From an uncultured Spirochaetales bacterium (GTDB lineage: Bacteria; Spirochaetota; Spirochaetia; Sphaerochaetales; Sphaerochaetaceae), in the NCBI GenBank assembly GCA_949285785.1, contig CASEAG010000031.1:1-64000 (forward strand): a stretch of 64,000 nt of DNA, read 5' to 3'. The notes under the pieces were generated by a model that was not told the origin of the DNA, searched no databases, and saw only the letters and a program-made list of their open reading frames with translations. Made by a program: the position numbers and the translations under genes. Positions 1 through 64,000 of this stretch are shown piece by piece. Numbering within the stretch: the first letter of the stretch is position 1; the number at the start of each line of letters is the position of its first letter.

Positions 1-5
1 ATATC

Positions 6-2480
6 ATGGCAGACAGGATAATAGTGCGTGGTGCGAAGGTCCACAATCTGAAGGACATAGACGTCGAGATCCCATTGGGAAAGATCGTCGGAATCGCCGG
101 CGTGTCGGGAAGCGGCAAGTCGTCTCTTGCCCTGGGTGTGCTTTATGCGGAGGGTTCCAGGCGCTATCTTGAGAGCCTGTCCACGTACACCAGACGGCGC
201 ATGACGCAGGCCGAGAGGGCCTATGTGGATGATGTCCTCTACATCCCGGCCGCCCTGGCGCTCAGACAGAGGCCCGGCGTACCCGGCATACGCAGCACCT
301 TCGGAACCGGCAGCGAGCTACTCAATTCGCTTCGCCTGATGTTCTCCCGCCTTGCAAGCCATCGCTGTCCCAACGGCCATTACCACGAGCCCTCGATGGC
401 CGTGGCTCTGGAGCAGGAGATGGTGTGCCCCGTGTGCGGGGTTCGCTTCTTCGGACCGGGGGCCGAGGATCTGGCGTTCAACAGCAGCGGTGCCTGCAGG
501 ACCTGCGGCGGCACCGGCATCGTCAGGACCGTCGATAGGTCCACACTGGTACCCGATGACTCGCTCACGATAGAACAGGGGGCGGTGGCTCCCTGGAAGA
601 GCCTGATGTGGTCTCTTATGGTGGACGTGTGCCGCGAGATGGGCGTGAGAACGGATGTGCCGTTTCGCGACCTCACGGACAGGGAGAAGGAGATCGTCTA
701 CGACGGACCTGCCGAGAAGCGACACATCCTTTACAAGGCCAAGAGCTCCGACCAGTTCGCGGAGCTGGACTTCACCTACTACAGTGCTGTGAACACCGTG
801 CTCAACGCCCTCTCCAAGGTCAAGGACGAGAGCGGAATGAAACGTGTCGAGCGCTTCCTGAAGGAGGAGCCCTGTCCCGACTGCCATGGCAGCAGGCTGA
901 GCGAGGAGGCAAGGGCGCCCCGGATCATGGGGATTTCACTGGACGAGGCCTGCCGGATGACACTGGACGAGCTTGTCGGCTGGGTCCGCCGGGTGCCCTC
1001 CTCGCTGCCGGATGAGATGAGGGCTATGGCGGAGAGCATCTGCGAGTCCTTTCTGGACACGGCACGCCGTCTGGTTGACCTTGGTCTGGACTACCTGACG
1101 CTGGACAGGGCCGCCTCGACGCTCTCCACCGGGGAGAGACAGCGCATGCAGCTTGCTCGTGCCGTGCGCAACCGCACCACAGGTGTCCTCTACGTCCTGG
1201 ACGAGCCGTCCATCGGGCTCCACCCTGCAAACATCGAGGGTTTGGAGGCTGTCATGGACGATCTGGTCGCGGACGGCAATTCCGTGGTCCTTGTCGACCA
1301 TGACACGCAGGTCCTCTCGCATTCCGACTGGATAGTCGAGATGGGGCCCGGTTCCGGATCGGGAGGTGGCCGCGTCATCTGCCAGGGGCCCGTGGAGAAG
1401 CTGGCTTCGGAGGGCTCCTCGATAATCGGGCCGTTCCTTTCGGGACACCCTGAGCGCATCAGGGCGCGTCTTGATGAGGACGAGGTCTTCTCGCAGGGGG
1501 AGGTCAGGCTGGTCACCGGGCGGATACATACAGTGAAGCCTCTCGAGGTGCGCATCCCGAAGGGGCGCATGAGCGTTGTCACGGGGGTGTCCGGAAGCGG
1601 CAAGACGACAATGGTGCTGGAGAGCCTTGTTCCTGCACTGCAGGCCGTGTGCGAGCACAGGGCGCTGCCGGACCACGTGCAATCCATCGAGACCGGCGGC
1701 ATACGCACCGTGAAGCTCATCGACGCGACCCCGATCGGTGTGAACGTCAGGAGCACGGTCGCCACATATAGCGACGTGCACGATGAACTGAGGAAGCTGT
1801 TCGCCGGACAGGAGGAGGCAAGGCGCCTGGGATACAGGGCCGGCGACTTCTCCTACAACACCGGCTCCCTCCGCTGTCCCCAGTGCGACGGCACCGGTTC
1901 GATAAGTCTGGACGTCCAGTTCCTGCCGGATGTCGAGATCCCCTGTCCCGGATGCCGTGGCTCGCGGTACTCCGACAGTGCGCGTGCCGTGAAGTACACA
2001 GGCGCCGACGGTGCCGGATACTCCCTCGTCGACCTGATGGCCATGGATGTGGACAGCGCCCTGGAGGTCCTCCGTGGCAGGCCTGTGATAGCACAGAGGC
2101 TGCAGACGCTGCATGACCTGGGGCTCGGCTATCTTACGCTGGGGGAGGCCACGCCCGGCCTTTCCGGAGGCGAGGCGCAGCGCCTGAAGCTGGCAAGCGA
2201 GCTGGGGCGCAGGCAGAACGATTCGCTGTTCGTCTTCGATGAGCCGACGATAGGACTGCATCCGCTGGATGTCCGGAGCCTGCTTGGAGTCTTCCAGACA
2301 CTGATATACAACGGGGCCACGATAGTCGTCATCGAGCATGACCTGGATGTGATACGCAACGCCGACTGGGTGGTCGACATGGGACCTGGCGGCGGCATGG
2401 CCGGCGGTCGCATCGTGGTATCGGGTACGCTGGACGATCTGCGACGCAACAGTGAGAGCATCACTGCCAGGTATGTGTAG
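6..2480 (+). CDS. UvrA-like ABC ATPase (short UvrA paralogue)
   Basis: This 824-residue protein has the tandem-ABC layout of excinuclease subunit A. The first Walker A is GVSGSGKSS (about 32-40), with signature LSTGERQRMQLARAV (about 374) and Walker B VLDEPSIGLHP. The second Walker A is GVSGSGKTT (about 526), with signature LSGGEAQRLKLASEL (about 718). Zinc-type CxxC pairs are at about 140, 164, 623 and 646. Full-length UvrA is about 940 residues, so this is a shortened form; the region between the first Walker A and first signature is compact, as in UvrA2-type proteins that lack part of the UvrB-binding module. The first signature has Thr where canonical UvrA has Gly. It probably binds damaged or drug-modified DNA. 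The ATG lies 5 bases into the window, so the upstream region cannot be judged. Confidence 0.88.
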   Translation: MADRIIVRGAKVHNLKDIDVEIPLGKIVGIAGVSGSGKSSLALGVLYAEGSRRYLESLSTYTRRRMTQAERAYVDDVLYIPAALALRQRPGVPGIRSTFGTGSELLNSLRLMFSRLASHRCPNGHYHEPSMAVALEQEMVCPVCGVRFFGPGAEDLAFNSSGACRTCGGTGIVRTVDRSTLVPDDSLTIEQGAVAPWKSLMWSLMVDVCREMGVRTDVPFRDLTDREKEIVYDGPAEKRHILYKAKSSDQFAELDFTYYSAVNTVLNALSKVKDESGMKRVERFLKEEPCPDCHGSRLSEEARAPRIMGISLDEACRMTLDELVGWVRRVPSSLPDEMRAMAESICESFLDTARRLVDLGLDYLTLDRAASTLSTGERQRMQLARAVRNRTTGVLYVLDEPSIGLHPANIEGLEAVMDDLVADGNSVVLVDHDTQVLSHSDWIVEMGPGSGSGGGRVICQGPVEKLASEGSSIIGPFLSGHPERIRARLDEDEVFSQGEVRLVTGRIHTVKPLEVRIPKGRMSVVTGVSGSGKTTMVLESLVPALQAVCEHRALPDHVQSIETGGIRTVKLIDATPIGVNVRSTVATYSDVHDELRKLFAGQEEARRLGYRAGDFSYNTGSLRCPQCDGTGSISLDVQFLPDVEIPCPGCRGSRYSDSARAVKYTGADGAGYSLVDLMAMDVDSALEVLRGRPVIAQRLQTLHDLGLGYLTLGEATPGLSGGEAQRLKLASELGRRQNDSLFVFDEPTIGLHPLDVRSLLGVFQTLIYNGATIVVIEHDLDVIRNADWVVDMGPGGGMAGGRIVVSGTLDDLRRNSESITARYV

Positions 2481-2627
2481 TCGCGACATCGGGATTGTGT
2501 CGTCCTTATGAGGAGTGTGGCGGCTCTCTCCATGTCCTGCGCCATTTGGTGGATGCTGGGAGGAGAAGTGTGTGTTTTGCCGTGATGACAATTGAAAGTC
2601 TTCATCCGTCGTGACTATTTCATAGGC

Positions 2628-3338
2628 ATGCATACCGTGTTGATAATATGCGACGAGGCATCGGCCGCGGATGTGTTGTCGCTTCGTGCATATCTCGAGC
2701 TGTCCGACCTCAGGACGGTCGTCTGCGATGATGGCCGCCAGGCGCTTTCGACCATTTCACGTGACATGGTCGACATCGTCGTCATTTTCTCCAGAGGTGG
2801 AGCCGTCGACGGCTTCATGACCATCAGGAGGCTTCGGGAGAAGTCGGACGTGCCAGTCGTCGTCCTCGCGGAGCACAGCGACGAGAGCGACAGGATCATG
2901 GCCTTCGAGCTCGGCTGCGACGACATCATCTCCTCTCCTTTCAGCTACAAGGAGATCGTCCTCCGGCTGAAGGCGAGGCTGAAGAGGCGGGATGCGGGTA
3001 CTCATGACTCCAGACAGGTGTACAGGAACGGAGACGGACAGCTGGTCGTCGATGCATCATCGCACAAGGTCCTCGTCGACGGCGTCGAGGTGAACCTCAC
3101 GGCAAGCGAGTGGAGGATATTCTCCATGCTGGTGGCCAACTGCAACTGTGTGGTATCACGTTCACAGATCATCTCGGCGTGCTTCGGCTATGCCTCGGAG
3201 AGCTATGACAGGGTAGTGGACACACATATAAAGAACATCCGCTCCAAGCTGGGTCCTGACGGCCGCCTCTGGATCGAGACCGCCCGTGGATACGGCTACT
3301 GCTTCACGGCGACAGCCTCCACACGCCAGGTTCCATAG
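2628..3338 (+). CDS. OmpR-family response regulator with degenerate receiver
   Basis: An N-terminal CheY-like receiver (about 1-120) is followed by an OmpR/PhoB winged helix (about 135-230; DGVEVNLTASEWRIFSMLV, then VVDTHIKNIRSKLG and TARGYGYCF). The receiver lacks key phosphorylation residues: the strand-3 Asp position is Phe (VDIVVIFSRG), the strand-4 Thr/Ser is Ala (VVVLAEH), and the KP lysine is Ser (DDIISSPF). Only part of the acidic pocket (CDE) remains. It is therefore probably a phosphorylation-independent DNA-binding regulator. No histidine kinase is adjacent. I start at ATG 2628, where the receiver fold begins (MHTVLIICDE). An in-frame TTG at 2592 would add 12 residues; neither has a clear ribosome binding site. 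Confidence 0.85.
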   Translation: MHTVLIICDEASAADVLSLRAYLELSDLRTVVCDDGRQALSTISRDMVDIVVIFSRGGAVDGFMTIRRLREKSDVPVVVLAEHSDESDRIMAFELGCDDIISSPFSYKEIVLRLKARLKRRDAGTHDSRQVYRNGDGQLVVDASSHKVLVDGVEVNLTASEWRIFSMLVANCNCVVSRSQIISACFGYASESYDRVVDTHIKNIRSKLGPDGRLWIETARGYGYCFTATASTRQVP

Positions 3339-3345
3339 TCTGCTG

Positions 3346-3378
3346 GAATGTGAGGACGTCTTCACATTCTCCACTTTT
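3346..3378 (+). terminator. Stem-loop terminator after the response regulator
   Basis: Perfect 8-bp arms GAATGTGA and TCACATTC flank an 8-nt loop and are followed by a pyrimidine-rich stretch (TCCACTTTTCTT). It sits 8 bases after the response-regulator stop codon. Confidence 0.7.
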
Positions 3379-3463
3379 CTTGACTCAACAAACATCTTCT
3401 TTTTCGCATCCATCCATCTTGTGCACATGAGACGGATGGAGAATTGAGGCAAATCTTTGGAAA

Positions 3464-4537
3464 ATGGAGATTCGAAAAAGGATGAAAAGACTACTTTCTG
3501 TTCTTGTGATTGCAATCGTGGCGCTCTCCGGCGTCTATGCCGACTGGGCCTTCAGCGGCAACTTCGATGTCGGCTACACCTTCGGCTTCGACGGTACGAA
3601 GAACGTGACGACCGTCTCCGGCGACAACAGCGCACCCGAGGCCGGATTCCTCTACCTCAAGGGCGGCAACGACTACCTGAGCCTTGATGTCAGGACCGAC
3701 ATACAGGCAGGCCAGACGATCATACGAGATGGCGGCGTCGGCATGACGGGCACGCTGAACATGACCAACCTCATCAACGACGCTTTCCAGACCGACATCC
3801 CGGTGGCCGTCAGCTTCTATCTCGGCAACCAGTCGCCCGAGACGGATGCCGACTGGGCGTATGCCGACCCGCATGGCATCGACGACGAGATCAGCCTGGG
3901 AGCATCACGTGCCCAGTACCCATTCGGTGTCAGCATCGGCTATGGCGACATCGTCACGGCCTATGCCTACGGAGCGCTTGACATCGACAACGTCGAATCG
4001 GGCAACTCCGGAGCCCTGTTCGAGCTCAGAGTTCAGCCGATCGAGGGTGTGAGGGCGAACATCGGCTATGTCGCAAGTGCACTGGAGACGGCCCAGGACT
4101 TCCAGGTCAGCGCACTGGTCGACATCGCAACGCTCCTTGGACTCGACTTCTCTCTCGACGTGTCCGCGAGCTATGTGGCGAACATCGACAACGCCGCCGA
4201 CAACTCACATTTCATGGCCGCTGTGACCGGAGGCTTTGCAGGACTGGGTGCCTATGTCGAGTACGAGTACTACAACGACCTCGAGTCGGCGAGTGTCGTC
4301 GACAACCTGCACAACCTCTACATCGGCGCCTCCTACGACCTGGATCGGATCGCCGTCCCGCTTTCGTTCGGTGCCGAACTGGTTCTCGGTGACATGGTCG
4401 AGGACTTCACCACCGGTGGCAGCGTGTCCGTGGATGCGGCCCTGATGGATGTCCACTTCTACGGCGAGCTCGGAGTCGAGGACTTCGGCGACGGCGACAC
4501 CGGCTATGTGACGATCGGCACGTACATGTACTTCTAG
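3464..4537 (+). CDS. Porin-like outer-membrane beta-barrel protein
   Basis: This is a 357-residue exported protein with a basic N-terminus and hydrophobic signal peptide ending at an A-x-A-like site (LSVLVIAIVALSGVYA, cut before DWAF). The mature part is rich in alternating polar/hydrophobic stretches, Gly, Tyr and Asp. It ends in YMYF, an aromatic C-terminus typical of proteins inserted by the BAM complex. This supports an outer-membrane channel or surface protein, but the family could not be named. The start may be ATG 3464 or ATG 3482 (MKRLLSV), and the ribosome binding site does not decide. It is monocistronic, between two terminator-like hairpins. Confidence 0.75.
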   Translation: MEIRKRMKRLLSVLVIAIVALSGVYADWAFSGNFDVGYTFGFDGTKNVTTVSGDNSAPEAGFLYLKGGNDYLSLDVRTDIQAGQTIIRDGGVGMTGTLNMTNLINDAFQTDIPVAVSFYLGNQSPETDADWAYADPHGIDDEISLGASRAQYPFGVSIGYGDIVTAYAYGALDIDNVESGNSGALFELRVQPIEGVRANIGYVASALETAQDFQVSALVDIATLLGLDFSLDVSASYVANIDNAADNSHFMAAVTGGFAGLGAYVEYEYYNDLESASVVDNLHNLYIGASYDLDRIAVPLSFGAELVLGDMVEDFTTGGSVSVDAALMDVHFYGELGVEDFGDGDTGYVTIGTYMYF

Positions 4538-4574
4538 GCCGCCCCCCTCCCCAGGCGGGGTCATGCATAATGTT

Positions 4575-4624
4575 CAGGACCGGCTGCGGCAGGACGATAC
4601 CCCCTGCACGCCCAGCCGGTCCTG
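4575..4624 (+). terminator. Long inverted repeat, probable terminator
   Basis: Perfect 12-bp arms CAGGACCGGCTG and CAGCCGGTCCTG enclose a 26-nt interior that itself holds GCAGG/CCTGC. It lies 37 bases after the porin-like gene. There is no strong U-tract. Confidence 0.6.
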
Positions 4625-4763
4625 TATTGTCCAATGCCTGATCCAGGTGAATTTCCTATACCCCAGGTCACATCGTTTTCCCTCTTGTCCATGGCGAAAG
4701 GCTTTTCTCGATTGCGATAGTCCTGTAGAATCCAGATGAAGAACATGTAAAAAGAGGAATCAA

Positions 4764-5816
4764 GTGGACGTATCCTTTTCATATTTCATCTCCGAGGTCA
4801 TGAGCTCGCCGATGCTCTTCATTTCGGCTCTGCTCACGCTCTCGGTGATCTTCGTGAACGGATGGACCGATGCGCCCAATGCGATCGCCACATGCATAAC
4901 GACACGCTGCCTGTCCACCAGGAAGGCGATTGTCATGAGCGCCGTGTTCAACTTCCTTGGCGTTCTGATAATGACGCACATAAACGCCAGCGTTGCCTCG
5001 ACGATATCCAACATGGTCGATTTCGGCTCCGACACCCATACGGCCCTCGTTGCGCTCTCGGCATCGCTGTTCTCCATAGTCGTGTACTCCACCGGAGCCT
5101 CCTGGCTCGGCATTCCGACCAGCGAGAGCCACAGCCTGATCGCTGGTCTCACCGGGGCCGCAATAGCCACACAGAACGGCCTGCACGGCGTCAACTTCGA
5201 CGAATGGGTCAAGGTCATCTACGGTCTGTTCGCCTCTCTGATCCTGGGCTTCGTGATGGGCTATGCGATCTGCCGCCTGATCGCCTTCCTGTTCCGCCGC
5301 ATGGAGCGGCGCAAGGCCAACACGCTGTTCACGTACTCGCAGATCGGAGGCGCGGCGGCCATGAGCTTCATGCACGGTGCGCAGGACGGCCAGAAGTTCA
5401 TCGGCGTCCTCTTCCTGGCAATCGCGTTCTCCAACGGCCAGACAAGCGTCCATGGCATGCTCATCCCGGTGTGGCTGATGCTGCTGTGCTCGACCGTGAT
5501 GGGCGTGGGCACCAGCGTCGGAGGCGAGAAGATCATAAAGAGCGTGGGCATGGACATGGTCAAGCTCGAGAAATATCAGGGCACAAGCGCCGACATCGCC
5601 GCGTCGCTGTGTCTTCTCCTGTCCTCAGTGTTCGGCATCCCGGTGTCGACGACCCACACCAAGACCAGTGCAATCATGGGAGTAGGGGCCTCCAGGAGGC
5701 TTTCCGCGATAAACTTCTCCGTCGTCAAGGACATGGTCCTCACATGGATCTTCACGTTCCCCGGCTGCGGACTCATAAGCTTCCTGATGGCGAAGCTGTT
5801 CATGTTCCTCTTCTAA
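4764..5816 (+). CDS. pit: Inorganic phosphate transporter, PiT family
   Basis: This 350-residue polytopic membrane protein has the duplicated PiT signatures. The N-terminal copy is NGWTDAPNAIATCITTR (about 32-48) and the C-terminal copy is FGIPVSTTHTKTSAIMGVG (about 291-309), separated by a cytoplasmic loop rich in Arg and Lys (FRRMERRKA). The family imports phosphate (or metal-phosphate) with H+ or Na+. The GTG start has AGAGGA 5-6 bases upstream. A DUF47 gene follows 11 bases downstream, the usual PiT partner arrangement. Confidence 0.92.
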   Translation: MDVSFSYFISEVMSSPMLFISALLTLSVIFVNGWTDAPNAIATCITTRCLSTRKAIVMSAVFNFLGVLIMTHINASVASTISNMVDFGSDTHTALVALSASLFSIVVYSTGASWLGIPTSESHSLIAGLTGAAIATQNGLHGVNFDEWVKVIYGLFASLILGFVMGYAICRLIAFLFRRMERRKANTLFTYSQIGGAAAMSFMHGAQDGQKFIGVLFLAIAFSNGQTSVHGMLIPVWLMLLCSTVMGVGTSVGGEKIIKSVGMDMVKLEKYQGTSADIAASLCLLLSSVFGIPVSTTHTKTSAIMGVGASRRLSAINFSVVKDMVLTWIFTFPGCGLISFLMAKLFMFLF

Positions 5817-5827
5817 AGGAGTAAAAG

Positions 5828-6448
5828 GTGAAAAAGCAGGATTCATTCTATTTCGACAACTTCATCGAGTGCACCCACTATTCTCTGCGTGCCGCCCAGC
5901 TGCTGATGGCCGTCATGAACGACTACGACAGCTCCATGATCGAGGCCCGTCTTGACGAGATGCATCAGATCGAGCATGGTGCGGACACGAAGAAGCACGA
6001 GATGCTCGCAGTGCTGATGAAGGCGTTCATGACGCCGATTGAGCGCGAGGACATCATGCTGCTGTCGACATGCCTGGACGAGGTGACCGACAAGATCGAG
6101 GACGTCCTCATCCGCCTGTACTGCAACGACATCCATACCATGAGACCGGTGGCGATCGAGCTTGCATCCGTGGTCGTGGAGTGTTGCAAGGAGATGGAGA
6201 CGCTGCTGGAGGAGTTCAGGAACTTCAAGAAGAGCAGGTCCATCCATGAGCACATCGTCAGGATCAACACCCTCGAGGAGGATGCGGACAAGCTGTTCAT
6301 CAAGGCGATGAGGGAGTTGCATTCCCAGAGCGAAGACCCCGTCGAGATCGTCAAGTGGCGCGAGATCTTCATCTACCTCGAGAAGTGCACGGACGCCACC
6401 GAGCATGTCGCAGACGCCGTCGAGCGCGTCATCATGACCAACACCTGA
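5828..6448 (+). CDS. DUF47 (PhoU-like) accessory protein of the PiT transporter
   Basis: This 206-residue all-helical acidic protein belongs to the DUF47/TIGR00153 group (YkaA-like), distant PhoU relatives. The sequence shows paired three-helix repeats with conserved acidic stretches (RLDEMHQIEHGADTKKHEM, then REDIMLLSTCLDEVTDKIED). In many bacteria this family is encoded directly beside PiT and is thought to modulate phosphate uptake. It begins with GTG 11 bases after pit, with AAAGGAG just upstream, so the two genes are surely co-transcribed. Confidence 0.9.
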   Translation: MKKQDSFYFDNFIECTHYSLRAAQLLMAVMNDYDSSMIEARLDEMHQIEHGADTKKHEMLAVLMKAFMTPIEREDIMLLSTCLDEVTDKIEDVLIRLYCNDIHTMRPVAIELASVVVECCKEMETLLEEFRNFKKSRSIHEHIVRINTLEEDADKLFIKAMRELHSQSEDPVEIVKWREIFIYLEKCTDATEHVADAVERVIMTNT

Positions 6449-7375
6449 TCAGATCGTAATGCTCTGTGTCGAGATGAGGCTGCCGTCCTCTGCCAGGTGC
6501 TTGTCGATGGTCAGCCGACCTGTGTTCACGTCCAGAGTGTAGACATAATAGCAGCCGCGGCTCTCGAACAGCCCCGCATCGCGTGTGTGCAGGGCGTCGT
6601 GGTTGTATTCCCAGAACGAGCGGGAGACGTGGATGAGTCCGCCTCCCGAGTGTCTGTGCCCGTCCATCATCAGACCGACTCCGTACTGGTCCATCAGCCT
6701 GTAGAGGCGGTTCTGTTCTGCGACGTCCGCGGTGCCGAGGGTGAAGATGAGACTCTGGTTGAACCCTTCGCCGCTGGTGATGTCCGTATGGGTTATGAAG
6801 ACCTTGTAGGGGTTCCCGTCCTGGGCGAGGGCCTGTTCCAGCGCCTCCAGCTGTGCCAAGGTGAATATCCTCAGGGACGAATCCAGGGCGTAGATCGAAA
6901 GAGGGCCGTACGTATAGCAGCCGAGTGTGCCGAAAAGCCCGTTTCCATGATATAGTGCCTCCCATTCGTCCCTCATCCGGTCGCTCTGCAGCTCGTGGTT
7001 GCCCAGAATGCCGAGGAATGGCACATCCTTTTTCCCCATCGCGGCAAGGAATTCCGTGAGCGGACCATACGAGATGTTGCCGTCGTCGCTCAGGTCGCCG
7101 AGGCTCATGACGAAATCGTGGTCTTCGGCGATCTCGAGCACCTTGCCGCTGCGGTCGGTGACCTTGCTGTCGTGCCGTCCGATGTGTGCATCGGTGAAGA
7201 CGAGGAAGCGGATACTGTCCTCGCCGTCTTCCCATCCGTTGCCGGACTTCTCCAGCTCCACACGCTTCAGGAACGGATTGTAGTCGTAGTCGAACACCTC
7301 GTGTGTCATGTGTATCTCGCAGCCGGCGAGAACGGTCGCCAGGAACAGCGTCGCGATCAGGAGAATCCTCTTCAT
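6449..7375 (-). CDS. Calcineurin-like metallophosphoesterase lipoprotein
   Basis: The 308-residue product starts with a lipoprotein signal (LFLATVLAGC, Cys about 18), so it should be membrane-anchored outside the inner membrane. Metallophosphoesterase motifs appear in order: FTDAHIGRHD (DxH, about 52), SLGDLSDDG (GDxxD, about 92), ILGNHEL (GNHE, about 123), FITHTD (about 194) and DGHRHSGG (about 238). This predicts a binuclear-metal phosphodiesterase or phosphatase of unknown substrate. Its ATG overlaps the stop of the upstream gene by 4 bases (ATGA), so the pair is translationally coupled. Its stop directly abuts the convergent DUF47 gene. Confidence 0.85.
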   Translation of the reverse strand: MKRILLIATLFLATVLAGCEIHMTHEVFDYDYNPFLKRVELEKSGNGWEDGEDSIRFLVFTDAHIGRHDSKVTDRSGKVLEIAEDHDFVMSLGDLSDDGNISYGPLTEFLAAMGKKDVPFLGILGNHELQSDRMRDEWEALYHGNGLFGTLGCYTYGPLSIYALDSSLRIFTLAQLEALEQALAQDGNPYKVFITHTDITSGEGFNQSLIFTLGTADVAEQNRLYRLMDQYGVGLMMDGHRHSGGGLIHVSRSFWEYNHDALHTRDAGLFESRGCYYVYTLDVNTGRLTIDKHLAEDGSLISTQSITI

Positions 7376-8037
7376 TCAAGCCCCCTCAGCAGGACACCTG
7401 CGCTTATGCCGTAGCCCGCGATCGTGGTGTACGGGTTCATCAGGACCTCTGCAAGCTCCGCATAGCCGCGGATGTAGAAGGCCAGCTGCCGGTCAACCTC
7501 GATGCCGGTCTCGAATCCAAGGGAGAGCGTTGCCCGCCATGCGGGCTCCTCCGGCAGGAAGCTGGTGGCGAACATGTCCAGATGGAACATGTCCGTCCTC
7601 ACGCCCAGCTCCAGTCCTGCCATCGGCGAGAGGGCCCACTGCGCAATGGAGGTGTAGGGAGACCATGCCATGCCGCCCTTGATCCCCGCCTCGTAGCGTA
7701 TGTGGAACCAGCCGAATGCGATGTCCTGGCTGAAGATGTAGGACAGGGTGTTGAAGCCGCCTTCATGAGGGACGATCTGCATGGCGCTGTCGAATGTGTG
7801 CAGCAGTGTCTTCCCCTGCTCCAGGTCATATGTCAATGCCAGGTCGAAGATGTCGCCCATGTCTGTCTGGAAGCGCAGCGAGGCTCCTCTGTATGAGACT
7901 TTCTGGTTGAAGAACATGATCTCGTCCTCGATCGACGACCTCCTTGCACCCAGCGCCCAGTCCACCTCGAACGCACTGGCGGAAACCGTCGCCAGAATGA
8001 GCGACATCATGATTGCGAATATGGCGACCCTCTTCAT
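7372..8037 (-). CDS. Exported protein of unknown function
   Basis: This 221-residue protein begins MKRVAIFAIMMSLILATVSASA, a clear signal peptide, and continues with amphipathic strands (VDWALGARRSSIEDEIMFFNQKV) suggestive of a small beta-barrel or periplasmic beta-rich protein. The N-terminal ATG at 8037 is chosen because upstream residues are not signal-like. It ends inside the start of the metallophosphoesterase lipoprotein, so the two form an operon. I do not recognise a family. Confidence 0.6.
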   Translation of the reverse strand: MKRVAIFAIMMSLILATVSASAFEVDWALGARRSSIEDEIMFFNQKVSYRGASLRFQTDMGDIFDLALTYDLEQGKTLLHTFDSAMQIVPHEGGFNTLSYIFSQDIAFGWFHIRYEAGIKGGMAWSPYTSIAQWALSPMAGLELGVRTDMFHLDMFATSFLPEEPAWRATLSLGFETGIEVDRQLAFYIRGYAELAEVLMNPYTTIAGYGISAGVLLRGLE

Positions 8038-8167
8038 ATCAGGTAGAAGTCTAGAACACGACGATGGCGTTCTCAAGGTCGGAACACCTCCTGAAATGTG
8101 CAAAAGATGGGAAAAGTGCCGCCGGATGCGGCTTTATCATATCGGTGCAAAAATGTACTCTTGCAAC

Positions 8168-9763
8168 ATGGATCTGAACATCGTACTCGTATTCGTCGCC
8201 CTGGTGATGGTGAGCGCCATCTTCGGCTCGAGGATATCCTCGAAGTCCGGAATGCCTGTGCTGCTCATATTCCTCGTGCTGGGAATGCTCGCCGGTGTGG
8301 ATGGCCTGCTTGGAATCGACTTCGAGGACTATGATGCCGCCAACACGATCTGCAGCGCGGCGCTCATCTTCATAATGTTCTATGGCGGATTCGGAACCAG
8401 CTGGAAGGCTGCACGTCCTGTAGCCGCCCCGTCCATCGTGCTTGCAAGCGCCGGCGTCGTCATGACCGCGATGGTCACTGGCGTCTTCTGCCATCTCGTC
8501 CTCGGGATGCAGTGGCTGGATGCGATGCTTCTCGGCAGCGTGCTGTCGTCTACGGATGCGGCCAGCGTCTTCTCCATACTCCGTAGCAGGAGGCTGTCCC
8601 TGAAATACGGCACATCGTCGCTTCTGGAGATGGAGAGCGGAAGCAACGACCCGGCTGCGTATATGCTGGTGATGATATTCCTCGAGATGCGCTCCGCCGG
8701 ATCCCCCAGCTTCCTGACGATCTCATATGACGTCTTCAGCCAGGTCGTCTACGCCATGGCCATCGGAGTTGCCCTTGCATGGGCCACGAAGCAGATACTA
8801 GGCCGCTTCAGCTTCCCGGAAGGCTTCACCCAGATATTCATCCTTGCAGTCGCTCTACTGTCGTATGCGCTTCCCTCCCTGGTCGGAGGCAACGGCTATC
8901 TTGGTGCGTATCTGGTCGGAATCCTGCTTGGAAACATGAAGATGGAAGGCAAGAAGGACCTGGTCTCCTTCTTCAATGTCTTCAACGGGATGATGCAGAT
9001 ACTGATCTTCTTCCTGCTCGGTCTGCTCGCATCGCCCAGAAGCCTTCTTGCGGAGATACATGTCGGGCTGCTGATCTCGGTGTGCATGATCCTCGTTGCA
9101 CGACCTGTGACCGTGGCCCTGCTCACGCTCCCGTTCCGCTTCCCGCTTCGTCAGCAGGCGGTCATATGCATGGCGGGGCTTCGCGGTGCATCATCAATCG
9201 TGTTCTCGATAGTCGTCACCGTCGCAGGTGCATACGCATATGGTTCCATATTCAACACGGTCTTCGTCGTCGTCCTCGTCTCCATTCTCCTGCAGGGGAC
9301 GCTTCTGCCGTTCGTATCGAGGAAGGTAGGCATGATAGACGAGGAGGAGGACGTCCTCAAGACGTTCAACGACTACGAGGAGAGCAGCATAGAGTTCGTG
9401 CCCATACAGCTGTCTCCCGACTCCGCATGGACTGGCCGCAGGATAATGGACATCGACACTCCTCCCGATTCGATCGTCGCGGCGATAGAGCGCGACGGCG
9501 TGCCTCTGGTGCCGAAGGGGGACAGCGTCCTGAACGCCGGCGACAGGATAATCCTGGGCATGGCGAAGCCCCAGCTGGACACATCGGTCAGCCTCTGCGA
9601 GGAGACCGTGTCGTCCCATCATCCATGGGTCGGGCGGACGCTGGGCGACATCAGGCCGAAGGAGCTTGTGCTGATGATTCTACGCGATGGAAAGTGTATC
9701 ATACCCACTGGCGGAACCGAGGTCCGCAAGGGCGACGTTCTCGTCAAGAACGAACAGAGGTGA
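8168..9763 (+). CDS. K+/H+ (or Na+/H+) antiporter with two TrkA-C domains, NhaP2/CvrA type
   Basis: The N-terminal ~390 residues form about 12 transmembrane segments of the CPA1 antiporter fold (conserved patches GSVLSSTDAASVFSILRSR and MESGSNDPAAYMLVM; the ND pair fits ion binding). Two tandem RCK/TrkA-C-like modules follow (about 410-475 and 480-531, each with a GRRI/GRTL turn and a KGD end). Such domains bind nucleotides, in some bacteria c-di-AMP. A c-di-AMP receptor gene lies two genes downstream. I use ATG 8168 (MDLNIVLVF); ATG 8153 would add five residues. The longer upstream reading frame is antisense to the previous gene. Confidence 0.88.
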   Translation: MDLNIVLVFVALVMVSAIFGSRISSKSGMPVLLIFLVLGMLAGVDGLLGIDFEDYDAANTICSAALIFIMFYGGFGTSWKAARPVAAPSIVLASAGVVMTAMVTGVFCHLVLGMQWLDAMLLGSVLSSTDAASVFSILRSRRLSLKYGTSSLLEMESGSNDPAAYMLVMIFLEMRSAGSPSFLTISYDVFSQVVYAMAIGVALAWATKQILGRFSFPEGFTQIFILAVALLSYALPSLVGGNGYLGAYLVGILLGNMKMEGKKDLVSFFNVFNGMMQILIFFLLGLLASPRSLLAEIHVGLLISVCMILVARPVTVALLTLPFRFPLRQQAVICMAGLRGASSIVFSIVVTVAGAYAYGSIFNTVFVVVLVSILLQGTLLPFVSRKVGMIDEEEDVLKTFNDYEESSIEFVPIQLSPDSAWTGRRIMDIDTPPDSIVAAIERDGVPLVPKGDSVLNAGDRIILGMAKPQLDTSVSLCEETVSSHHPWVGRTLGDIRPKELVLMILRDGKCIIPTGGTEVRKGDVLVKNEQR

Positions 9764-9770
9764 ATGGACG

Positions 9771-10631
9771 ATGATGATAGAGAATGTCGGACTCGTGCTC
9801 GAAGGCGGGGCCATGCGCGGCATGTTCACCGCCGGAGTGCTGGACGTGCTGATGGAGAATGACGTGTATATCGGAAACTGCGTGGGCGTATCGGCAGGGG
9901 CCGTGTTCGGCTGCAACTACAAGTCGAGGCAGATCGGACGCACCATCCGCTACAACAAGCGATTCTGCCGCAACAAGGACTACGTCTCATTCCGTTCGCT
10001 GCTGTTCACCGGAGACCTGTACGGTGCAGACTTCGGCTACCGGAGGATCCCCTACGAGCTCGACATTTTCGATACGAAGACGTTCAGGGAGAATCCCATG
10101 AGGTTCCATGTCGGGGCGACCAACCTGCTCACCGGCAGATGCGACTTCCACACGCTGACCGACGGCGGGGATCATGATCTGCTGTGGATGAGGGCATCGG
10201 CATCGATGCCGCTCGTCTCGCGCGTGGTCATGATAGACGGCATCCCGTATATGGACGGCGGTTCTGCCGACTCGATCCCACTGGACTATATGGAGAGTCT
10301 GGGCTTCAGGAGAAACGTGCTGCTGCTGACGCAGCCGGAGGGCTTCGTCAAACAGCCGAACAGCATGCTGCCACTGATAAGGCTCAGGTACGGCAGGAGG
10401 TACCCGGCCCTCGTGGAGGTGCTCGAGCACAGGCACGAGGTCTACAATCAGACGCTCGAGACCATAAGGCAGCGGCGGAAGGACGGCCTTGTCTATGTGA
10501 TCCAGCCTCCCGAGGCGTTGGGCATCAAGGCCGTCGAGCATGACCCAGAAAACCTTGAGCGCGTATACCGGATCGGACGGAGGACGGCGCAGGATGTTCT
10601 GCCGTCGCTGATGGAGTTTTTGCTTTCATAG
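9771..10631 (+). CDS. Patatin-like phospholipase
   Basis: This 286-residue protein has the patatin catalytic pattern: oxyanion loop EGGAMRGMFTAG (about 10-21), nucleophile elbow VGVSAGA with Ser about 43, and DGG at about 163 supplying the Asp. The family hydrolyses acyl chains of phospholipids with a Ser-Asp dyad. The start ATG 9771 follows AGAGGTG and lies 7 bases after the antiporter stop, which implies co-transcription. No signal peptide is seen, so it should be cytoplasmic. Confidence 0.88.
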   Translation: MMIENVGLVLEGGAMRGMFTAGVLDVLMENDVYIGNCVGVSAGAVFGCNYKSRQIGRTIRYNKRFCRNKDYVSFRSLLFTGDLYGADFGYRRIPYELDIFDTKTFRENPMRFHVGATNLLTGRCDFHTLTDGGDHDLLWMRASASMPLVSRVVMIDGIPYMDGGSADSIPLDYMESLGFRRNVLLLTQPEGFVKQPNSMLPLIRLRYGRRYPALVEVLEHRHEVYNQTLETIRQRRKDGLVYVIQPPEALGIKAVEHDPENLERVYRIGRRTAQDVLPSLMEFLLS

Positions 10632-10671
10632 CTCCTTTGTATTAGAATTGGATGACAAGGAGGGTGGCATC

Positions 10672-11010
10672 ATGAAGATGGTTTTCGCAATCATAAACAA
10701 GGCTGACGAGGACATCACAGTCACGGCATTGAACGAGGCGGGCTTCTTCGCGACCAAGCTCAGCTCCACCGGAGGCTTTCTCAAGAAGACCAACACCTCG
10801 ATAATCGTCGGCACGGACGACGACAAGGTGCCTCAGGTACTGGACATCATCAGGCGCTATGCCGGCAAGAGGATAGACGAGGTGCCCTATGTGGCGCCTT
10901 CGATGTCGCGGCCGACGACCGGTGTCGGGGCTCCCTACGTCACGGTTCCGACAAATGCCGGCGGAGCGACGGTCTTCGTCCTCGACGTGTCCTCGTTCGA
11001 GAAGTTCTGA
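10672..11010 (+). CDS. darA: PII-like cyclic-di-AMP receptor (DarA/PstA, DUF970)
   Basis: The 112-residue product matches the DarA/PstA family: MKMVFAIINKADEDITVTAL at the N-terminus, the Thr/Gly-rich KLSSTGGFLKKTNTSIIVG loop (about 29-47) that binds c-di-AMP, and C-terminal GGATVFVLDVSSFEKF. These proteins form PII-like trimers that sense c-di-AMP; their output is not settled. AAGGAGG at 10657-10663 with 8-base spacing fixes the start. It follows the antiporter-patatin pair, which links it to ion homeostasis. Confidence 0.92.
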   Translation: MKMVFAIINKADEDITVTALNEAGFFATKLSSTGGFLKKTNTSIIVGTDDDKVPQVLDIIRRYAGKRIDEVPYVAPSMSRPTTGVGAPYVTVPTNAGGATVFVLDVSSFEKF

Positions 11011-11030
11011 TCTTCTCTGCCTGGACATGG

Positions 11031-11063
11031 AAAGGCCCTCGGAAAACGGTTCCGGGGGCCTTT
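11031..11063. terminator. Bidirectional terminator between darA and uxuB
   Basis: AAAGGCCCtCGGAA and TTCCGgGGGCCTTT pair across a 5-nt loop. A-run and T-run flanks allow termination of both convergent genes. Confidence 0.85.
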
Positions 11064-11070
11064 GCCTGTC

Positions 11071-12681
11071 TTATGCGTTCACGACCGAATGGATTGTGGC
11101 ACGGACCTGGCCCTTGCCGCTCACCATTCTGGTGAAGTCCTCGACGACTGTGTGGAACAGCGCAGTGGCGGTCACATCCAGTCCGAAGATCTTCTCGTTG
11201 GACAGCAGAGGTCTGAGCTGCTGTGTGAAGTCGCCCTTCGAACCGAGCGTGATTCCCGAGAGCATCGGCTGAAGCGTGTCGGTCATCGGATCGGGGCTCA
11301 GGGTGAAGGCGTTGCCCTCATCGTCCACGGCCAGCAGATAGCGCAGATACAGTGCATAGACCATCGGAACGACCTTCAGGCTGGTGACATCGAGATCCTT
11401 CGATGCCAGATAGCTCTTGATCGTCTCGCCGAAGCGGATGGACAGCTTCTGGCTGGTGTCGGTCGCGATGCGCTGCGGGGTGTCCGGCATGAACGGGTTG
11501 GGGATCCTCTTCTGGATGACCTCGTCGATGAAGACCCTGGGGTTGATGATTCCCGGGTCGGTCACGACCGGAAGACCTTCCCTGTAGCCGAGGATGTCCA
11601 CCATCTTCCTCAGGTCCTCGTCCTGCATCTCCTTGCTGATGAGGGTGTAGCCGAGCAGACATCCGGAAAGCGCCAGGGCTGTGTGAAGCGGGTTGAGACA
11701 GGTCGTGACCTTCATCCTCTCGACCTTGTCGACGGTCTGCCTGTCGCAGAAGTAGACTCCTGCCTCCTCGAGCGCCGGGCGACCTGCGGGGAACCTGTCC
11801 TCGATGACGAGGTACTCGGCCTCCTCTGCGTTGACGAAGGGTGCGATGTAGGTGTGCTTGCCCGTGATGATGGGTTCGCTGTCCTCGAAACCGTCCTTCA
11901 TGAGCATCTGTCTGACGCTCTCGTCAGGACGCGGAGTGATCTTGTCGATCATCGAGATCGGGAAGCTGACCTTCGACTCGTCTGTGATATAGTCCAGGAA
12001 AGCCGCATCCGCAGAGCCGTTGTCGACATAGGCCTTCGCAATCGTCTCCATGGCCGCCTTGAGCTTGTCGCCGTTGTGAGAGCAGTTGTCCATGGACACC
12101 AGGGCGATCGGGAAAGCCCCCTTCTGCCATCTGAGATACATCAGATACGTGAGGTTGCACAGGAACACGGATGCCTGGTCGATGGGTTTTGCGAAGTCGG
12201 TCGCATAGAACGGGAAGAGCTCGCCTGCGGGGTTGTACAGTGCATAGCCTTTCTCGGTGATCGTGAAGGAGACCATCTGGAGCGACGGGTTCGTGAAGGC
12301 GTCTGACAGCACCTTCCATTCGTCGGCGCTGTTCCTGTCGCACTTGACAGCCTCGACCACCGAGGCGATGACCTCCTTGTCGATCGAGCCGTCCGCTTTG
12401 AGAGTCACTGCGAGCGTGAGGTCGTCATGAGGGGCGTAGATCCTGTCGATGATCTCCCCGTCGAAGCCTTCTCCCGCAATGATGCCTGTGTCCATCAGAC
12501 CCTTGTCCAGCAGTCTCTGGCACAGCTTCGCGGGGAAGATGCGGAAGATGTTGCCGCTTCCGAAATGCACCCACTGCGGGCGCTGCATGGTGGCGGCCTT
12601 GACCTTGTCGTGGTCGAAGGCGGGAAGGCGGTAGCCCTTCCATTCGTCTTTTCTTGCAAGTTCAGCCAATGTGAGTTTCAT
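11071..12681 (-). CDS. uxuB: Fructuronate reductase (mannitol dehydrogenase family)
   Basis: The 536-residue protein belongs to the long-chain mannitol dehydrogenase family: N-terminal nucleotide-binding VHFGSGNIFRIFPAKL, then the central VSMDNCSHNGDKL and the C-terminal-domain motif KVERMKVTTCLNPLHTALA, typical of UxuB/UxaB. It should interconvert D-fructuronate and D-mannonate with NADH. It is the last gene of uxuA-gntR-uxuB, which gives the glucuronate branch. AAAGGAG lies 8 bases before the ATG. The longer upstream frame overlaps the regulator gene and is not used. Confidence 0.93.
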   Translation of the reverse strand: MKLTLAELARKDEWKGYRLPAFDHDKVKAATMQRPQWVHFGSGNIFRIFPAKLCQRLLDKGLMDTGIIAGEGFDGEIIDRIYAPHDDLTLAVTLKADGSIDKEVIASVVEAVKCDRNSADEWKVLSDAFTNPSLQMVSFTITEKGYALYNPAGELFPFYATDFAKPIDQASVFLCNLTYLMYLRWQKGAFPIALVSMDNCSHNGDKLKAAMETIAKAYVDNGSADAAFLDYITDESKVSFPISMIDKITPRPDESVRQMLMKDGFEDSEPIITGKHTYIAPFVNAEEAEYLVIEDRFPAGRPALEEAGVYFCDRQTVDKVERMKVTTCLNPLHTALALSGCLLGYTLISKEMQDEDLRKMVDILGYREGLPVVTDPGIINPRVFIDEVIQKRIPNPFMPDTPQRIATDTSQKLSIRFGETIKSYLASKDLDVTSLKVVPMVYALYLRYLLAVDDEGNAFTLSPDPMTDTLQPMLSGITLGSKGDFTQQLRPLLSNEKIFGLDVTATALFHTVVEDFTRMVSGKGQVRATIHSVVNA

Positions 12682-12697
12682 CTCATTTGCTCCTTTG

Positions 12698-13393
12698 TCA
12701 TCTGTTCTGTGCGGCTGTGAAGAACTCCGGGTAGACCACCGCAAGATGGTCCAGCTCGTCCCCGAGCTTGCCGAAGTGTCCTGCAAGGAGGGCCCTCGCA
12801 TTCTTCCTGTCGCCTTTCTCGATTGCATCGACCATCGCCTCGTGCTCCTCATAGACGCCTTCCATGCTGGTGGCGACCTTCATGTTGAGAAGCCTTGCGC
12901 GGTGCTCGTTTCCCGTGTGGGCCTGGATGACCTTGAGTATCCTCTCGTAGCCGACCTCGTCGTAGAAGACCGTATGGAACTCTATGTCTGAGGTCAGGAA
13001 CGCCACGACATCGCCGGTCAGCAGCGCCGTCTTCTGCTGGAGAAGGCAGCTTCTCAGCCTCGTGACGAGGATCAGAAGCCCCTTCTCGTCGTATTCCCTG
13101 TCAAGGAACTCGTCGAAGACCCTGAGCTCGATTGCAGTGCGCAGAAAGCGCTCCTGCATGATCGTCTCCCGGTCCAGATAGGATACCCGTGTGCCCTTCT
13201 GGGGGAATATGTCCACAAGACGGTCACGCTCGAGTCTGAGCAGCGCATCGCGCACTGGAGATCTCGATACGCCGAGCTCCTGCGAGAGACTGACGAGCTG
13301 AAGCTCCTGGCCAGGATCGTAGTCCAGATTCTCTATCTTCCGCCTCAGCTCATCATAGACCCAGCTGCCCGCCTGTCTTTCGTATCTGCTCAT
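12698..13393 (-). CDS. GntR family (FadR/FCD) transcriptional regulator
   Basis: The 231-residue protein has an N-terminal winged helix (LQLVSLSQELGVSRSPVRDALLRLERDRLV, about 29-60) and an all-helical FCD effector domain with metal-type His/Asp residues (IEFHTVFYDEVG, GNEHRARLL, HEAMVDAI). It sits between uxuA and uxuB with an ATGA overlap to uxuA, so it very likely senses a hexuronate or hexuronate-derived acid and controls this operon. The start follows AAGGGG closely. Confidence 0.92.
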   Translation of the reverse strand: MSRYERQAGSWVYDELRRKIENLDYDPGQELQLVSLSQELGVSRSPVRDALLRLERDRLVDIFPQKGTRVSYLDRETIMQERFLRTAIELRVFDEFLDREYDEKGLLILVTRLRSCLLQQKTALLTGDVVAFLTSDIEFHTVFYDEVGYERILKVIQAHTGNEHRARLLNMKVATSMEGVYEEHEAMVDAIEKGDRKNARALLAGHFGKLGDELDHLAVVYPEFFTAAQNR

Positions 13394-14466
13394 ACGCCCC
13401 TTGCTTCGGCCTTGTCTATGGCCTCCCAGAGACCTTCGATATACACTGCACCGAGAGCCCTGTCGTACAGGCCGTAGCCGGGCATGCACTTCTCGCCCCA
13501 GATGGTCCTTCCGTGGTCAGGGCGGATCGGTCCGTCAAAGCCGATGTCGTGAAGCGCCTTGACCGCTTCATACATGTCGAAGGATCCGTCCGAGGAAAGA
13601 TGTGCCGCCTCTTCGAAGACACCCTTCGAGAAGTGGTGGAGATTCCTGACATGCGCGAAGTGGATTCTCTTTCCACATGCCTTGATGAGGTCCGGGAAGT
13701 CGATGTCCGGGTTGGAGCCGAGGCTGCCCATGCAGAAGGTCAGTCCATTATAGTCCTTGTCGACCGCCTTGAAGAGACGCAGAATCGCCTCCTTTCCGGT
13801 GATGATCCTGGGCAGACCGAAGACGGGCCAGGCCGGATCGTCCGGGTGGATCGCCATCTTTATGCCGTATTTCTCGCATACGGGGCCGATCGCCTCGAGG
13901 AAATATACGAGGTTTGCGAACAGCTTGTCGCTGTCGACGTCCTTGTACGCCTCAAAAAGCTCGGCGACGTGGGAAAGCCTCTCCGGCTCCCAGCCTGGCA
14001 TGACGAAGCCGTTGGAGTTGTCGTTCGTCTGGTTGAAGAAGGTCTGGGGGTCGATGGAATCGACGACCTTCTGGTCGTAGGCCAGCACGGTGGATCCGTC
14101 AGGTCTCATCTTCGCAAGATCGGTCCTGGTCCAGTCGAAGACAGGCATGAAGTTGTAGCAGACGAGGTCGATCCCCTCCTGTCCAAGGTGCTCGAGGGTG
14201 TTGATGTAGTTCTGGATATACCTGTCACGCTCAGGGGTTCCGATCTTGATGGCATCATGGATGTTCACGCTTTCGATGCCCTCGATCTTCAGGCCGGCCT
14301 TCTCGACGATCTCCTTGAGTTCATGAATCCGCTCTCTGGGCCATTCCTCTCCGGCAGGAATATCGTAAAGGGTTGTGATGACGCCTGTGACGCCGGGGAT
14401 CTGTCTGATCTGCTCGAGGGTGACAGAGTCGAAACCGGGGCCATACCAGCGAAGAGTCATTTTCAT
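13390..14466 (-). CDS. uxuA: Mannonate dehydratase
   Basis: The 358-residue protein carries UxuA hallmarks: MKMTLRWYGP start, IPGVTGVITTLYDIPAGEEW (about 23-42), MAIHPDDPAWPVFGLPRI (about 222-239), CMGSLGSNPD (about 268), the His ligand in KRIHFAHVRN, and IRPDHGRTIWGEK near the C-terminus. The enzyme dehydrates D-mannonate to 2-keto-3-deoxygluconate using Mn2+ or Fe2+. It is the first gene of the hexuronate operon. KDG kinase and aldolase are not in the window. Confidence 0.95.
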   Translation of the reverse strand: MKMTLRWYGPGFDSVTLEQIRQIPGVTGVITTLYDIPAGEEWPRERIHELKEIVEKAGLKIEGIESVNIHDAIKIGTPERDRYIQNYINTLEHLGQEGIDLVCYNFMPVFDWTRTDLAKMRPDGSTVLAYDQKVVDSIDPQTFFNQTNDNSNGFVMPGWEPERLSHVAELFEAYKDVDSDKLFANLVYFLEAIGPVCEKYGIKMAIHPDDPAWPVFGLPRIITGKEAILRLFKAVDKDYNGLTFCMGSLGSNPDIDFPDLIKACGKRIHFAHVRNLHHFSKGVFEEAAHLSSDGSFDMYEAVKALHDIGFDGPIRPDHGRTIWGEKCMPGYGLYDRALGAVYIEGLWEAIDKAEARGV

Positions 14467-14499
14467 AAGAGTTCTCTCTCCTTTTATGCGAAATTGATA

Positions 14500-14512
14500 T
14501 ATTAGAATACTA
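14500..14512 (-). promoter_or_regulatory. Candidate GntR operator upstream of uxuA
   Basis: An imperfect dyad TAnTA-N3-TAnTA (minus strand TAGTA-TTC-TAATA) lies 34 bases upstream of the uxuA start, in its AT-rich promoter zone. Its position suits autoregulation by the operon's GntR protein. The call rests on symmetry and location only. Confidence 0.35.
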
Positions 14513-15016
14513 GACCCGTATTGAGCACCTGTAAAGACTTTTTTCGTTCTGAATGGATAAATTATAACGCGTGCGTGCGAAAGATGCATATCAGAACCAG
14601 AATATGTTTGACTGCAACGAGGCGGTTTCAAGGGAAGACGTTTGTAAAGCCGGCTTTTTCATATGAAAGGCATCCACCTTGGATACATCGCATGATGGTA
14701 GGCATTCCAGGACCATCCGGAGAAAAGTTACGGTTCTTCTGAGGAAAAACAAGCGTCATATAATATAAGATGAAATAATAAATACCTAATAAGGTATGAA
14801 ATAAATTCATAAAATGAAGATATCCTGGTTTTAATATGAGCGGTTTACTGCGTGGCCGGTTTTGAAGCCGTGATGAAGTCGGAATTGAAGCAGAGCGACT
14901 GAATGGAAGCGAAATAATTATGTAACTAAAGTATATGTTTGTTTTTAATAGTTAATGAAAATGAGGTAAAATATTTTAGTAAATCATTGCAGTATAAATA
15001 TTTACATAGAAAATGC

Positions 15017-15045
15017 TTGACATGTTGCTTAAACAATGATAAATT
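15017..15045 (+). promoter_or_regulatory. Sigma70-type promoter in the gene desert
   Basis: TTGACA at 15017-15022 is separated by 17 bases from TAAATT at 15040-15045, with an A/T-rich upstream stretch like an UP element. No coding start with a ribosome binding site follows within 200 bases, so a non-coding transcript is the natural product. Confidence 0.55.
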
Positions 15046-15052
15046 CACTTAT

Positions 15053-15281
15053 ATAGAAGTGAAGAACTTCCTTGTAACTGATCTTTGATATCATTGCGGC
15101 TCGCACCGGCACTCCAGAAGGTAAGGGCCCTGAACATCGGAACCGGTGTCTGGGGAACGAAGAGGGAAGAAAGGAAAGCCAGTGTTCAGAAAGTGTTTCT
15201 CATAGCCGGTGAGCCGATGGAAGACGGAGCGGGTAGGTGAACTGTTCCGTGTTCCTCATAGCGGTATCTATCCAATACCGC
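15053..15281 (+). ncRNA. Candidate structured RNA of unknown class
   Basis: Downstream of the promoter, GGCTCgcACCGGC (15098-15110) can pair with GCCGGTGAGCC (15205-15215) and close a ~120-nt domain. Inside it, CCAGA (15114) pairs with TCTGG (15149) and CTGAACA (15130) pairs with TGTTCAG (15183). These two pairings interleave, a pseudoknot topology. A 7-bp hairpin GCGGTAT/ATACCGC follows at 15261-15281. It does not show the conserved boxes I know for RNase P, tmRNA or SRP RNA. The call rests on pairing only. Confidence 0.35.
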
Positions 15282-15296
15282 AGACCTCCTCCTTTG

Positions 15297-15354
15297 AACG
15301 GGGTGTTTCCTATGTCTGTCATGAGGGTGATGACTGGAGAGGAAACATCCCGTT
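15297..15354. repeat. Long imperfect hairpin (58 nt)
   Basis: Arms AACGGGGTGTTTCC and GGAAACATCCCGTT (one G:T pair) enclose an inner stem GTCAT/ATGAC. No U-tract follows, so it is not a standard terminator. It could be part of the candidate RNA or an end of a decayed mobile element. Confidence 0.55.
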
Positions 15355-16300
15355 CTCTTGTTATTCATTTTCCTATTCCAACCATACGGTTTCCTCTCAA
15401 TGCAGCAATGCTTCAACTTGAAGGTGAATGGTTTCTCCCGATTGTGATAAGGGCATACATTTGAACAGTCGAATTGCACCGGATAGTCATGATAATGTTG
15501 TTGTATGGAGCGAACCACTTCCTTTTAAATTTCCTTCTGGTTATAGAAGTTTTCGAATTCACCTGAGGTGAATCCACAGCAAATATTCAGAAGCCTGTCC
15601 TAAGGACGATAGTTGGGAAACCAGGTATGCACCTCTGGTGGATGCATATCCAGAACAATCTCTGTCTGCACTTGATTGAAATTAATCCGATTCTTTTCCT
15701 GCCGAATAACCTGGTTGTCTTGAGTGTTTGATGATTGTTCGAGGTCGTGAATGCAAAGCAATGGTCATGCATCGAGATGAATGGCCTCTTTAGTGAAAGC
15801 CGTTTCATCTCTACCATTTTGGGTTCGTGATGGCTTGATATGGTAAATCGATGCGTCTTCGTGTCGATAATCACGTTTTTAAGGAACGATTCATGCGATT
15901 CTGCATCGTATTACGAAAACAATTTGGCTCTAACGATGCATTGATATCCTCAATATGTATCTTATAAACGTAAACATGCTGTCTGTTTTCAGCTTAGGGC
16001 ATCATCCACCTTTCTTCTCTTGTTTTCACCCTGTCTTCTGGATACGATTCCTGAATATGCTGACGTACCTGCCCGTGCATAGTCATACAACGTCAGGCAG
16101 GGCATCCTTGAGTCGTTTGCAATGGTGTTCATTTCCAGAACCAGTGGATGTGGGACAACCGGTGTGCAATGCTTCTGTCACGAAAAAAGACAAGGGATGA
16201 ATTCTGTCTTAGAGTGCACCTTGTCCCCGTCTTCATCGGATTTGATTTCCATTGACGCTGATGTCCAGTCGGTTGGAATCCCATACACCAAGAGCGAATC

Positions 16301-16960
16301 TCACTCTCCGCTTCTGTCTCTTTTCCTGATCTCGATCAGGACGAAGACAAGCGGTATGGCGGCAAGGACCAGGGTATGTGTTCCCAGTATATCGCTCGTG
16401 AATGCGCATAGCAGGGCCCCGAGGACGAAAGTCAGGATCATGCCGATATGATACAGGGCCTTTCTCAAGGCGGTGCCGTCATGATCCTTCATCGCATGGT
16501 ACAGCATGGATCCGCCTCCTCTGAGGTGTGCCGTGCAGAAGAGGGTCGACAGCTGGACGCCTCTGGCCTGTCGGAACGTGTTGTACTGCATGCTGCTGAT
16601 GAGGGCGATTGCGACATGGTAGATGGTGTAGGGCGTATCCGCCGGAAGAAAGGCCAGAAGTGCAAGAAGCAGCGTCTCGCAGAAGAGGAGTATCGATGGC
16701 CATCTGCGCTTCAGTCTGTCAGAGAACATCTCCGACAGGAAGGTCCCTACGAAGAACGTCGCTATCGGTATGAGGACGGCGACCATCTTCGCCCAGTTCC
16801 CGTTTGCGGCATTGAGCGCAAGTATCAGGAGGTTTGCCGTCTCCGCATTCGCGAATACCCCTCCCTTCAGATAATATGAATAGGATCCCATGAATCCTCC
16901 TGACAGCATCAGGAGAATGAACATGTGGTAGTGGTCGATGTTCGTCTTGCCTTTTTCCAT
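16301..16960 (-). CDS. YoaK/DUF1275 family membrane protein
   Basis: This 219-residue protein with about six transmembrane segments has the DUF1275 pattern: [28 protein letters not shown] near the N-terminus, where Gly/Tyr and the N-A-x-T-x-N patch are typical, then [24 protein letters not shown] in the middle. The function of the family is unknown. It is divergent from the macro-domain gene; the starts are 46 bases apart. Confidence 0.85.
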
Positions 16961-17006
16961 GATGTCGACTATATCCCCTTGTCTGTCTTTGGGCTACACT
17001 TTGAAT

Positions 17007-17498
17007 ATGCTTGAAGTGAGAGTGTGCAATATAGTCGAACTTGATGTGGATGCAATAGTGAACGCCGCCAATCGGAGCCTTCTGGGTGGAGGAGGTGTGG
17101 ATGGTGCCATCCACGCGGCTGCAGGACCCGGCCTCCTTGACGAGTGCCGCACTCTGGGAGGCTGTGCCACAGGTGATGCCAGGACCACGAAGGCATACGA
17201 CCTTCCATGCCGTTTCGTCATCCACACGGTGGGGCCTGTATGGCAAGGTGGTGGACATGGCGAGGACGAGGCGCTTGCCTCCTGCTACCGATCATGCCTC
17301 AGGGAGGCTGCGGCCCATGGTGTGCACTCCATCGCCTTTCCATGCATAAGCACAGGAGTGTACGGCTTCCCGCGTGAAAGGGCTGCGCGGATTGCGGTCA
17401 GGGAGCTGAAGGACAACGATCTGGATATCACGATCGTCTGCTATCTTGAGCAGGAGAAGCCTGCCTACGATATCGCCATGGCGGAGGCCGGACTTTGA
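17007..17498 (+). CDS. Macro-domain protein (ADP-ribose / O-acetyl-ADP-ribose hydrolase)
   Basis: The 163-residue protein is a single macro domain: [23 protein letters not shown] (about 14-36) with the NAAN and [10 protein letters not shown] loops, [16 protein letters not shown], and [12 protein letters not shown] (about 109-120), the second ADP-ribose loop. This is the MacroD/YmdB-type set, including the active-site Asn and Asp, so it probably removes ADP-ribose from proteins or deacetylates OAADPr. The ATG at 17007 starts the domain. Its stop overlaps the rfbB start. Confidence 0.92.
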
Positions 17499-18517
17499 CA
17501 GTGCTCGTGACCGGTGGAGCCGGCTTCATAGGCTCGAACTTCGTCTTCCACATGATGAAGGAGCATCCGGAGTACAGGATCGTGTGCCTCGATGCCCTTA
17601 CGTACGCAGGAAACCTGTCCACTCTCGAGGGCGTGCTGGACGACAGGAACTTCCGCTTCGTGAAGGGAGACATAGCGGACAGGGATCTCGTCTATTCCCT
17701 CTTCGACGAGGATAGGCCGGATGTCGTTGTGAACTTCGCGGCCGAGAGCCATGTGGACCGCAGCATAGAGGATCCGGAGGTGTTCCTGAGGACGAACATC
17801 ATAGGTACGTCCGTCCTGATGGATGCATCCAGAAGATGCTGCGTGAAGAGGTTCCATCAGGTGTCCACCGACGAGGTGTATGGCGACCTTCCTCTGGACA
17901 GGCCCGACCTGTTCTTCACGGAGGACACGCCGCTGCATACATCCAGCCCTTATTCGTCCTCCAAGGCTGGAGCGGACCTTCTGGTTCTGGCATACCACAG
18001 GACATATGGACTGCCCGTGACGATATCCAGGTGCTCGAACAACTACGGCCCATACCAGTTCCCGGAGAAGCTGATACCGCTGATGATCATCAACGCGCTC
18101 TCCGACAGACCTCTGCCTGTATATGGAAAGGGGGAGAACGTGAGGGACTGGCTGTATGTGGAGGACCACTGCAGGGCCATAGACCTCATCATCCACCATG
18201 GTCGTGTTGGTGAGGTGTACAACATAGGCGGGCACAACGAGATGAAGAACATCGACATAGTCAGGCTCATCCTGAGGGAGCTCGGAAAGCCGGAGAGCCT
18301 GATCACGCATGTCGCCGACAGGAAGGGGCATGACCTGAGGTATGCGATAGACCCGGCGAAGATGCATGGCGAGCTGGGATGGCTGCCCGAGACGAGGTTC
18401 CGCGACGGGATCGTGAAGACAATAAGGTGGTACCTGGACAACGAGAACTGGTGGAAAGATATAGTAAGTGGCCATTACAAGATTGTGGAGCAAGGACTTG
18501 TCGAAAGGTGCCGTTGA
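17495..18517 (+). CDS. rfbB: dTDP-glucose 4,6-dehydratase
   Basis: The 340-residue short-chain dehydrogenase has the NAD-binding [11 protein letters not shown] at the N-terminus, [12 protein letters not shown] (about 79-90), STDEVYGDL (about 123), the YSSSKAGAD catalytic Tyr/Lys (about 151-159) and [14 protein letters not shown] (about 182-195). It makes dTDP-4-keto-6-deoxyglucose for rhamnose or related surface sugars. The start is TTG 17495, with GGAGG 7 bases upstream, overlapping the macro-domain stop. The other rml genes are not nearby. Confidence 0.94.
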
Positions 18518-18672
18518 AGAATCCGCTTGTTCGTAAGGATGGCTTTCCTTTCTTCCGGATGCCTGTCGTTGCCGATGCCTTGACCAAGAACAGGTGAATC
18601 TGGCAGAATCCTGGATGTTGTCATCAGACGACTTTATCTTATACCTGCAAGACAGGAAGGGGGTGATGGTCA

Positions 18673-18882
18673 GTGGCATTTGTAAAGGTCGACGAGAATG
18701 AGCCGCTTGAGAAATCGATCAAGAGATTCAAGAGAATGGTCGAGAAGGAAGGCATCATTCGCGAGTGGAAGAAGCGCCAGTACTTCGAGAAGCCCTCGAC
18801 GATCCTCAACAGGAAGAAGAAGGCTCTTGCCCGCAAGCAGATGAAGAAAGTGCGCAAGATCCACGCCTCAAAGGCTTATTGA
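18673..18882 (+). CDS. rpsU: Ribosomal protein bS21
   Basis: The 69-residue very basic protein reads [20 protein letters not shown], then [12 protein letters not shown] and a Lys/Arg-rich tail, the standard bS21 sequence. It binds the 30S platform near the anti-Shine-Dalgarno region. It starts with GTG after GGGGGTGA and ends just before a strong terminator, so it appears monocistronic. Confidence 0.95.
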
Positions 18883-18889
18883 TCTCACG

Positions 18890-18920
18890 ACCGTCGGAGT
18901 TCCGGCGGTTTTTCTTTTCC
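18890..18920 (+). terminator. Rho-independent terminator after rpsU
   Basis: ACCGtCGG and CCGgCGGT form a stem with a 4-nt loop, followed by TTTTCTTTT. Confidence 0.9.
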
Positions 18921-18973
18921 CCTCCCTTGTCCACGACTGCTTCCAGTGGTTAGGATTGACAAAGGAGGTGGCA

Positions 18974-20602
18974 ATGTCCCGCATATTCGTCACAGGTCAT
19001 CGCAATCCGGACATGGATTCGATCGCCGCAGCGATTTCGTACAGCAGTCTCAAGAACGTCCTCGACAAGGGAAACGAATACATACCAGTCGCACTCGGGC
19101 CGCTGAACACGCAGTCCAAGGCCATGCTCGAGTCTCTCGGCCTTCCGGATCCGCTTTTCGTGAAGGATGTCTATTCGCGCGTGTCCAGCGTATATCGTCG
19201 ACCGACGCTGACTGTCGCTCCGGACGACCCGGTGTACGAACTTGTGAACATGTACAACCAGAACAATCCGTCGGTCGTCCCGATCATGGATGGCGGCGAG
19301 TTCAGGGGACTGCTGTCGATCGATGAGATCAACCGCTATTTCCTCCGTGAGAACAGGGACAGCCGGCCCGTCTACGACATTCTGCTGAAGAACATACCCC
19401 GGGTGATCAAGGGCTTCTTCCTGAAGAAGTGCTCCTGCGATATGGTGCATGGCCCAATCATGGTCGGTGCGATGGACTATAAGGTCTTCAGCCGACGCCT
19501 TGCGCATTGTCCACAGAAACCCATTCTGGTGGTCGGAAACCGTCAGGACCATATCAAGGTGGCGTTCAGGGAGCAGCTTCCGGGCATCATTCTCACAGGC
19601 ATGGACGAAGACAGCCTGCAGAGCATCGATACGGCCGGCTATGAGGGTTTCGTCTATGTATCCCATGAGGACACCGCAGAGACCATCCGCCTGCTGCGTC
19701 TGTCGGTCGCCGTCGATGGGCTTCTCGTGCACAAGAGTCATGGGCGGGTCACCGACGACATGCTCTTCGAGTCGGCCAAGGGCATGCTGCTTGACAGCGA
19801 CCAGCGTGGCCTTCCCGTCTTCAGCCACGAGGATGGCTCCTTCGTCGGGTTCATCACCCGCCGCTGCTTCCTGACGCAGCCCAGGCAGAAGCTCATCATG
19901 GTGGACCATAATGAGGCCATGCAGTCAGTGCAGGGAATCGAGGATGCGGATATAGTCGAGATCGTCGACCACCATAGGCTGGACGCTCCCAAGACTCGTA
20001 GTCCGATATCGATCATGGCATCTCCTGTGGGAAGCACATGCACGATCGTATACGACCAGTACAGGCGATACGGCGTGGAGATGGACCGCAGCATCGCACA
20101 GCTCATCCTTGCCGGGATAACCTCCGACACGGTCATGCTCAAGAGTCCCACCACGACCATGCTGGACACGGGTGCCGTGCAGGACATCTGCACACGCTTC
20201 TCGATCGACTACGACGGATTCTGCCGCGAGCTCTTCTCCCATGGATCGTCGCTTTCCTCCCTGGACGAGGTCAAGGCGGTGTCCAGCGACTTCAAGATCT
20301 ACGACGAATGCGGCGTGCGATTCGGCATCGGTCAGGTAGAGGTCACCACGTTCTCGGACATCGGGGAGGTCAAGGAGCGCTACATACGCGCGCTTGAGCA
20401 GATGAAGCGCACTGAGAAGCTGGAATGGACGATGCTGCTTGTGACGAACGTGATGAGCGAGGAATCCATGCTTCTCACCACGCAGTACAAGAAGTGTTAC
20501 AAGCTGCTTTATGAACAGAAGGAGGATGGCGTCTACAGCCTTCCCGGCGTTCTGTCCAGGAAGAAGCAGCTGCTGCCCGAGATAATAAGGGTGCTGGGCT
20601 AG
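18974..20602 (+). CDS. ppaC: Manganese-dependent inorganic pyrophosphatase with CBS-DRTGG regulatory region
   Basis: The 542-residue family II pyrophosphatase starts GHRNPDMDSIAAAI (DHH domain), is interrupted by a CBS pair and DRTGG-like domain (about 65-300), and resumes with VEIVDHHRLDAP (about 327-338), then LILAGITSDTVMLKSPTTT and the DHHA2 domain. CBS-type family II enzymes hydrolyse PPi and are controlled by adenine nucleotides. A perfect AAAGGAGG precedes ATG 18974. It ends 4 bases into the convergent rel gene. PPi control may matter to the PPi-like phosphofructokinase at 59-60 kb. Confidence 0.93.
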   Translation: MSRIFVTGHRNPDMDSIAAAISYSSLKNVLDKGNEYIPVALGPLNTQSKAMLESLGLPDPLFVKDVYSRVSSVYRRPTLTVAPDDPVYELVNMYNQNNPSVVPIMDGGEFRGLLSIDEINRYFLRENRDSRPVYDILLKNIPRVIKGFFLKKCSCDMVHGPIMVGAMDYKVFSRRLAHCPQKPILVVGNRQDHIKVAFREQLPGIILTGMDEDSLQSIDTAGYEGFVYVSHEDTAETIRLLRLSVAVDGLLVHKSHGRVTDDMLFESAKGMLLDSDQRGLPVFSHEDGSFVGFITRRCFLTQPRQKLIMVDHNEAMQSVQGIEDADIVEIVDHHRLDAPKTRSPISIMASPVGSTCTIVYDQYRRYGVEMDRSIAQLILAGITSDTVMLKSPTTTMLDTGAVQDICTRFSIDYDGFCRELFSHGSSLSSLDEVKAVSSDFKIYDECGVRFGIGQVEVTTFSDIGEVKERYIRALEQMKRTEKLEWTMLLVTNVMSEESMLLTTQYKKCYKLLYEQKEDGVYSLPGVLSRKKQLLPEIIRVLG

Positions 20603-22602
20603 TCCGTACCCTGGATTCTTATGATGCTGGGAAGCAGTCTTATCGAGGAGAGCATCTTGTGCATCTCCACTTCGTTGTTGGCGCTTACCGTGAACGTTCC
20701 CGACAGGCCTTCCGAGCACACGTCCAGACTGCCGGCGATCAGCCGGCCGTTGTACTTCTTCACCGCACCGTCGATCTCGCCGAAGAGTTCGGCGTTCATC
20801 TTCGCCGTGACCTTGAAGCGTCTGACAAGCTCATGGCTGTCCCATTCCACGGGCACGAGCCTCTTGTCCGCCTCGGCCATGTTGGCCAGGTTCTTGCAGT
20901 CCTTGCGGTGTATGACGTAGCCGCGACCGCGTGTGATGTATGCGACGATGTCGTCGCCGTACACTGGATTGCAGCACTTGGCGAAGTCGAAGAGAATGTT
21001 GCTGTTGTTGTTTATAATCACGGAGGAGCTGGACTTCTCCGTGGGGATGAAGCGGATGCCCTGCATCACCGGAATGATCGGCTTGAGCGGCTTGTCCTCC
21101 TCCTCGCTCTTCGTCTCCTTCTTCTTCTGCTCGTTCTGCACGGCCGGTGCGTTCTTGTTCAGCCATGCCATGATCTTCTTGCGTGCGGACGAGGTCTTGG
21201 CGATTTCCAGCCAGGCATGATGAGGATGGGCGGAAGGGGAGGTCAGAATCTCCACGACCTGTGTGTTGCCAAGCGGCTTCGAAAGAGGGATGATGCTTCC
21301 ATCGGCTTTTGCACCTGTAGTATGTACTCCGATTTCGGTATGTATCTTGAAGGCAAAATCAAGTGCAGTCGCTCCGACAGGCAGTTCGATGACACGGCCC
21401 TGAGGCGTGAAGACGACGATGGAGTCCTTCAGAAGCTCGTTCTTGATCTCGTCCATGTAGTCCTCGTTCTGCTCTATCTCCTTGGACCAGTTCTTGATCT
21501 TGTCGATTATCTTCTGGTAGTTGATGCTGTCGTAGTGCTTCCACACGCCGCTCTCGCTGCCGGTGGAGGCCTTGTATGACCAGTGGGCCGCGACGCCTTC
21601 CTCCGCGGTCTTGTCCATCTCACGGGTTCGGATCTGTATTTCCAGATGACGGTTGTTCGGGCCGAGGACCGTGGTGTGGAGCGACTGGTAGTTGTTCGTC
21701 TTCGGCATCGCTATGTAGTCCTTGAACCGGCCTTCGATCGGAGGCCAGGTCTGATGGATGATGCCGAGGATGTTGTAGCACTCGCCGACCGTGTCGCAGA
21801 TGACGCGTACTCCCAGCACGTCGAAGATCTCGTCGATCTCCTTCTTGCGCCTCTTTATCTTCAGGTAGACCGAATAGACGTGCTTGACACGTCCCTTGAC
21901 GGAGATGTTGGTCATGCCCTGCTTGGCGCATTCCATGAGAATCGTCTTCTGGACGTTCTTGATGTATGCGTTGTACTCGCCCTTCTTCGAGAGGAGGAAG
22001 TCCGAGATGTACTGGTAGGTGTCGGGCTTGAGCGTCTTGAGCGACAGGTCCTCCAGTTCCGTCTTCATCCACGAGATTCCAAGGTTTCCGGCAAGCGGGG
22101 CGAAGATGTCCAGACAGTCCTGGGCGATCTCCTTCTGCCTTTGCGGGGCAAGAGAGGAGAGGGTGCGCATGTTGTGCAGCTTGTCGGACAGCTTGATTAT
22201 GATGACACGCATGTCCTTGCCCATGGCGAAGAACATCTTACGGATGGTCTCCGCCTCCTGAAGGCTCTTCGACTCGCTCTTGAGACGCGAGATCTTCGTC
22301 ACGCCGTCGACCATCAGCGCGACGGACGCACCGAAGCGCTCCTCGATGTCGGCGAGCGTGGCGTCGGTATCCTCGACGACATCATGCAGAAGACCCGCAC
22401 AGATCGTGTCGGCGTCCATGCCGAGCTGGATCAGGATGCTCCCCACTGCAAGGGGATGGATTATGTAGGGCTCACCGCTCTTTCGTTTCTGGTCGCCATG
22501 CAGCGAATCGGCATAGAGCGCTGCGCTCAGAATCCTCTCCTGATCCTCCTTGGGATACTGGAAGGCCTTCTGATAGAACTTCTGGACGAGCTGTTCATGC
22601 AT
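20599..22602 (-). CDS. rel: Bifunctional (p)ppGpp synthetase/hydrolase, Rel/SpoT
   Basis: The 667-residue protein has the HD hydrolase with HDVVEDT (73-79) and RFGASVALMVDGVTK, the synthetase domain with RFKDYIAMPKTNNYQSLHTTV, TGS (VVFTPQGRVIELPVGATALDFAF), then a helical/zinc-finger-like part and a C-terminal ACT domain. The stretch RRKKEIDEIFD fits the basic RxKD-type loop of bifunctional enzymes. With both catalytic halves intact it should be the main stringent-response enzyme. It is convergent with ppaC. Confidence 0.95.
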   Translation of the reverse strand: MHEQLVQKFYQKAFQYPKEDQERILSAALYADSLHGDQKRKSGEPYIIHPLAVGSILIQLGMDADTICAGLLHDVVEDTDATLADIEERFGASVALMVDGVTKISRLKSESKSLQEAETIRKMFFAMGKDMRVIIIKLSDKLHNMRTLSSLAPQRQKEIAQDCLDIFAPLAGNLGISWMKTELEDLSLKTLKPDTYQYISDFLLSKKGEYNAYIKNVQKTILMECAKQGMTNISVKGRVKHVYSVYLKIKRRKKEIDEIFDVLGVRVICDTVGECYNILGIIHQTWPPIEGRFKDYIAMPKTNNYQSLHTTVLGPNNRHLEIQIRTREMDKTAEEGVAAHWSYKASTGSESGVWKHYDSINYQKIIDKIKNWSKEIEQNEDYMDEIKNELLKDSIVVFTPQGRVIELPVGATALDFAFKIHTEIGVHTTGAKADGSIIPLSKPLGNTQVVEILTSPSAHPHHAWLEIAKTSSARKKIMAWLNKNAPAVQNEQKKKETKSEEEDKPLKPIIPVMQGIRFIPTEKSSSSVIINNNSNILFDFAKCCNPVYGDDIVAYITRGRGYVIHRKDCKNLANMAEADKRLVPVEWDSHELVRRFKVTAKMNAELFGEIDGAVKKYNGRLIAGSLDVCSEGLSGTFTVSANNEVEMHKMLSSIRLLPSIIRIQGTD

Positions 22603-22640
22603 AATCTGTCCTCAACCCCTTGTTTTATAAGAAGATATCC

Positions 22641-22678
22641 AAAAAAAGGGCATATATGCAACACTTCAGGCCCCTTTT
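22641..22678 (-). terminator. Terminator of the HExxH/DUF2786 gene
   Basis: On the minus strand AAAAGGGG pairs with CCCTTTT around a 24-nt interior and runs into seven Ts, just after the stop codon at 22678. Confidence 0.55.
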
Positions 22679-23718
22679 CAGCCTCCAGGCAGGAGTCCTG
22701 TGGCCGTTCCATCGTCGCAGACGCCCTTGCGGATTCTCAGCGACCTGCCGAACGACCTTCCATTCTCGTAGACGTCCGGATCGTAGCGGTGTCTGGAATG
22801 TCTTGTCACGAGTCTTGTATCATGAAAGACCAGTGAGCGTGTCAGACGCTCGTTGTCGCGCTCGACGACGGCAAGGGCGGTGCCCACCTCGTCAGCCGAT
22901 TCCGTCTGTCTTCTCTGCTGCAGCGCGCTGTAGACACCGTCGTAGAAGCTGTTGGTGCCGGTGATGCCGTAATACCTGCCCGGCTCCTTAGAACGGCGTC
23001 TTCTCAGCTCTCCCTCGATTGCGCTGTGAAGCACATCCACGAGATAGGATGCGACCTCGAGCTCGCCACGTCTTCCGTAGGCGCGGATGCAGACGCCTGA
23101 AGCGGTACGCACCTGAACAAGATACACCCCTGTCTGCAGGGCCGCCATCTGGCACAGCCTCTGTCTGCTCGATGGAATCTTGCGGGGAGACGAATACAGG
23201 TCGCACCAGCAGATGGACTGTCCATCGACATCGTCTTCGTCCTCGAGAGAATACTCGGCCACGAGCTGGCGAACCTTCCTGAGAGCCGCCTGGCTCTCCG
23301 CCTCGAACGGGGAGGAGGAGAGGGCCCTGAGCTTCCTGACCTTGTCGACGATTCCGGCACGCTGTCCAATCTCGACCTTCGCCCTGGAATAGTCCTCGTC
23401 GCAGCCCAGACGTCCGCACCAGGCCCGGAACGAGGCGTCATGTTCGAGAGAACCGTTCTCAATGTGGTTCCGCCAGTGGGCAAGCTCATGTCTGGATATC
23501 TGGACAATCGTCTCGTAAGGATGGCTTATCAAGGCATCGGAGATGAATATTGCACCGGAAGCGCTGTCATATAGCCCCAGCAGGCCATCTTTCAGCGGGG
23601 AGAAGAAGACGGGCGGATGCTGCGGTCCGACAAGCGTCGTCATGTCATCCTCAAGCCGTCTTGAAAGCTCCAGCGCCTTCTCGCTGTACAGGTGTATGAT
23701 GCGTTCCACGCCTGACAT
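22678..23718 (-). CDS. HExxH metalloprotease-like protein with DUF2786 segment
   Basis: This 346-residue cytoplasmic protein carries ISRHELAHWRNH (about 72-83), a zincin HExxH motif of the SprT/DUF45 style. Next comes DKVRKLRALSSSPFEAESQAALRK-like sequence (from about 116), matching the KIRKLLALA..EAE..AA pattern of DUF2786. The C-terminal half is Arg-rich and unassigned. DUF2786 proteins with a zincin half are known from bacteria and phages but have no proven substrate. ATG 23718 has GGAGG upstream; longer upstream frame residues are antisense to rimO. Confidence 0.7.
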   Translation of the reverse strand: MSGVERIIHLYSEKALELSRRLEDDMTTLVGPQHPPVFFSPLKDGLLGLYDSASGAIFISDALISHPYETIVQISRHELAHWRNHIENGSLEHDASFRAWCGRLGCDEDYSRAKVEIGQRAGIVDKVRKLRALSSSPFEAESQAALRKVRQLVAEYSLEDEDDVDGQSICWCDLYSSPRKIPSSRQRLCQMAALQTGVYLVQVRTASGVCIRAYGRRGELEVASYLVDVLHSAIEGELRRRRSKEPGRYYGITGTNSFYDGVYSALQQRRQTESADEVGTALAVVERDNERLTRSLVFHDTRLVTRHSRHRYDPDVYENGRSFGRSLRIRKGVCDDGTATGLLPGG

Positions 23719-23775
23719 GATGGCATCGCCTCCGTTCCTTGTCCATCCTCTCCAAAGCCGGTAGAATGACAGGTC

Positions 23776-25128
23776 ATGGAAGAAGGAAAGTCCATATATG
23801 TAGAGAGTCTCGGCTGTGCCAAGAACCAGGTCGACAGCGAGACGCTGCTCGCCCTTGCCGAGAAGGCCGGCTACAGGATCGAGGGCGATCCGATGAAGGC
23901 GTCGGTAGTCGTGGTGAACACCTGCGGCTTCATCGAGAGTGCGAAGAAGGAGGCCATAGACACCTTCTTCACGTTCCATGGCGCACTGCCCGAAGACACG
24001 AAGCTCGTGCTTGCAGGCTGTCTCGCCCAGCGCTATTTCGACGAGCTGGAGCTGCCGGAGGCCGATGCCGTGTTCGGCAATCACGACCTGTCGGCGTTCC
24101 CCGTTCTCCTTGAGAATCTCGAGAAGGCGGAAAAGGGCGACCAGGTGCGCCTATGCCCTGGGACAGACCGCACGAAGAGCGACTGCAGAAGGACGCATCT
24201 GCTTTCGAGGAAGGGCTCTGCATACCTCAAGATAAGCGAGGGGTGCAACCACAGGTGCAACTACTGCGCCATTCCCCTCATCAGAGGCCCTCTGGTCTCC
24301 AGGAGAGAGGAGGACATCATCGCCGACGCCCGTGACCTGATCGCTCGTGGAGTGTACGAGATCAACATCGTCGCCCAGGACCTGGGCGCGTATGGCACCG
24401 ATCTGGACGAGAATGGCAGGAGCCGTTTCCCCGAGCTCGTGAGGAAGCTGGCATCTCTTGATGGCGAGTATGTCATCAGGATGCTTTACATACACCCGGA
24501 CACATTCCCGATGGAGCTGCTGGATGTCGTACGCGAGAACAGCAGGATCCTCCCTTATTTCGACATACCGTTCCAGCACAGTCATCCGTCGGTGCTGCGT
24601 CTGATGAAGAGAAGCGGAGACCGCGAGACCTATGTCTCTCTGGTCAGAAGGATAAGGGAGGCGCTGCCTGATGCAGTGGTGCGCACAACCCTGATGCTCG
24701 GCTTCCCTGGGGAGGACGAGGAGGCGTTCAGGGATCTGATGGCCTTCATCGAAGAAGCGCAGTTCGACTGGATGGGCTCGTTCCTCTATTCGAGGGAGGA
24801 GGACACCCCCGCCTATGACATGAGGAGCCAAAAGGAGCATGACAGGGCGCACAAGGTCGCGATGCGCTGGCAGAAGGAGCTCGAGGCCCGTCAAGAGGAG
24901 ATATCCATGAAGCGTCTGGAACGTTTCGTGGGCAGGACGTTCCGGGCCATCGTAGAGGAGCCGATCCAGGGCGAGGACCTCGCCATCGCCCGCATCTACA
25001 GCCAGGCGCCGGATGTCGATGGCCTGACGGTGATAATGGGCGAAGGGCTGAAGGAGGGCGACGTGGTGCGCGTGGGCATACGTGCCGTACGCGGCCTGGA
25101 TCTCGAGGCGGTGCTGATCGATGAGTGA
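23776..25128 (+). CDS. rimO: Ribosomal protein uS12 methylthiotransferase
   Basis: The 450-residue radical-SAM methylthiotransferase has the UPF0004 domain (VESLGCAKNQVDSE, VVNTCGFIESAKKEAID, LAGCLAQRY; three Cys for the auxiliary cluster), the radical-SAM motif CNHRCNYCAIP (about 156-166), and a C-terminal TRAM domain. SLGCAKNxVDSE is the RimO rather than MiaB form. It methylthiolates Asp89 of S12. It overlaps the next gene by 8 bases. Confidence 0.95.
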   Translation: MEEGKSIYVESLGCAKNQVDSETLLALAEKAGYRIEGDPMKASVVVVNTCGFIESAKKEAIDTFFTFHGALPEDTKLVLAGCLAQRYFDELELPEADAVFGNHDLSAFPVLLENLEKAEKGDQVRLCPGTDRTKSDCRRTHLLSRKGSAYLKISEGCNHRCNYCAIPLIRGPLVSRREEDIIADARDLIARGVYEINIVAQDLGAYGTDLDENGRSRFPELVRKLASLDGEYVIRMLYIHPDTFPMELLDVVRENSRILPYFDIPFQHSHPSVLRLMKRSGDRETYVSLVRRIREALPDAVVRTTLMLGFPGEDEEAFRDLMAFIEEAQFDWMGSFLYSREEDTPAYDMRSQKEHDRAHKVAMRWQKELEARQEEISMKRLERFVGRTFRAIVEEPIQGEDLAIARIYSQAPDVDGLTVIMGEGLKEGDVVRVGIRAVRGLDLEAVLIDE

Positions 25129-27358
25129 AGACTATCTCGACTGTCTCAACGGACCGCAGAGGGAGGCGGTGCTCGACTATGACCATCACCTCCTTGTCCT
25201 AGCCGGCGCCGGATCTGGCAAGACCCGTGTCATAACCACCAAGATCGTGCATGCGATCCGGCAGATGGGTTACGCCCCCTGGCAGATTCTCGCCGTCACG
25301 TTCACCAACAAGGCGGCAAAGGAGATGAGGGGCCGTGTGGAGGCCATGCTGGGCGACGAGTACGACATCTCCTCTCTGGAGATGAAGACGTTCCACTCGT
25401 ATGGAGCCGGGCTGCTGCGCCGTTATGCCTCCAAAATAGGGTATTCATCCACATTCAACATCTACGACGACAGCGACAGCCAGAGCCTGTTGGCCTCCCT
25501 GTTTCCGGATGAGAACCGCCAGACCATCCGCGAATACTGCCGCAGGATATCCCTGCTGAAGGACAAGGGCGTTCTTCCGGACGACGACTGCCGTGAGCTC
25601 GAGGCAGCAGAGGAGCAGCTTCCGGGACTGCGCATGCACTTCAGGATGTATCAGAAGAGCCTGTGTGCAAACCAGTGCATGGACTTCGCCGACCTGATCC
25701 TGAGAAGCAACGAGCTGATGGAGGAGAACAGCGATGTGCGGGAGCATCTGCACAGAAGATATCGCCTGATACTCGTCGACGAGTACCAGGACTCCAACGG
25801 CAGCCAGTTCAAGATGCTCCACAGCCTGGTCGGCGAGCACACGCAGCTGGTGGTCGTAGGCGATGACGACCAGAGCATATACCGCTTCCGCGGGGCCGAG
25901 ATCGGCAACATCCTGCATTTCGGCGACGACTACAAGAACGTGAGGACTATAAAGCTGGAGGAGAACTACCGCTCGACGAAGAGCATAATCGCACTGGCAT
26001 CGAACCTTATCAGCCACAACCGCACCAGACATGCCAAGACGCTGTTCACCAACAACGAGGAAGGGGAGAAGCCGAGACTCCTGAACTGCTACAACGAGAG
26101 CGACGAGGCGTTGCAGATCGCCTCCATCATCCTCAAGGACCTCGGCCGGAAGGACACTGCGGTCCTCTTCAGGACCAATGCCCAGTCGCGTGCCTTCGAG
26201 ACGACGCTTTCAGGACTGAAGGTGAGCTACCAGCTCGTCGGTGCGCTCCGCTTCTACGAGCGTGAGGAGGTCAAGGACATGCTGTGTGTCTTCTCCCTCA
26301 TGCTCAACGGACGCGACTCCGTCTCCTACCAGAGGATCATCAACAAGCCTGCACGCGGAATCGGGAAGCAGAGCATCCAGAAGATACTCGCTCTGGACGA
26401 TGATGCGATCCGGGCCACGAGGGCGGCGCTGGAGGCCGGCATCCTGTCCAGAGGGGCGCACAAGGGCGCCTCCGACTTCATCGCGGCCTACGATGGTGCC
26501 ATGGACATGCTGGCGAAGGGGACGGCGCTGGGTGATGTGGCCAACTGGTGTATCCGCCAGTTCGGATTCTGGGACTATTACAGCGAGGAGAGCGATGTCG
26601 CCACGAGGCGCACCAGAATGGAGAACCTCAACGCCCTGGTCACCGCCATCGGGGAGTTCCCCCCGTCCCTCGAGGGGCTTGCGTCTTTCCTCGAGTCGAT
26701 AACCCTGGACTCCAGCGCCATCCCCGGAGACGAGGGCTCACAGCGCATCAGCCCCGACAAGTCGGTCGTGAAGCTGATCACCATGCACAACACGAAGGGA
26801 CTGGAGTTCGACACGGTCTTCGTCACCGGGCTTGAGGACGACATAATCCCCGGCAACCGGAGCGGGCAGAGCGATGCCGACGTCGAGGAGGAGAGGAGGA
26901 TATTCTACGTGGCCGTGACCCGGGCCCGCAAGGAGCTCTATCTCTCGTGGGCGAAGGGGCGTCAGCAGTGGGGGCAGTTCGCGATCCAGTACCCGACGCG
27001 GTTCCTGCGCGACATCCCGTCCCAGTGCTATGACGGATCCCTTTCAGACAGCAGGGCGGTCACGCACAGCGCCTCGTCCTACACGAGCCGTTATGGATGG
27101 ACCAGCCGGTCTTCCCAGAGAGAGCGTGTACCCGACAACGTGTTCCCGGAACCTCAGACGAAGAGTGTGGAGAGGAAGCGCAACGACACGAAATTCGAAG
27201 TCGGGGACAACGTCATGTCGCCGGACTACGGGCGGGGAAGCGTCGTAAGCTGCGATGTGCGCGGTGACAAGACCATCATCCGCGTCTCATACGACAGCGG
27301 CCGCAAGGCGATATACAACACGGCATACTGCAATCTGGAGAAGATCCTGGATGAATGA
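25121..27358 (+). CDS. pcrA: UvrD/PcrA superfamily I DNA helicase
   Basis: The 745-residue helicase has motifs Q (LNGPQREAV), I (LAGAGSGKTR, about 28-37), Ia (TFTNKAAKEM), II (VDEYQDSN), III (GDDDQSIYRFRGA), IV (ENYRST), V (ITMHNTKGLEFDTVFV) and VI (FYVAVTRARKELYLS). The C-terminal Tudor-like segment DNVMSPDYGRGSVVS is as in UvrD/PcrA and may contact RNA polymerase. It should act in nucleotide excision and mismatch repair. It is translationally coupled to rimO. Confidence 0.95.
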   Translation: MSEDYLDCLNGPQREAVLDYDHHLLVLAGAGSGKTRVITTKIVHAIRQMGYAPWQILAVTFTNKAAKEMRGRVEAMLGDEYDISSLEMKTFHSYGAGLLRRYASKIGYSSTFNIYDDSDSQSLLASLFPDENRQTIREYCRRISLLKDKGVLPDDDCRELEAAEEQLPGLRMHFRMYQKSLCANQCMDFADLILRSNELMEENSDVREHLHRRYRLILVDEYQDSNGSQFKMLHSLVGEHTQLVVVGDDDQSIYRFRGAEIGNILHFGDDYKNVRTIKLEENYRSTKSIIALASNLISHNRTRHAKTLFTNNEEGEKPRLLNCYNESDEALQIASIILKDLGRKDTAVLFRTNAQSRAFETTLSGLKVSYQLVGALRFYEREEVKDMLCVFSLMLNGRDSVSYQRIINKPARGIGKQSIQKILALDDDAIRATRAALEAGILSRGAHKGASDFIAAYDGAMDMLAKGTALGDVANWCIRQFGFWDYYSEESDVATRRTRMENLNALVTAIGEFPPSLEGLASFLESITLDSSAIPGDEGSQRISPDKSVVKLITMHNTKGLEFDTVFVTGLEDDIIPGNRSGQSDADVEEERRIFYVAVTRARKELYLSWAKGRQQWGQFAIQYPTRFLRDIPSQCYDGSLSDSRAVTHSASSYTSRYGWTSRSSQRERVPDNVFPEPQTKSVERKRNDTKFEVGDNVMSPDYGRGSVVSCDVRGDKTIIRVSYDSGRKAIYNTAYCNLEKILDE

Positions 27359-27362
27359 ACGA

Positions 27363-27388
27363 GACCGGCACCCAGATGGCGCCGGTCC
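27363..27388. terminator. Stem-loop between pcrA and the Hc1-like gene
   Basis: ACCGGC and GCCGGT, with inner CC/GG pairing, form a stem in the 59-base convergent gap. The U-tract is poor. Confidence 0.45.
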
Positions 27389-27417
27389 CTATCGTCATGA
27401 TTCCAGTTGCTGGAGAT

Positions 27418-27594
27418 TCACTCTGCCGTCTTGGCGTCCTGGATCTCCTTGCGTCTCTCCTTGCAGAGCTTCGCGATTTCCGCGAGGGCCTTCCTTGCTC
27501 TGGCTGCAGAGGCCTTGACGCCCTTGGTCTCGAACTTGCCGGATTCGGCGACGTAGATCTCAAACTGTTCCAACAACTGCTCGTGTAGTGTCAT
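27418..27594 (-). CDS. Histone H1-like protein, Hc1 family
   Basis: A 58-residue lysine- and alanine-rich protein reads MTLHEQLLEQFEIYVAES, then GVKASAARARKALAEIAKL and a basic tail KERRKEIQDAK. The KAS-A-RARKALAEI pattern matches the Hc1-type histone-like proteins of Chlamydia and Bacteroidetes, which bind DNA or the nucleoid. An AAGGAG lies 13 bases upstream of the ATG. The gene ends in the convergent gap after pcrA and is monocistronic. Confidence 0.75.
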   Translation of the reverse strand: MTLHEQLLEQFEIYVAESGKFETKGVKASAARARKALAEIAKLCKERRKEIQDAKTAE

Positions 27595-27711
27595 GTCTTT
27601 TTCAATGCTCCTTATGATCTGTTCGTTGATTTACTGACAGATTAACATATTTACTCCCCATTGCAATAAGAAAATCATGAAAAAGCCGACCCGGAATGCG
27701 GAAAATGCTGT

Positions 27712-27735
27712 ATTCGGGCCTCCGAATCCTCTTTT
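27712..27735 (+). terminator. Small hairpin with T-run
   Basis: ATTCGG-gcct-CCGAAT followed by CCTCTTTTT reads as a plus-strand terminator. It would stop readthrough from pcrA before the convergent membrane-protein gene. Confidence 0.5.
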
Positions 27736-27812
27736 TACTGAAAAACCCTTGCGATGGTGGTCTTCATCATCATGTACCACCACCTGTCGCCGGCCTCCTG
27801 CCGTTTCCACTG

Positions 27813-28772
27813 TCAGCTCGAGGCGAACTCCAGGTTCGGGTATATCTTCTCAAGCCGCTGGTCGGGGAAGCGTGAATCCATCAGCTCGTCCATCCAGCCC
27901 GAAGCAGGTCTTCCCTCGACCCTCTCGTACCATCTGTGGACCGCCAGTCCCGATACGATGGAGTTGAAGATCATGAACACCAGAAGGATCCAGACCAGCG
28001 TCTTGCCGATCCTGTTGGGTATCTTGAGTACCCAGACCGAGAAGCGGGGATAGACCGACTTGATCCAGAAGACGCCCAGGAAGCCCCAGAAGACCGAATA
28101 CAGCAGGCAGATGCGTCCGTTGATGTTCAGCGGCACGTTGGAGTAGTCCCAGCTGGTGGAGCCGAACACCATCTCCTGGAAGTAGGAACATGCATACTCC
28201 ACGACGCTTCCCGTGATGAAGCCTCCTATGAATGAGTAGATCGGGGAGCGGTTGCGGTATTCATATAGAGTCGCCGACAGGCACAGCGCACCAAGCCCAT
28301 ACACCAGGTTGAACGGACCGTATACCAGTCCGGAACGGCTCTCGAAGTAGCCATGACGGATGAAGCACCACAGCAGCTCGACGACGACGCCGGCGAAGGA
28401 GCCGACGAAGAGGATTATGAAGAGCTTGTAGAAGTTCATCCCTCTGGCGAAGTGGTTGGCCTTCCTCTCCCTGTAGTCGATCGTGCCGTTTGCCGGGGCC
28501 CTGGAGATGTTGAACAGCAGCTTCTTCTCGCTGTTCTGCGTGTCCTTCATGCGGGCCTTCAGTTCGTCGGAGGCTTCGGAAAGGTACCTTGCCCAGTCCT
28601 TCGCGGCCTCCTCCTGCTCATCCAGCTGCCTGACGGTGTTCGCGATTCTCTTGTATAGCCTCTGCTGTTCCTTGTCCGACAGCGCGTCGATGTTGGCAAG
28701 CGAGTCGTAGTAGCCGTTGAGACGGCTTTCCAGCTTCATCTGTCTTGGTGTGGGGTCTCTGTCCATGTACAT
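27813..28772 (-). CDS. CmpB-type putative ABC-transporter membrane protein (PF06541)
   Basis: The 319-residue protein has a cytoplasmic coiled-coil-prone N-terminus (about 1-110), then about five or six transmembrane segments with the CmpB/type IV permease-like motifs GLVYGPFNLVYGLGALCL (about 148-165) and WDYSNVPLNINGRICLLYSVFWGFLG (split here: WDYSNVPLNINGR, ICLLYSVFWGFLG; about 209-234). The family is widespread and its function is unproven. The long soluble N-terminal extension is unusual. No ATPase partner lies next to it. Confidence 0.8.
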   Translation of the reverse strand: MYMDRDPTPRQMKLESRLNGYYDSLANIDALSDKEQQRLYKRIANTVRQLDEQEEAAKDWARYLSEASDELKARMKDTQNSEKKLLFNISRAPANGTIDYRERKANHFARGMNFYKLFIILFVGSFAGVVVELLWCFIRHGYFESRSGLVYGPFNLVYGLGALCLSATLYEYRNRSPIYSFIGGFITGSVVEYACSYFQEMVFGSTSWDYSNVPLNINGRICLLYSVFWGFLGVFWIKSVYPRFSVWVLKIPNRIGKTLVWILLVFMIFNSIVSGLAVHRWYERVEGRPASGWMDELMDSRFPDQRLEKIYPNLEFASS

Positions 28773-28869
28773 AGGATAACCCCTTATGACGAAAAGAGAA
28801 ACAGCCGATCCTGTGAAGAGCTTGCCGATTTGCCGTGCTATTATTATTCATGTGGCAGGAGGAGAGAAG

Positions 28870-29850
28870 ATGAAGATAGTCCTTTTCGATACCAAGTCCT
28901 ATGACAGGAAGCATTTCGATGATGCGAACAGACAATACGGCTACGAGATCGTCTACCACGAGCCGGAGCTGAACGTCCACACGGCCGTGATGGCCCGAGG
29001 TGCAGATGTCGTATGCCCGTTCGTGAACTGCACGGTCGACAGACCCGTGATAGACATCCTTTCGGATCTGGGCGTGAAGTTGATCGCCATGCGCTCGGCC
29101 GGATTCAACAATGTGGATTACAAGTATGCCCTTGAAAAGGGGATTCCAGTCGTGAGGGTGCCAGCATACAGCCCGTATGCGGTGGCCGAGCACTCATTTG
29201 CCATGCTTCTGGCGCTTGTCAGGAAGCTTACACATGCCTATGTGCGCACCCGTGAGTTCAACTTCTCGCTTACTGGGCTTGTGGGCATGGACCTGCATGG
29301 AAAGACCTTCGGCGCCGTCGGAACCGGAAAGATTGGCCGTGTCGCGATCGACATCGCCCGCGGCTTCGGCATGAGGATACTGGCCTACGATCCGTATCCC
29401 GCCCAGCTGGAAGGTGTGCAGTACGTCGACCTCGAGACACTGCTCAGACAGTCGGACGTCGTCTCGCTGTACTGCCCGCTCACGAAGGAGAACACCCATA
29501 TGATCGATGAGAAGACACTGTCCATCATGAAGGACACGGCCTATCTGGTGAACACCTCCCGCGGTGCGCTGATAGATTCCGAGGCGCTTCTGGATAAGCT
29601 CAAGGAGAGACGTCTTGCCGGAGCGGCGCTGGACGTGTACGACGAGGAGGCCGGAATCTTCTACACCGACCAGAGCGACCTGGGAATCCAGGACGACACT
29701 CTCGCCCGTCTGATCAGCATGCCCAACGTGCTGATCACATCCCATCAGGGATACCTCACCGAGGAGGCCCTGGAGGCGATCAGCCGGACGACGCTTGGCA
29801 ACGTGAAGGAGTTCGAGGAGGGCAGACCTCTGACAAACCAGGTCAAGTGA
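28870..29850 (+). CDS. ldhA: D-lactate dehydrogenase (D-2-hydroxyacid dehydrogenase)
   Basis: The 326-residue NAD enzyme has the Rossmann GAVGTGKIGR (about 150-159), catalytic Arg in NTSRGALID, acidic partner region DVYDEEAG, and catalytic His in ITSHQGYLTEEAL (about 294-306), the D-LDH version of the family. It reduces pyruvate to D-lactate and regenerates NAD+ in fermentation. AGGAGGAG precedes ATG 28870. It is monocistronic. Confidence 0.92.
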   Translation: MKIVLFDTKSYDRKHFDDANRQYGYEIVYHEPELNVHTAVMARGADVVCPFVNCTVDRPVIDILSDLGVKLIAMRSAGFNNVDYKYALEKGIPVVRVPAYSPYAVAEHSFAMLLALVRKLTHAYVRTREFNFSLTGLVGMDLHGKTFGAVGTGKIGRVAIDIARGFGMRILAYDPYPAQLEGVQYVDLETLLRQSDVVSLYCPLTKENTHMIDEKTLSIMKDTAYLVNTSRGALIDSEALLDKLKERRLAGAALDVYDEEAGIFYTDQSDLGIQDDTLARLISMPNVLITSHQGYLTEEALEAISRTTLGNVKEFEEGRPLTNQVK

Positions 29851-29868
29851 TTCCTGCGGCCATGTGAC

Positions 29869-29894
29869 GGGCGTTCATGATCCGATGAACGCCC
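29869..29894. terminator. Terminator hairpin after ldhA
   Basis: Perfect 10-bp arms GGGCGTTCAT and ATGAACGCCC flank a 6-nt loop between two convergent genes. There is no long U-tract. Confidence 0.65.
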
Positions 29895-29917
29895 GAGTGT
29901 CCGCCGATGCAATCACC

Positions 29918-30814
29918 TCAGCATAGAATGCGTTTCCATGCATCGTAGAGGAAGGTCTGGACGGCATCGGCATCGCATGAGACGACCACATCGATGCCGT
30001 TTCCCGTCTGGCGTCTGGCAAGATTCCCCTTCCTCTGGCCATCCTGGACGACCTCCAGCGACAGCCTCTCCGTCCTGAATAGCTGTGGGTTGGCAAAGTA
30101 TGCGATTGTGGTCGGATCATGCAGATAGCAGCGATCCCCGCCATGGAAGGCGATGTAGAAGTCCGTCATCGCCCTGTACTGTCCGTCATTCCATCTTCCG
30201 ACCTCTTCCTTCGACAGGAAGAGCGTCTGGGTTACATCCAGTGGGACCAGGACCAGGTCGGGGACGCTGTCCAGGACGATCGATGCCGCCCTTGTGTCCT
30301 TGTATATGTTGGCCTCGGCCCATGGCGTTATGTTCCCCTGGGTGTACACGGCTCCGCCCATCGAGACGACGCGGGAGAACATCCTGTCCGGTCTGGACAT
30401 GAGGAATGCCGCAAGATTGGTCATGGGACCAGTCGTGACGAGCGTGACGTCTTCATGCGTGTGAAGCACCTTGTCATAGAAGGCGACCACGTTCTCGCTC
30501 CTGATGCAGCCATCGAAAGGAGGGAGGACGACTCCTCCTATTCCGTTCTCTCCGTGTATGCGGTGCTGATAGGCAGAGGCCTCATAGACTTCGTGCGAGC
30601 CGAGCGGGCATCGCGATCCCGTCACCACCGGTATGTCGTCGCATCCGAGGTGATGCAGGAGTGCGGCGCTGTTCCAGCAGCTTGTCCTGGTGGACACGTT
30701 GCCGAAGGTCGTGCTCACCGCCAGCAGGTTCAGCTCGCTTGAGCAGGAGAGTACGCAGGCAAGGGCGAGTGCGTCGTCTATTCCGGTGTCAAGATCGAGG
30801 ATGATGTCGTGCAT
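29918..30814 (-). CDS. Inosine-uridine-type nucleoside hydrolase
   Basis: The 298-residue protein starts IILDLDTGIDDALALA, the Ca2+-binding DxDxxxDD motif of nucleoside N-ribohydrolases. It has VTGSRCPLG, VTTGPMTNLAAFL (about 120) and the DVTQT region further on. It should cleave purine or pyrimidine nucleosides to base plus ribose for salvage. No nucleoside transporter is adjacent. It is 36 bases upstream of the MATE stop and runs in the same direction. Confidence 0.9.
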   Translation of the reverse strand: MHDIILDLDTGIDDALALACVLSCSSELNLLAVSTTFGNVSTRTSCWNSAALLHHLGCDDIPVVTGSRCPLGSHEVYEASAYQHRIHGENGIGGVVLPPFDGCIRSENVVAFYDKVLHTHEDVTLVTTGPMTNLAAFLMSRPDRMFSRVVSMGGAVYTQGNITPWAEANIYKDTRAASIVLDSVPDLVLVPLDVTQTLFLSKEEVGRWNDGQYRAMTDFYIAFHGGDRCYLHDPTTIAYFANPQLFRTERLSLEVVQDGQRKGNLARRQTGNGIDVVVSCDADAVQTFLYDAWKRILC

Positions 30815-30850
30815 GGGATGATTGTAGCAGAAAAGCCCCGATGCGGCTTG

Positions 30851-32194
30851 TCAGTCCCTGACGACACGCCTGATCTGTACGAAGTAGATGACGACGGCCA
30901 CGATGCTGGTGAGGAAGGCCGCGCTGGGCGTCACGAGCCAGATGCCGTCCAGCTGGAAGTTCTGGAGCACAAGCATCATCAGCAGGGGGAAGACCAGGGC
31001 GCTACAGATGGACAGGACGGTCGCCTCCCTGTTGTTGCCGATCGCCGACGAGAACGACTGGCAGGCGTAGCTTATCCAGCGCACGAGGTAGGTGAATGCC
31101 ATGATCGTGATGGCATGGATTGCAAGCTCCAGACTGGCGCTGTCCGTATGCAGGAAGAGCGAGAATATTCCACCGGGAAAGGCGAGAAGGAGCACTGTGA
31201 ATGCGATGCACATCACCGCTATGGCGATGACGCAGTACAACGCGATTCTCCTTACGCGGTCCTTGCGTTCCGCTCCCCAGTTGTATCCTATCGCCGGCTG
31301 GAGCGAATCGAATACGCCGTACATGCCGGGTACTATGATTCCGTCTATGTTCATGAACACCCCGTAGATCGAGACGGCGATGTCACCGCCCCAGCGAAGC
31401 AGGAGACTGTTCATGAGTATTGACGTGATCTTTCCCGAGATGTTGTTCAGGAAGTTCGGCAGCCCCTGTGCGAAGATGTCGGAGAGTGTGGACAGCGAGG
31501 GTCTGACGCGCACGAAGTGCAGTGCCAGCCGTCCTCTGATGAACGGCCAGGCGCAGATGATGCATGCGATGCTCATGCCAAGACTGGTGCCCAGAGCCGC
31601 AAAGGCGATGCCCAGGTCGAGTACATACAGGAATATGAACTCGAACAGCAGGCACAGCAGAGACATGACGATGTTCATCACCATCGAGAAGCGGACGCGT
31701 CCGCATATCCTCAGGTAGTTGTCGAAGACGAATACCAGACAGGTTATTGGGCAGAATGCGGCATAGGTCCTCAGATAGACCGTGGCGTCGTCCAGCAGCG
31801 ACGTGTCGGCGCCCATCAGCGAGAACAGCAGCGGGCATGCCGCGATGAGAATTAGGCTCGTGAGCAGACTCAGGAGCATCGCGGTGACGACTGCCGTGGT
31901 GAATATCCTGTTGGCGCTTTCCGTCTCTCCTTCACCCAGCCGTATGGCGATCCTGACAGACGAGCCGACGGCGACCATGTCCGCAAGGGCGAAGTTGATC
32001 AGTATAAGCGGCAGGGCGAGGTTGCCGGCTGCGAATGCGGTCTGGCCGATGAGCCGCCCGATCAGAAGCATCTCGAGCGAGAAGTATATGTTGGATGCGA
32101 TCATGCCGATCGCGCCTGGTATGGAGGCCTTGAAGAAGAGTCTGGAAGGCCTTGTGTATAGGAAGAAGTCCTGATTTGAATGCATGTCTACCAT
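30851..32194 (-). CDS. MATE family multidrug efflux transporter
   Basis: The 447-residue protein with about 12 transmembrane helices has the duplicated MatE layout: FKASIPGAIGMIASNIYFSLEMLLIGRLIG in the first helices (IPGAIGMIASNIY, LEMLLIGRLIG) and MFQ-like second-half GIIVPGMYGVFDSLQPAIGYNWGAERKDR (PAIGYNWGAERKDR). Such proteins export cationic compounds with H+ or Na+. It is divergent from a MerR regulator with a perfect palindrome between them, so its expression is probably drug- or ligand-induced. Confidence 0.93.
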   Translation of the reverse strand: MVDMHSNQDFFLYTRPSRLFFKASIPGAIGMIASNIYFSLEMLLIGRLIGQTAFAAGNLALPLILINFALADMVAVGSSVRIAIRLGEGETESANRIFTTAVVTAMLLSLLTSLILIAACPLLFSLMGADTSLLDDATVYLRTYAAFCPITCLVFVFDNYLRICGRVRFSMVMNIVMSLLCLLFEFIFLYVLDLGIAFAALGTSLGMSIACIICAWPFIRGRLALHFVRVRPSLSTLSDIFAQGLPNFLNNISGKITSILMNSLLLRWGGDIAVSIYGVFMNIDGIIVPGMYGVFDSLQPAIGYNWGAERKDRVRRIALYCVIAIAVMCIAFTVLLLAFPGGIFSLFLHTDSASLELAIHAITIMAFTYLVRWISYACQSFSSAIGNNREATVLSICSALVFPLLMMLVLQNFQLDGIWLVTPSAAFLTSIVAVVIYFVQIRRVVRD

Positions 32195-32199
32195 TCAAC

Positions 32200-32220
32200 A
32201 CTATGGAGCGACTCCATAGT
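32200..32220. promoter_or_regulatory. MerR operator between the MATE gene and merR
   Basis: Perfect dyad ACTATGGAG-cga-CTCCATAGT. On the minus strand it lies within a 19-base spacer between TTGACT and TTGAAT, the over-long spacer used by MerR-activated promoters. It is 6 bases upstream of the MATE start. Confidence 0.75.
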
Positions 32221-32228
32221 CAAGTGAT

Positions 32229-33068
32229 ATGATGGAGGACATGAAGAACAATTCGGTCCTCTATACGCCACGCCAGGTCGCGACGTTCTATTCGATCCGC
32301 AAGGATACGCTGCTGTACTATGACAGGATCGGTCTTTTCCAGCCCGAGATCAGAAAGGAGAACGGATACAGATACTATTCGGCCTCACAGCTTGCAGAGC
32401 TGGACACCATACTGACGCTCAGGGATCTGGACTTCCCGATTCCCGCGATAAAGGAGGCGCTCAAGGACCTGAATCCCGGCTCGTTCGTCGAGCTGATGGA
32501 GAGGGAGGAGGAGAGCATACGCCGAAAGATAGACGCCTACGAGTCGCTCATGAAGGTCGTCCAGAGGATCCGCAGGGGCGTGTCCGATGCCTCGAAGGCG
32601 GAGAAGGGCAGGCTGTACATCTCCCAGGAGAGCCGGACGTACATTCTCCGTGAACCCATAACCGTATACGACCAGACGCACAGCGACGACGAGGAGTGGG
32701 AGAACGCATACCGTCGCCTGATCGCCACGGCAGACGGCAAGGCGATGATGAACGTGGGAAGCATCGTGCGTCTGGACGAGGCCAGGGCGTATCTCGGATC
32801 GCTCTGCCGCGAAGTGTACATCACATATGCCAGGCCCACCCGGTGGAGCATTCCGGCAGGTCGTTATGCCTACATGTACTTCCAGGGTTCGTTGTCGGGA
32901 CTCCGGTCGTTCTACAGCGCGTTCCTGAATGCCCTGGATGACGATGGCCTGGTTCCGGAGGGTGATATCTACGAGGAGCTCACGATATCATCGCTCTCAT
33001 CCAGGGACGAGAGCGAACATGTCACGAAGCTGATGGTACGCCTCGAGGATCCCACCGAGGATAAATGA
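32229..33068 (+). CDS. MerR family regulator with effector-binding domain
   Basis: The 279-residue protein has a MerR winged helix (YTPRQVATFYSIRKDTLLYYDRIGLF, about 12-37, then RYYSASQLAELD), a coiled-coil dimer helix (about 85-115) and a C-terminal ~150-residue GyrI/BmrR-like ligand domain. This is the layout of multidrug sensors such as BmrR. It is divergent from a MATE pump, the expected target. The start could be ATG 32229, 32232 or 32241; no ribosome binding site fits well and the transcript may be nearly leaderless. Confidence 0.9.
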   Translation: MMEDMKNNSVLYTPRQVATFYSIRKDTLLYYDRIGLFQPEIRKENGYRYYSASQLAELDTILTLRDLDFPIPAIKEALKDLNPGSFVELMEREEESIRRKIDAYESLMKVVQRIRRGVSDASKAEKGRLYISQESRTYILREPITVYDQTHSDDEEWENAYRRLIATADGKAMMNVGSIVRLDEARAYLGSLCREVYITYARPTRWSIPAGRYAYMYFQGSLSGLRSFYSAFLNALDDDGLVPEGDIYEELTISSLSSRDESEHVTKLMVRLEDPTEDK

Positions 33069-33102
33069 CAGGACATGGCCGACGACGGTCTGCCATGTCC
33101 TG
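33069..33102. terminator. Bidirectional terminator hairpin
   Basis: Perfect 11-bp arms CAGGACATGGC and GCCATGTCCTG between the convergent merR and dehydrogenase genes. Confidence 0.7.
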
Positions 33103-33106
33103 AATC

Positions 33107-34009
33107 CTACCTGCCGAGCATCCTCCCTATGTTGTCCAGCACCTTCCGGCTCATCAGGTCGTATGCCTCCTCCGTCATGCCTGCCGAGGCATCCGGACAC
33201 AGGACGTTCCGTCTGCCCCTGACTGCGCTCCAGATGTCTCCGACGGCGCCTGAGGTGTCGGCGACGAACGTGTTGGAATCGTCCTGGATCCATTTCTCCA
33301 GGGCGTCCATGTCCGCGGCGGGTCCGATGGATGTGTTGATCATTATCTTGCCGTTCCCAAGGCGTCTGAACTGCTGTTCGTGAAGGAGGATCACGCCCTT
33401 GTTGAGGCATGTGACCACCACCTGCGAGTGCTCCAGAAGGTCGTCGAGAGCCATGTAGTGCATCCCCTCGTCCTCGCATTCCTGCTTTATTGAGCGGGCG
33501 TAGTACGAGATCTCGGCCCCCATCGCCTTGAGAAGCCTCGCGGTCATCCGGCCGCTGGTTCCGAAGCCGACGAAGCCTATCCTGAGCCCTGTGATCTCCT
33601 TCGGCCTTGCACGCCACATCGGCCAGTCATAGCCGTGCAGAATCCTCACGAGGGCGTAGACGACGAACTCCGTCACACCCTTGTCTCCATAGTCCCTGAT
33701 GCCGTACACGGTGATGCCGTGCTTCTCGGCGTAGTCGATGTCGACGTTGGCGCTCTCCTTTGAATAAAGAGAACAGCACATGCCCACGTATTTCAGATTC
33801 CTGCATCTGGACAGCACGGATGCCGGTACCGCCGGCTGGGTCCTGACCAGAAGCGCGTCCGCATCGCCGACCATGTCCACGAGCTCGTCCTCGTCCTGTG
33901 GAATGTGATCGTAGCGTACGATCGTGTCGGCGTATTCGCCAAGCTTCTCCTCAGCCCATGGCTGGAGACCGATGGGACCGGCCTCCACGAGTTTCCTGAA
34001 CTTCTCCAT
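33107..34009 (-). CDS. D-2-hydroxyacid dehydrogenase-like protein, catalytic residues altered
   Basis: The 300-residue protein has the family's two-domain layout, with Rossmann GFVGFGTSGRMTARLLKAMG (about 143-162). The catalytic Arg site reads NTSIGPAAD where the family has N-x-x-R-G, and the His site reads CPDASAG where the family has P-H-x-x-G. It probably binds NAD(P) but may not act as a normal hydroxyacid dehydrogenase. It lies 13 bases after an aspartate-dehydrogenase-like gene, in the same operon. Confidence 0.8.
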   Translation of the reverse strand: MEKFRKLVEAGPIGLQPWAEEKLGEYADTIVRYDHIPQDEDELVDMVGDADALLVRTQPAVPASVLSRCRNLKYVGMCCSLYSKESANVDIDYAEKHGITVYGIRDYGDKGVTEFVVYALVRILHGYDWPMWRARPKEITGLRIGFVGFGTSGRMTARLLKAMGAEISYYARSIKQECEDEGMHYMALDDLLEHSQVVVTCLNKGVILLHEQQFRRLGNGKIMINTSIGPAADMDALEKWIQDDSNTFVADTSGAVGDIWSAVRGRRNVLCPDASAGMTEEAYDLMSRKVLDNIGRMLGR

Positions 34010-34022
34010 TCCCCGCTCTCCT

Positions 34023-34814
34023 CTAGAAGAACATCATTCTTGAGGAGAGATTCCTCATCAGCGCGACTACCGACCAGGCGGCGATGTCGCTGGTGGCCGA
34101 GTAGATGTCGACAGTGGCCTTGAGCCCCTCGGTCTCCACTGTTATGCAGTGGTCGTCACCGATGAAGCCGGGAACGCTGGTGATCTCGGCGCTTGCACTG
34201 TCCGGGCCGATGGTGGCAAGTGCGGATGCGACTGCAACATTCACTTTGGTCGGCAGCAGTGCGATGGCTTGGCTCGTGGTGCCCTGGAACACGGTCTTCT
34301 CCGCATTCTGCAGTGCATCGTCGTACAGCGGGGTGTTCCTCAGCGAGTCGGGACCCTTGTGGGTATGTATTCCGGCCCTGATCGCGAGGCCCTGTGCATC
34401 GGCGATGAGCGCCATGGTCCTGAGGACGTCGAAGCCGCCGACCGCCCCTGAGGGGATGAATATCCTGGCCTGGCCTTTATCTGCGGCCTTGAGCGCCTCC
34501 TCCTTGAACCTGGCATCAGCGAACGCTCCTATCGAGAGCGGGATGATTCCGATGCCTTCTCCAAGCGCCTTCACCGCGAACTCCTTGAGAAGGGCGATGG
34601 ATGCCGTCTCGATGATGTAGTCCGGCTTCATGGAGATGACCTCGTCCATCGACGATGCCACCTTCGCTCCGGTGCCCTGTGCCAGCTGCTCGGCATCCTC
34701 CATTCTGAGAGAGTATGTGGCGACGAGGGTGTAGCCCTCGAGCAGTCCGTCCTGATATGCCTTGTGGACGATTCTGCCCAGATGTCCACAGCCTGCGATT
34801 GCAAATGTCTTCAT
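34023..34814 (-). CDS. L-aspartate dehydrogenase family protein (DUF108)
   Basis: The 263-residue protein has an N-terminal Rossmann AIAGCGHLGRIVHK and the family motifs IIETASIALLKEFAVKAL, IPLSIGAFAD, IFIPSGAVGGFDVLR (about 118-132), LPTKVNVAVASALATIG and a His in GDDHCITVE (about 221). Relatives (NadX) oxidise aspartate to iminoaspartate for NAD synthesis, but the family also includes other amino-acid or dicarboxylate enzymes. nadA and nadC are not here, so the role is open. GGAGGAAGAA precedes the ATG. Confidence 0.8.
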   Translation of the reverse strand: MKTFAIAGCGHLGRIVHKAYQDGLLEGYTLVATYSLRMEDAEQLAQGTGAKVASSMDEVISMKPDYIIETASIALLKEFAVKALGEGIGIIPLSIGAFADARFKEEALKAADKGQARIFIPSGAVGGFDVLRTMALIADAQGLAIRAGIHTHKGPDSLRNTPLYDDALQNAEKTVFQGTTSQAIALLPTKVNVAVASALATIGPDSASAEITSVPGFIGDDHCITVETEGLKATVDIYSATSDIAAWSVVALMRNLSSRMMFF

Positions 34815-34889
34815 TTCTTCCTCCGGCAGTACATTCTACTACCGACGGGGAAGAAATGAAATCGCATTGCCGATGGAGCGTGCCGGGTA

Positions 34890-35090
34890 TCACTCGTCCT
34901 CGATGGTGAAGATGTCCTCGATCGTCACCGAAAACAGCCTTGCGATTCTCCAGGCAAGGACGAGGGACGGGTTGTATTTCCCCTTTTCAAGGTAGCCTAT
35001 GGTCTCCCGCCTGACGCCGACCCTGTTGGCAAGCTCCTCCTGGCTCATGTCGTATCTGGCTCTGAATTCCCTTATCCGCGTCCTTATCAT
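34890..35090 (-). CDS. Small XRE-family transcriptional regulator
   Basis: The 66-residue protein is a lone helix-turn-helix: [57 protein letters not shown] ([20 protein letters not shown] is the HTH). AGGAGG sits just upstream, and the start overlaps the stop of the DUF3796-like gene. The pair XRE plus small membrane protein is common in Firmicutes-like genomes, where the regulator controls its own operon. ATG 35093 is an alternative start. Confidence 0.88.
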
Positions 35091-35449
35091 CATTCCTCCT
35101 TCAGGGCCCGCTGTGCGCTGAAGCTGTAGATGGCGACCAGGACGGCGTTGCCTGCGATTGCCGCCGCCCATCCTGCGGCAAGTCCTCCTACCAGTGCTTC
35201 GCCTGCAGGGGAGCCCAGAATGAAGCTGAAGAACGAGAATACCGCCATGGTGAACATGCCGAGGCAGAAGGCCCTCGCCGCACTGCGGCACATGTATGTC
35301 TCCCACATCTCGTCTTCCTTCACGAAGAAGTACTGGAGGTCGACGGCGAAGGCGAAGAAGGACAGGAACAGTCTCTCCTGGGTGAAGACACCGATGAAAC
35401 CAAGCAGTGCAAGAAAGCCTGTAGACGCGAACAGATACTTCATTTTCAT
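35090..35449 (-). CDS. DUF3796-like small membrane protein
   Basis: The 119-residue protein has four hydrophobic segments. Its N-terminal part ([21 protein letters not shown], then [12 protein letters not shown]) follows the Phe/Gly-rich and F-x-K-x-D-E-M pattern of DUF3796 membrane proteins, which usually sit beside small XRE regulators as here. Function is unknown. AGGAGG lies 8 bases upstream of the ATG. Confidence 0.65.
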
Positions 35450-35488
35450 GAGAAAAACCTCCTATTTAGATATGTTTTTCGCTCTTTA

Positions 35489-35508
35489 TATGAGAAATAT
35501 ATCTCATA
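35489..35508. promoter_or_regulatory. Candidate XRE operator
   Basis: Perfect dyad TATGAGA-aatata-TCTCATA lies 40 bases upstream of the DUF3796-XRE operon, at promoter position. It also marks the left edge of the low-G+C island. Confidence 0.5.
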
Positions 35509-35513
35509 AGAAT

Positions 35514-37865
35514 TCAACTGTCAACACCTATGTTCAACAACTTGAGTCTTGTTGTCTGGCCAGATCGGAAGACCTTGGAAGCCACATCGGGATGATATGT
35601 CGCGATATAGGCCAACCTGTATGAATCGATTGCGCATGATATGCATTGGGCCTTTGATGGCAGATGTCCATCATTGAATTGTCTGTAATTGCCTTCTAGA
35701 GTGTAGAGGCGTTCCAGGGCTTCCGTCCACGCTACTCCGTTTCCCATTTCTTTCCATAAGTACTTCTCTTTGAGTCCATTGATTCCGCTTTTATCCTTCT
35801 TCCGGATCAGTCTCAAGGCATTTTCGACTTCCGCGATTGTACAGCTTCCCAATGCAGAAAGCTCCAGTATGAAATCCTCTTCATATAAAATGCACTGTTC
35901 CTGAACCGCAGCAGAGGTCGAGCCATACACATCATTGACTTCTGCGATGAATTCATCGATATTCAGCTCCTTTATCAGTGGAACGAAAGCAATCGAAGCG
36001 GCGAATCCGGATATGTTCCGAGGCCTTATCAGTTCAAGGAGTTTCCAGAAACGCGGCTCTTCATCGTCCCAAGGGCTCATGCACGTAACGGTGTCACCCG
36101 ATATTTCCTCGACAGGAGAAAGGAATTCATAGGATTCCTCATATGGGCTTCTCGGTATCATTGATTCGAACACCTTCTCATCAGTCAGGTCTATCTTCCT
36201 GATATCGAAACCGGGAGCATATTCCTTTCTGATCATCTTTTCCGCCTTCTCGATGTATTGAAGATGATCCGCTGTGATTATATGGAAGTCTTGTGCAGGT
36301 GAAAGACGGTCATAATCGGCAACCGGCAGATCATGGTCCGGATTGGTGACCAGATGTAGACGATTCTTCCGGGAAGACCATATGAGGGTTTTTCCGTACA
36401 TGGGAGAGGATGCATATTTCCGATTCTCATCAACCGAATAACCATGCTTGAGGTCTGATATGGCCCTTACACTTTCGATAAAGGAACCGGCATATTCGAC
36501 AGGCCTGAGTGAAAAGGCATTCCATACCTTCAAGAATTTCCCGAGTTCTTCGAGTGTCAGGTGTCTCCGGTGATAGGCTGGAAAGGGGAATTCAGGGCAG
36601 CCATACACAGAAGCGACTGATGACACTGTCTCCCAGGAATCGAACTCCGTGTACCGGCATCCGGCATAGGCAAGGCAATGGTCTTCAAATTCCGCCGTGA
36701 TATGTCCGATGATTCTGGACCGTCCATCCGGGGACGTCAACAGAGGCATGTATATGGCTTCTGCCGGATATTCAATGTTTATGAATCCTTCGGATATGAG
36801 TCCATGCACAAGCGGGTCGACATCCGTGATTTCAAGAAGGTAACAGACCAGGAAGCCGACATAAGGCCATCGACCTGCGGACATCGCTATCCCTTCATGC
36901 CTGGCCCATGAGACTATGTCGTGGATGACAAGGAACAATCCTGTACAGCCGGTCTTTCTGATAGCTCGAAGCTCTTCCCTCAGACGGGCCTGTATCTTCT
37001 CATCAGCAATCACATATCTCTTCGCCAGACCCTCATTTGCAAGAGCCGTAAGGTGTTCATCAGGATTCTGATGGATTTCAGGGCAGGGAAATCTCAACAA
37101 GTCATGGGAATATCCAATGAAATCAAGACTGCACCGGTCGGCGATTCTCGAAGTGTTCTCCAACGCCCCGGGACACCAGGAGAAGAGCGCATTCATTTCT
37201 GCTTCGGTCTTGAAGTAATATTCGCCTTCCGACACTGGCGTATTCTTCTGCTTTACATCTCTGATGCAGCAGAGAGTGTCATAGGCATCGGCATCATCCC
37301 TGCACATATAATGGACGTCGTTTGTGCACACGCATTCTATCCCGAGCTCGTCGGCAAGCCCTTTCAGCAGAGGAAGAACCGCTTTCTCCTCCGCTTTTCC
37401 ATGGTCCTGGAGTTCGATATAGAACCTGTCTCTAAAGACATTTCTGAACATGAGCGCAAGATGCCTTGCCTCTTCTCCTTTTCCAGAGGCAAGCCTTTTT
37501 GCCAGCTCGCCGTCTGATCCACCCGAAAGACAGATCAGCCCTTCGTGATGGTTTGCCAGGTCATCAAGACAAAGCCCTTTCCGTGACAGGGTGACCAGCA
37601 CCGCAAGATTATTCATCCCTTCTTCATCCATTGCGATGCAGACAATGCCTCCATCCTTGAATGAAAGCTCGGCTGCTATCATCGGCTTGATACCAGCCTG
37701 CCTGCATGCCTCTGAAAAAACGATAGCCCCGGCGATGCTGTTGGTATCGGAAATGGCAAGCACCTTCATGCCTACCTCATGCGCAGCTTCTATGTATTGA
37801 TCGATTCTGGCTGTGGAATCTCCAAGTGAATAATCGGTGTGACAATGCAGATGTACAAAGCCCAT
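35514..37865 (-). CDS. PHP-domain DnaE-like protein with lost polymerase active site
   Basis: The 783-residue protein is co-linear with the first two-thirds of DNA polymerase III alpha. The PHP domain is well kept (FVHLHCHTDYSLGD, MIAAELSF, then CTNDVHYMCRDDADAYDTL at about 201), though the usual TDHG has become SDTN. The palm keeps ITDVDPL and FIN, but the catalytic G-R-G-S-x-A-G-S is GRWPYVGF and the PDxDxDF motif with two catalytic Asp is EAIYMPLL. Finger remnants (LIRPRNISGF, VQEQCILYEEDF, SYRLAYIATYHPDVASKVF) continue to the end; OB and tau-binding parts are absent. It cannot be a normal polymerase. PHP-dependent nuclease or phosphatase activity, or competition within the replisome, are possible. 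It is divergent from the 37962 gene across a shared palindrome. Confidence 0.8.
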   Translation of the reverse strand: MGFVHLHCHTDYSLGDSTARIDQYIEAAHEVGMKVLAISDTNSIAGAIVFSEACRQAGIKPMIAAELSFKDGGIVCIAMDEEGMNNLAVLVTLSRKGLCLDDLANHHEGLICLSGGSDGELAKRLASGKGEEARHLALMFRNVFRDRFYIELQDHGKAEEKAVLPLLKGLADELGIECVCTNDVHYMCRDDADAYDTLCCIRDVKQKNTPVSEGEYYFKTEAEMNALFSWCPGALENTSRIADRCSLDFIGYSHDLLRFPCPEIHQNPDEHLTALANEGLAKRYVIADEKIQARLREELRAIRKTGCTGLFLVIHDIVSWARHEGIAMSAGRWPYVGFLVCYLLEITDVDPLVHGLISEGFINIEYPAEAIYMPLLTSPDGRSRIIGHITAEFEDHCLAYAGCRYTEFDSWETVSSVASVYGCPEFPFPAYHRRHLTLEELGKFLKVWNAFSLRPVEYAGSFIESVRAISDLKHGYSVDENRKYASSPMYGKTLIWSSRKNRLHLVTNPDHDLPVADYDRLSPAQDFHIITADHLQYIEKAEKMIRKEYAPGFDIRKIDLTDEKVFESMIPRSPYEESYEFLSPVEEISGDTVTCMSPWDDEEPRFWKLLELIRPRNISGFAASIAFVPLIKELNIDEFIAEVNDVYGSTSAAVQEQCILYEEDFILELSALGSCTIAEVENALRLIRKKDKSGINGLKEKYLWKEMGNGVAWTEALERLYTLEGNYRQFNDGHLPSKAQCISCAIDSYRLAYIATYHPDVASKVFRSGQTTRLKLLNIGVDS

Positions 37866-37904
37866 GACGTCATTTCCTCCATCTAAGGGCAGAGTACATT
37901 CCTA

Positions 37905-37923
37905 GTGTGACAGCTTCTGTCAT
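37905..37923. promoter_or_regulatory. Island operator, copy A
   Basis: GTGTGACAG-ctt-CTGTCAT in the divergent gap between the PHP-DnaE-like gene and the 274-residue gene. All 16 non-spacer bases are identical to copy B at 43642-43660 (opposite orientation). Confidence 0.75.
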
Positions 37924-37961
37924 GTACGACCGATACCATGCAATCTGTTCAGAGGTGATAT

Positions 37962-38786
37962 ATGGACTATTCAGACAAGATCCAGACTCACATCGATGCA
38001 CTCAGGCATTATCTTCTTGCACAGGCGGAGGCAAACGATCCGTTCATCTCCCAGCGGGATAGAAATGAGAGAATATCCCGTGATATTCTCATGGCCTCCT
38101 CGATGGTGCGAGGAATGTACATCAATGATATAACAGGGATGAATCCGGGCTTTGCAGCATTCCTTTCAAGGTTTTCTCCTGTATTCACGCTTGACTGGAA
38201 TTCGGAGTTCATGGATGAGATTTCCGTGTTCTCCCATTTTGCCAAGCCTTTCCAGATCATGATCAATACTTCCGCCGAGAATAATGACCACAGGCTTTCA
38301 ATCACTCCTGACGACAAGGAGTTTCTGAATAAGGCTGACAAACTTGTCCGTATCGTTGCGACTTTCGAAAAGTATGAGAGTGAGGATAATGGAATAAGGG
38401 TGACATTCGATGCCTATCAGCACATCCAGGATAGGAAGGAAAGTCTTGTCAGGGATCTCTTCTCCCGTTCTGTAATCCACTACAGGGGAGAGAGTGCTCC
38501 TACGTCCGATTCCAGCCCCGCCAATGTCGAAAAGGTGAATCGTATCCTGCTTGATGCGATATACGATTCATACCCAAAGAACATCGCTCCGGATGACCTG
38601 GATGGTGCGATGGTACATGTCATCCAGGCTTGCGATAATGAAAGACGCAAAGTGATGATTTCCGAATACCATGACTATGAGGAGTTCTTCAAATCCTATC
38701 CGTATGGCTGGTCCGATCAGTTGATATACAAGTCCTGGGAGACATCCTTGAAGGAGGAGATCATCACCGAGTGTGATACAGACTAG
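37962..38786 (+). CDS. Unrecognised 274-residue protein of the island
   Basis: A soluble, acidic, mostly helical-looking protein with no signal peptide or membrane segment. Visible features are an N-terminal helical part with RDRNERISRDILMASSMVRGM (NERISRDILMASSMVRG, about 27-44), a central Asp/Lys-rich part, and a Tyr-rich C-terminus (SEYHDYEEFFKSYPYGW, about 240-256). No family is recognised. AGAGGTGATAT precedes the ATG. It shares a palindrome-bearing promoter gap with the PHP-DnaE-like gene, and its 3' end overlaps the convergent WYL gene by 23 bases. Confidence 0.7.
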   Translation: MDYSDKIQTHIDALRHYLLAQAEANDPFISQRDRNERISRDILMASSMVRGMYINDITGMNPGFAAFLSRFSPVFTLDWNSEFMDEISVFSHFAKPFQIMINTSAENNDHRLSITPDDKEFLNKADKLVRIVATFEKYESEDNGIRVTFDAYQHIQDRKESLVRDLFSRSVIHYRGESAPTSDSSPANVEKVNRILLDAIYDSYPKNIAPDDLDGAMVHVIQACDNERRKVMISEYHDYEEFFKSYPYGWSDQLIYKSWETSLKEEIITECDTD

Positions 38787-39786
38787 CCGTCTGGTCGAGC
38801 ATGTCTGAGACTTTGCTCCTCAGCCATTCAGGTTCAAGCAGCTCTGCCTGGGCACGCATCGAGAGTATCCAGTTCACGAATTCCCATTCGCCATATGTCG
38901 TAACCTCGAAGATGGCAGAGCCGTCTTCGTTGACTCTGATCATGACATCATCCGGCCATTTCCTTTCTTTGACATACTTCACCTGGGCTGGAGCTATCCA
39001 GACCTTGGCTTCTATCTTCTCCCGGCCGATGAATGGGCCGAATGGATCTGTAAGAAGGCCGTAAGGGTCGAAGTCTGGTTTCAAAGCAATGCTGTCCTTT
39101 AGGACATTGACTGTCTCGATCCTCTCGATGGCATATGTCCTCAATGCACCATCCTCCAATAGTGCTTGCAGATACATTCCGCCATCAAAGAAGAATGCGA
39201 AAACAGGAGAGAGGTTCTCTGCTTCCAGCGCAGCAGGTTTGTTTGGTACGTGGTAGGCCATGGAGATCCTGTTCTGCCCGTTGATTGCTTTCAGTATCTG
39301 CTTGACGATTTGTTTTGTCTCCTTTGAGGCTATCTTGCTGATTGAACTGATGTTCTCTATCGGAAACAGCTTTCTGGAAATGCTCTTTGGGTAATCGAGA
39401 GAAGGGAATGCTACAGATTTCTGGCTCAGCATCGAGGCAAGCTTGTTCCTGACAGACTTGAAGGCAGGGAGGACTTCCTCGTTTTTCTTCAGCTCGGCCA
39501 GCATGTAATGGAGAATGATACGTTCTTCTTGAGAGAACTCCGAGGATGGCAATGCGTTGCCGTACTTGTCGCTGTGCAGATCAAGCATCGTCCAGAGTTT
39601 TTCCCTGCCGTTTCTCCTTTCTTCATTTGTAAGTGCATAGCCTTCCGCCTGAAGCCTGTCGAGAAACCTGTAGGCCGTTCTTATGGAGATTCCGAAATGC
39701 TCTGCAATATCGTAGATGGAACGTCCGTTCCCGTTGCCGATGTATGTCGCAATGCCGAGTTTTGTCGCCAGATCGTCTGAAGCCAT
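38764..39786 (-). CDS. WYL-domain transcriptional regulator
   Basis: The 340-residue protein has an N-terminal winged helix (RSIYDIAEHFGISIRTAYRFLDRLQAEG, about 22-49 in this numbering) and a WYL sensor domain (NRISMAYHV, then FFDGGMYLQALLEDG and RTYAIERIETVNVL), where the W-Y-L core reads M-Y-L, followed by a WCX-like C-terminus. WYL regulators often repress DNA-repair or phage-defence operons (BrxR, CapW) and respond to nucleic-acid ligands. It is the only regulator in the island and the best candidate for the shared palindrome. I use ATG 39786 because GGAAGGAAGG precedes it and the promoter -10 overlaps the upstream ATG 39807. Confidence 0.88.
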   Translation of the reverse strand: MASDDLATKLGIATYIGNGNGRSIYDIAEHFGISIRTAYRFLDRLQAEGYALTNEERRNGREKLWTMLDLHSDKYGNALPSSEFSQEERIILHYMLAELKKNEEVLPAFKSVRNKLASMLSQKSVAFPSLDYPKSISRKLFPIENISSISKIASKETKQIVKQILKAINGQNRISMAYHVPNKPAALEAENLSPVFAFFFDGGMYLQALLEDGALRTYAIERIETVNVLKDSIALKPDFDPYGLLTDPFGPFIGREKIEAKVWIAPAQVKYVKERKWPDDVMIRVNEDGSAIFEVTTYGEWEFVNWILSMRAQAELLEPEWLRSKVSDMLDQTASLYHTR

Positions 39787-39805
39787 ATCCTTCCTTCCTG
39801 AATTC

Positions 39806-39834
39806 ATTATCGGTCATTTGTTGAACTCTGTCAG
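39806..39834 (-). promoter_or_regulatory. Promoter of the WYL regulator gene
   Basis: On the minus strand CTGACA, 17 bases, GATAAT. The -35 contains the TGACAG half-site of the island palindrome but lacks the second arm. Confidence 0.6.
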
Positions 39835-39885
39835 CATGTGGCACATATGAATGGCAGAATCGGAGCCTGTACAGGAGTTCCATTC

Positions 39886-40653
39886 ATGATAGACAGATTC
39901 TCAGCCAGCTGGAAGGAGGCATGTGAGCTCATCGAGTACACATATGCGGAGGATCTGGAAGGCTGGGCATGTCCGGATGACGGCATCATCGATATCCACT
40001 CTCCGGTTCTGGACAGGCTTTCGCCTGGTGATGTCGTCTGTATGAACGCCATCAATTATTCCTACTTCCTTCTCTTTGGCATGCTTCGTCCTGCGATACT
40101 GGACTATACTCCTTTTGCGATGCTTTCATGCAATGAGAAAGCTCAGGAATTCCAGAACAGGATGCTGTTCAGCTTTCTGAGTGGAGAATATGAATCCGAT
40201 GAGAAGCTGCTTGATCGGTTGTCCACCGGATCGATTCTGTCGAAGAGATTAAGAGCGAAGAGACTCTGTGAGGTTGAAGATGAACTTGAAGTCCTGTCGG
40301 CGAAAGGATTCAAGGTCGTTACCATCTCATATGGTGCAGATTTTCCGTATCTTGATGCCGAGTCAAGAGAGAAGGGTTATGCTGACCATTATGATGCTTT
40401 CGGAAAGGTTGCTGTGAAATATGGCCTGTCTCTGATAGTCTTCACCTCATCTCTTCCAAGGAATCTGGATGGAGTGACAACACTTAAGGTCTGGCCGGAA
40501 AGGAACAGGCTCATACTTGCTCCGCCCGAGGCAGTGACAGTCACTGTAAACGGAGGAAAGCAATACAGATTCCACATCGAGAATGACAGCAGGATCATAG
40601 CCGGCTTCAGTATCAGGGGGCGAAAAATGTTTCTGGTTAGAAAGGACAGTTGA
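39886..40653 (+). CDS. Unrecognised 255-residue protein of the island
   Basis: A soluble protein without signal peptide. The N-terminal half contains DGIIDIHSPVLDRLSPGDVV (about 32-51), which reads like a small beta-strand/turn module, and the C-terminal half has alternating beta segments (GLSLIVFTSSLPRNL; RIIAGFSIRGRKMFLVRK). No family is recognised. ATG 39886 is chosen because AGGAG lies 8 bases upstream; a GTG at 39838 has no such site. It is divergent from the WYL regulator, a position often held by regulated effectors. Confidence 0.7.
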   Translation: MIDRFSASWKEACELIEYTYAEDLEGWACPDDGIIDIHSPVLDRLSPGDVVCMNAINYSYFLLFGMLRPAILDYTPFAMLSCNEKAQEFQNRMLFSFLSGEYESDEKLLDRLSTGSILSKRLRAKRLCEVEDELEVLSAKGFKVVTISYGADFPYLDAESREKGYADHYDAFGKVAVKYGLSLIVFTSSLPRNLDGVTTLKVWPERNRLILAPPEAVTVTVNGGKQYRFHIENDSRIIAGFSIRGRKMFLVRKDS

Positions 40654-40659
40654 GGCCGA

Positions 40660-41967
40660 TCACTCAGCCTCAGCCTTACTTGTCAGAAGCTCTGTGAATA
40701 AATCTAAAGGAGTCTTCCCCTCATTGTTCTTCTTACAAATGATGTCTTCCGGAAGGAACTTCGCTGCTTCCTTGAAATCATCCATCGTGACATCGTATTT
40801 CCCTTCGGTAATCATGATGTGCAGCACGGTGTTTCCGTTTCCATCAACATCATAAGGATCGGCTCCAGCATTCATCAGATCTTCAATGCAGATGGGATAC
40901 CTCCTCGCAATGTAGTAGAGGACGGTCCTTCCTCTTGAATTTCTGGCGTTTATATCCTCTTTTGTCGGCGCAAGAATCGGGTAACAATCTATAGTGAGAT
41001 TATCATTACATAATGCTACGGCTAACAACTCAGGATTACCAGATTCATCACGCTTTTTTGCATATGAAGGGTGCATCAGCCTCTTGAGAATTTCCATGTT
41101 GTCATACTCGCTGTTGAAACGGAATATGAAATGTTCAAATGCTTCAAATGCCTTGTCTGTCCCCGGAATGAGAATTTCCCGTGAAAACATCTTTTCAAGT
41201 ATTCTCATATTCTTTCTCGGGTAGCTGTTAATGTCGCATAGAGAATCATCTGAAGCTCTTGAAAGAAGCAGATCAAATGCTTTTTCATTGTCATGACAGG
41301 TTGCACGACTCAGCATCCAGCCTTCATCGTATTCATCGAATATTCCCAAGGACATGCAAACCTGAAGCGCCTTAAAAAACTCCTCATCTTCCACAACCAC
41401 ACGGCAGATTTGGCCTAGATTGAAAGCCTCTTGTCTTCCATATTCGATATCCTCTTTTTTCAGGAAGAGCGCAAAATCAATAATCCAGGAGTTGAGATAG
41501 GATAGAAAGCCCGGCTCATAGACATCATCAGGATTAAGACGGAACGGTATCTGGAAATAAGAGTCCTTATGCAATACATCAAGATAGTAGCTGCTGCTGA
41601 AAAGTAGATATGACACTGCCTCCTTCCTGTCAATCCCTTTCGCCCTCATCAGAAAAGCTGTTATCTCTTCTGGTGTACCAGAAAACGGTGTAACATCCGG
41701 GCCAGAAGGAAGAGTGAAGCCGATATCAAGAAGAGCTTCAAGCACTGAGACATGTGCCATCTCCCTCAGTGCGAATCGCATTGGATACATGTCCTCACAC
41801 TTCTTTCTCTCCCATTCATTCTCGTCGGTTGGTGCCTTGCCTTTGTAAGCCTTGATGATTGAGATATCCTCATTCCTTATTGCGGCATACAGAGCTTCCA
41901 AAGCCTGTTTCTCCGAACGCTTTTTCCCGACTAATGTCTTGTAGTAGTTGCTGATCTCTCTATTCAT
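40660..41967 (-). CDS. Ankyrin-repeat protein
   Basis: In this 435-residue protein the C-terminal ~120 residues contain ankyrin repeats: NARNSRGRTVLYYIARRYPICIEDLMNAGADP (NARNSRGRTVLYYIARRY, LMNAGADP) and DVDGNGNTVLHIMITEG, then NNEGKTPLDLF. The N-terminal two-thirds is helical and probably holds degenerate repeats (ALREMAHVSVLEALLDIG). Ankyrin repeats bind other proteins. It is the last gene of a Nudix - 91-residue protein - ankyrin operon, 6 bases after the previous stop, with GAGGT before its ATG. Confidence 0.85.
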   Translation of the reverse strand: MNREISNYYKTLVGKKRSEKQALEALYAAIRNEDISIIKAYKGKAPTDENEWERKKCEDMYPMRFALREMAHVSVLEALLDIGFTLPSGPDVTPFSGTPEEITAFLMRAKGIDRKEAVSYLLFSSSYYLDVLHKDSYFQIPFRLNPDDVYEPGFLSYLNSWIIDFALFLKKEDIEYGRQEAFNLGQICRVVVEDEEFFKALQVCMSLGIFDEYDEGWMLSRATCHDNEKAFDLLLSRASDDSLCDINSYPRKNMRILEKMFSREILIPGTDKAFEAFEHFIFRFNSEYDNMEILKRLMHPSYAKKRDESGNPELLAVALCNDNLTIDCYPILAPTKEDINARNSRGRTVLYYIARRYPICIEDLMNAGADPYDVDGNGNTVLHIMITEGKYDVTMDDFKEAAKFLPEDIICKKNNEGKTPLDLFTELLTSKAEAE

Positions 41968-41973
41968 ATTACC

Positions 41974-42249
41974 TCAGTCGATTGCCCAGCCGTCTTCAAC
42001 GAGATCCTCTATGAAGTCATATGCCTTGATAAAGGATACCGGGGTTCTTGAATCATCCATGTCGAAAATGAAATACCTCTTGTCCTTCTCGCTGTCAGGG
42101 ATGAGGGCTTTTGCCTTGTCTGTGATGAAGAGGTCCCTGTCGAATCCGAGCGCGAAGGTGTATTTCCCCTTTACGACTTTCTTGAGCATTGTTGCTCCAG
42201 CTTCTCCGAAATGCTTGATTGTCATCACCTGCAATTCTTCACTCCACAT
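41974..42249 (-). CDS. Small protein of unknown function (91 residues)
   Basis: An acidic alpha/beta protein (ITDKAKALIPDSEKDKRYF and FIKAYDFIEDLVEDGW) with no recognisable domain. AGGAGAAG precedes the ATG by 8 bases, and its first 11 bases overlap the Nudix stop region, so it is translationally coupled to Nudix. The ankyrin gene follows 6 bases later. It may be a partner or immunity-type protein, but nothing in the sequence proves this. Confidence 0.7.
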   Translation of the reverse strand: MWSEELQVMTIKHFGEAGATMLKKVVKGKYTFALGFDRDLFITDKAKALIPDSEKDKRYFIFDMDDSRTPVSFIKAYDFIEDLVEDGWAID

Positions 42250-42652
42250 GCTGCTTCTCCTTTCTGATGAAGTCTTTTATCTCTATTCTCGTCATCCAGT
42301 TCATGCCTTCTGGAAGCCTGTCTATTGAAAACCATTCAATTGCATCTGATTCCCAGTTCTTCCGTGGAACTGCTTTATGGCGCAGTTCAGATGCAAAAAC
42401 ATAGTAGGAGAAATATGGCAGATGATAGTTCATGACAGGCCATGCTGAATCGACTTTGATTCCTGTCTCTTCATAGGTTTCTCTCTGAGCCGCTTTTATG
42501 AATTTCTCACACTCGTCAATAGCACCACCAGGAATTGCCCAGGTATGGTTGTCGGATCTCTTTTCAAGAAGAACCGAGATGCAGCCTTTTCCATCCTTCG
42601 TGTAGAGAATCATTCCGGCGCCGTAGTAATGTCTAAGCTTAAGCTCTTTCAT
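42239..42652 (-). CDS. Nudix hydrolase
   Basis: The 137-residue protein has a complete Nudix box GGAIDECEKFIKAAQRETYEETGI (G-x5-E-x7-REUXEEXGU; core RETYEETGI, about 52-60). The family hydrolyses nucleoside diphosphates linked to another moiety, such as oxidised dNTPs, ADP-ribose or NAD(H). The substrate cannot be read from the sequence. First gene of the three-gene minus-strand operon; AGGAG is 6 bases upstream and a degenerate island palindrome lies 37 bases upstream. Confidence 0.92.
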   Translation of the reverse strand: MKELKLRHYYGAGMILYTKDGKGCISVLLEKRSDNHTWAIPGGAIDECEKFIKAAQRETYEETGIKVDSAWPVMNYHLPYFSYYVFASELRHKAVPRKNWESDAIEWFSIDRLPEGMNWMTRIEIKDFIRKEKQHVE

Positions 42653-42688
42653 CTTTTTCTCCTGTGATGATTAGAGCTTAAGCGATAA

Positions 42689-42707
42689 GTGTGACATTTG
42701 CTGACAG
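42689..42707. promoter_or_regulatory. Island operator, degenerate copy C
   Basis: GTGTGACAtttgCTGaCAg matches copies A and B at 13 of 16 non-spacer positions, with the same geometry. It lies upstream of the Nudix operon. Confidence 0.5.
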
Positions 42708-42721
42708 ACGAAAAGTTTTTG

Positions 42722-43597
42722 TTAATTTGCGTTCAGTCCGAACACTCTTGAGCCTAGTTTGCGCTTGTAAAGGCTTTCGATTTCAATCACATCATCCTTT
42801 CTTGTTTCTTTTGGAATGATTCTCAGAATCGTGAATTGGAAATGTTCATATGTGTTTGCTTCTTTTTCCATAAGTTCAATCAACAACTTGTCTCCGCCAG
42901 TGTGGTTGTTTGCATAATCAGTCCAGCGTCCAAGAATTCCATTTTCCCCTGAAGCGGATCCAACGTATTGCTGACCATTCTTTGTGTTGACAATCAGATA
43001 GATTCCGTAAACTGACGAGAGAGCAGAGTGCCATGCCTCATAGCTTATGGGATCGTTGACCATTTCAAACAGCTCAGGATATGTCAAGATGACATTCTCA
43101 TATCCTGGGAAGGCTATTTTCTCATTATCCATCAAGGCTGTAATCATCTTAGGTTGTCTGCCTGAAATCTGGTACCATCTTATTGCTGCCTTGCCCCAGT
43201 CTATGATGAGCTTGCCGTAATACTCTTTCAATTCTTCGTATTCTTCCAGGTCATAAAGATAGGATTCTGTGTTACTGGCTGCGAAGTCATCTTCAACCGG
43301 ATAGTTTTCTGGTTTCATTTCCGGAGTGCATTTGACGCAATCTCCGACTTTATAAATGCGATACAGTTTTGCACTAGTGCCTTTTGTACTGATGAAGATA
43401 GCCCAATAGTCATATTTCCCTTTGAATTGAGTGCCTTGGCACGCAGTATACGTTTTGATAAACAAGTCTCTGTTTTTGGAATCAGAATAGCACTTGGCAA
43501 AATTGGCATGATTCAGTGAGTGTCTGATAAGCAATACTCTATCAAGATTTGTTATTCCGGCCTTTTCCAGAACATCGTTGAAAGTCAAATATGGCAT
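42722..43597 (-). CDS. GIY-YIG nuclease with unidentified N-terminal domain
   Basis: In this 291-residue protein a C-terminal GIY-YIG domain (about 190-285) shows VYGIYLIVN, QQYVGSASG, the catalytic Arg in ILGRWTDY and a distal Glu in IEIESLYKRKLG. The N-terminal ~180 residues are not recognised (starts LTFNDVLEKAGI, later KGKYDYWAIFISTKGTSAKL). The arrangement, sensor-like half plus single-metal endonuclease, is seen in restriction and mobile-element enzymes. GGAGGAG precedes the ATG. It is divergent from the DnaB-like gene across palindrome copy B. Confidence 0.85.
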   Translation of the reverse strand: MPYLTFNDVLEKAGITNLDRVLLIRHSLNHANFAKCYSDSKNRDLFIKTYTACQGTQFKGKYDYWAIFISTKGTSAKLYRIYKVGDCVKCTPEMKPENYPVEDDFAASNTESYLYDLEEYEELKEYYGKLIIDWGKAAIRWYQISGRQPKMITALMDNEKIAFPGYENVILTYPELFEMVNDPISYEAWHSALSSVYGIYLIVNTKNGQQYVGSASGENGILGRWTDYANNHTGGDKLLIELMEKEANTYEHFQFTILRIIPKETRKDDVIEIESLYKRKLGSRVFGLNAN

Positions 43598-43641
43598 TTA
43601 TCTCCTCCGAGGTTTTCTTAGACTATCTATATCCTAATTGT

Positions 43642-43660
43642 ATGACAGTTTCTGTCACAC
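43642..43660. promoter_or_regulatory. Island operator, copy B, overlapping two divergent promoters
   Basis: On the minus strand GTGTGACAG-aaa-CTGTCAT. In the plus direction it overlaps the -35 of ATGACA-N17-ATTATA for the DnaB-like gene. In the minus direction it lies between TTTACG and TACAAT (17-base spacer) for the GIY-YIG gene. A bound protein would block both. Confidence 0.75.
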
Positions 43661-43709
43661 GTAAATTATATCGTTCATCCTAAACTGAAATGTAGGAGTA
43701 GACCGTAAG

Positions 43710-44657
43710 ATGATTTCTAGTTATGAAATAATCGAGAAGTATTCTGTACTGGTGGAGAAGCATTCCATAAAGAATCAGTTAGAAGAATATTCTGATTCGC
43801 TATATACTACGGTATATAATGTATATCGAACATATGATTCAACAGGCTTTCCCGCATTGGATCCATATCTTAAAAAAAAGGATTGTCCAGTAGGGCAATT
43901 GATCACAATAGGTGCACGACCTTCCATTGGTAAGACCGCCTTTGCCGTATCACTGATTCGAAATATGCTTGTGAGAGGTAAGGAAATTCTATTCTTTTCC
44001 CTTGAGATGTCGTCAAAAGATATCATCAATAGATTGGTTTCCAGCATCTCCAAGGTAAGTCTGTACAATATTATCAAAAAAAAATACTGCCCCGATGAAT
44101 TCGATAGAGTCATAACCGCAATAGAGTATCTCTGGACTAAGCACTTATACATTGTTGATATTCCCAATATATCAATTAATGCATTGTGGGATATCGCAGT
44201 GGCAGATAAAACAAGAAATTGTGTTGGTTCAGATTGCATACTGATTGATCATTTTGGGCTAATCGGAGATGAGGTGTCTTCATCGGATAAATACGAAAGC
44301 TTCTCTAGAGAACTACAATCCATTGCACAAGTGATGAATAAACCTGTCATTACAATGTTCCAACTTCCACGTGTTAATAATCAAAGAGAGCCTTCTTTGA
44401 TAGACATGCCCTGCGCTATGAATTCACTTGTTGATGATAGTGATATTGTTCTCTTCCTCCACAGAAATAGATCTCAAATTGAAGCTGAGCAATGCCCCAT
44501 AGTAGGCGAAGAAGATGTCAAATCACTTCAAGTTGCAAAAGTCATCATTGCAAAGAATAAGAATGGCGATATAGGACATACTTTTCTTGGATTCGATGGT
44601 AGCACGGCTTCATTTGAGAATATTGAACACCCGTTCCGATGGTTTCTGCAGCTATAG
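43710..44657 (+). CDS. Free-standing DnaB-type RecA-fold ATPase
   Basis: The 315-residue protein matches the C-terminal motor of replicative helicase DnaB: DPYLKKKDCPVGQLITIGARPSIGKTAFAVSL (Walker A ARPSIGKTAF, about 77-86), FFSLEMSSKDIINRL (about 103-117), Walker B CILIDHFGLI (about 175-184), and the QLPRVNNQREP region. The DnaB N-terminal domain is missing; only about 50 residues precede the motor. In the Walker B area HFGL replaces the usual YLQL. It is the most AT-rich gene in the window. It may be a helicase-like effector or a mimic of the replicative helicase. AGGAG is 11 bases upstream. Confidence 0.85.
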   Translation: MISSYEIIEKYSVLVEKHSIKNQLEEYSDSLYTTVYNVYRTYDSTGFPALDPYLKKKDCPVGQLITIGARPSIGKTAFAVSLIRNMLVRGKEILFFSLEMSSKDIINRLVSSISKVSLYNIIKKKYCPDEFDRVITAIEYLWTKHLYIVDIPNISINALWDIAVADKTRNCVGSDCILIDHFGLIGDEVSSSDKYESFSRELQSIAQVMNKPVITMFQLPRVNNQREPSLIDMPCAMNSLVDDSDIVLFLHRNRSQIEAEQCPIVGEEDVKSLQVAKVIIAKNKNGDIGHTFLGFDGSTASFENIEHPFRWFLQL

Positions 44658-44775
44658 TGAGGTCTACCCGGCTGACAGTGGGTTCTGCTTCCGGCGTCGA
44701 GTTGCCACTGTCGCAGGAGAACAGCAGAACCATTGCGGCAAGCACACATATTGAGACAAGAGCTGGATGTCTCAT
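44545..44775 (-). pseudogene. Truncated lipoprotein gene at the island edge
   Basis: The frame starts with a real-looking gene start: GGAGG 8 bases before ATG 44775, then MRHPALVSICVLAAMVLLFSC, a classical lipobox, and a Ser/Thr/Pro-rich spacer. After about 48 residues, near 44,635, it runs antisense into the 3' end of the DnaB-like gene and base composition changes at once. The last ~28 residues look like random sequence. Best read as a lipoprotein gene whose 3' part was lost when the island arrived. A genuine 76-residue lipoprotein is less likely. Confidence 0.6.
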
Positions 44776-44811
44776 CGTCTTTACCTCCACTGCAATTCTA
44801 TATCCATGGCA

Positions 44812-44861
44812 AGAGGAGAGGAAGAGCAACACCAGTCTTTCCTTTTGACTGCCTCTCCTCT
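44812..44861 (-). terminator. Terminator of the anion permease gene
   Basis: Perfect 10-bp arms AGAGGAGAGG and CCTCTCCTCT with an inner CAGTC/GACTG stem, starting at the stop codon of the 44860-45966 gene. Confidence 0.65.
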
Positions 44862-45966
44862 ACAGGAAGATGGACAATGCCGCAAGGACGGACAGCAGTG
44901 CGAAGTTCAGCAACGTGAAGGCCATGAGGTAGCGTCCCTTCGCTCCGCCCTTGCGACTGAAGTAGAATTTCAGCGAGATCAGCGAGGCAAGCGATGCCAC
45001 CGGGGTTCCGAGCCCTCCGATGTCGGTACCGACGAGTACCCCCTCGGGCCCTGTTGCGAAGGGGGAGAGCAGAATCGCGGCAGGCACGTTGCTGATGATC
45101 TGGCTGACCAGTGCGGATGCCGCTATCGGGTGCTCCTGCATCGGGCCCGTGAGAACGGCGCTGACTGCTGGTATGCTCTTCATGTTACCGCTGAAGACGA
45201 AGAAGCACACGAATGTCAGCAGGAGGATGTAGTCTATGCTGGCAAGTATCCTCCTGTCGAAGATGACAAGGTAGGCAAGCTCGGCGAAGAAGAGGATTCT
45301 CCAGTCGAGCACCTTGAAGACGGCCAGCAGGGCCAGGAGGAGGAACGTGAGGTAGATGCCTGTTCTTCTGCGGTCGACGGATGTGTCTTCCTCGTGAGCG
45401 TCCTTGTCGAGCGTTCTCTTTTGTGAAAGGAACAGTATGCAGCACAAGGCGACAAGGAGTGCGGATGCGGCGCTGTAAGGCAGGATGGTGCTGAAGAACG
45501 AGCGGGCGTCCATGTCGAAGAACGAGCATATGTATATGTTCTGCGGATTGCCTACAGGTGTCGTCATCGAGCCCAGGTTGGCCGCGATCGTCTCGATGAC
45601 CACCAGGCGGATGATGTAGCCTTCATCCATCTTCTCCCTGTCCATGATCAGCAGAGTGAAGGGCACGAACATCAGCAGGGCCACGTCATTTGTGAAGAAC
45701 ATCGAGGATACGAAGACTATCGCGACGAGGAGGAAGGAGAGTCTTCTCACGTTTCCGCTGCCCCTCTCCAGCCTGTCTCCGACATAGGCGAACATGCCAC
45801 TGGCCTTGAGACCTTCGCTGACGCCCATCAGACAGAAGAGCAGGGCCAGCGTCCTGTAGTCCGGGTAGCCGGCCCATTCGGCCGAAGGCGGGTTGAACAG
45901 TGCCGACACGAGTGCGGCGAGCAGGGCTATGCAGAATACCGTCTCTCTCTTGAGGAATGAAATCAT
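44860..45966 (-). CDS. ArsB/CitM-type (ion transporter superfamily) permease
   Basis: This 368-residue, ten- or eleven-helix membrane protein has the duplicated helix-hairpin motifs of the family: FFTNDVALLMFVPFTLLIM (about 90-108) with GSMTTPVGNPQNIYI, and SNVPAAILLSPFATG with GGLGTPVASLASLISL in the second half. Members move arsenite, citrate or other anions with Na+ or H+. It is shorter than ArsB (~430) and has no arsenic-resistance neighbours, so the substrate is open. Confidence 0.85.
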   Translation of the reverse strand: MISFLKRETVFCIALLAALVSALFNPPSAEWAGYPDYRTLALLFCLMGVSEGLKASGMFAYVGDRLERGSGNVRRLSFLLVAIVFVSSMFFTNDVALLMFVPFTLLIMDREKMDEGYIIRLVVIETIAANLGSMTTPVGNPQNIYICSFFDMDARSFFSTILPYSAASALLVALCCILFLSQKRTLDKDAHEEDTSVDRRRTGIYLTFLLLALLAVFKVLDWRILFFAELAYLVIFDRRILASIDYILLLTFVCFFVFSGNMKSIPAVSAVLTGPMQEHPIAASALVSQIISNVPAAILLSPFATGPEGVLVGTDIGGLGTPVASLASLISLKFYFSRKGGAKGRYLMAFTLLNFALLSVLAALSIFL

Positions 45967-46034
45967 CTTCCAACCATCCGACGTGCCATGTTAGTGAGTT
46001 TGCCCGGCCTTTGCAATCTGCTAATATGGTTGTC

Positions 46035-46694
46035 ATGATCAATGTGGGCAACGACTGGCAGACCCTGTTCGACGAGGAGCAGGTCAAGCCTTACTATCTG
46101 GAGCTGAGGGCGTTCCTGAAGAGCGAATACAGGACGCATGCCGTCTATCCTCCGATGGACGAGATCTTCAACGCGTTCCGCCTGACGCCGTTCGGCCAGG
46201 TCAAGGTCGTCATCGTGGGGCAGGATCCGTACCATGAGCCCGGCCAGGCCATGGGCCTATCGTTCTCGGTGAGGGAGGGGACGGACGAGCCGCCATCGCT
46301 CCAGAACATCCACAAGGAGATCGTCGATGAAGGTGTGGAGCAGGGACCATGGTCGTGTGATCTGACGCGCTGGGCCAGACAGGGTGTGCTGCTTCTCAAC
46401 AGCACTCTCACCGTACAGGCCCACAGGGCTGCAAGCCATGCCGGGCACGGATGGGAGCGCTTCACCAACAACTGCATCGTGCATCTGGGCAGGGATCCGA
46501 GGCCCAAGGTGTTCATGCTGTGGGGCAGTCATGCCCGCAGCAAGAAATCCCTGATCGAGAACAGTGCGCATCTGATACTCGAATCCGCACACCCCAGTCC
46601 GCTGAGCGCGTACAGGGGCTTCTTCGGCAACGGGCACTTCCGCTCCTGCAACGAGTTCCTGAAGTACACCGGTCAGCAGCCCATAGTCTGGTGA
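46035..46694 (+). CDS. ung: Uracil-DNA glycosylase, family 1
   Basis: The 219-residue protein has the UNG motif A GQDPYHEPGQAMGLSFSV (about 60-77; catalytic Asp in GQDPYH), LLNSTLTVQ (about 120) and motif B HPSPLSAYRGFFG (about 182-194). It removes uracil from DNA. ATG 46035 begins the family-like N-terminus. TAATAT at 46022-46027, 16 bases after TTGCCC, puts the likely transcription start at or next to this ATG, so the message may be leaderless; ATG 46026 is inside the -10 element. Convergent with the ABC operon. Confidence 0.94.
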   Translation: MINVGNDWQTLFDEEQVKPYYLELRAFLKSEYRTHAVYPPMDEIFNAFRLTPFGQVKVVIVGQDPYHEPGQAMGLSFSVREGTDEPPSLQNIHKEIVDEGVEQGPWSCDLTRWARQGVLLLNSTLTVQAHRAASHAGHGWERFTNNCIVHLGRDPRPKVFMLWGSHARSKKSLIENSAHLILESAHPSPLSAYRGFFGNGHFRSCNEFLKYTGQQPIVW

Positions 46695-46702
46695 GAAAGA
46701 GA

Positions 46703-46723
46703 AGAGGACCACTGCGGTCCTCT
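46703..46723. terminator. Bidirectional terminator between ung and the amino-acid ABC operon
   Basis: AGAGGACC-actgc-GGTCCTCT, perfect 8-bp arms. The minus side continues TCTCTTTCTC. Confidence 0.75.
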
Positions 46724-46738
46724 CCTGCGACATGACTC

Positions 46739-47476
46739 TCAGTCCCCTGTGAACCTGGACAGGAAGTCCTTCGTCCTCTCGCTTTGCGGGTTCTGGAATA
46801 TCTGCTGGGGAGATCCCTCCTCCTCGATTCTTCCATCCGCCATGAAGACCACACGTGTCGATATGTCCCTTGCGAAGGCCATCTCGTGGGTGACGACCAG
46901 CATCGTCATCCCGCTTCCCGCAAGGTCCTTCATTACATCAAGAACTTCGCCGACCATCTCCGGATCGAGCGCGCTGGTCGGCTCGTCGAACAGCAGGATC
47001 TCAGGATCCATGGCAAGCGCCCTGGCGATGGCGACACGCTGCTTCTGTCCACCCGACAGCTGCCGCGGCTTGGCGTTGATGTACAGGTCCATGCCGACCT
47101 TCTTCAGGTATTCCATGGCCTTTGCGCGGGCCTCGTCCTTCCTGCGCTTGAGCACATGGACCTGGCCGATCGTGCAGTTCTCAAGAACGGTGTAGTTGTT
47201 GAAGAGGTTGAACGACTGGAAGACCATGCCCACCTTTGTGCGGTACTGGTCTTCGTCCACCAGGCCGTCCAGGACGTTCTTGCCCCGGTAGAGTATTCTG
47301 CCACCCGTCGCGTCCTCGAGCATGTTGATGCATCTGAGCAGTGTCGACTTGCCGCTTCCGGACGATCCGATGATGCTTATGACATCCCCCTTTGCAACGG
47401 AGAAGTCTATGTCACGCAGCACCTCGTTGGTACCGAACGTCTTCACCAGATGTTCCACTTTGAGTATCTCTTCCAT
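46739..47476 (-). CDS. Amino-acid ABC transporter ATP-binding protein
   Basis: The 245-residue ATPase of the GlnQ/HisP group: Walker [17 protein letters not shown] (about 35-50), Q-loop [10 protein letters not shown], signature [16 protein letters not shown] (about 142-157), Walker [15 protein letters not shown], and switch THEMAFARD. It powers polar amino-acid uptake with the next two genes. Its ATG shares a base with the permease stop (TGATG), so start 47476 is preferred over the longer frame. Confidence 0.94.
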
Positions 47477-48276
47477 CAGTAAGTACCTCCGGTCTTCTCG
47501 TTGTAGCGGGTCAGACCGCTGGTGAAGGCGAGGGTGTCGCCAGTGGCTAGGTCGAAGTTCGCCGGGCCGTCCATCCTGTTCTCGATCCAGCGCAGGATGC
47601 GCGAGCAGGTGAATGTCAGGATGAAGTAGATGATCATCGTCACCGTCGCGGCCTCGAAGTAGGTGTACAGTGCACCGGATATGCTGCGGAAGGTGAAGAA
47701 CAGCTCGACCGTGCCGATGATGGACAGTACGCAGGTGTCCTTGATGTTGATGATCAGGTTGTTGCCGATCTGGGGCATTATGTTCCTCAGCGACTGCGGC
47801 AGGATGACGAGCATCATCGTCTGCAGATGCGACATTCCGATCGCCCTGGCACCCTCCCTCTGACCGGGGTCGATGGACAGGATGCCGCCGCGGACGGTCT
47901 CTGCCATGTAGGCTCCGGTGTTGACGGAGACGATGATGATGGCTGCGCTCCACATGCCCAGGTTGATTCCGAACACCTGTGCCGTACCGTAGTAGATGAA
48001 CGCGGCCTGGAGCATCATTGGAGTGCCTCTGAAGATCTCGACGTATGCAGTGAGGATCAGCTTGATGATCCTGAGCAGGCCTCTTGTGAACATGCTGGAG
48101 TTCTTGTGCGGCTCGGCCGTCTGCACCAGGCCGACGGCGAAGCCGATCACGCATCCGAGGAACGTGCAGATGATGGCGATCGCCATCGTCGTTCCGGCGC
48201 CCTCGAGAAGAGAGACGCCGTAACGCTGGACGATGTACGCCATCCTCTGGAAGAAGTTCATTTCCGAGATGGTCAT
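47476..48276 (-). CDS. Amino-acid ABC transporter permease
   Basis: This 266-residue HisM/GlnP-type permease has about five helices: [20 protein letters not shown] at the N-terminus, [18 protein letters not shown] (about 98-115) and the EAA loop [30 protein letters not shown] ([17 protein letters not shown], about 153-169), where the coupling helix meets the ATPase. A single permease suggests a homodimer. The gene starts 8 bases after the binding-protein stop. Confidence 0.93.
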
Positions 48277-48283
48277 CTTCGTG

Positions 48284-49144
48284 TCACTGTGCCAGAGGCT
48301 GGACCGAGATAGCCTCGTCCATCATGGCGTTGAAGTCGTCGACGGTGAGTGTCGCGAGGACGCCGTTGATGGCCTCCCTGAGCTCGCCGTTGTTCTTGTT
48401 GACGGAGATGCCGATATTGATCTCCTCCTGGCTGACCTGGAAATCGTCGTCGCTGCCTGAGAAGTCGAGAAGCCTCATGTCGGGGTAGGCGACGAGTGCA
48501 GCCTGGCCGGTCGGCATGTCGGTGCACACCAGGTCGACTCTTCCGCTCTCGAGGGCGACCAGCATGGCCGGTGCACTGTCCTGTGCGGGAAGGATGTCGG
48601 CATCGGGGATCTGCGGCAGACACACGTCATACCAGACTGTGTTCATCTGGCTGGTGCAGGATGCTCCCGCCAGGTCGCTGACACCCTGTGCATTCTCGTA
48701 TTCGCTGCCTTCCTTCACGAGGCAGATGATCGATGCGTAGTAGTAGGGATCCGTGAAGTCGACCATCTGGAGCCTCTCGCTGGTGATGGACTGACCTGCG
48801 ATGACGCAGTCCACGGTTCCGGAAAGCACTGCCGGCACGAGGGAATCCCAGTCGAGCTTGACGATCTCGAGGTCGTAGCCGAGCTCCTCGGCGATCAGCT
48901 TGGCCATCATGACATCGTAGCCGTATGCGTAGTCGCCTGAACCGGATATCTGGACGGCTCCGTTTGCATCGGTGGTCTGTGTCCAGTTGTATGGTGCATA
49001 GCCGCACTCCATCGCGACGCGGAGCACGGGGCGTCCGGATGCGCTTGTCGTATCGGAGCTCTCGGACGATCCGCCTGCAAAGAGCATTGAAGCCGCAGCA
49101 AGTGCGACGAGTGCGATGGTGATGATTCTCCTGTGGTTTCTCAT
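48284..49144 (-). CDS. Amino-acid ABC transporter substrate-binding protein
   Basis: The 286-residue family 3 solute-binding protein has GYAPYNW near the mature N-terminus, GYDVMMAKLIAEELGYDLEIV (YDVMMAKLIAEELGYD, about 73-88), CVIAGQSITSERLQMVDFTDPYY (SITSERLQMVDFTDPYY, about 118-134) and a C-terminal lobe ending AMMDEAISVQ. The signal peptide ends MLFAGGSSESS with no lipobox Cys, so it is probably released into the periplasm by signal peptidase I. First gene of the operon; AAGGAGG lies upstream, with a strong promoter at 49180-49208. Confidence 0.93.
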   Translation of the reverse strand: MRNHRRIITIALVALAAASMLFAGGSSESSDTTSASGRPVLRVAMECGYAPYNWTQTTDANGAVQISGSGDYAYGYDVMMAKLIAEELGYDLEIVKLDWDSLVPAVLSGTVDCVIAGQSITSERLQMVDFTDPYYYASIICLVKEGSEYENAQGVSDLAGASCTSQMNTVWYDVCLPQIPDADILPAQDSAPAMLVALESGRVDLVCTDMPTGQAALVAYPDMRLLDFSGSDDDFQVSQEEINIGISVNKNNGELREAINGVLATLTVDDFNAMMDEAISVQPLAQ

Positions 49145-49179
49145 AATCCTCTCCCTCCTTAGGCTGGGGTTATGGCACG

Positions 49180-49208
49180 ATATTACAGATTGGTCAGAAT
49201 AGTGTCAA
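49180..49208 (-). promoter_or_regulatory. Near-consensus promoter of the amino-acid ABC operon
   Basis: Minus strand: TTGACA, 17-base spacer, TAATAT. The likely start is about 30 bases before the binding-protein ATG. Confidence 0.85.
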
Positions 49209-49230
49209 GATGTTATTGTAAAAACTTATT

Positions 49231-49246
49231 TGTTATTATAATAACA
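49231..49246. promoter_or_regulatory. Perfect 16-bp palindrome upstream of the ABC operon promoter
   Basis: TGTTATTATAATAACA is its own reverse complement. It lies 22 bases upstream of the -35, and a second half-site TGTTATTGTA lies at 49211-49220, nearer the promoter. This looks like an operator for an unidentified regulator. Confidence 0.6.
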
Positions 49247-49292
49247 CAAATTGAAATCGCTTCCCTTTAAACGGGCACTCCAGACAATCCGC

Positions 49293-50240
49293 CTACTCCT
49301 GTCTTGTGGCGGGAGCCCTGTTGACTATGTAGATCCCCAATGATACCAGAAGGAGAGCGATCATCTTGTTTATCTGGAGGGCCTCTGCGACCTCTCCGAG
49401 GAAGATTGCCGAGAGAATGGTTCCCCATAGCGGGGTGAGGAAGTTGAAGATCGCGACACGGCTCACCGGGTTGTATTTGAGCAACGTGCCCCATAGCGTG
49501 TAGGCGACAGCCGATATCAGAGCCATGTACACCAGCAGGACATAGCCGACCAGACCTGCGTCCATCTGCATTCTTCCGCCTGCGGCGAAGCCGACGATGG
49601 CCATCACCAGACCGCCCAACATGAACTGGTAACCGCTGAGCATTGTCACCGAATACCTGCGTGAATACCGTTTGACCATGATGCCGCTCAGTGAATAGCT
49701 GATCTGCGACAGCAGGATGAATCCCTCACCAAGCAGGGAGAAATGGAAGCCTGTAGCCCCGGTGAACGAGATGTTCATTATTATGATGCCGGCGAAGCCC
49801 AGAACGACGCCGACGATCTTGTTGACGCTCAGGCTCTCCATCCTCAGCACGAAACAGGCCAGAATGATCGAGATGAAGCCTCCTGAACCGGAGAGGATCG
49901 TGCCGGTGACTCCGCTGGTATGGGCAAGTCCGACATAGAAGAAGAAATACTGTATTATCGTCTGGGCCAGCGACAGCTTGACTATGGATGGCACGCTTCC
50001 GGCTTCGGGAAGCACGATCCTCTTCTGTCTGAAAGACTCGAATGCAATCACCAGGACTCCAGCCAGGAAGAATCTGATTCCGGCGAACAGAATGATCGAC
50101 CATGTGTCGTCACCCTGGATGGCGAACATCTCGTATCCGGTCTTGATCGAAGGTGTTGCGCTGCCCCATAGGAAACAGCACACCATCGCCAGCAGCAGAA
50201 TCACGCCGGTCCTGTTGATGGCCTTGACTTCTTCACTCAT
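49293..50240 (-). CDS. EamA/DMT family transporter
   Basis: The 315-residue protein has about ten transmembrane helices in two EamA repeats. The first begins GVILLLAMVCCFLWGSATPSIK and has YFFFYVGLAHTSGVTGTIL (about 97-115). The second has SYSLSGIMVKRYSRRY and TLWGTLLKYNPVSRVAIFNFLTPLWGTILSAIFLGE (split: YNPVSRVAIFNFLTPLWGTI, LSAIFLGE). These export or exchange small metabolites; the substrate is unknown. GGAGG precedes ATG 50240. Confidence 0.9.
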   Translation of the reverse strand: MSEEVKAINRTGVILLLAMVCCFLWGSATPSIKTGYEMFAIQGDDTWSIILFAGIRFFLAGVLVIAFESFRQKRIVLPEAGSVPSIVKLSLAQTIIQYFFFYVGLAHTSGVTGTILSGSGGFISIILACFVLRMESLSVNKIVGVVLGFAGIIIMNISFTGATGFHFSLLGEGFILLSQISYSLSGIMVKRYSRRYSVTMLSGYQFMLGGLVMAIVGFAAGGRMQMDAGLVGYVLLVYMALISAVAYTLWGTLLKYNPVSRVAIFNFLTPLWGTILSAIFLGEVAEALQINKMIALLLVSLGIYIVNRAPATRQE

Positions 50241-50304
50241 GTGGATGCCTCCAAGACAGGGATGAAGTCTAGCCTCAAAGGTGGAAAGAGGCAACATGCG
50301 CCTG

Positions 50305-51021
50305 TCAGGCCTGCCAGTACTCCAGACTGTCCATGTCCATCAGCGTCAGAGGCCCTCCATCTCCGCAGCCCGTGTCAAGGGCGACGAGATGGTAGTGCGG
50401 GCAGATGAATGGAAGACCGTCATCCGTAGGCGTGTGGCCGACGAAAATCGCTTTGTCCGTATCGAACGGGGCAAGCGGAGGATTTGCCGAGCCGCGCGAG
50501 AAGGCGAGGGCGGAGGTGTAGTAGAGCCTGTCCCATGTCAGATCCCTGCCTCTGTCCCGAGTGCTGTCATGAGGCCTTGCCGCCTTCTGGCAGGACAACA
50601 GGTCATCAAGCGACGATCCTGAAGGTATGCCTCCATGGACCATTATGTACGTGTCGGAGACGATTGCAGTCGGCCATGAGCACAGCCAGTCGGCGACATC
50701 AGCCTTCCTGGTTCCGCCCAGAGCCCTGAACTGCCGGTACGTCACATCGCCTCCACAGCGTTCCACCCAGTGTCTGCTCTCCGTTCCGCCATACAGATAG
50801 TCCATCAGGAACATGTCATGGTTGCCGGCGACGGCGACAAGACCATCGATCGACATCAGGAATTCGATGACCGCCAGGTTCGCATGGCCCCGGTCGCAGA
50901 AGTCTCCAAGAGCATGAAGAGTGTCGCGTCCGGGGGCGAACGATGCCTTGGCCAGCACATCCTCAAGCTGCTGCAGGCAGCCGTGGATGTCGCCGACGGC
51001 GAGTCTGCGTCCACCTGCCAT
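50305..51021 (-). CDS. Serine/threonine-type metallophosphatase
   Basis: The 238-residue protein has PPP/ApaH-like motifs GDIHGC (about 9-14), GDFCDRGHAN (about 38-47), AGNHDMFLMDYL (about 63-74), VHGGIPSG (about 130) and VGHTPTDDGLP (about 194). This predicts a two-metal protein phosphatase or diadenosine tetraphosphatase-like enzyme in the cytoplasm. Four bases downstream of the NarL-type regulator, so it is likely the third gene of the kinase-regulator operon. Confidence 0.9.
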   Translation of the reverse strand: MAGGRRLAVGDIHGCLQQLEDVLAKASFAPGRDTLHALGDFCDRGHANLAVIEFLMSIDGLVAVAGNHDMFLMDYLYGGTESRHWVERCGGDVTYRQFRALGGTRKADVADWLCSWPTAIVSDTYIMVHGGIPSGSSLDDLLSCQKAARPHDSTRDRGRDLTWDRLYYTSALAFSRGSANPPLAPFDTDKAIFVGHTPTDDGLPFICPHYHLVALDTGCGDGGPLTLMDMDSLEYWQA

Positions 51022-51024
51022 CGG

Positions 51025-51696
51025 TCAGCTCCTGAACAGATGCTCGACCTTGAGCTGCCTTACGAGGGCGACGATCTCGCTGGTGCGCGAGAGGCCGAGT
51101 TTCTGAAGCAGCGTCCTTATCTGGGACTTCACCGTCACAGGCTCGACGCAGCGGCGCTGGGCGATCTGGCGAACCTTCAGGCCCTCCAGGAAGCATGCGA
51201 CAAGCTCCCTCTCTGTGCCGGTGAGGCTGCTGAGATGATGGATGAAGTACAGAAGGCTCTCCTCGCTGGCCCTGAGCCGGCGGTATTCGTCCATGACCAG
51301 ACGCTGTACGCGAGCATCGAGGTTCGCCTGACCGTCCAGGACCGCGGCCAGACGGTCCTCAAGAGTGGACCAGGGGGAATCCTTGACGATGAAATCCTTT
51401 GCCCCGCTTGCCATCGCCGTGACGATAGTGCTCTCCTCGTCATGGCTCGTCAGATAGACGATCTCCGCATCGGGGTGTCGGGACAGGATGCTGCGTGCCG
51501 CCTGTATGCCAGCATCAGGGCTCTCCATCTCTATGTCCATGAGGACGATGTCGACAGGAGTCCTGTCGAACGCCTCGACCGCCTCCTTTCCGGTGGCGAC
51601 ACACGAGACGACCTCGAAGCGTCCTGTCCGTCTGAACAGATCTTCTAGCTCCTGCCTGATGGTCTGGTTGTCCTCTGCTATCATCAAAGTGTTCAT
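51025..51696 (-). CDS. NarL/FixJ-family response regulator
   Basis: The 223-residue protein has an intact receiver: acidic AEDN, phospho-acceptor Asp in IVLMDIEM (about 54), Thr in VYLTSHDE and Lys in FIVKDSP. A LuxR-type helix-turn-helix follows (GLKVRQIAQRRCVEPVTVKSQIRTLLQKLGL; HTH core IAQRRCVEPVTVKSQI, about 180-195). The ATG shares a base with the upstream kinase stop, so the two form a cognate pair. Confidence 0.93.
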   Translation of the reverse strand: MNTLMIAEDNQTIRQELEDLFRRTGRFEVVSCVATGKEAVEAFDRTPVDIVLMDIEMESPDAGIQAARSILSRHPDAEIVYLTSHDEESTIVTAMASGAKDFIVKDSPWSTLEDRLAAVLDGQANLDARVQRLVMDEYRRLRASEESLLYFIHHLSSLTGTERELVACFLEGLKVRQIAQRRCVEPVTVKSQIRTLLQKLGLSRTSEIVALVRQLKVEHLFRS

Positions 51697-53207
51697 CAAT
51701 CGTCTCCGGAATATGGCACGCCGAGCTTGGGAAGAAGGATTATGAACGAGCTCCCGCCTCCCTCGACGCCTTCGTATCTTATCGAGCCGAGGTGGCTTCT
51801 GACCACGTTCCTCGAGAAGTACATCCCCATGCCCCAGTTCTGGCTGCTGGACTTGCTGGTGTAGAAGGGCTGCCAGATCTGTCTCAGCTCCCTGCGTCCT
51901 ATCCCCTTGCCGTGGTCGGTGATCCTTATCGAGACCCACAGCCGCTCGGTGGCGTACTCCAGCTCCACGGGCCTTGTCGGATCCGCCTCGATCTGGGCCT
52001 CGACCGCGTTCATGAGGATGTTCGCCACGGCCTCCGTCAGATTGTCCCCATCGGCCAGGACCTGTATCTCCTCACCTGCCGAGACAAGCTCGATTCCGGC
52101 ATCGGGGTGGTGGGAGCGCACCTTGTCGACGGCCTTGGCGATCACTGGCGACAGCGGGATGATTGACAGCGTGGATATCTCGCTCCTGGATGCCTTGTGG
52201 AGCGAGTCGAGCCTGTGGGACAGCTCCCTGTTTATCCGCGACAGACGGTTCAGATCCTCGTCGTCCGGGTATTTCTTCATGAGTCTGTTCAGCAGCAGCC
52301 CCTGTGCGATGAGCTCGTTCTTCGTCCCGTGGAAGAACATGCTCACACCCTTCGTCGCAAGACTGGCGCTGCGGCGCAGCGTGATCTCCTCGCGCCTCTC
52401 ATCGAATGTGGTCCTCGCGTAGCGCAGCATCGAGACGAATCCGACAAGGCCGAAGAGGATGCTTCCAACTATGACAAGAGCATACATCGCGGGCGACAGG
52501 GCGGGGGACAGGTACCACATGCCCAACAGGAACATGTAGTCGCTGCTGTAGAACATGTATATCTGTGCCGGGTCCTGCACCGCGTAGAACGCATATATCA
52601 GAGCAAGCGAGATGAGTATTGAGCTGCGCGTGAAGAACCTGCGCCGGAAGAATGGCAGCGTTATGCTGACCAGTTCCGCTACGAGAGTCGCCACCGCGAT
52701 GGCTATGTAGAGGTACACGTACGTCCTGGATGCGTACACGAGCGCCATGAGCACACTCTCGCCGGGACGGATCAGCGCCCGGAAGACGGATGGAATGTAT
52801 GCCACCATCATCAGGGCCGGCAGGATGAAGAGCGCCCAGGAGCGCCTCTTCACCTTCAGCGCGAGCGGGAACCAGGCCATGTCGAGCGATGTCAGCACCA
52901 GCAGAAGGGGGAAGCTGTAGCGCCCGACCGCGCTCATGAAGCCCAGCTGTTCGAATGTGACGATGCGGTACATGAACCAGTTCCGTATGCCTCTGGTCCC
53001 GAATAGTATTGTGCTGACCTCCCGTCCGATGCCTCCCTTCTTGGCTATGTACATCAGCGTCGCGAAGATGAACACGAAAAGGGAGAGGCATGTCAGCGCA
53101 AGCAGGATGCACCTGTGGTCGCGTCTGATGGCCAGCAGCACCAGGGATGTCACGAGAATCAGCGATACCAGTGCAAGAAGCAAAGAAGAACCCCCTCCAG
53201 CATGCAT
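51696..53207 (-). CDS. Membrane sensor histidine kinase
   Basis: The 503-residue protein has about seven predicted transmembrane segments over the first ~260 residues and no large periplasmic domain. A DHp-like helix with SMFFHGTKNELIAQG follows (His about 286), then a HATPase with N-box NILMNAVEAQIEAD, G1 DHGKGIGR and G2 WGMGMYFSRNVV. The sensed signal may be membrane-borne. It is coupled to the NarL regulator and lies 49 bases after the sulfonate/nitrate-type binding protein. Its N-terminal codons lie in a terminator-like hairpin and there is no ribosome binding site, so a later start is possible. Confidence 0.88.
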   Translation of the reverse strand: MHAGGGSSLLLALVSLILVTSLVLLAIRRDHRCILLALTCLSLFVFIFATLMYIAKKGGIGREVSTILFGTRGIRNWFMYRIVTFEQLGFMSAVGRYSFPLLLVLTSLDMAWFPLALKVKRRSWALFILPALMMVAYIPSVFRALIRPGESVLMALVYASRTYVYLYIAIAVATLVAELVSITLPFFRRRFFTRSSILISLALIYAFYAVQDPAQIYMFYSSDYMFLLGMWYLSPALSPAMYALVIVGSILFGLVGFVSMLRYARTTFDERREEITLRRSASLATKGVSMFFHGTKNELIAQGLLLNRLMKKYPDDEDLNRLSRINRELSHRLDSLHKASRSEISTLSIIPLSPVIAKAVDKVRSHHPDAGIELVSAGEEIQVLADGDNLTEAVANILMNAVEAQIEADPTRPVELEYATERLWVSIRITDHGKGIGRRELRQIWQPFYTSKSSSQNWGMGMYFSRNVVRSHLGSIRYEGVEGGGSSFIILLPKLGVPYSGDD

Positions 53208-53228
53208 TGTAGCACAGCCGGAGGGGGC
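53191..53228 (-). terminator. Terminator/attenuator between ABC operon and kinase gene
   Basis: CCCCCTCCgGC and GCtGGAGGGGG form a strong stem followed by TTCTTCTTTG on the minus strand. The kinase ATG (53207) lies in its loop. Confidence 0.7.
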
Positions 53229-53256
53229 TTTGTGTCATTGATGAGGCATCAGCGTC

Positions 53257-54246
53257 TTATTCCGCAGCCTCGAGCATGATGTCGAACATCACGTAATCGC
53301 TGACGGGTGTGGAAGGATCGACTTCGCTGCCGAAGCTCAGCTTCTGGACTTCGTACATCTTCTCGATCGTTCCGTCCTCGATCTGTGCGATCATCTCGTC
53401 GGCGGTGAGCCACTCGGCGTCTCCGCGCTGTGCATAGACCGTGTCGTAGCCGGCTCCAAGCACCTGGGCGACCCACTCTGCGGTCTGCTCGATGTTCTCG
53501 GCCCTGTAGTCCATGCCTGCATACAGTCCCTTGGTGAAGCGAACCAGGAGGTCCCTGTTCTCCTGGGCCCACTTGTCCATGACGATCCAGGATGCGACCG
53601 ATGCGCTCCTGTCGGAGAAGGTCACGTTGTCGGCGACGACGAACGCATCATCTCCGAGTGCATCGAGGATGGTGAAAGTGGCAGGGGACCAGTTGGCGCA
53701 TGCGTCCAGCGATCCGCTGGTCATGGCGCTGGTGATGGCGGCTGCATCCATCTCGTATGCGGTCACGTCGTCCATCGTGAGGCCTGCGCTCTCGAGGGTC
53801 CACTTGAGGATCTGCTCGCTGGAGGTTCCGGATGCATATCCGATGCTCTTGCCCTTGAGGGAGGCGGGGTCCTCCGTGACTCCGTGGCTTCTGAGTCCGA
53901 TGACCGCATCCCCGTTGCCGACATGGCTGAACGCGAAGATCTTGGCCCTGCCGTTGACGCACAGCTTGTGGGCGCCGTGTCCGATGTAGCCGATGTCGAT
54001 CGATCCGCTCTCCATGGCGGCGATGATCGTTGGGCCGTCTGCGAACTCGACGAGCTCGACCTGGATGCCCTGCTCTTCGAAGGCTCCGGTCTCGATTCCG
54101 GCCACCAGCGAGCACAGCGAGGCGTAGTTGGTCATGTATGCGACACGTACCGTCTCGAGTCCGCCTGCATCCTCTGACGATCCCTGTGCGAAGACGCCCG
54201 TGATGGCGACGAGGGCGATGAGAAGCATTGCGATTGTCTTCTTCAT
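53257..54246 (-). CDS. Nitrate/sulfonate/taurine-type ABC binding protein
   Basis: The 329-residue SsuA/NMT1-like protein has a signal peptide (AMLLIALVAITGVFA, cut before QGSSED; no lipobox Cys). The mature protein shows VRVAYMTNYASLCSLVAGIE, DIGYIGHGAHKLCVNG (about 75-90), KSIGYASGTSSEQILKW (about 130-146) and ACANWSPATFTIL. The family binds sulfonates, nitrate, taurine, or thiamine precursors; the ligand cannot be decided here. Third gene of the permease-ATPase-binding protein operon. Confidence 0.88.
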   Translation of the reverse strand: MKKTIAMLLIALVAITGVFAQGSSEDAGGLETVRVAYMTNYASLCSLVAGIETGAFEEQGIQVELVEFADGPTIIAAMESGSIDIGYIGHGAHKLCVNGRAKIFAFSHVGNGDAVIGLRSHGVTEDPASLKGKSIGYASGTSSEQILKWTLESAGLTMDDVTAYEMDAAAITSAMTSGSLDACANWSPATFTILDALGDDAFVVADNVTFSDRSASVASWIVMDKWAQENRDLLVRFTKGLYAGMDYRAENIEQTAEWVAQVLGAGYDTVYAQRGDAEWLTADEMIAQIEDGTIEKMYEVQKLSFGSEVDPSTPVSDYVMFDIMLEAAE

Positions 54247-54277
54247 AAGATATCTCTCCTTTTTCCTTTTTTTTGTC

Positions 54278-55069
54278 CTATTTCCTGACTTCCAGGTATT
54301 CCTGGTAGACCTGTGACCAGATGTGGTTCTTCAGCTCGAGGAAGTGCGGATCCATCTTGGTCTCCTGGTTCCTCGGGTAGGGGATGTCAACGTCGACGAT
54401 CTCCTTGATGCGTCCGGGACGTGCGCTCATGATGACGACACGCTGTCCGAGTATGAGCGCCTCGTCGACGTCATGGGTGATGAAGAAGCAGGTCTTGCGC
54501 TCCTTCTCCCAGGTGTCGAGCAGCTCCTGCTGAAGCTGTGTCCTCGTCTGCGCATCAAGCGCTCCGAAGGGCTCGTCCATCAGCAGTATCTCGGGATTGG
54601 CGGCATAGGCGCGGGCGATTGCGACACGCTGCTTCATTCCTCCGGACAGCTCCTTTGGATAGTGGTCCGCGAACTTCTCGAGATCGACCATCTTGATGTA
54701 CTTCATGGCGATCTCCTCCGCGGCGAATCCCTTGATGCCCCTCATGTCCAGAGGGAAGAGCACGTTCTTCTTCACCGTGAGCCAGGGGAAGAGCGCGTAC
54801 TGCTGGAACACGACGCCTCTGTCCTTTCCCGTCCCGTGGACCTCCTGTCCGTTGCACAGTACGCGTCCGCTGGTCGGCTCGAGAAGACCTGCGATGATGT
54901 TCAGCAGCGTCGACTTGCCGCAGCCCGAAGGTCCGACGACCGTGACGAACTCGTTGTCGGCGATGTTGAGGTTCACTCCATTCAGGGCGACGACCTCGCC
55001 GGTGCGTCCCTGGTATGTCTTCCTGACGTCCTCTATGACGACCTTTATATCTCTCTCTTCTCCTGCCAT
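54278..55069 (-). CDS. SsuB/TauB-type ABC ATP-binding protein
   Basis: The 263-residue protein has Walker A VGPSGCGKSTLLNIIAG (about 41-57), Q-loop VFQQYALFPWLTV, signature [16 protein letters not shown] (about 143-158), Walker B ILLMDEPFGALDAQTR and switch THDVDEALILGQRV, the usual pattern for nitrate/sulfonate importers. It overlaps the permease 3' end by 25 bases. Confidence 0.94.
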   Translation of the reverse strand: MAGEERDIKVVIEDVRKTYQGRTGEVVALNGVNLNIADNEFVTVVGPSGCGKSTLLNIIAGLLEPTSGRVLCNGQEVHGTGKDRGVVFQQYALFPWLTVKKNVLFPLDMRGIKGFAAEEIAMKYIKMVDLEKFADHYPKELSGGMKQRVAIARAYAANPEILLMDEPFGALDAQTRTQLQQELLDTWEKERKTCFFITHDVDEALILGQRVVIMSARPGRIKEIVDVDIPYPRNQETKMDPHFLELKNHIWSQVYQEYLEVRK

Positions 55070-55839
55070 CCCGTAAGCTTCCTCTCAAGCAGCTTGATGA
55101 TCTTCTCGACCGTGATACCTATGATTCCGATGATGATTATGTACAGCAGCATCGGAGCCGTCTCGAAGTTGTTGTTCAGACTCCTGATCCTCATTCCAAG
55201 TCCTGCGAACGCTCCCGTCGACTCCGCGGCGATGAGCGTCGTGAGCGCGACGGAGGCGCCAAGACGGACGGCGGTGAGGATGAAGGGCAGGCTGGCCGGT
55301 GCCAGGACGCGGATGAAGATGTCCTTGTCCTTTGCTCCCAGGACGCGTGCCGCCTTGATCAGCGTCTCGTCGATGTTGATGATTCCCTGGTAGATCGTGA
55401 TGCACATGATCAGGAATGTCGCGATCGTGATGACGATCACCTGCGGCTTGCGTCCGACGCCTGCCGCGATGACGATCAGGGGGACGTATGCCAGAGGCGG
55501 AATGTTCCTGATGAACTGGATCCAGGGCTCCACGATTCTCCTGAACGGGTTGTACCAGGCCATGAGTATCGCGACCGGAAGCGCGATGACGAAGCCCAGC
55601 AGGTAGCCCAGGCCGACGCTGATCAGCGAGGACTGGATGTCCTTGAACAGGACGCCGCGCTCGATCATGACGGGGATCTGCTGGAACACGACTATGATGT
55701 TTGGAAACGACCGGGAGGTCGATGGCAGAACGGACAGGATGGTCCATACGATTATCGCTGCAGCGAGCGACAGGGCCAGCCACATCCAGTTGCGCGCCTT
55801 GTCAGAGACACCTCCCTTCTTTGCCTTGTCAGATGCCAT
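55045..55839 (-). CDS. SsuC/TauC-type ABC permease
   Basis: The 264-residue protein with about six helices has SVGLGYLLGFVIALPVAI (about 74-91), FIRNIPPLAYVPLIVIAAG, and the coupling loop AARVLGAKDKDIFIRVLAPASLPFIL (AARVLGAKDKDIFIRVLAPA, about 167-186). AAGGAGATATC precedes ATG 55839; the upstream extension is not membrane-like. First gene of the operon. Confidence 0.93.
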   Translation of the reverse strand: MASDKAKKGGVSDKARNWMWLALSLAAAIIVWTILSVLPSTSRSFPNIIVVFQQIPVMIERGVLFKDIQSSLISVGLGYLLGFVIALPVAILMAWYNPFRRIVEPWIQFIRNIPPLAYVPLIVIAAGVGRKPQVIVITIATFLIMCITIYQGIINIDETLIKAARVLGAKDKDIFIRVLAPASLPFILTAVRLGASVALTTLIAAESTGAFAGLGMRIRSLNNNFETAPMLLYIIIIGIIGITVEKIIKLLERKLTGWQEKREI

Positions 55840-55923
55840 GATATCTCCTTTTGCATTCAGCCTAGCATGGCATGGCAGGTTGAAAAGGCTGAAATTTCTT
55901 ACGCCCTCCCGTGGACATGAAGA

Positions 55924-55944
55924 GGGCGCCCTGTCCAGGCGCCC
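55924..55944 (-). terminator. Terminator of the amino-sugar operon
   Basis: GGGCGCC-ctgtcca-GGCGCCC, perfect 7-bp arms, 15 bases beyond the aldolase stop, followed on the minus strand by CTCTTCAT. Confidence 0.7.
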
Positions 55945-55958
55945 ACATCCCATAAGCT

Positions 55959-57113
55959 TCAAATTCCGGCCTTGCGGTAGCGCTCGGCCATCTCGTCGAG
56001 CGTGGCCGGCTGGACGAAACGGGCCTTGCCAACCTGGTCGAACTCGACCAGAAGTCTTCCGATGCCCTCCATCACGCCGTCTCTGATGGCGTCTGTGAGC
56101 ATTCTGACGCTGTCAGATGGAATCGTGCCGTACATGACGGTGTCCATGACCGCGGCAAGGTACACACGCGGGTCGAAGGCCTTCGGGTTTGCATCCATGA
56201 GCCTCCACACCGGTGCCAGATGCACGTCCTCCTTCAGCTCCGGGTTGCGTGTGAAGAGCAGACGCACGTTGCGCGTCACCGCAAGACGGATGTCGGTGTC
56301 GACGTTGATCTTGGCGATTCCCATGTGCGAGACAGCCTTGAGCTGGTCCAGCGGGATTCCGTGCGCCTCGTCAAGCCGTCCGCCGAGATCGTCGATCTCG
56401 TCCACGATGTACTTCGGGACCGTGGATGAGCCGTGCGATACCAGGAAGCCGGTGATGCCCTCGTGTCTGAGAAGCTCCTTGATGGCTATGGCTATCTCCT
56501 TGCGCAGGACGGCGTTCCTTCCTTTGCTTGCTCCGTGCATCGTGCCGTAGCTTATCGCAAGCGCGTCGACGCCGGTGTCCTTGAAGAAGCGAAGCCCGTC
56601 CAGAGGTCTGGTGTATGTCGACGAGAGCGAGAAGACATGGTCCTCGACTCCGGCAAGTACTCCGAGCTCGCCTTCGACCGTGACACCGCGTTCATGGGCG
56701 TACTTCACGACCTCGCGCGTGAGCTCGATGTTCTCCTCCAGCGGAAGCGACGAGCCGTCTATCATGACGGAGGTGTAGCCTGCGTCTATGGCGGCCTTGA
56801 CCGAGTCGAAGTCGCGTCCATGGTCCAGATGCAGGGCGATGGGGATGGGGGAGTCCTCTGCGATGCGTTTCACGGCATCCGCTATGTTCTTCGCGCCCTT
56901 CCTCTTGTCCTCCAGCGTGGCGTTCATGAAGTCGGTCCTGCCTCCCATGAAGCCGTTGGCCAGGTCGGCCCCCTGGAGTATGGCGGGGGCGTGGAAGATC
57001 TCATGGATCCTCACTGCGGCCTCTGCCTGGCATACCGCGTTCACGTTGAATGCGCCGGCCGCGTAGTCATGCGTCTCGGTCGTCTCGAGTATGCATCTCA
57101 TTGGTACAAGCAT
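55959..57113 (-). CDS. fba: Class II fructose-bisphosphate aldolase
   Basis: The 384-residue zinc aldolase has AGAFNVNAVCQAEAAV (about 19-34), metal His in ALHLDHGRDFDSVKAAIDAG (about 92-111), VMIDGSSLP, EGELGVLAG, ISYGTMHGASKG (about 187), FLVSHGSSTVP (about 222) and KINVDTDIRLA (about 269). It cleaves fructose-1,6-bisphosphate to triose phosphates; tagatose-bisphosphate is an alternative substrate for the family. Last gene of the pfk-nagB-nagA-fba operon, 10 bases after nagA. Confidence 0.9.
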   Translation of the reverse strand: MLVPMRCILETTETHDYAAGAFNVNAVCQAEAAVRIHEIFHAPAILQGADLANGFMGGRTDFMNATLEDKRKGAKNIADAVKRIAEDSPIPIALHLDHGRDFDSVKAAIDAGYTSVMIDGSSLPLEENIELTREVVKYAHERGVTVEGELGVLAGVEDHVFSLSSTYTRPLDGLRFFKDTGVDALAISYGTMHGASKGRNAVLRKEIAIAIKELLRHEGITGFLVSHGSSTVPKYIVDEIDDLGGRLDEAHGIPLDQLKAVSHMGIAKINVDTDIRLAVTRNVRLLFTRNPELKEDVHLAPVWRLMDANPKAFDPRVYLAAVMDTVMYGTIPSDSVRMLTDAIRDGVMEGIGRLLVEFDQVGKARFVQPATLDEMAERYRKAGI

Positions 57114-57123
57114 GTAGTCCTCC

Positions 57124-58245
57124 TCATCTGTGCCAGACGGTCCAGCCGCCGACGACGGTCCTCACGACCCGTCCATTCTCGTCCACAAGGCAGAAGTCCG
57201 CCCTGAGTCCTTCTTCTATCGCGCCCCTGTCGGCAAGGCCGAGAAGCCTGGCCTGGTTCGTTGCGAGTATCCTCTGCAGATGCCAGTCATCCGCACCTGT
57301 GAAGGCCTTGAGGTTCCTGTAGGCCTTGTCCAGGGTGAGCGTGCTGCCCGCCCTGACTCCGTCCACAAGCTTCGCATCCCCGTCCTCGCCGACGATGACG
57401 TCGTTCACGCCGAGCTTGTAGGTGCCGGCGGGAAGACCCGTGGCCATTATCGAGTCGCTTATGCAGACCACCTTGTCCCAGCCCTTCGTCTTCAGGATGA
57501 GCCTTACTGTGGCCGGATGCAGATGGAAGCCGTCGCTGATCATCTCGCAGTAGACCTCGTCACGCTCCAGGCTCGCTCCGCTTATCGCGGGGCGGTGCAT
57601 GTGGAACAGCTTCATCGCGTTGAACAGATGGGTGGCGCTGGTCACCCCGTGCTCCACGGCCTCGATCGCCGTGTCGTAGTCGGCGGCGCTGTGCCCCATC
57701 GACACAACTATGCCCGTGTGGCTGCGTATCTGGTCGATCAGATCCATCATCCCCTCGACTTCCGGGGCCAGCGTGATGTACTTCACTCTGCCGCCCGAGA
57801 GTGCGACAAGCTTCTCCAGGAACGGCCAGTCGGGCTTCCTTATGAGCTCCGGCGGCATGGCTCCCTTGTACTCCTGGCAGAGGAATGGGCCTTCGAGATG
57901 GATGCCCATCACGTCCGCACCTCCGACCGGAGTCGAGAGAGCCTTGCCGAGCGTGGCCATGAGCTCCTCCATCTTGTCCTCCGTGTCGGTCATGACGGAC
58001 AGAAGCACGCTGGTGACGCCATGGCTTGCGTAGAATCTGGAAAGCCTGTCCACGTCATCCCATCCCGTGATGTGATTCACGTCTATTCTGTCGGCCCCGT
58101 GGGTGTGGATGTCGATGAAGCCCGGCAGCATCAGAAGCTGTGCTTCCCCTGAGGCCGACGTGATCGAGGTGAATACCCCGTCATCGTATGCGACGTCCAC
58201 TGTCCGCTGTCCGTCCGCAGTCGCAATGCGTACTCTCTCGACCAT
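57124..58245 (-). CDS. nagA: N-acetylglucosamine-6-phosphate deacetylase
   Basis: The 373-residue amidohydrolase has LPGFIDIHTHG (HxH, about 39-49), GIHLEGPFLC (Glu ligand, about 124-133), VSMGHSAADYD (His, about 183), SATHLFNAM and CISDSIMATGLPAGTYKLG with the catalytic Asp (about 267). It deacetylates GlcNAc-6-P to GlcN-6-P. Its ATG overlaps the nagB stop (ATGA). Confidence 0.94.
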   Translation of the reverse strand: MVERVRIATADGQRTVDVAYDDGVFTSITSASGEAQLLMLPGFIDIHTHGADRIDVNHITGWDDVDRLSRFYASHGVTSVLLSVMTDTEDKMEELMATLGKALSTPVGGADVMGIHLEGPFLCQEYKGAMPPELIRKPDWPFLEKLVALSGGRVKYITLAPEVEGMMDLIDQIRSHTGIVVSMGHSAADYDTAIEAVEHGVTSATHLFNAMKLFHMHRPAISGASLERDEVYCEMISDGFHLHPATVRLILKTKGWDKVVCISDSIMATGLPAGTYKLGVNDVIVGEDGDAKLVDGVRAGSTLTLDKAYRNLKAFTGADDWHLQRILATNQARLLGLADRGAIEEGLRADFCLVDENGRVVRTVVGGWTVWHR

Positions 58246-59060
58246 CAGAACGCGACCTCCGCGGCGACATCGTTGACGTAGACCAGTGCATCGGGGTGCC
58301 TCTGCATCAGCGTGACGGGGAATGAGCCGGAGGGCTCGTCGAACAGCGCCCGCCTGATGACAGCCCTGTGCCAGGGACGGAAGACGCCGAGCCTGATCTT
58401 CCTGGCCATGAGTATCTCCTTCATGCCGATGGTCACCGCATGGCGCGGCATCGCGTCGATAGCGCCGTTGAGGTCTCCTATGGCGTTGGCGACCAGGGTC
58501 TCGCGGCTGATGGCGAGCGCACGAGTGGTGCGCGAGGCGAACTCGTCGGCGCTTACGTCCTCGGCTTCGTTGAAGGCCACGTGGCCGTTGATGCCGATTC
58601 CTCCGAAGCAGATGTCGACCTTGCCAAGCTCATGGATGATGGACAATATGCGGCCGGGATCGGCGGGGTCGGGGAAGATCCTGTGCGACTGCGGGACGTT
58701 CAGCTCATCCGGCAGCTGGCTGTACAGACTCCTGTCCATGAAACCGCGGAAGGAGAGCCTGTCGTTCCTGTCAATGTAGCTCAGCTCGTCATCCAGATAC
58801 TCGTCCATGTTGATCAGCCATACGTCCTTCAGGCTGATCCTGTCCTTCAGCACGCGCTGGACGAAGAACGGGTACTGGCCCACGGGTCCCACCGGAACGA
58901 TGAAGACGGTCTTCTCGCCCCTGGCTGCGTTGTCCACTATCGTGTCGGCCATTTCGTCGGCCATCCTCATGAAGACCTCCTGGCTCGATGCCAGGCAGAC
59001 CGTCCTGATTCTTCCTTCCCCGAAGCGCTCCTTGGGGTATGAGTAGTATTTCTTGTCCAT
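58245..59060 (-). CDS. nagB: Glucosamine-6-phosphate deaminase
   Basis: The 271-residue NagB/RpiA-fold protein has FIVPVGPVGQYP (phosphate loop), VWLINMDEYLDDELSYI (about 73-89; catalytic Asp), GGIGINGHVAFNEAED (about 141-156; the usual D-G-H reads N-G-H), TRALAISRET and a C-terminal SFPVTLMQRHPD (lid and Gln). It converts GlcN-6-P to fructose-6-P and ammonia. GGAGGGAG precedes ATG 59060, 12 bases after the phosphofructokinase stop. Confidence 0.9.
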   Translation of the reverse strand: MDKKYYSYPKERFGEGRIRTVCLASSQEVFMRMADEMADTIVDNAARGEKTVFIVPVGPVGQYPFFVQRVLKDRISLKDVWLINMDEYLDDELSYIDRNDRLSFRGFMDRSLYSQLPDELNVPQSHRIFPDPADPGRILSIIHELGKVDICFGGIGINGHVAFNEAEDVSADEFASRTTRALAISRETLVANAIGDLNGAIDAMPRHAVTIGMKEILMARKIRLGVFRPWHRAVIRRALFDEPSGSFPVTLMQRHPDALVYVNDVAAEVAF

Positions 59061-59071
59061 ATGCTCCCTCC

Positions 59072-60232
59072 TCACTGGCAGGTGAATGTCGTGAAGTCCC
59101 CTAGTCCGTCCTTCGACAGCAGTGGAGACATGTATGATCTGAAATCGTCGCTGACGCCGAAGCCGTCTGCGTCGATGAATGATGAGGGCATACACCGCTC
59201 GCAGAGTATCTCGTCGCTGATGTCCACGACGTCGATCCTGCTTCCATACGGCTCGTCGGATGTCCGGGTGATGATGCTCATCGTCCCGTTCCGTCCTTCG
59301 AGCGCCGCCATGGCGCTGGCCTGGCCGCATGCATACGCCTCGTCCCTGTCAAGTGCGCTCTGCCATGCGATGGATGAGCGCGAGAGGATACCGGGCTTCT
59401 CGCTGCGGCTCTTGATGCCCAGCCTCTTCGTGATTGTCTGGCTCAGCTTTGCCGAAACGTCGCCGAAATAGACCGAACGTCCGACCCGGAACACGGGGTC
59501 GACTATCGGAGTGCCGTCCTTGTAGTGCAGGCCTTCGCTGGCGACGACCACGACTCCACCCTTGGTGGCGTACAGCTCCTCGACTCTTTTCAGGAATGCG
59601 TCCTCGTCGTAGTCCGTCTCCGGCAGCAGGATCATGTCAGGTCCGGGGACGTCGGCGGTGGAGGCGAGGGCACTGGCCGCCGTGATCCATCCGGCATTGC
59701 GTCCGAACGATTCGATGACGACGACATGTATCGGCAGTCCCTTCACGTCATACATCGCCTCCCTGACGGATCCCGCCATGTACAATGCCGCGCTGATGAA
59801 GCCCGGACTGTGATCGGTCAGCGACAGGTCGTTGTCCATCGTCTTGGGGATTCCCGTGACGGTGATGCCATGACCTGCACATGCCCTGGCCAGGCGCCTG
59901 ACCGTGTCCATCGTCCCGTTGCCTCCGCTTCCGATGACATGTGAAAAGCCCTGGTCGGCAAGAATGGCTGCGATGTGTTCGTAGTCCTCGTCCTCGAGAT
60001 GGTCTCTGCCGCTGCCGATTGCACTGCCGGGGCTTCGCGAGAGTCTCGAGAGCGCATCGCGGTCGAGCGGGGGGAATCTCCTTATGCCGTCCTCCAGAAC
60101 CTTTGCGATTCCGTAACGCGCATAGTACAGCTGGTCGACCCCAGTCGACTGCAGAGCATCCAGCGCACCGGCAAGTCCGCTGTTGAGCACGGCCGTAGGG
60201 CCGCCTCCATGGAACAGGATGACCTTATTCAT
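59072..60232 (-). CDS. 6-phosphofructokinase, PPi- or ATP-dependent
   Basis: The 386-residue PfkA-family enzyme has VILFHGGGPTAVLNSG at the N-terminus, GSGGNGTMDT (about 98-107) and PKTMDNDLSLTDHSPG (about 129-144) with the catalytic Asp. Lys in PKTMDND is typical of PPi-dependent enzymes, but the GGNG loop has Gly where they usually have Asp, so the phosphoryl donor is uncertain. It phosphorylates fructose-6-P from nagB to the substrate of the operon's aldolase. Start 60232 begins the fold. Confidence 0.88.
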   Translation of the reverse strand: MNKVILFHGGGPTAVLNSGLAGALDALQSTGVDQLYYARYGIAKVLEDGIRRFPPLDRDALSRLSRSPGSAIGSGRDHLEDEDYEHIAAILADQGFSHVIGSGGNGTMDTVRRLARACAGHGITVTGIPKTMDNDLSLTDHSPGFISAALYMAGSVREAMYDVKGLPIHVVVIESFGRNAGWITAASALASTADVPGPDMILLPETDYDEDAFLKRVEELYATKGGVVVVASEGLHYKDGTPIVDPVFRVGRSVYFGDVSAKLSQTITKRLGIKSRSEKPGILSRSSIAWQSALDRDEAYACGQASAMAALEGRNGTMSIITRTSDEPYGSRIDVVDISDEILCERCMPSSFIDADGFGVSDDFRSYMSPLLSKDGLGDFTTFTCQ

Positions 60233-60355
60233 GGCGGCTTTCCCGGGTGACGTCCCGCATGGAGACATCGGGTATTTCATGGTTGTGCAAAAATTTGTCC
60301 TCTCCTCTTGTTCCTTTTCAGGCTATCATGGGAAACGACCGTTGGCAAAGGAAAG

Positions 60356-60367
60356 ATTTGTCCAAAT
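60356..60367. promoter_or_regulatory. Possible operator of the amino-sugar operon
   Basis: ATTTG-tc-CAAAT dyad lies 124 bases upstream of the phosphofructokinase start. ATTTGTCC occurs again nearer the gene (60291-60298). The evidence is symmetry only. Confidence 0.3.
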
Positions 60368-60447
60368 TCTTGGATTGGAAATCGCGGTGTAAATCGGCCT
60401 TCTGAATGGCTCCGATCGGATGTATCATCATGTCTGTGAGGAGGACC

Positions 60448-60963
60448 ATGATGCAGTATGTGATGGACGGCATGACGCCGTTGGGTGAAGTCCTCATGTC
60501 GGCGGATGACGAAGGACTTACAGGTCTCTGGTTCGTCGGGCAGAGGCATTTCGCACCGTTCATAGACGGGAATGCCATACGTCGCGATCTGCCGATATTC
60601 GACGAGACCCGCAAGTGGCTGGAGGACTACTTCTCAGGCAACACTCCGACACACAGTCCCGCCTTGCATCTAATGGGTACACCATTCCAGAGGAGGGTGT
60701 GGAGTATTCTATGCACCATACCGTATGGCCGGACCATGACTTATGGCCGGATAGCCGCGCTTGTCGCATCACAGGAGGGAAAAGACCACATGTCTGCACA
60801 GGCCGTCGGAGGCGCGGTCGGTCGCAACCCTGTCTCGATCATCGTCCCCTGTCATCGCGTGGTCGCTTCACACGGAGGCCTTACCGGGTACGCCGGAGGA
60901 CTGTGGCGCAAACGCCGCCTTCTGGAGCTGGAAGGGGCGATTGTCGCACAGGGCGCTCTGTGA
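60448..60963 (+). CDS. ogt: Methylated-DNA-[protein]-cysteine S-methyltransferase
   Basis: The 171-residue protein has a short N-terminal domain and a C-terminal alkyltransferase domain with GTPFQRRVWSILCTIPYGRTMTYG (FQRRVWSILCTIPYGRTMTY, about 90-109), AVGGAVGRNPVSIIVPCHRVV (active Cys in VPCHRV, about 145) and GLTGYAGGLWRKRRLLELE. It repairs O6-alkylguanine in a suicide reaction. GAGGAGG sits just upstream; ATG 60451 is an equal alternative. Confidence 0.94.
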   Translation: MMQYVMDGMTPLGEVLMSADDEGLTGLWFVGQRHFAPFIDGNAIRRDLPIFDETRKWLEDYFSGNTPTHSPALHLMGTPFQRRVWSILCTIPYGRTMTYGRIAALVASQEGKDHMSAQAVGGAVGRNPVSIIVPCHRVVASHGGLTGYAGGLWRKRRLLELEGAIVAQGAL

Positions 60964-61005
60964 ATGCGTGGTCATGCACCGTTGTGTGCGAAACCTGCTA
61001 TACCC

Positions 61006-61040
61006 GGTTATCCCCTAAGTGCAATGTCTAGGGGATAACC
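61006..61040. terminator. Long perfect hairpin after ogt
   Basis: 12-bp perfect arms GGTTATCCCCTA and TAGGGGATAACC around an 11-nt loop, 43 bases after the ogt stop. It lacks a U-tract. Confidence 0.55.
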
Positions 61041-61130
61041 GTCCGATTCCATTCTGCCATCCCGGCATTCGTGTCGACAGGGTTGTTTCTGTTGTATGTT
61101 TCAAGGTCTGTTCTCAATAGTATCCGCATA

Positions 61131-61182
61131 TTGACTTTTTTATGAAAATATGTCATTATAATTAATTACGTTTTGCAAAACG
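61131..61182 (+). promoter_or_regulatory. Promoter with palindromic operator ahead of the Lon-like gene
   Basis: A perfect -10 TATAAT (61157-61162) follows TTGACT (61131-61136) at an over-long 20-base spacing. The perfect 14-bp palindrome CGTTTTGCAAAACG covers 61169-61182, about where transcription would start. This suggests a repressor site, or an activator that compensates the long spacer. Confidence 0.6.
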
Positions 61183-61469
61183 CTGACAAGTGTTGGAAAG
61201 TATAGGACACGCAACTGTCCCGAATCCGGAAAGGGGGTATGGACCGGATCGGGCACAGCACGATGCAGTCAGGGTGGAATCCGCAGCATGATCATCAGAT
61301 GATTCGTCTACCATGGCTTCCAAATGCCATGGAAAGGGCGTTCATGCCCTGTTCATGACCGTATATGCCCGCAATGGCATGAATCCAGGATGAAATGGAA
61401 AGTTTCACACAAAAAGGCCTGCAGATAGACAGGCAGGCCCCGCTGTCCCTTCGGGGAGGGAGAATCCCT
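61183..61469 (+). other. ~290-nt structured leader of the Lon-like gene
   Basis: No open frame with a ribosome binding site. The stretch contains CCCGaATCCGG/CCGGATcGGG (about 61218-61258), CCATGGC/GCCATGG (61312-61333), GGGC/GCCC (61337-61350) and GGCCTGC/GCAGGCC (61420-61438), then a C4/G4 stem just before the start codon. It may be a regulatory leader or include a small RNA. The last hairpins could hide or terminate ahead of the gene. Confidence 0.45.
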
Positions 61470-63227
61470 ATGGTATTCGAGAATACGCTCAGGAGAATTG
61501 TTGAGGAGATCGGACCGGGAATGGCCGACGAAGAGCTGTGTGCACTCAAGCAGACGATGCTCACACTGCTGGATTTCGATTCAGTACCTGCCCAGGAGAA
61601 TGACGAGGACGAAGAGGGGGTGCCGTCTTTTTCGCAGATCGCTCCACTGCTGAAGGTCTCCTGCATGAGCCCAAGGACCATTCAGACAATAGAGGCGATG
61701 TGGACGTCCGTCGTGTCGATGTCCGGCGACGGGGCGGAGGAGCGGGTGAACCAGAAGAGGGTGGCGACGCTGAAGAGGCTGCTTTCATACAAGGCGCCGC
61801 TGTTCACCACCGCAGACATCTCCAGGGCACAGGAGGCGATGGATGCAAGCCATGAAGGCCTTGATGGACTCAAGCGGTTCCTCCTCGATGCGATGAGGTC
61901 CGCCATCGTGTCCTCCTGTGCACCCCGGGCGATACTTCTGGTCGGGCCTCCCGGATGCGGTAAGACGAGTCTTGCGACAAGTCTTGCCTCCGCCTTTCCT
62001 GAAAGAGGCCATGCCGTCATAAGCCTGGCTGGCAAGGATGCGGCCTTCGAGCTGGTCGGGACGGACCAGGGCTGGAGGGCGGCGACGTTCGGCCTGATTT
62101 TGAACGCCTTCGTCCAGGCGGGAAGCCTTGCACCGACGATCGTCTTCGACGAGCTGGACAAGGTCGGCACGAGCGATGTGCACGGAAGAGCGGATGCGGC
62201 CTTTCTTGATCTGCTGCAACCCGAGCGGGCACAGATGTTCACAGACTCCTTCATGGCTCTCCCGATAGACGTGTCGAAGGCCTGGTTCATCTTCACGGCG
62301 AATACGCTGGAGGGAATCCCGGCTCCTGTGCTGGACCGCCTGTCGGTCTTCCGGATGGAGGCATACACCTTTGGCGACATGGAGCGGATCGTGCGCAAGG
62401 TCATAGCCGGACGCAATGCCCTCTCGTCATGCGGCCTGAGGTTCACGGCAAAGGCCGTAAGCCGTCTGGTCATCTCACGCTGTCATGCCACATGGTCGAT
62501 CCGACCCATGGTGGAGGCGGTCGAGAGGGTGTTCGCATCCAAGGCCGCGATGCTGCTTGAACATGATACGGGAGAGTCTGTCGTGGTAGACGAGGATGAT
62601 GTCGTGGAGGCGCTTGGAGATACCGGGTACGATTTCGACCTGGTGCGCGACTTCCGCTATGGATGCGGTGTCGTCACCTGCATATGTCTCGGACCTGCAG
62701 GAGGCTTCCTGTTCCCCGTCGAGGTGAAGAACAGGCCGTCGACATACAGGGAGGTCAAGGTCACCGGGCTTGTGGAGGACATCATGCTGGAGAGCGCCAA
62801 CATAGCATACGACCTCGCGGACAGCTATCTGGAGCGGAACATGATGACCAGTCTGGGAAGCGTCACGGTCAACTACACCTACAGCTTCCACAAGGGAGGT
62901 GACTCGGCGTCTCTCGCGACCGCCCTCGCGATCGTGTCGGAGGTGACGGGAAGGGCGATTCCCAAGACCAGTGCGGTGACCGGTGCCGTGTCGCTGAAGG
63001 GCAATGTCCTGCCGGTGGGTGGAGTCGTAGCCAAGATCCTCGCCGCCGAACGCCAGGGTGCAGAAGAGGTCATCCTTCCCTGGGTAAACCGGGAGGAGGC
63101 CGCCCAGATCCCGGCTTCCATCTCCTCCAGGATCAGGCTCACGTTCGTCAGGACGTTCGACGAGGCGGTGGACCATGTCATGCCACCGGTACGTCCCAAA
63201 GAGGTCGATCTGTCCAGAGGTGCGTGA
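61470..63227 (+). CDS. Lon-like AAA+ protease lacking the Lon N-domain
   Basis: The 585-residue protein has about 110 residues of unassigned helical N-terminus, then a Lon-type AAA+ module: Walker A LLVGPPGCGKTS (about 156-167), Walker B TIVFDELDK (about 224-232), and the Lon-like stretch AAFLDLLQPERAQMF with ANTLEGIPAPVLDRLSVFRM. The proteolytic domain has its Ser in HKGGDSASLATALA (about 476-489) and Lys in LPVGGVVAKILAA (about 514-526), the GDSAS/single-K form seen in LonB and LonC rather than LonA's PKDGPSAG and KEK. It is a cytoplasmic ATP-dependent protease or unfoldase. ATG 61470 follows GGGAGGGAG; the earlier frame start lies within hairpins. Confidence 0.85.
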   Translation: MVFENTLRRIVEEIGPGMADEELCALKQTMLTLLDFDSVPAQENDEDEEGVPSFSQIAPLLKVSCMSPRTIQTIEAMWTSVVSMSGDGAEERVNQKRVATLKRLLSYKAPLFTTADISRAQEAMDASHEGLDGLKRFLLDAMRSAIVSSCAPRAILLVGPPGCGKTSLATSLASAFPERGHAVISLAGKDAAFELVGTDQGWRAATFGLILNAFVQAGSLAPTIVFDELDKVGTSDVHGRADAAFLDLLQPERAQMFTDSFMALPIDVSKAWFIFTANTLEGIPAPVLDRLSVFRMEAYTFGDMERIVRKVIAGRNALSSCGLRFTAKAVSRLVISRCHATWSIRPMVEAVERVFASKAAMLLEHDTGESVVVDEDDVVEALGDTGYDFDLVRDFRYGCGVVTCICLGPAGGFLFPVEVKNRPSTYREVKVTGLVEDIMLESANIAYDLADSYLERNMMTSLGSVTVNYTYSFHKGGDSASLATALAIVSEVTGRAIPKTSAVTGAVSLKGNVLPVGGVVAKILAAERQGAEEVILPWVNREEAAQIPASISSRIRLTFVRTFDEAVDHVMPPVRPKEVDLSRGA

Positions 63228-63326
63228 GATTCCATGACATCCACAGCGCAGCGGATAGGCATCCTGCCAGGTCCTCTGGAACAGTTATGACCAGACTGTC
63301 GGCATCGTCGCCGGCAGCCTGGCTTG

Positions 63327-64000
63327 TCATTCGAAGACCTTCCTGAAGCCCAGTCCGTCGACGAAGTCGAAACGTCTGTCGAACCAGCTGGTGCACCGTC
63401 CGATCAGCCAGCCGTTGAGCAGGGCGCAGAACACCGTTCCCAGCTTGACGCCCTCGAAGCGGCCGAAGCCGATGAAGATGAACGACATGGCGATCGCCAC
63501 GAGACAGCTGCAGCAGTCGTAGACGGTCTTGGTCCTGCTTATGTTCCAGCCGTACTTCGAGGACAGCTCCTTCACGAACAGCTCGTATGCCTCGGGCGAG
63601 ATGTAGGTCTTGAACAGGAGCGACACCCCGGTTGCACACACCAGCATGCCGACGAGGTAGAATGCCGTTCTGGCGGCGATTCCCTCACCGGGGACCATGG
63701 CCACCAGGGCGATCATCAAATCCAGCACGGTGCCGTATATGAATGCGGTGATGAAGGAGAACAGATATCTTCGGCTGAAGTGGTGCATCACAAGCGCCAG
63801 GACGATGATCAGCAGAGCCTGGAGGCAGTATTCGGCCATCCCGAACGAGAACCAGCCCAGATACTGCGATACCTTCAGATGGACCAGATAGGCCGGGGCG
63901 ACCACCATCGACATCCCATAGTCGGCCCTTTCCATCAACGCCGTACCGAGTGCGAGCGCCACAATGCCGAAGGCATATGCCGCCTCCGTGAAGAATCTCC
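63327..64000 (-). CDS. YitT/YczE-like membrane protein (5' end outside the window)
   Basis: A partial gene with at least 224 residues visible and no stop up to the window edge. It has five or more hydrophobic segments and motifs LMERADYGMSMVVAPAYLVH near the visible N-terminus, FITAFIYGTVLDLMIAL (about 90-106), and GVSLLFKTYISPEAYELFVKEL in the middle. This fits the DUF6198/YczE (COG2364) membrane family, whose function is unknown. The frame continues upstream (FTEAAYAFGIVALALG), so the true start lies beyond 64,000. It is convergent with the Lon-like gene, with about 100 bases between that show no feature. Confidence 0.65.
   Translation of the reverse strand, partial: RFFTEAAYAFGIVALALGTALMERADYGMSMVVAPAYLVHLKVSQYLGWFSFGMAEYCLQALLIIVLALVMHHFSRRYLFSFITAFIYGTVLDLMIALVAMVPGEGIAARTAFYLVGMLVCATGVSLLFKTYISPEAYELFVKELSSKYGWNISRTKTVYDCCSCLVAIAMSFIFIGFGRFEGVKLGTVFCALLNGWLIGRCTSWFDRRFDFVDGLGFRKVFE

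What the first reader, a model, noticed from the sequence alone, without database searches (positions are those of the whole stretch)
35514..37865. DnaE-like PHP protein with dead polymerase core
Co-linearity with DNA polymerase III alpha runs through PHP, palm and fingers, yet the PDxDxDF catalytic pair and the GRGSxAGS motif are gone, and the OB and C-terminal parts are absent. The PHP metal ligands are mostly kept. This pattern suggests selection for the fold and the PHP site, not for synthesis.
Basis: partly seen in the sequence, partly recalled or inferred. Interest (0 to 1): 0.75.

Follow-up and report, generated by a model that had tools for sequence, protein, structure and literature searches.

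The report
Dead replicative polymerase copy in WYL regulon
A spirochaete carries a second, shortened copy of its main DNA-copying enzyme that has lost every residue needed to copy DNA yet is kept by natural selection, inside a travelling gene cluster whose genes share one control switch; it probably works by binding, not by making DNA.

Summary
The 783-aa ORF (35514-37865, minus) is a DnaE1 paralogue covering PHP, palm, thumb and fingers. It stops just after the fingers. The palm Asp pair and GRGSxAGS are gone; 6 of 9 PHP ligands remain. The same genome has an intact 1173-aa DnaE.

It is not a decaying gene. Orthologues in two congeners are open at 58% identity, with dN/dS 0.17-0.18 at the same dS as the real dnaE (dN/dS 0.07).

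It belongs to a low-GC, horizontally moving cluster: NUDIX, 91-aa, ankyrin, 260-aa, WYL regulator, 274-aa and a DnaB-like ATPase without its N-terminal domain. A palindrome, TGACAG-N3-CTGTCA, lies upstream of its transcription units in ten or more genomes, including a solitary DnaE-like gene elsewhere. Fingers-truncated dead DnaEs recur in four spirochaete families, beside an intact DnaE in each genome checked.

Best reading: a non-synthetic binding component of a WYL-controlled, defence-type regulon; the molecular target is inferred. 'Selection for the fold, not synthesis' is supported. 'Selection for the PHP site' is only partly supported, because other lineages lose further ligands or the whole PHP domain. 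I found no published description of an inactive C-family paralogue.

The parts
35514..37865 (-). DnaE-like pseudo-polymerase, 783 aa: PHP (about 1-250), palm/thumb (about 251-530), fingers (about 531-768); no beta-binding, OB or CTD
37908..37922 (.). perfect palindrome TGACAGCTTCTGTCA, 43 bp from the DnaE-like start and 54 bp from the 274-aa start: putative operator of the divergent promoters
37962..38786 (+). 274-aa core protein, no Pfam or PDB match; marker of the cluster
38764..39807 (-). HTH-WYL-WCX transcription regulator, putative owner of the operator
39829..39843 (.). weak operator copy (3 mismatches) between WYL and 260-aa genes
39886..40653 (+). core protein of about 255-271 aa, unknown family
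40660..41967 (-). ankyrin-repeat core protein, 435 aa
41974..42249 (-). 91-aa core protein, unknown family
42239..42652 (-). NUDIX hydrolase, 137 aa, NUDIX box intact on reading
42692..42706 (.). operator copy (2 mismatches), 40 bp upstream of NUDIX
42722..43597 (-). GIY-YIG protein, PADLOC UzuA (defence) 5e-89
43643..43657 (.). perfect operator TGACAGTTTCTGTCA between UzuA and DnaB-like genes
43710..44657 (+). DnaB-like RecA-fold ATPase (DnaB_C only, Walker A kept, N-terminal domain absent), 315 aa
35554..44709 (.). low-GC island: matches to the nearest relative's flanks (about 92-95% identity) stop at 35553 and resume at about 44690-44710

Best explanation
The gene is a truncated paralogue of the chromosomal DnaE1 that lost polymerase chemistry and clamp and tau attachment, and is kept as a binding or scaffold protein. 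Shown: it is catalytically dead by motif, truncated, under purifying selection, and part of a horizontally mobile cluster with a WYL regulator and a DnaB-like ATPase; a shared palindrome marks its transcription units. Inferred: the WYL protein binds that palindrome and represses the set until a nucleic-acid signal of phage or DNA damage appears; the DnaE-like protein, with its PHP face best preserved, then engages primed DNA or replication proteins (the host's or a phage's) without extending, probably with the DnaB-like ATPase, to block or sense foreign replication.
For: Catalytic motifs lost while co-linearity and fold are kept (VIA Z 35 to E. coli DnaE over residues 1-773; PHP rmsd 1.8 A to 4gx8). 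dN/dS 0.17-0.18 at genome-level dS. Same gene set in two genera. Cluster WYL and 260-aa genes show dS 0.41-0.56 between genera where real dnaE shows 2.2, that is, horizontal transfer. Operator within 110 bp upstream of 37 of 87 cluster genes against 1 of 157 other genes, Fisher p 1.7e-18; two of the genome's three perfect copies are in this island. A solitary DnaE-like gene in another genus also has it 52 bp upstream. The DnaB-like gene occurs in the genus only where the cluster does. A second lineage (G057) has a dead DnaE overlapping a WYL gene. WYL factors control defence and DNA-damage regulons through inverted repeats or ssDNA (PMC9122601, PMC9122588, PMC11804915). UzuA, Nmad, PDC-S01 and TnpB neighbours.
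Against: No direct evidence of anti-phage activity, of WYL binding, or of any binding partner. Some copies of the truncated DnaE do decay: a fingers-only copy with stops in G012 and a 68-aa fragment in G073. Several genomes with the core cluster have no DnaE-like gene in the stretch read (G030, G080, G109), so it is accessory to the core. Two cluster copies keep intact polymerase motifs (G081b, G110), so death is not universal in the cluster. The operator test counts orthologous genes of close species as independent.
Confidence: 0.5

Rival explanations
1. A duplicated dnaE on its way to becoming a pseudogene, carried along by a mobile island.
For: Lost catalysis and C-terminus; fingers-only remnants with stops or with 9.5 nonsynonymous to 1.5 synonymous changes; a fragment in G073; lower constraint than real dnaE.
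Against: Full-length ORF intact in three species at dS about 1.7 and in a 39-42%-identical relative; dN/dS 0.17-0.25 in every comparison of the full-length gene; own operator kept upstream; dead truncated forms recur in four families.
Confidence: 0.12
2. Remnant replication module (DnaB plus DnaE) of an integrated phage or plasmid.
For: DnaB-like and DnaE-like genes in one low-GC mobile island; the G057 locus has RecT and Mu-Gam genes; phages do carry DnaE.
Against: Closest DnaEs are host spirochaete DnaE1 (37-46% over the matched N-terminal part), phage ones mostly about 20-32%; 274-aa and 260-aa proteins have no relative in viral contigs; no structural gene, integrase or tRNA seen in the island.
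Confidence: 0.15
3. A PHP phosphoesterase or nuclease that uses the polymerase remnant only as a platform, possibly acting on nucleotides together with the NUDIX hydrolase.
For: PHP is the best conserved region; six ligands are invariant in the window protein, G001/G012 and G075; noncanonical PolX proteins that lack polymerase activity but keep PHP exonuclease activity are known (PMC9226535).
Against: Three of nine ligands are lost in all dead members of this clade; other lineages lose more, or all of PHP.
Confidence: 0.13
4. A DNA-damage mutasome scaffold, analogous to ImuB, in which the dead DnaE and the RecA-fold DnaB-like ATPase recruit another polymerase.
For: Dead polymerase plus RecA-fold ATPase plus WYL factor resembles ImuB/ImuA and WYL damage regulons; G081 carries a dead and a motif-intact short DnaE side by side.
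Against: No active polymerase in the window cluster; no ImuA, ImuB or Y-family match among the cluster proteins scanned; clamp-binding part absent.
Confidence: 0.1

Closest known systems
DnaE1 / DNA polymerase III alpha (C-family)
   Same: Homologous and co-linear from PHP through fingers; predicted fold matches
   Different: Catalytic Asp pair and GRGSxAGS lost; no beta-binding, OB or CTD; paralogue beside an intact DnaE
[quoted passage not shown]
   Same: An inactive polymerase paralogue kept beside a RecA-fold protein in a regulated cassette
   Different: C-family, not Y-family; no active partner polymerase in this cluster; WYL rather than LexA context
Non-canonical PolX / PolX-like proteins that keep only the PHP function (PMC9226535, PMC12926913)
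   Same: Polymerase part inactive or missing, PHP retained
   Different: X-family; their PHP exonuclease is active, here three of nine ligands are lost
WYL-controlled defence islands (BrxR, PMC9122601; CapW, PMC9122588)
   Same: HTH-WYL regulator, inverted repeats upstream of the set, defence neighbours, patchy mobile distribution
   Different: Gene content (DnaE-like, DnaB-like, NUDIX, ankyrin, 274-aa, 260-aa) matches no PADLOC system model well among the proteins tested, apart from UzuA and generic WYL

Membership tests
DnaE1 replicative polymerase | Homology through PHP, palm and fingers | tested here: met
DnaE1 replicative polymerase | Palm catalytic Asp residues (PDxDxDF plus third Asp) | tested here: not met
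DnaE1 replicative polymerase | GRGSxAGS motif | tested here: not met
   GRWPYVGF
DnaE1 replicative polymerase | Beta-binding, OB and C-terminal domains | tested here: not met
   protein ends at the equivalent of E. coli residue about 790
Active PHP exonuclease | HHDHEH[C/H]DH ligand set | tested here: not met
   6 of 9 kept; criterion from PMC12926913
DnaE2/ImuC mutasome | Active DnaE with ImuA and ImuB neighbours | tested here: not met
   dead palm; no such neighbour among cluster proteins scanned
WYL-controlled defence island | HTH-WYL regulator in the cluster | tested here: met
WYL-controlled defence island | Common inverted repeat upstream of the regulated genes | tested here: met
   binding by WYL not shown
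WYL-controlled defence island | Known defence gene adjacent | tested here: met
   UzuA at 42722-43597
WYL-controlled defence island | Anti-phage activity | not testable with these tools
   needs phage challenge
Pseudogene | Relaxed selection (dN/dS near 1) or disrupted frame in relatives | tested here: not met
   dN/dS 0.17-0.25, frames open in three species

The most novel reading that the evidence does not exclude
A new mobile immune system in which non-catalytic copies of the host's own replicative polymerase and helicase serve as decoys or sensors for phage proteins that hijack or inhibit host replication, induced through a WYL switch. Recurrent capture and inactivation of fingers-truncated DnaE copies across spirochaete families would be the trace of that arms race.
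Probability: 0.2. Interest if true: 0.88.

Novelty: new variant of a known kind. Interest (0 to 1): 0.72.

Why it matters
Inactive paralogues are known for Y- and X-family polymerases. For the bacterial replicative C-family I found no description; one major survey removed sequence fragments without an intact active site before analysis (PMC3919608). A recurrent dead, clamp-less DnaE under purifying selection would be a new role for the replicase fold. The shared operator offers a direct handle on a set of unknown genes.

Tried and rejected
Phage origin: fetched phage and IMG/VR hits are ordinary DnaEs; the five phage contigs whose frames were read carry intact motifs and 1172-1236 aa. Cluster in viral contigs: none found with 274-aa or 260-aa profiles. 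260-aa protein as a dead DnaB: looked so by eye, but profile comparison gave probability about 1% and the two-sequence AlphaFold model failed, pLDDT 36; not claimed. A 317-aa protein in G030 with a weak DnaE hit reads as an AraC-type regulator (by eye). Clean empty site: the two flanks lie on different contigs of nearest relative G011, so no single junction could be read. G269's short frame runs off or near a contig end and was not counted; G387 was fetched but not analysed. DnaE-like search outside the class was not done. PDB search with the 274-aa profile: no match. No DnaE defence decoy or dead C-family paralogue found in paper searches.

Full report
WHAT IS THERE. The ORF at 35514-37865 (minus) is 783 aa, with GGAGG about ten bases before its ATG. 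It matches Pfam PHP (4.5e-33) and DNA_pol3_alpha (1e-20); the fingers model is weak alone. A seven-member family profile aligns end to end with E. coli DnaE 7-790 (1e-165). A fingers-only relative, equivalent to residues about 613-766, passes the Pfam fingers cut-off, so the C-terminal third is fingers too. AlphaFold2 gave a model of moderate confidence (pLDDT 68; PHP mostly 70-95, residues 446-525 below 50). VIA-align puts residues 1-773 on E. coli DnaE (Z 35, rmsd 8 A over 692 residues) and PHP 1-248 on 4gx8 (rmsd 1.8 A, 246 residues).

DEAD AND CLAMP-LESS. Aligned with DnaEs of its own genus, MPDFDIDF is YMP---LLT, GRGSGAGS is GRWPYVGF, and the HTSLHAAGVVIG palm segment and thumb are unrecognisable. 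The third palm Asp is alignment-dependent in the window protein and absent in the orthologues. The chain ends shortly after the last fingers helix, before the beta-binding, OB and C-terminal domains. Of nine PHP ligands, H7, H9, D16, E66, D183 and H185 remain; T41, a deleted loop His and G replace the rest. By the published criterion (any deviation from HHDHEH[C/H]DH, PMC12926913) this PHP is inactive. From general knowledge of the trinuclear PHP site, the kept set could still hold one metal; that is inference. The genome has an intact DnaE (1173 aa, C33).

KEPT BY SELECTION. Orthologues with open frames exist in G001 and G012 of the genus (58% identity), making 3 of 16 genomes with the window's. 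Window against G012/G001: dS 1.67-1.80, dN 0.31, dN/dS 0.17-0.18; the real dnaE over G000-G001: dS 1.64, dN 0.11, dN/dS 0.07. So the gene is about as old as the species split, about 2.7 times less constrained than a replicase, and far from neutral. G012 against G001: dN/dS 0.25. These are Nei-Gojobori estimates near saturation. PHP is most constrained and fingers least; the window keeps 63 of 98 DnaE-invariant PHP columns but 11 of 79 in palm-C/thumb.

THE CLUSTER. In the genus, G000, G001, G009 and G012 share a block: NUDIX, 91 aa, ankyrin, 260 aa, WYL regulator, 274 aa (75-91% identical to the window). Around it lie a DnaB_C-only ATPase, found in the genus only where the block is, and DnaE-like genes. 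In genus g16, G081 has NUDIX, DnaE-like, WYL, DnaB-like, ankyrin and 260-aa genes in a row, then a second set with another short DnaE; G110, G030, G073, G080, G101, G075, G109 and G086 have full or partial blocks. The 274-aa marker occurred in 11 of 395 genomes of the class, all in these two genera. The DnaE-like gene is accessory: G030, G080 and G109 show none in the stretches read, and G075 has it away from the block. The block moves between genera: G110 against the window, dS 0.41 (WYL) and 0.56 (260 aa) while real dnaE is 2.2. In the window the island has GC 0.39-0.50 against 0.55-0.62 outside, and the 92-95%-identical flanks in G011 stop at 35553 and resume near 44700. The last dozen codons of the window's DnaE-like gene therefore come from flanking DNA.

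ONE SWITCH. TGACAG-N3-CTGTCA occurs perfectly at 37908-37922 (between DnaE-like and 274 aa) and 43643-43657 (between UzuA and DnaB-like), with weaker copies before NUDIX (42692) and between WYL and 260 aa (39829). The whole genome has three perfect copies; the reversed control has none. Across 13 loci a copy with at most two mismatches lies within 110 bp upstream of 37 of 87 cluster genes and 1 of 157 others (p 1.7e-18; orthologues are not fully independent). It precedes 274 aa (10 of 11), NUDIX (9 of 11), DnaB-like (5 of 8), DnaE-like (4 of 7), Nmad (2 of 3) and UzuA. The solitary DnaE-like of G075 also has it, 52 bp upstream. That the WYL protein binds it is inference: it is the only recognised HTH regulator in the block, and BrxR-type WYL factors bind inverted repeats (PMC9122601).

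A RECURRENT FORM. Short DnaEs ending just after the fingers occur beside an intact DnaE in each of eight genomes checked, from four families. Dead: window/G001/G012, G075 (753 aa), G081a (764), G057 (708; PIFSIDF; overlapping a WYL gene), G427 (812), G210 (858; beside an ankyrin gene), G160 (410; no PHP; WYL gene about 4 kb away). Motif-intact: G081b (804) and G110 (at least 684), about 60% identical to host DnaE. On the tree G081b/G110 sit beside the family's DnaEs and the dead ones on very long branches whose placement is unsure. Repeated capture of a truncated host dnaE followed by loss of catalysis fits; one ancient origin is not excluded. Fingers-only genes look like relics (stops in G012; 9.5 nonsynonymous to 1.5 synonymous changes).

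HOW IT MOST LIKELY WORKS. By its motifs it cannot synthesise DNA, and it has no clamp-binding part, yet its fold, and above all PHP, is conserved, and it shares a putative switch with a helicase-like ATPase and defence-associated genes. The likeliest role is binding. WYL factors answer to ssDNA or related signals in damage and defence regulons (PMC11804915, PMC9122588). I infer that the set is induced by phage or DNA stress and that the DnaE-like protein occupies primed DNA or replication proteins, or serves as bait for phage inhibitors of replication. Which of these is open.

LIMITS. Only three orthologues (two very close) support the selection estimate; nearly all genomes are draft assemblies with coded names; one record is titled uncultured Spirochaetales bacterium. 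No expression, binding or phenotype data exist here.

Noticed in passing
window 42722-43597: GIY-YIG protein matching PADLOC UzuA (5e-89), with the cluster's operator 46 bp upstream, so a known defence gene seems to have joined the regulon.
   Followed up: partly
L098:9298-11712 and L099:5194-7248: Short DnaEs with intact palm motifs but no beta-binding, OB or C-terminal domains; G081b also has all nine PHP ligands. Possible minimal C-family polymerases inside the same cluster.
   Followed up: partly
L023:9285-11216, L024:7777-9390: Nmad2-Nmad3 (nucleotide modification associated) proteins beside the DnaE-like gene in G012 and G001, with the cluster operator upstream.
   Followed up: partly
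L024:5168-6385, L098:13916-15250, L117:13035-14291: AAA_14/DUF4143 (PADLOC PDC-S01) genes repeatedly near the cluster.
   Followed up: no
L143:3320-6495: G057 dead short DnaE overlapping a WYL gene, next to RecT and Mu-Gam-like genes: possible prophage version.
   Followed up: partly
L100:7567-11073: G160 PHP-less dead DnaE (410 aa) heads an overlapping gene row with a DUF2779 protein and two unknowns.
   Followed up: no
window 14001-16000: Second low-GC stretch (0.43-0.45) with almost no ORF over 100 aa.
   Followed up: no
G000:C10:29044-29058; G001:C3:95155, G009:C45:8405, G012:C29:18415: Further perfect copies of the palindrome outside the cluster; the last three share the same spacer and may mark another member of the regulon.
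   Followed up: no
L076 (G012:C33): The genuine dnaE of G012 is split into two frames, probably an assembly error.
   Followed up: no
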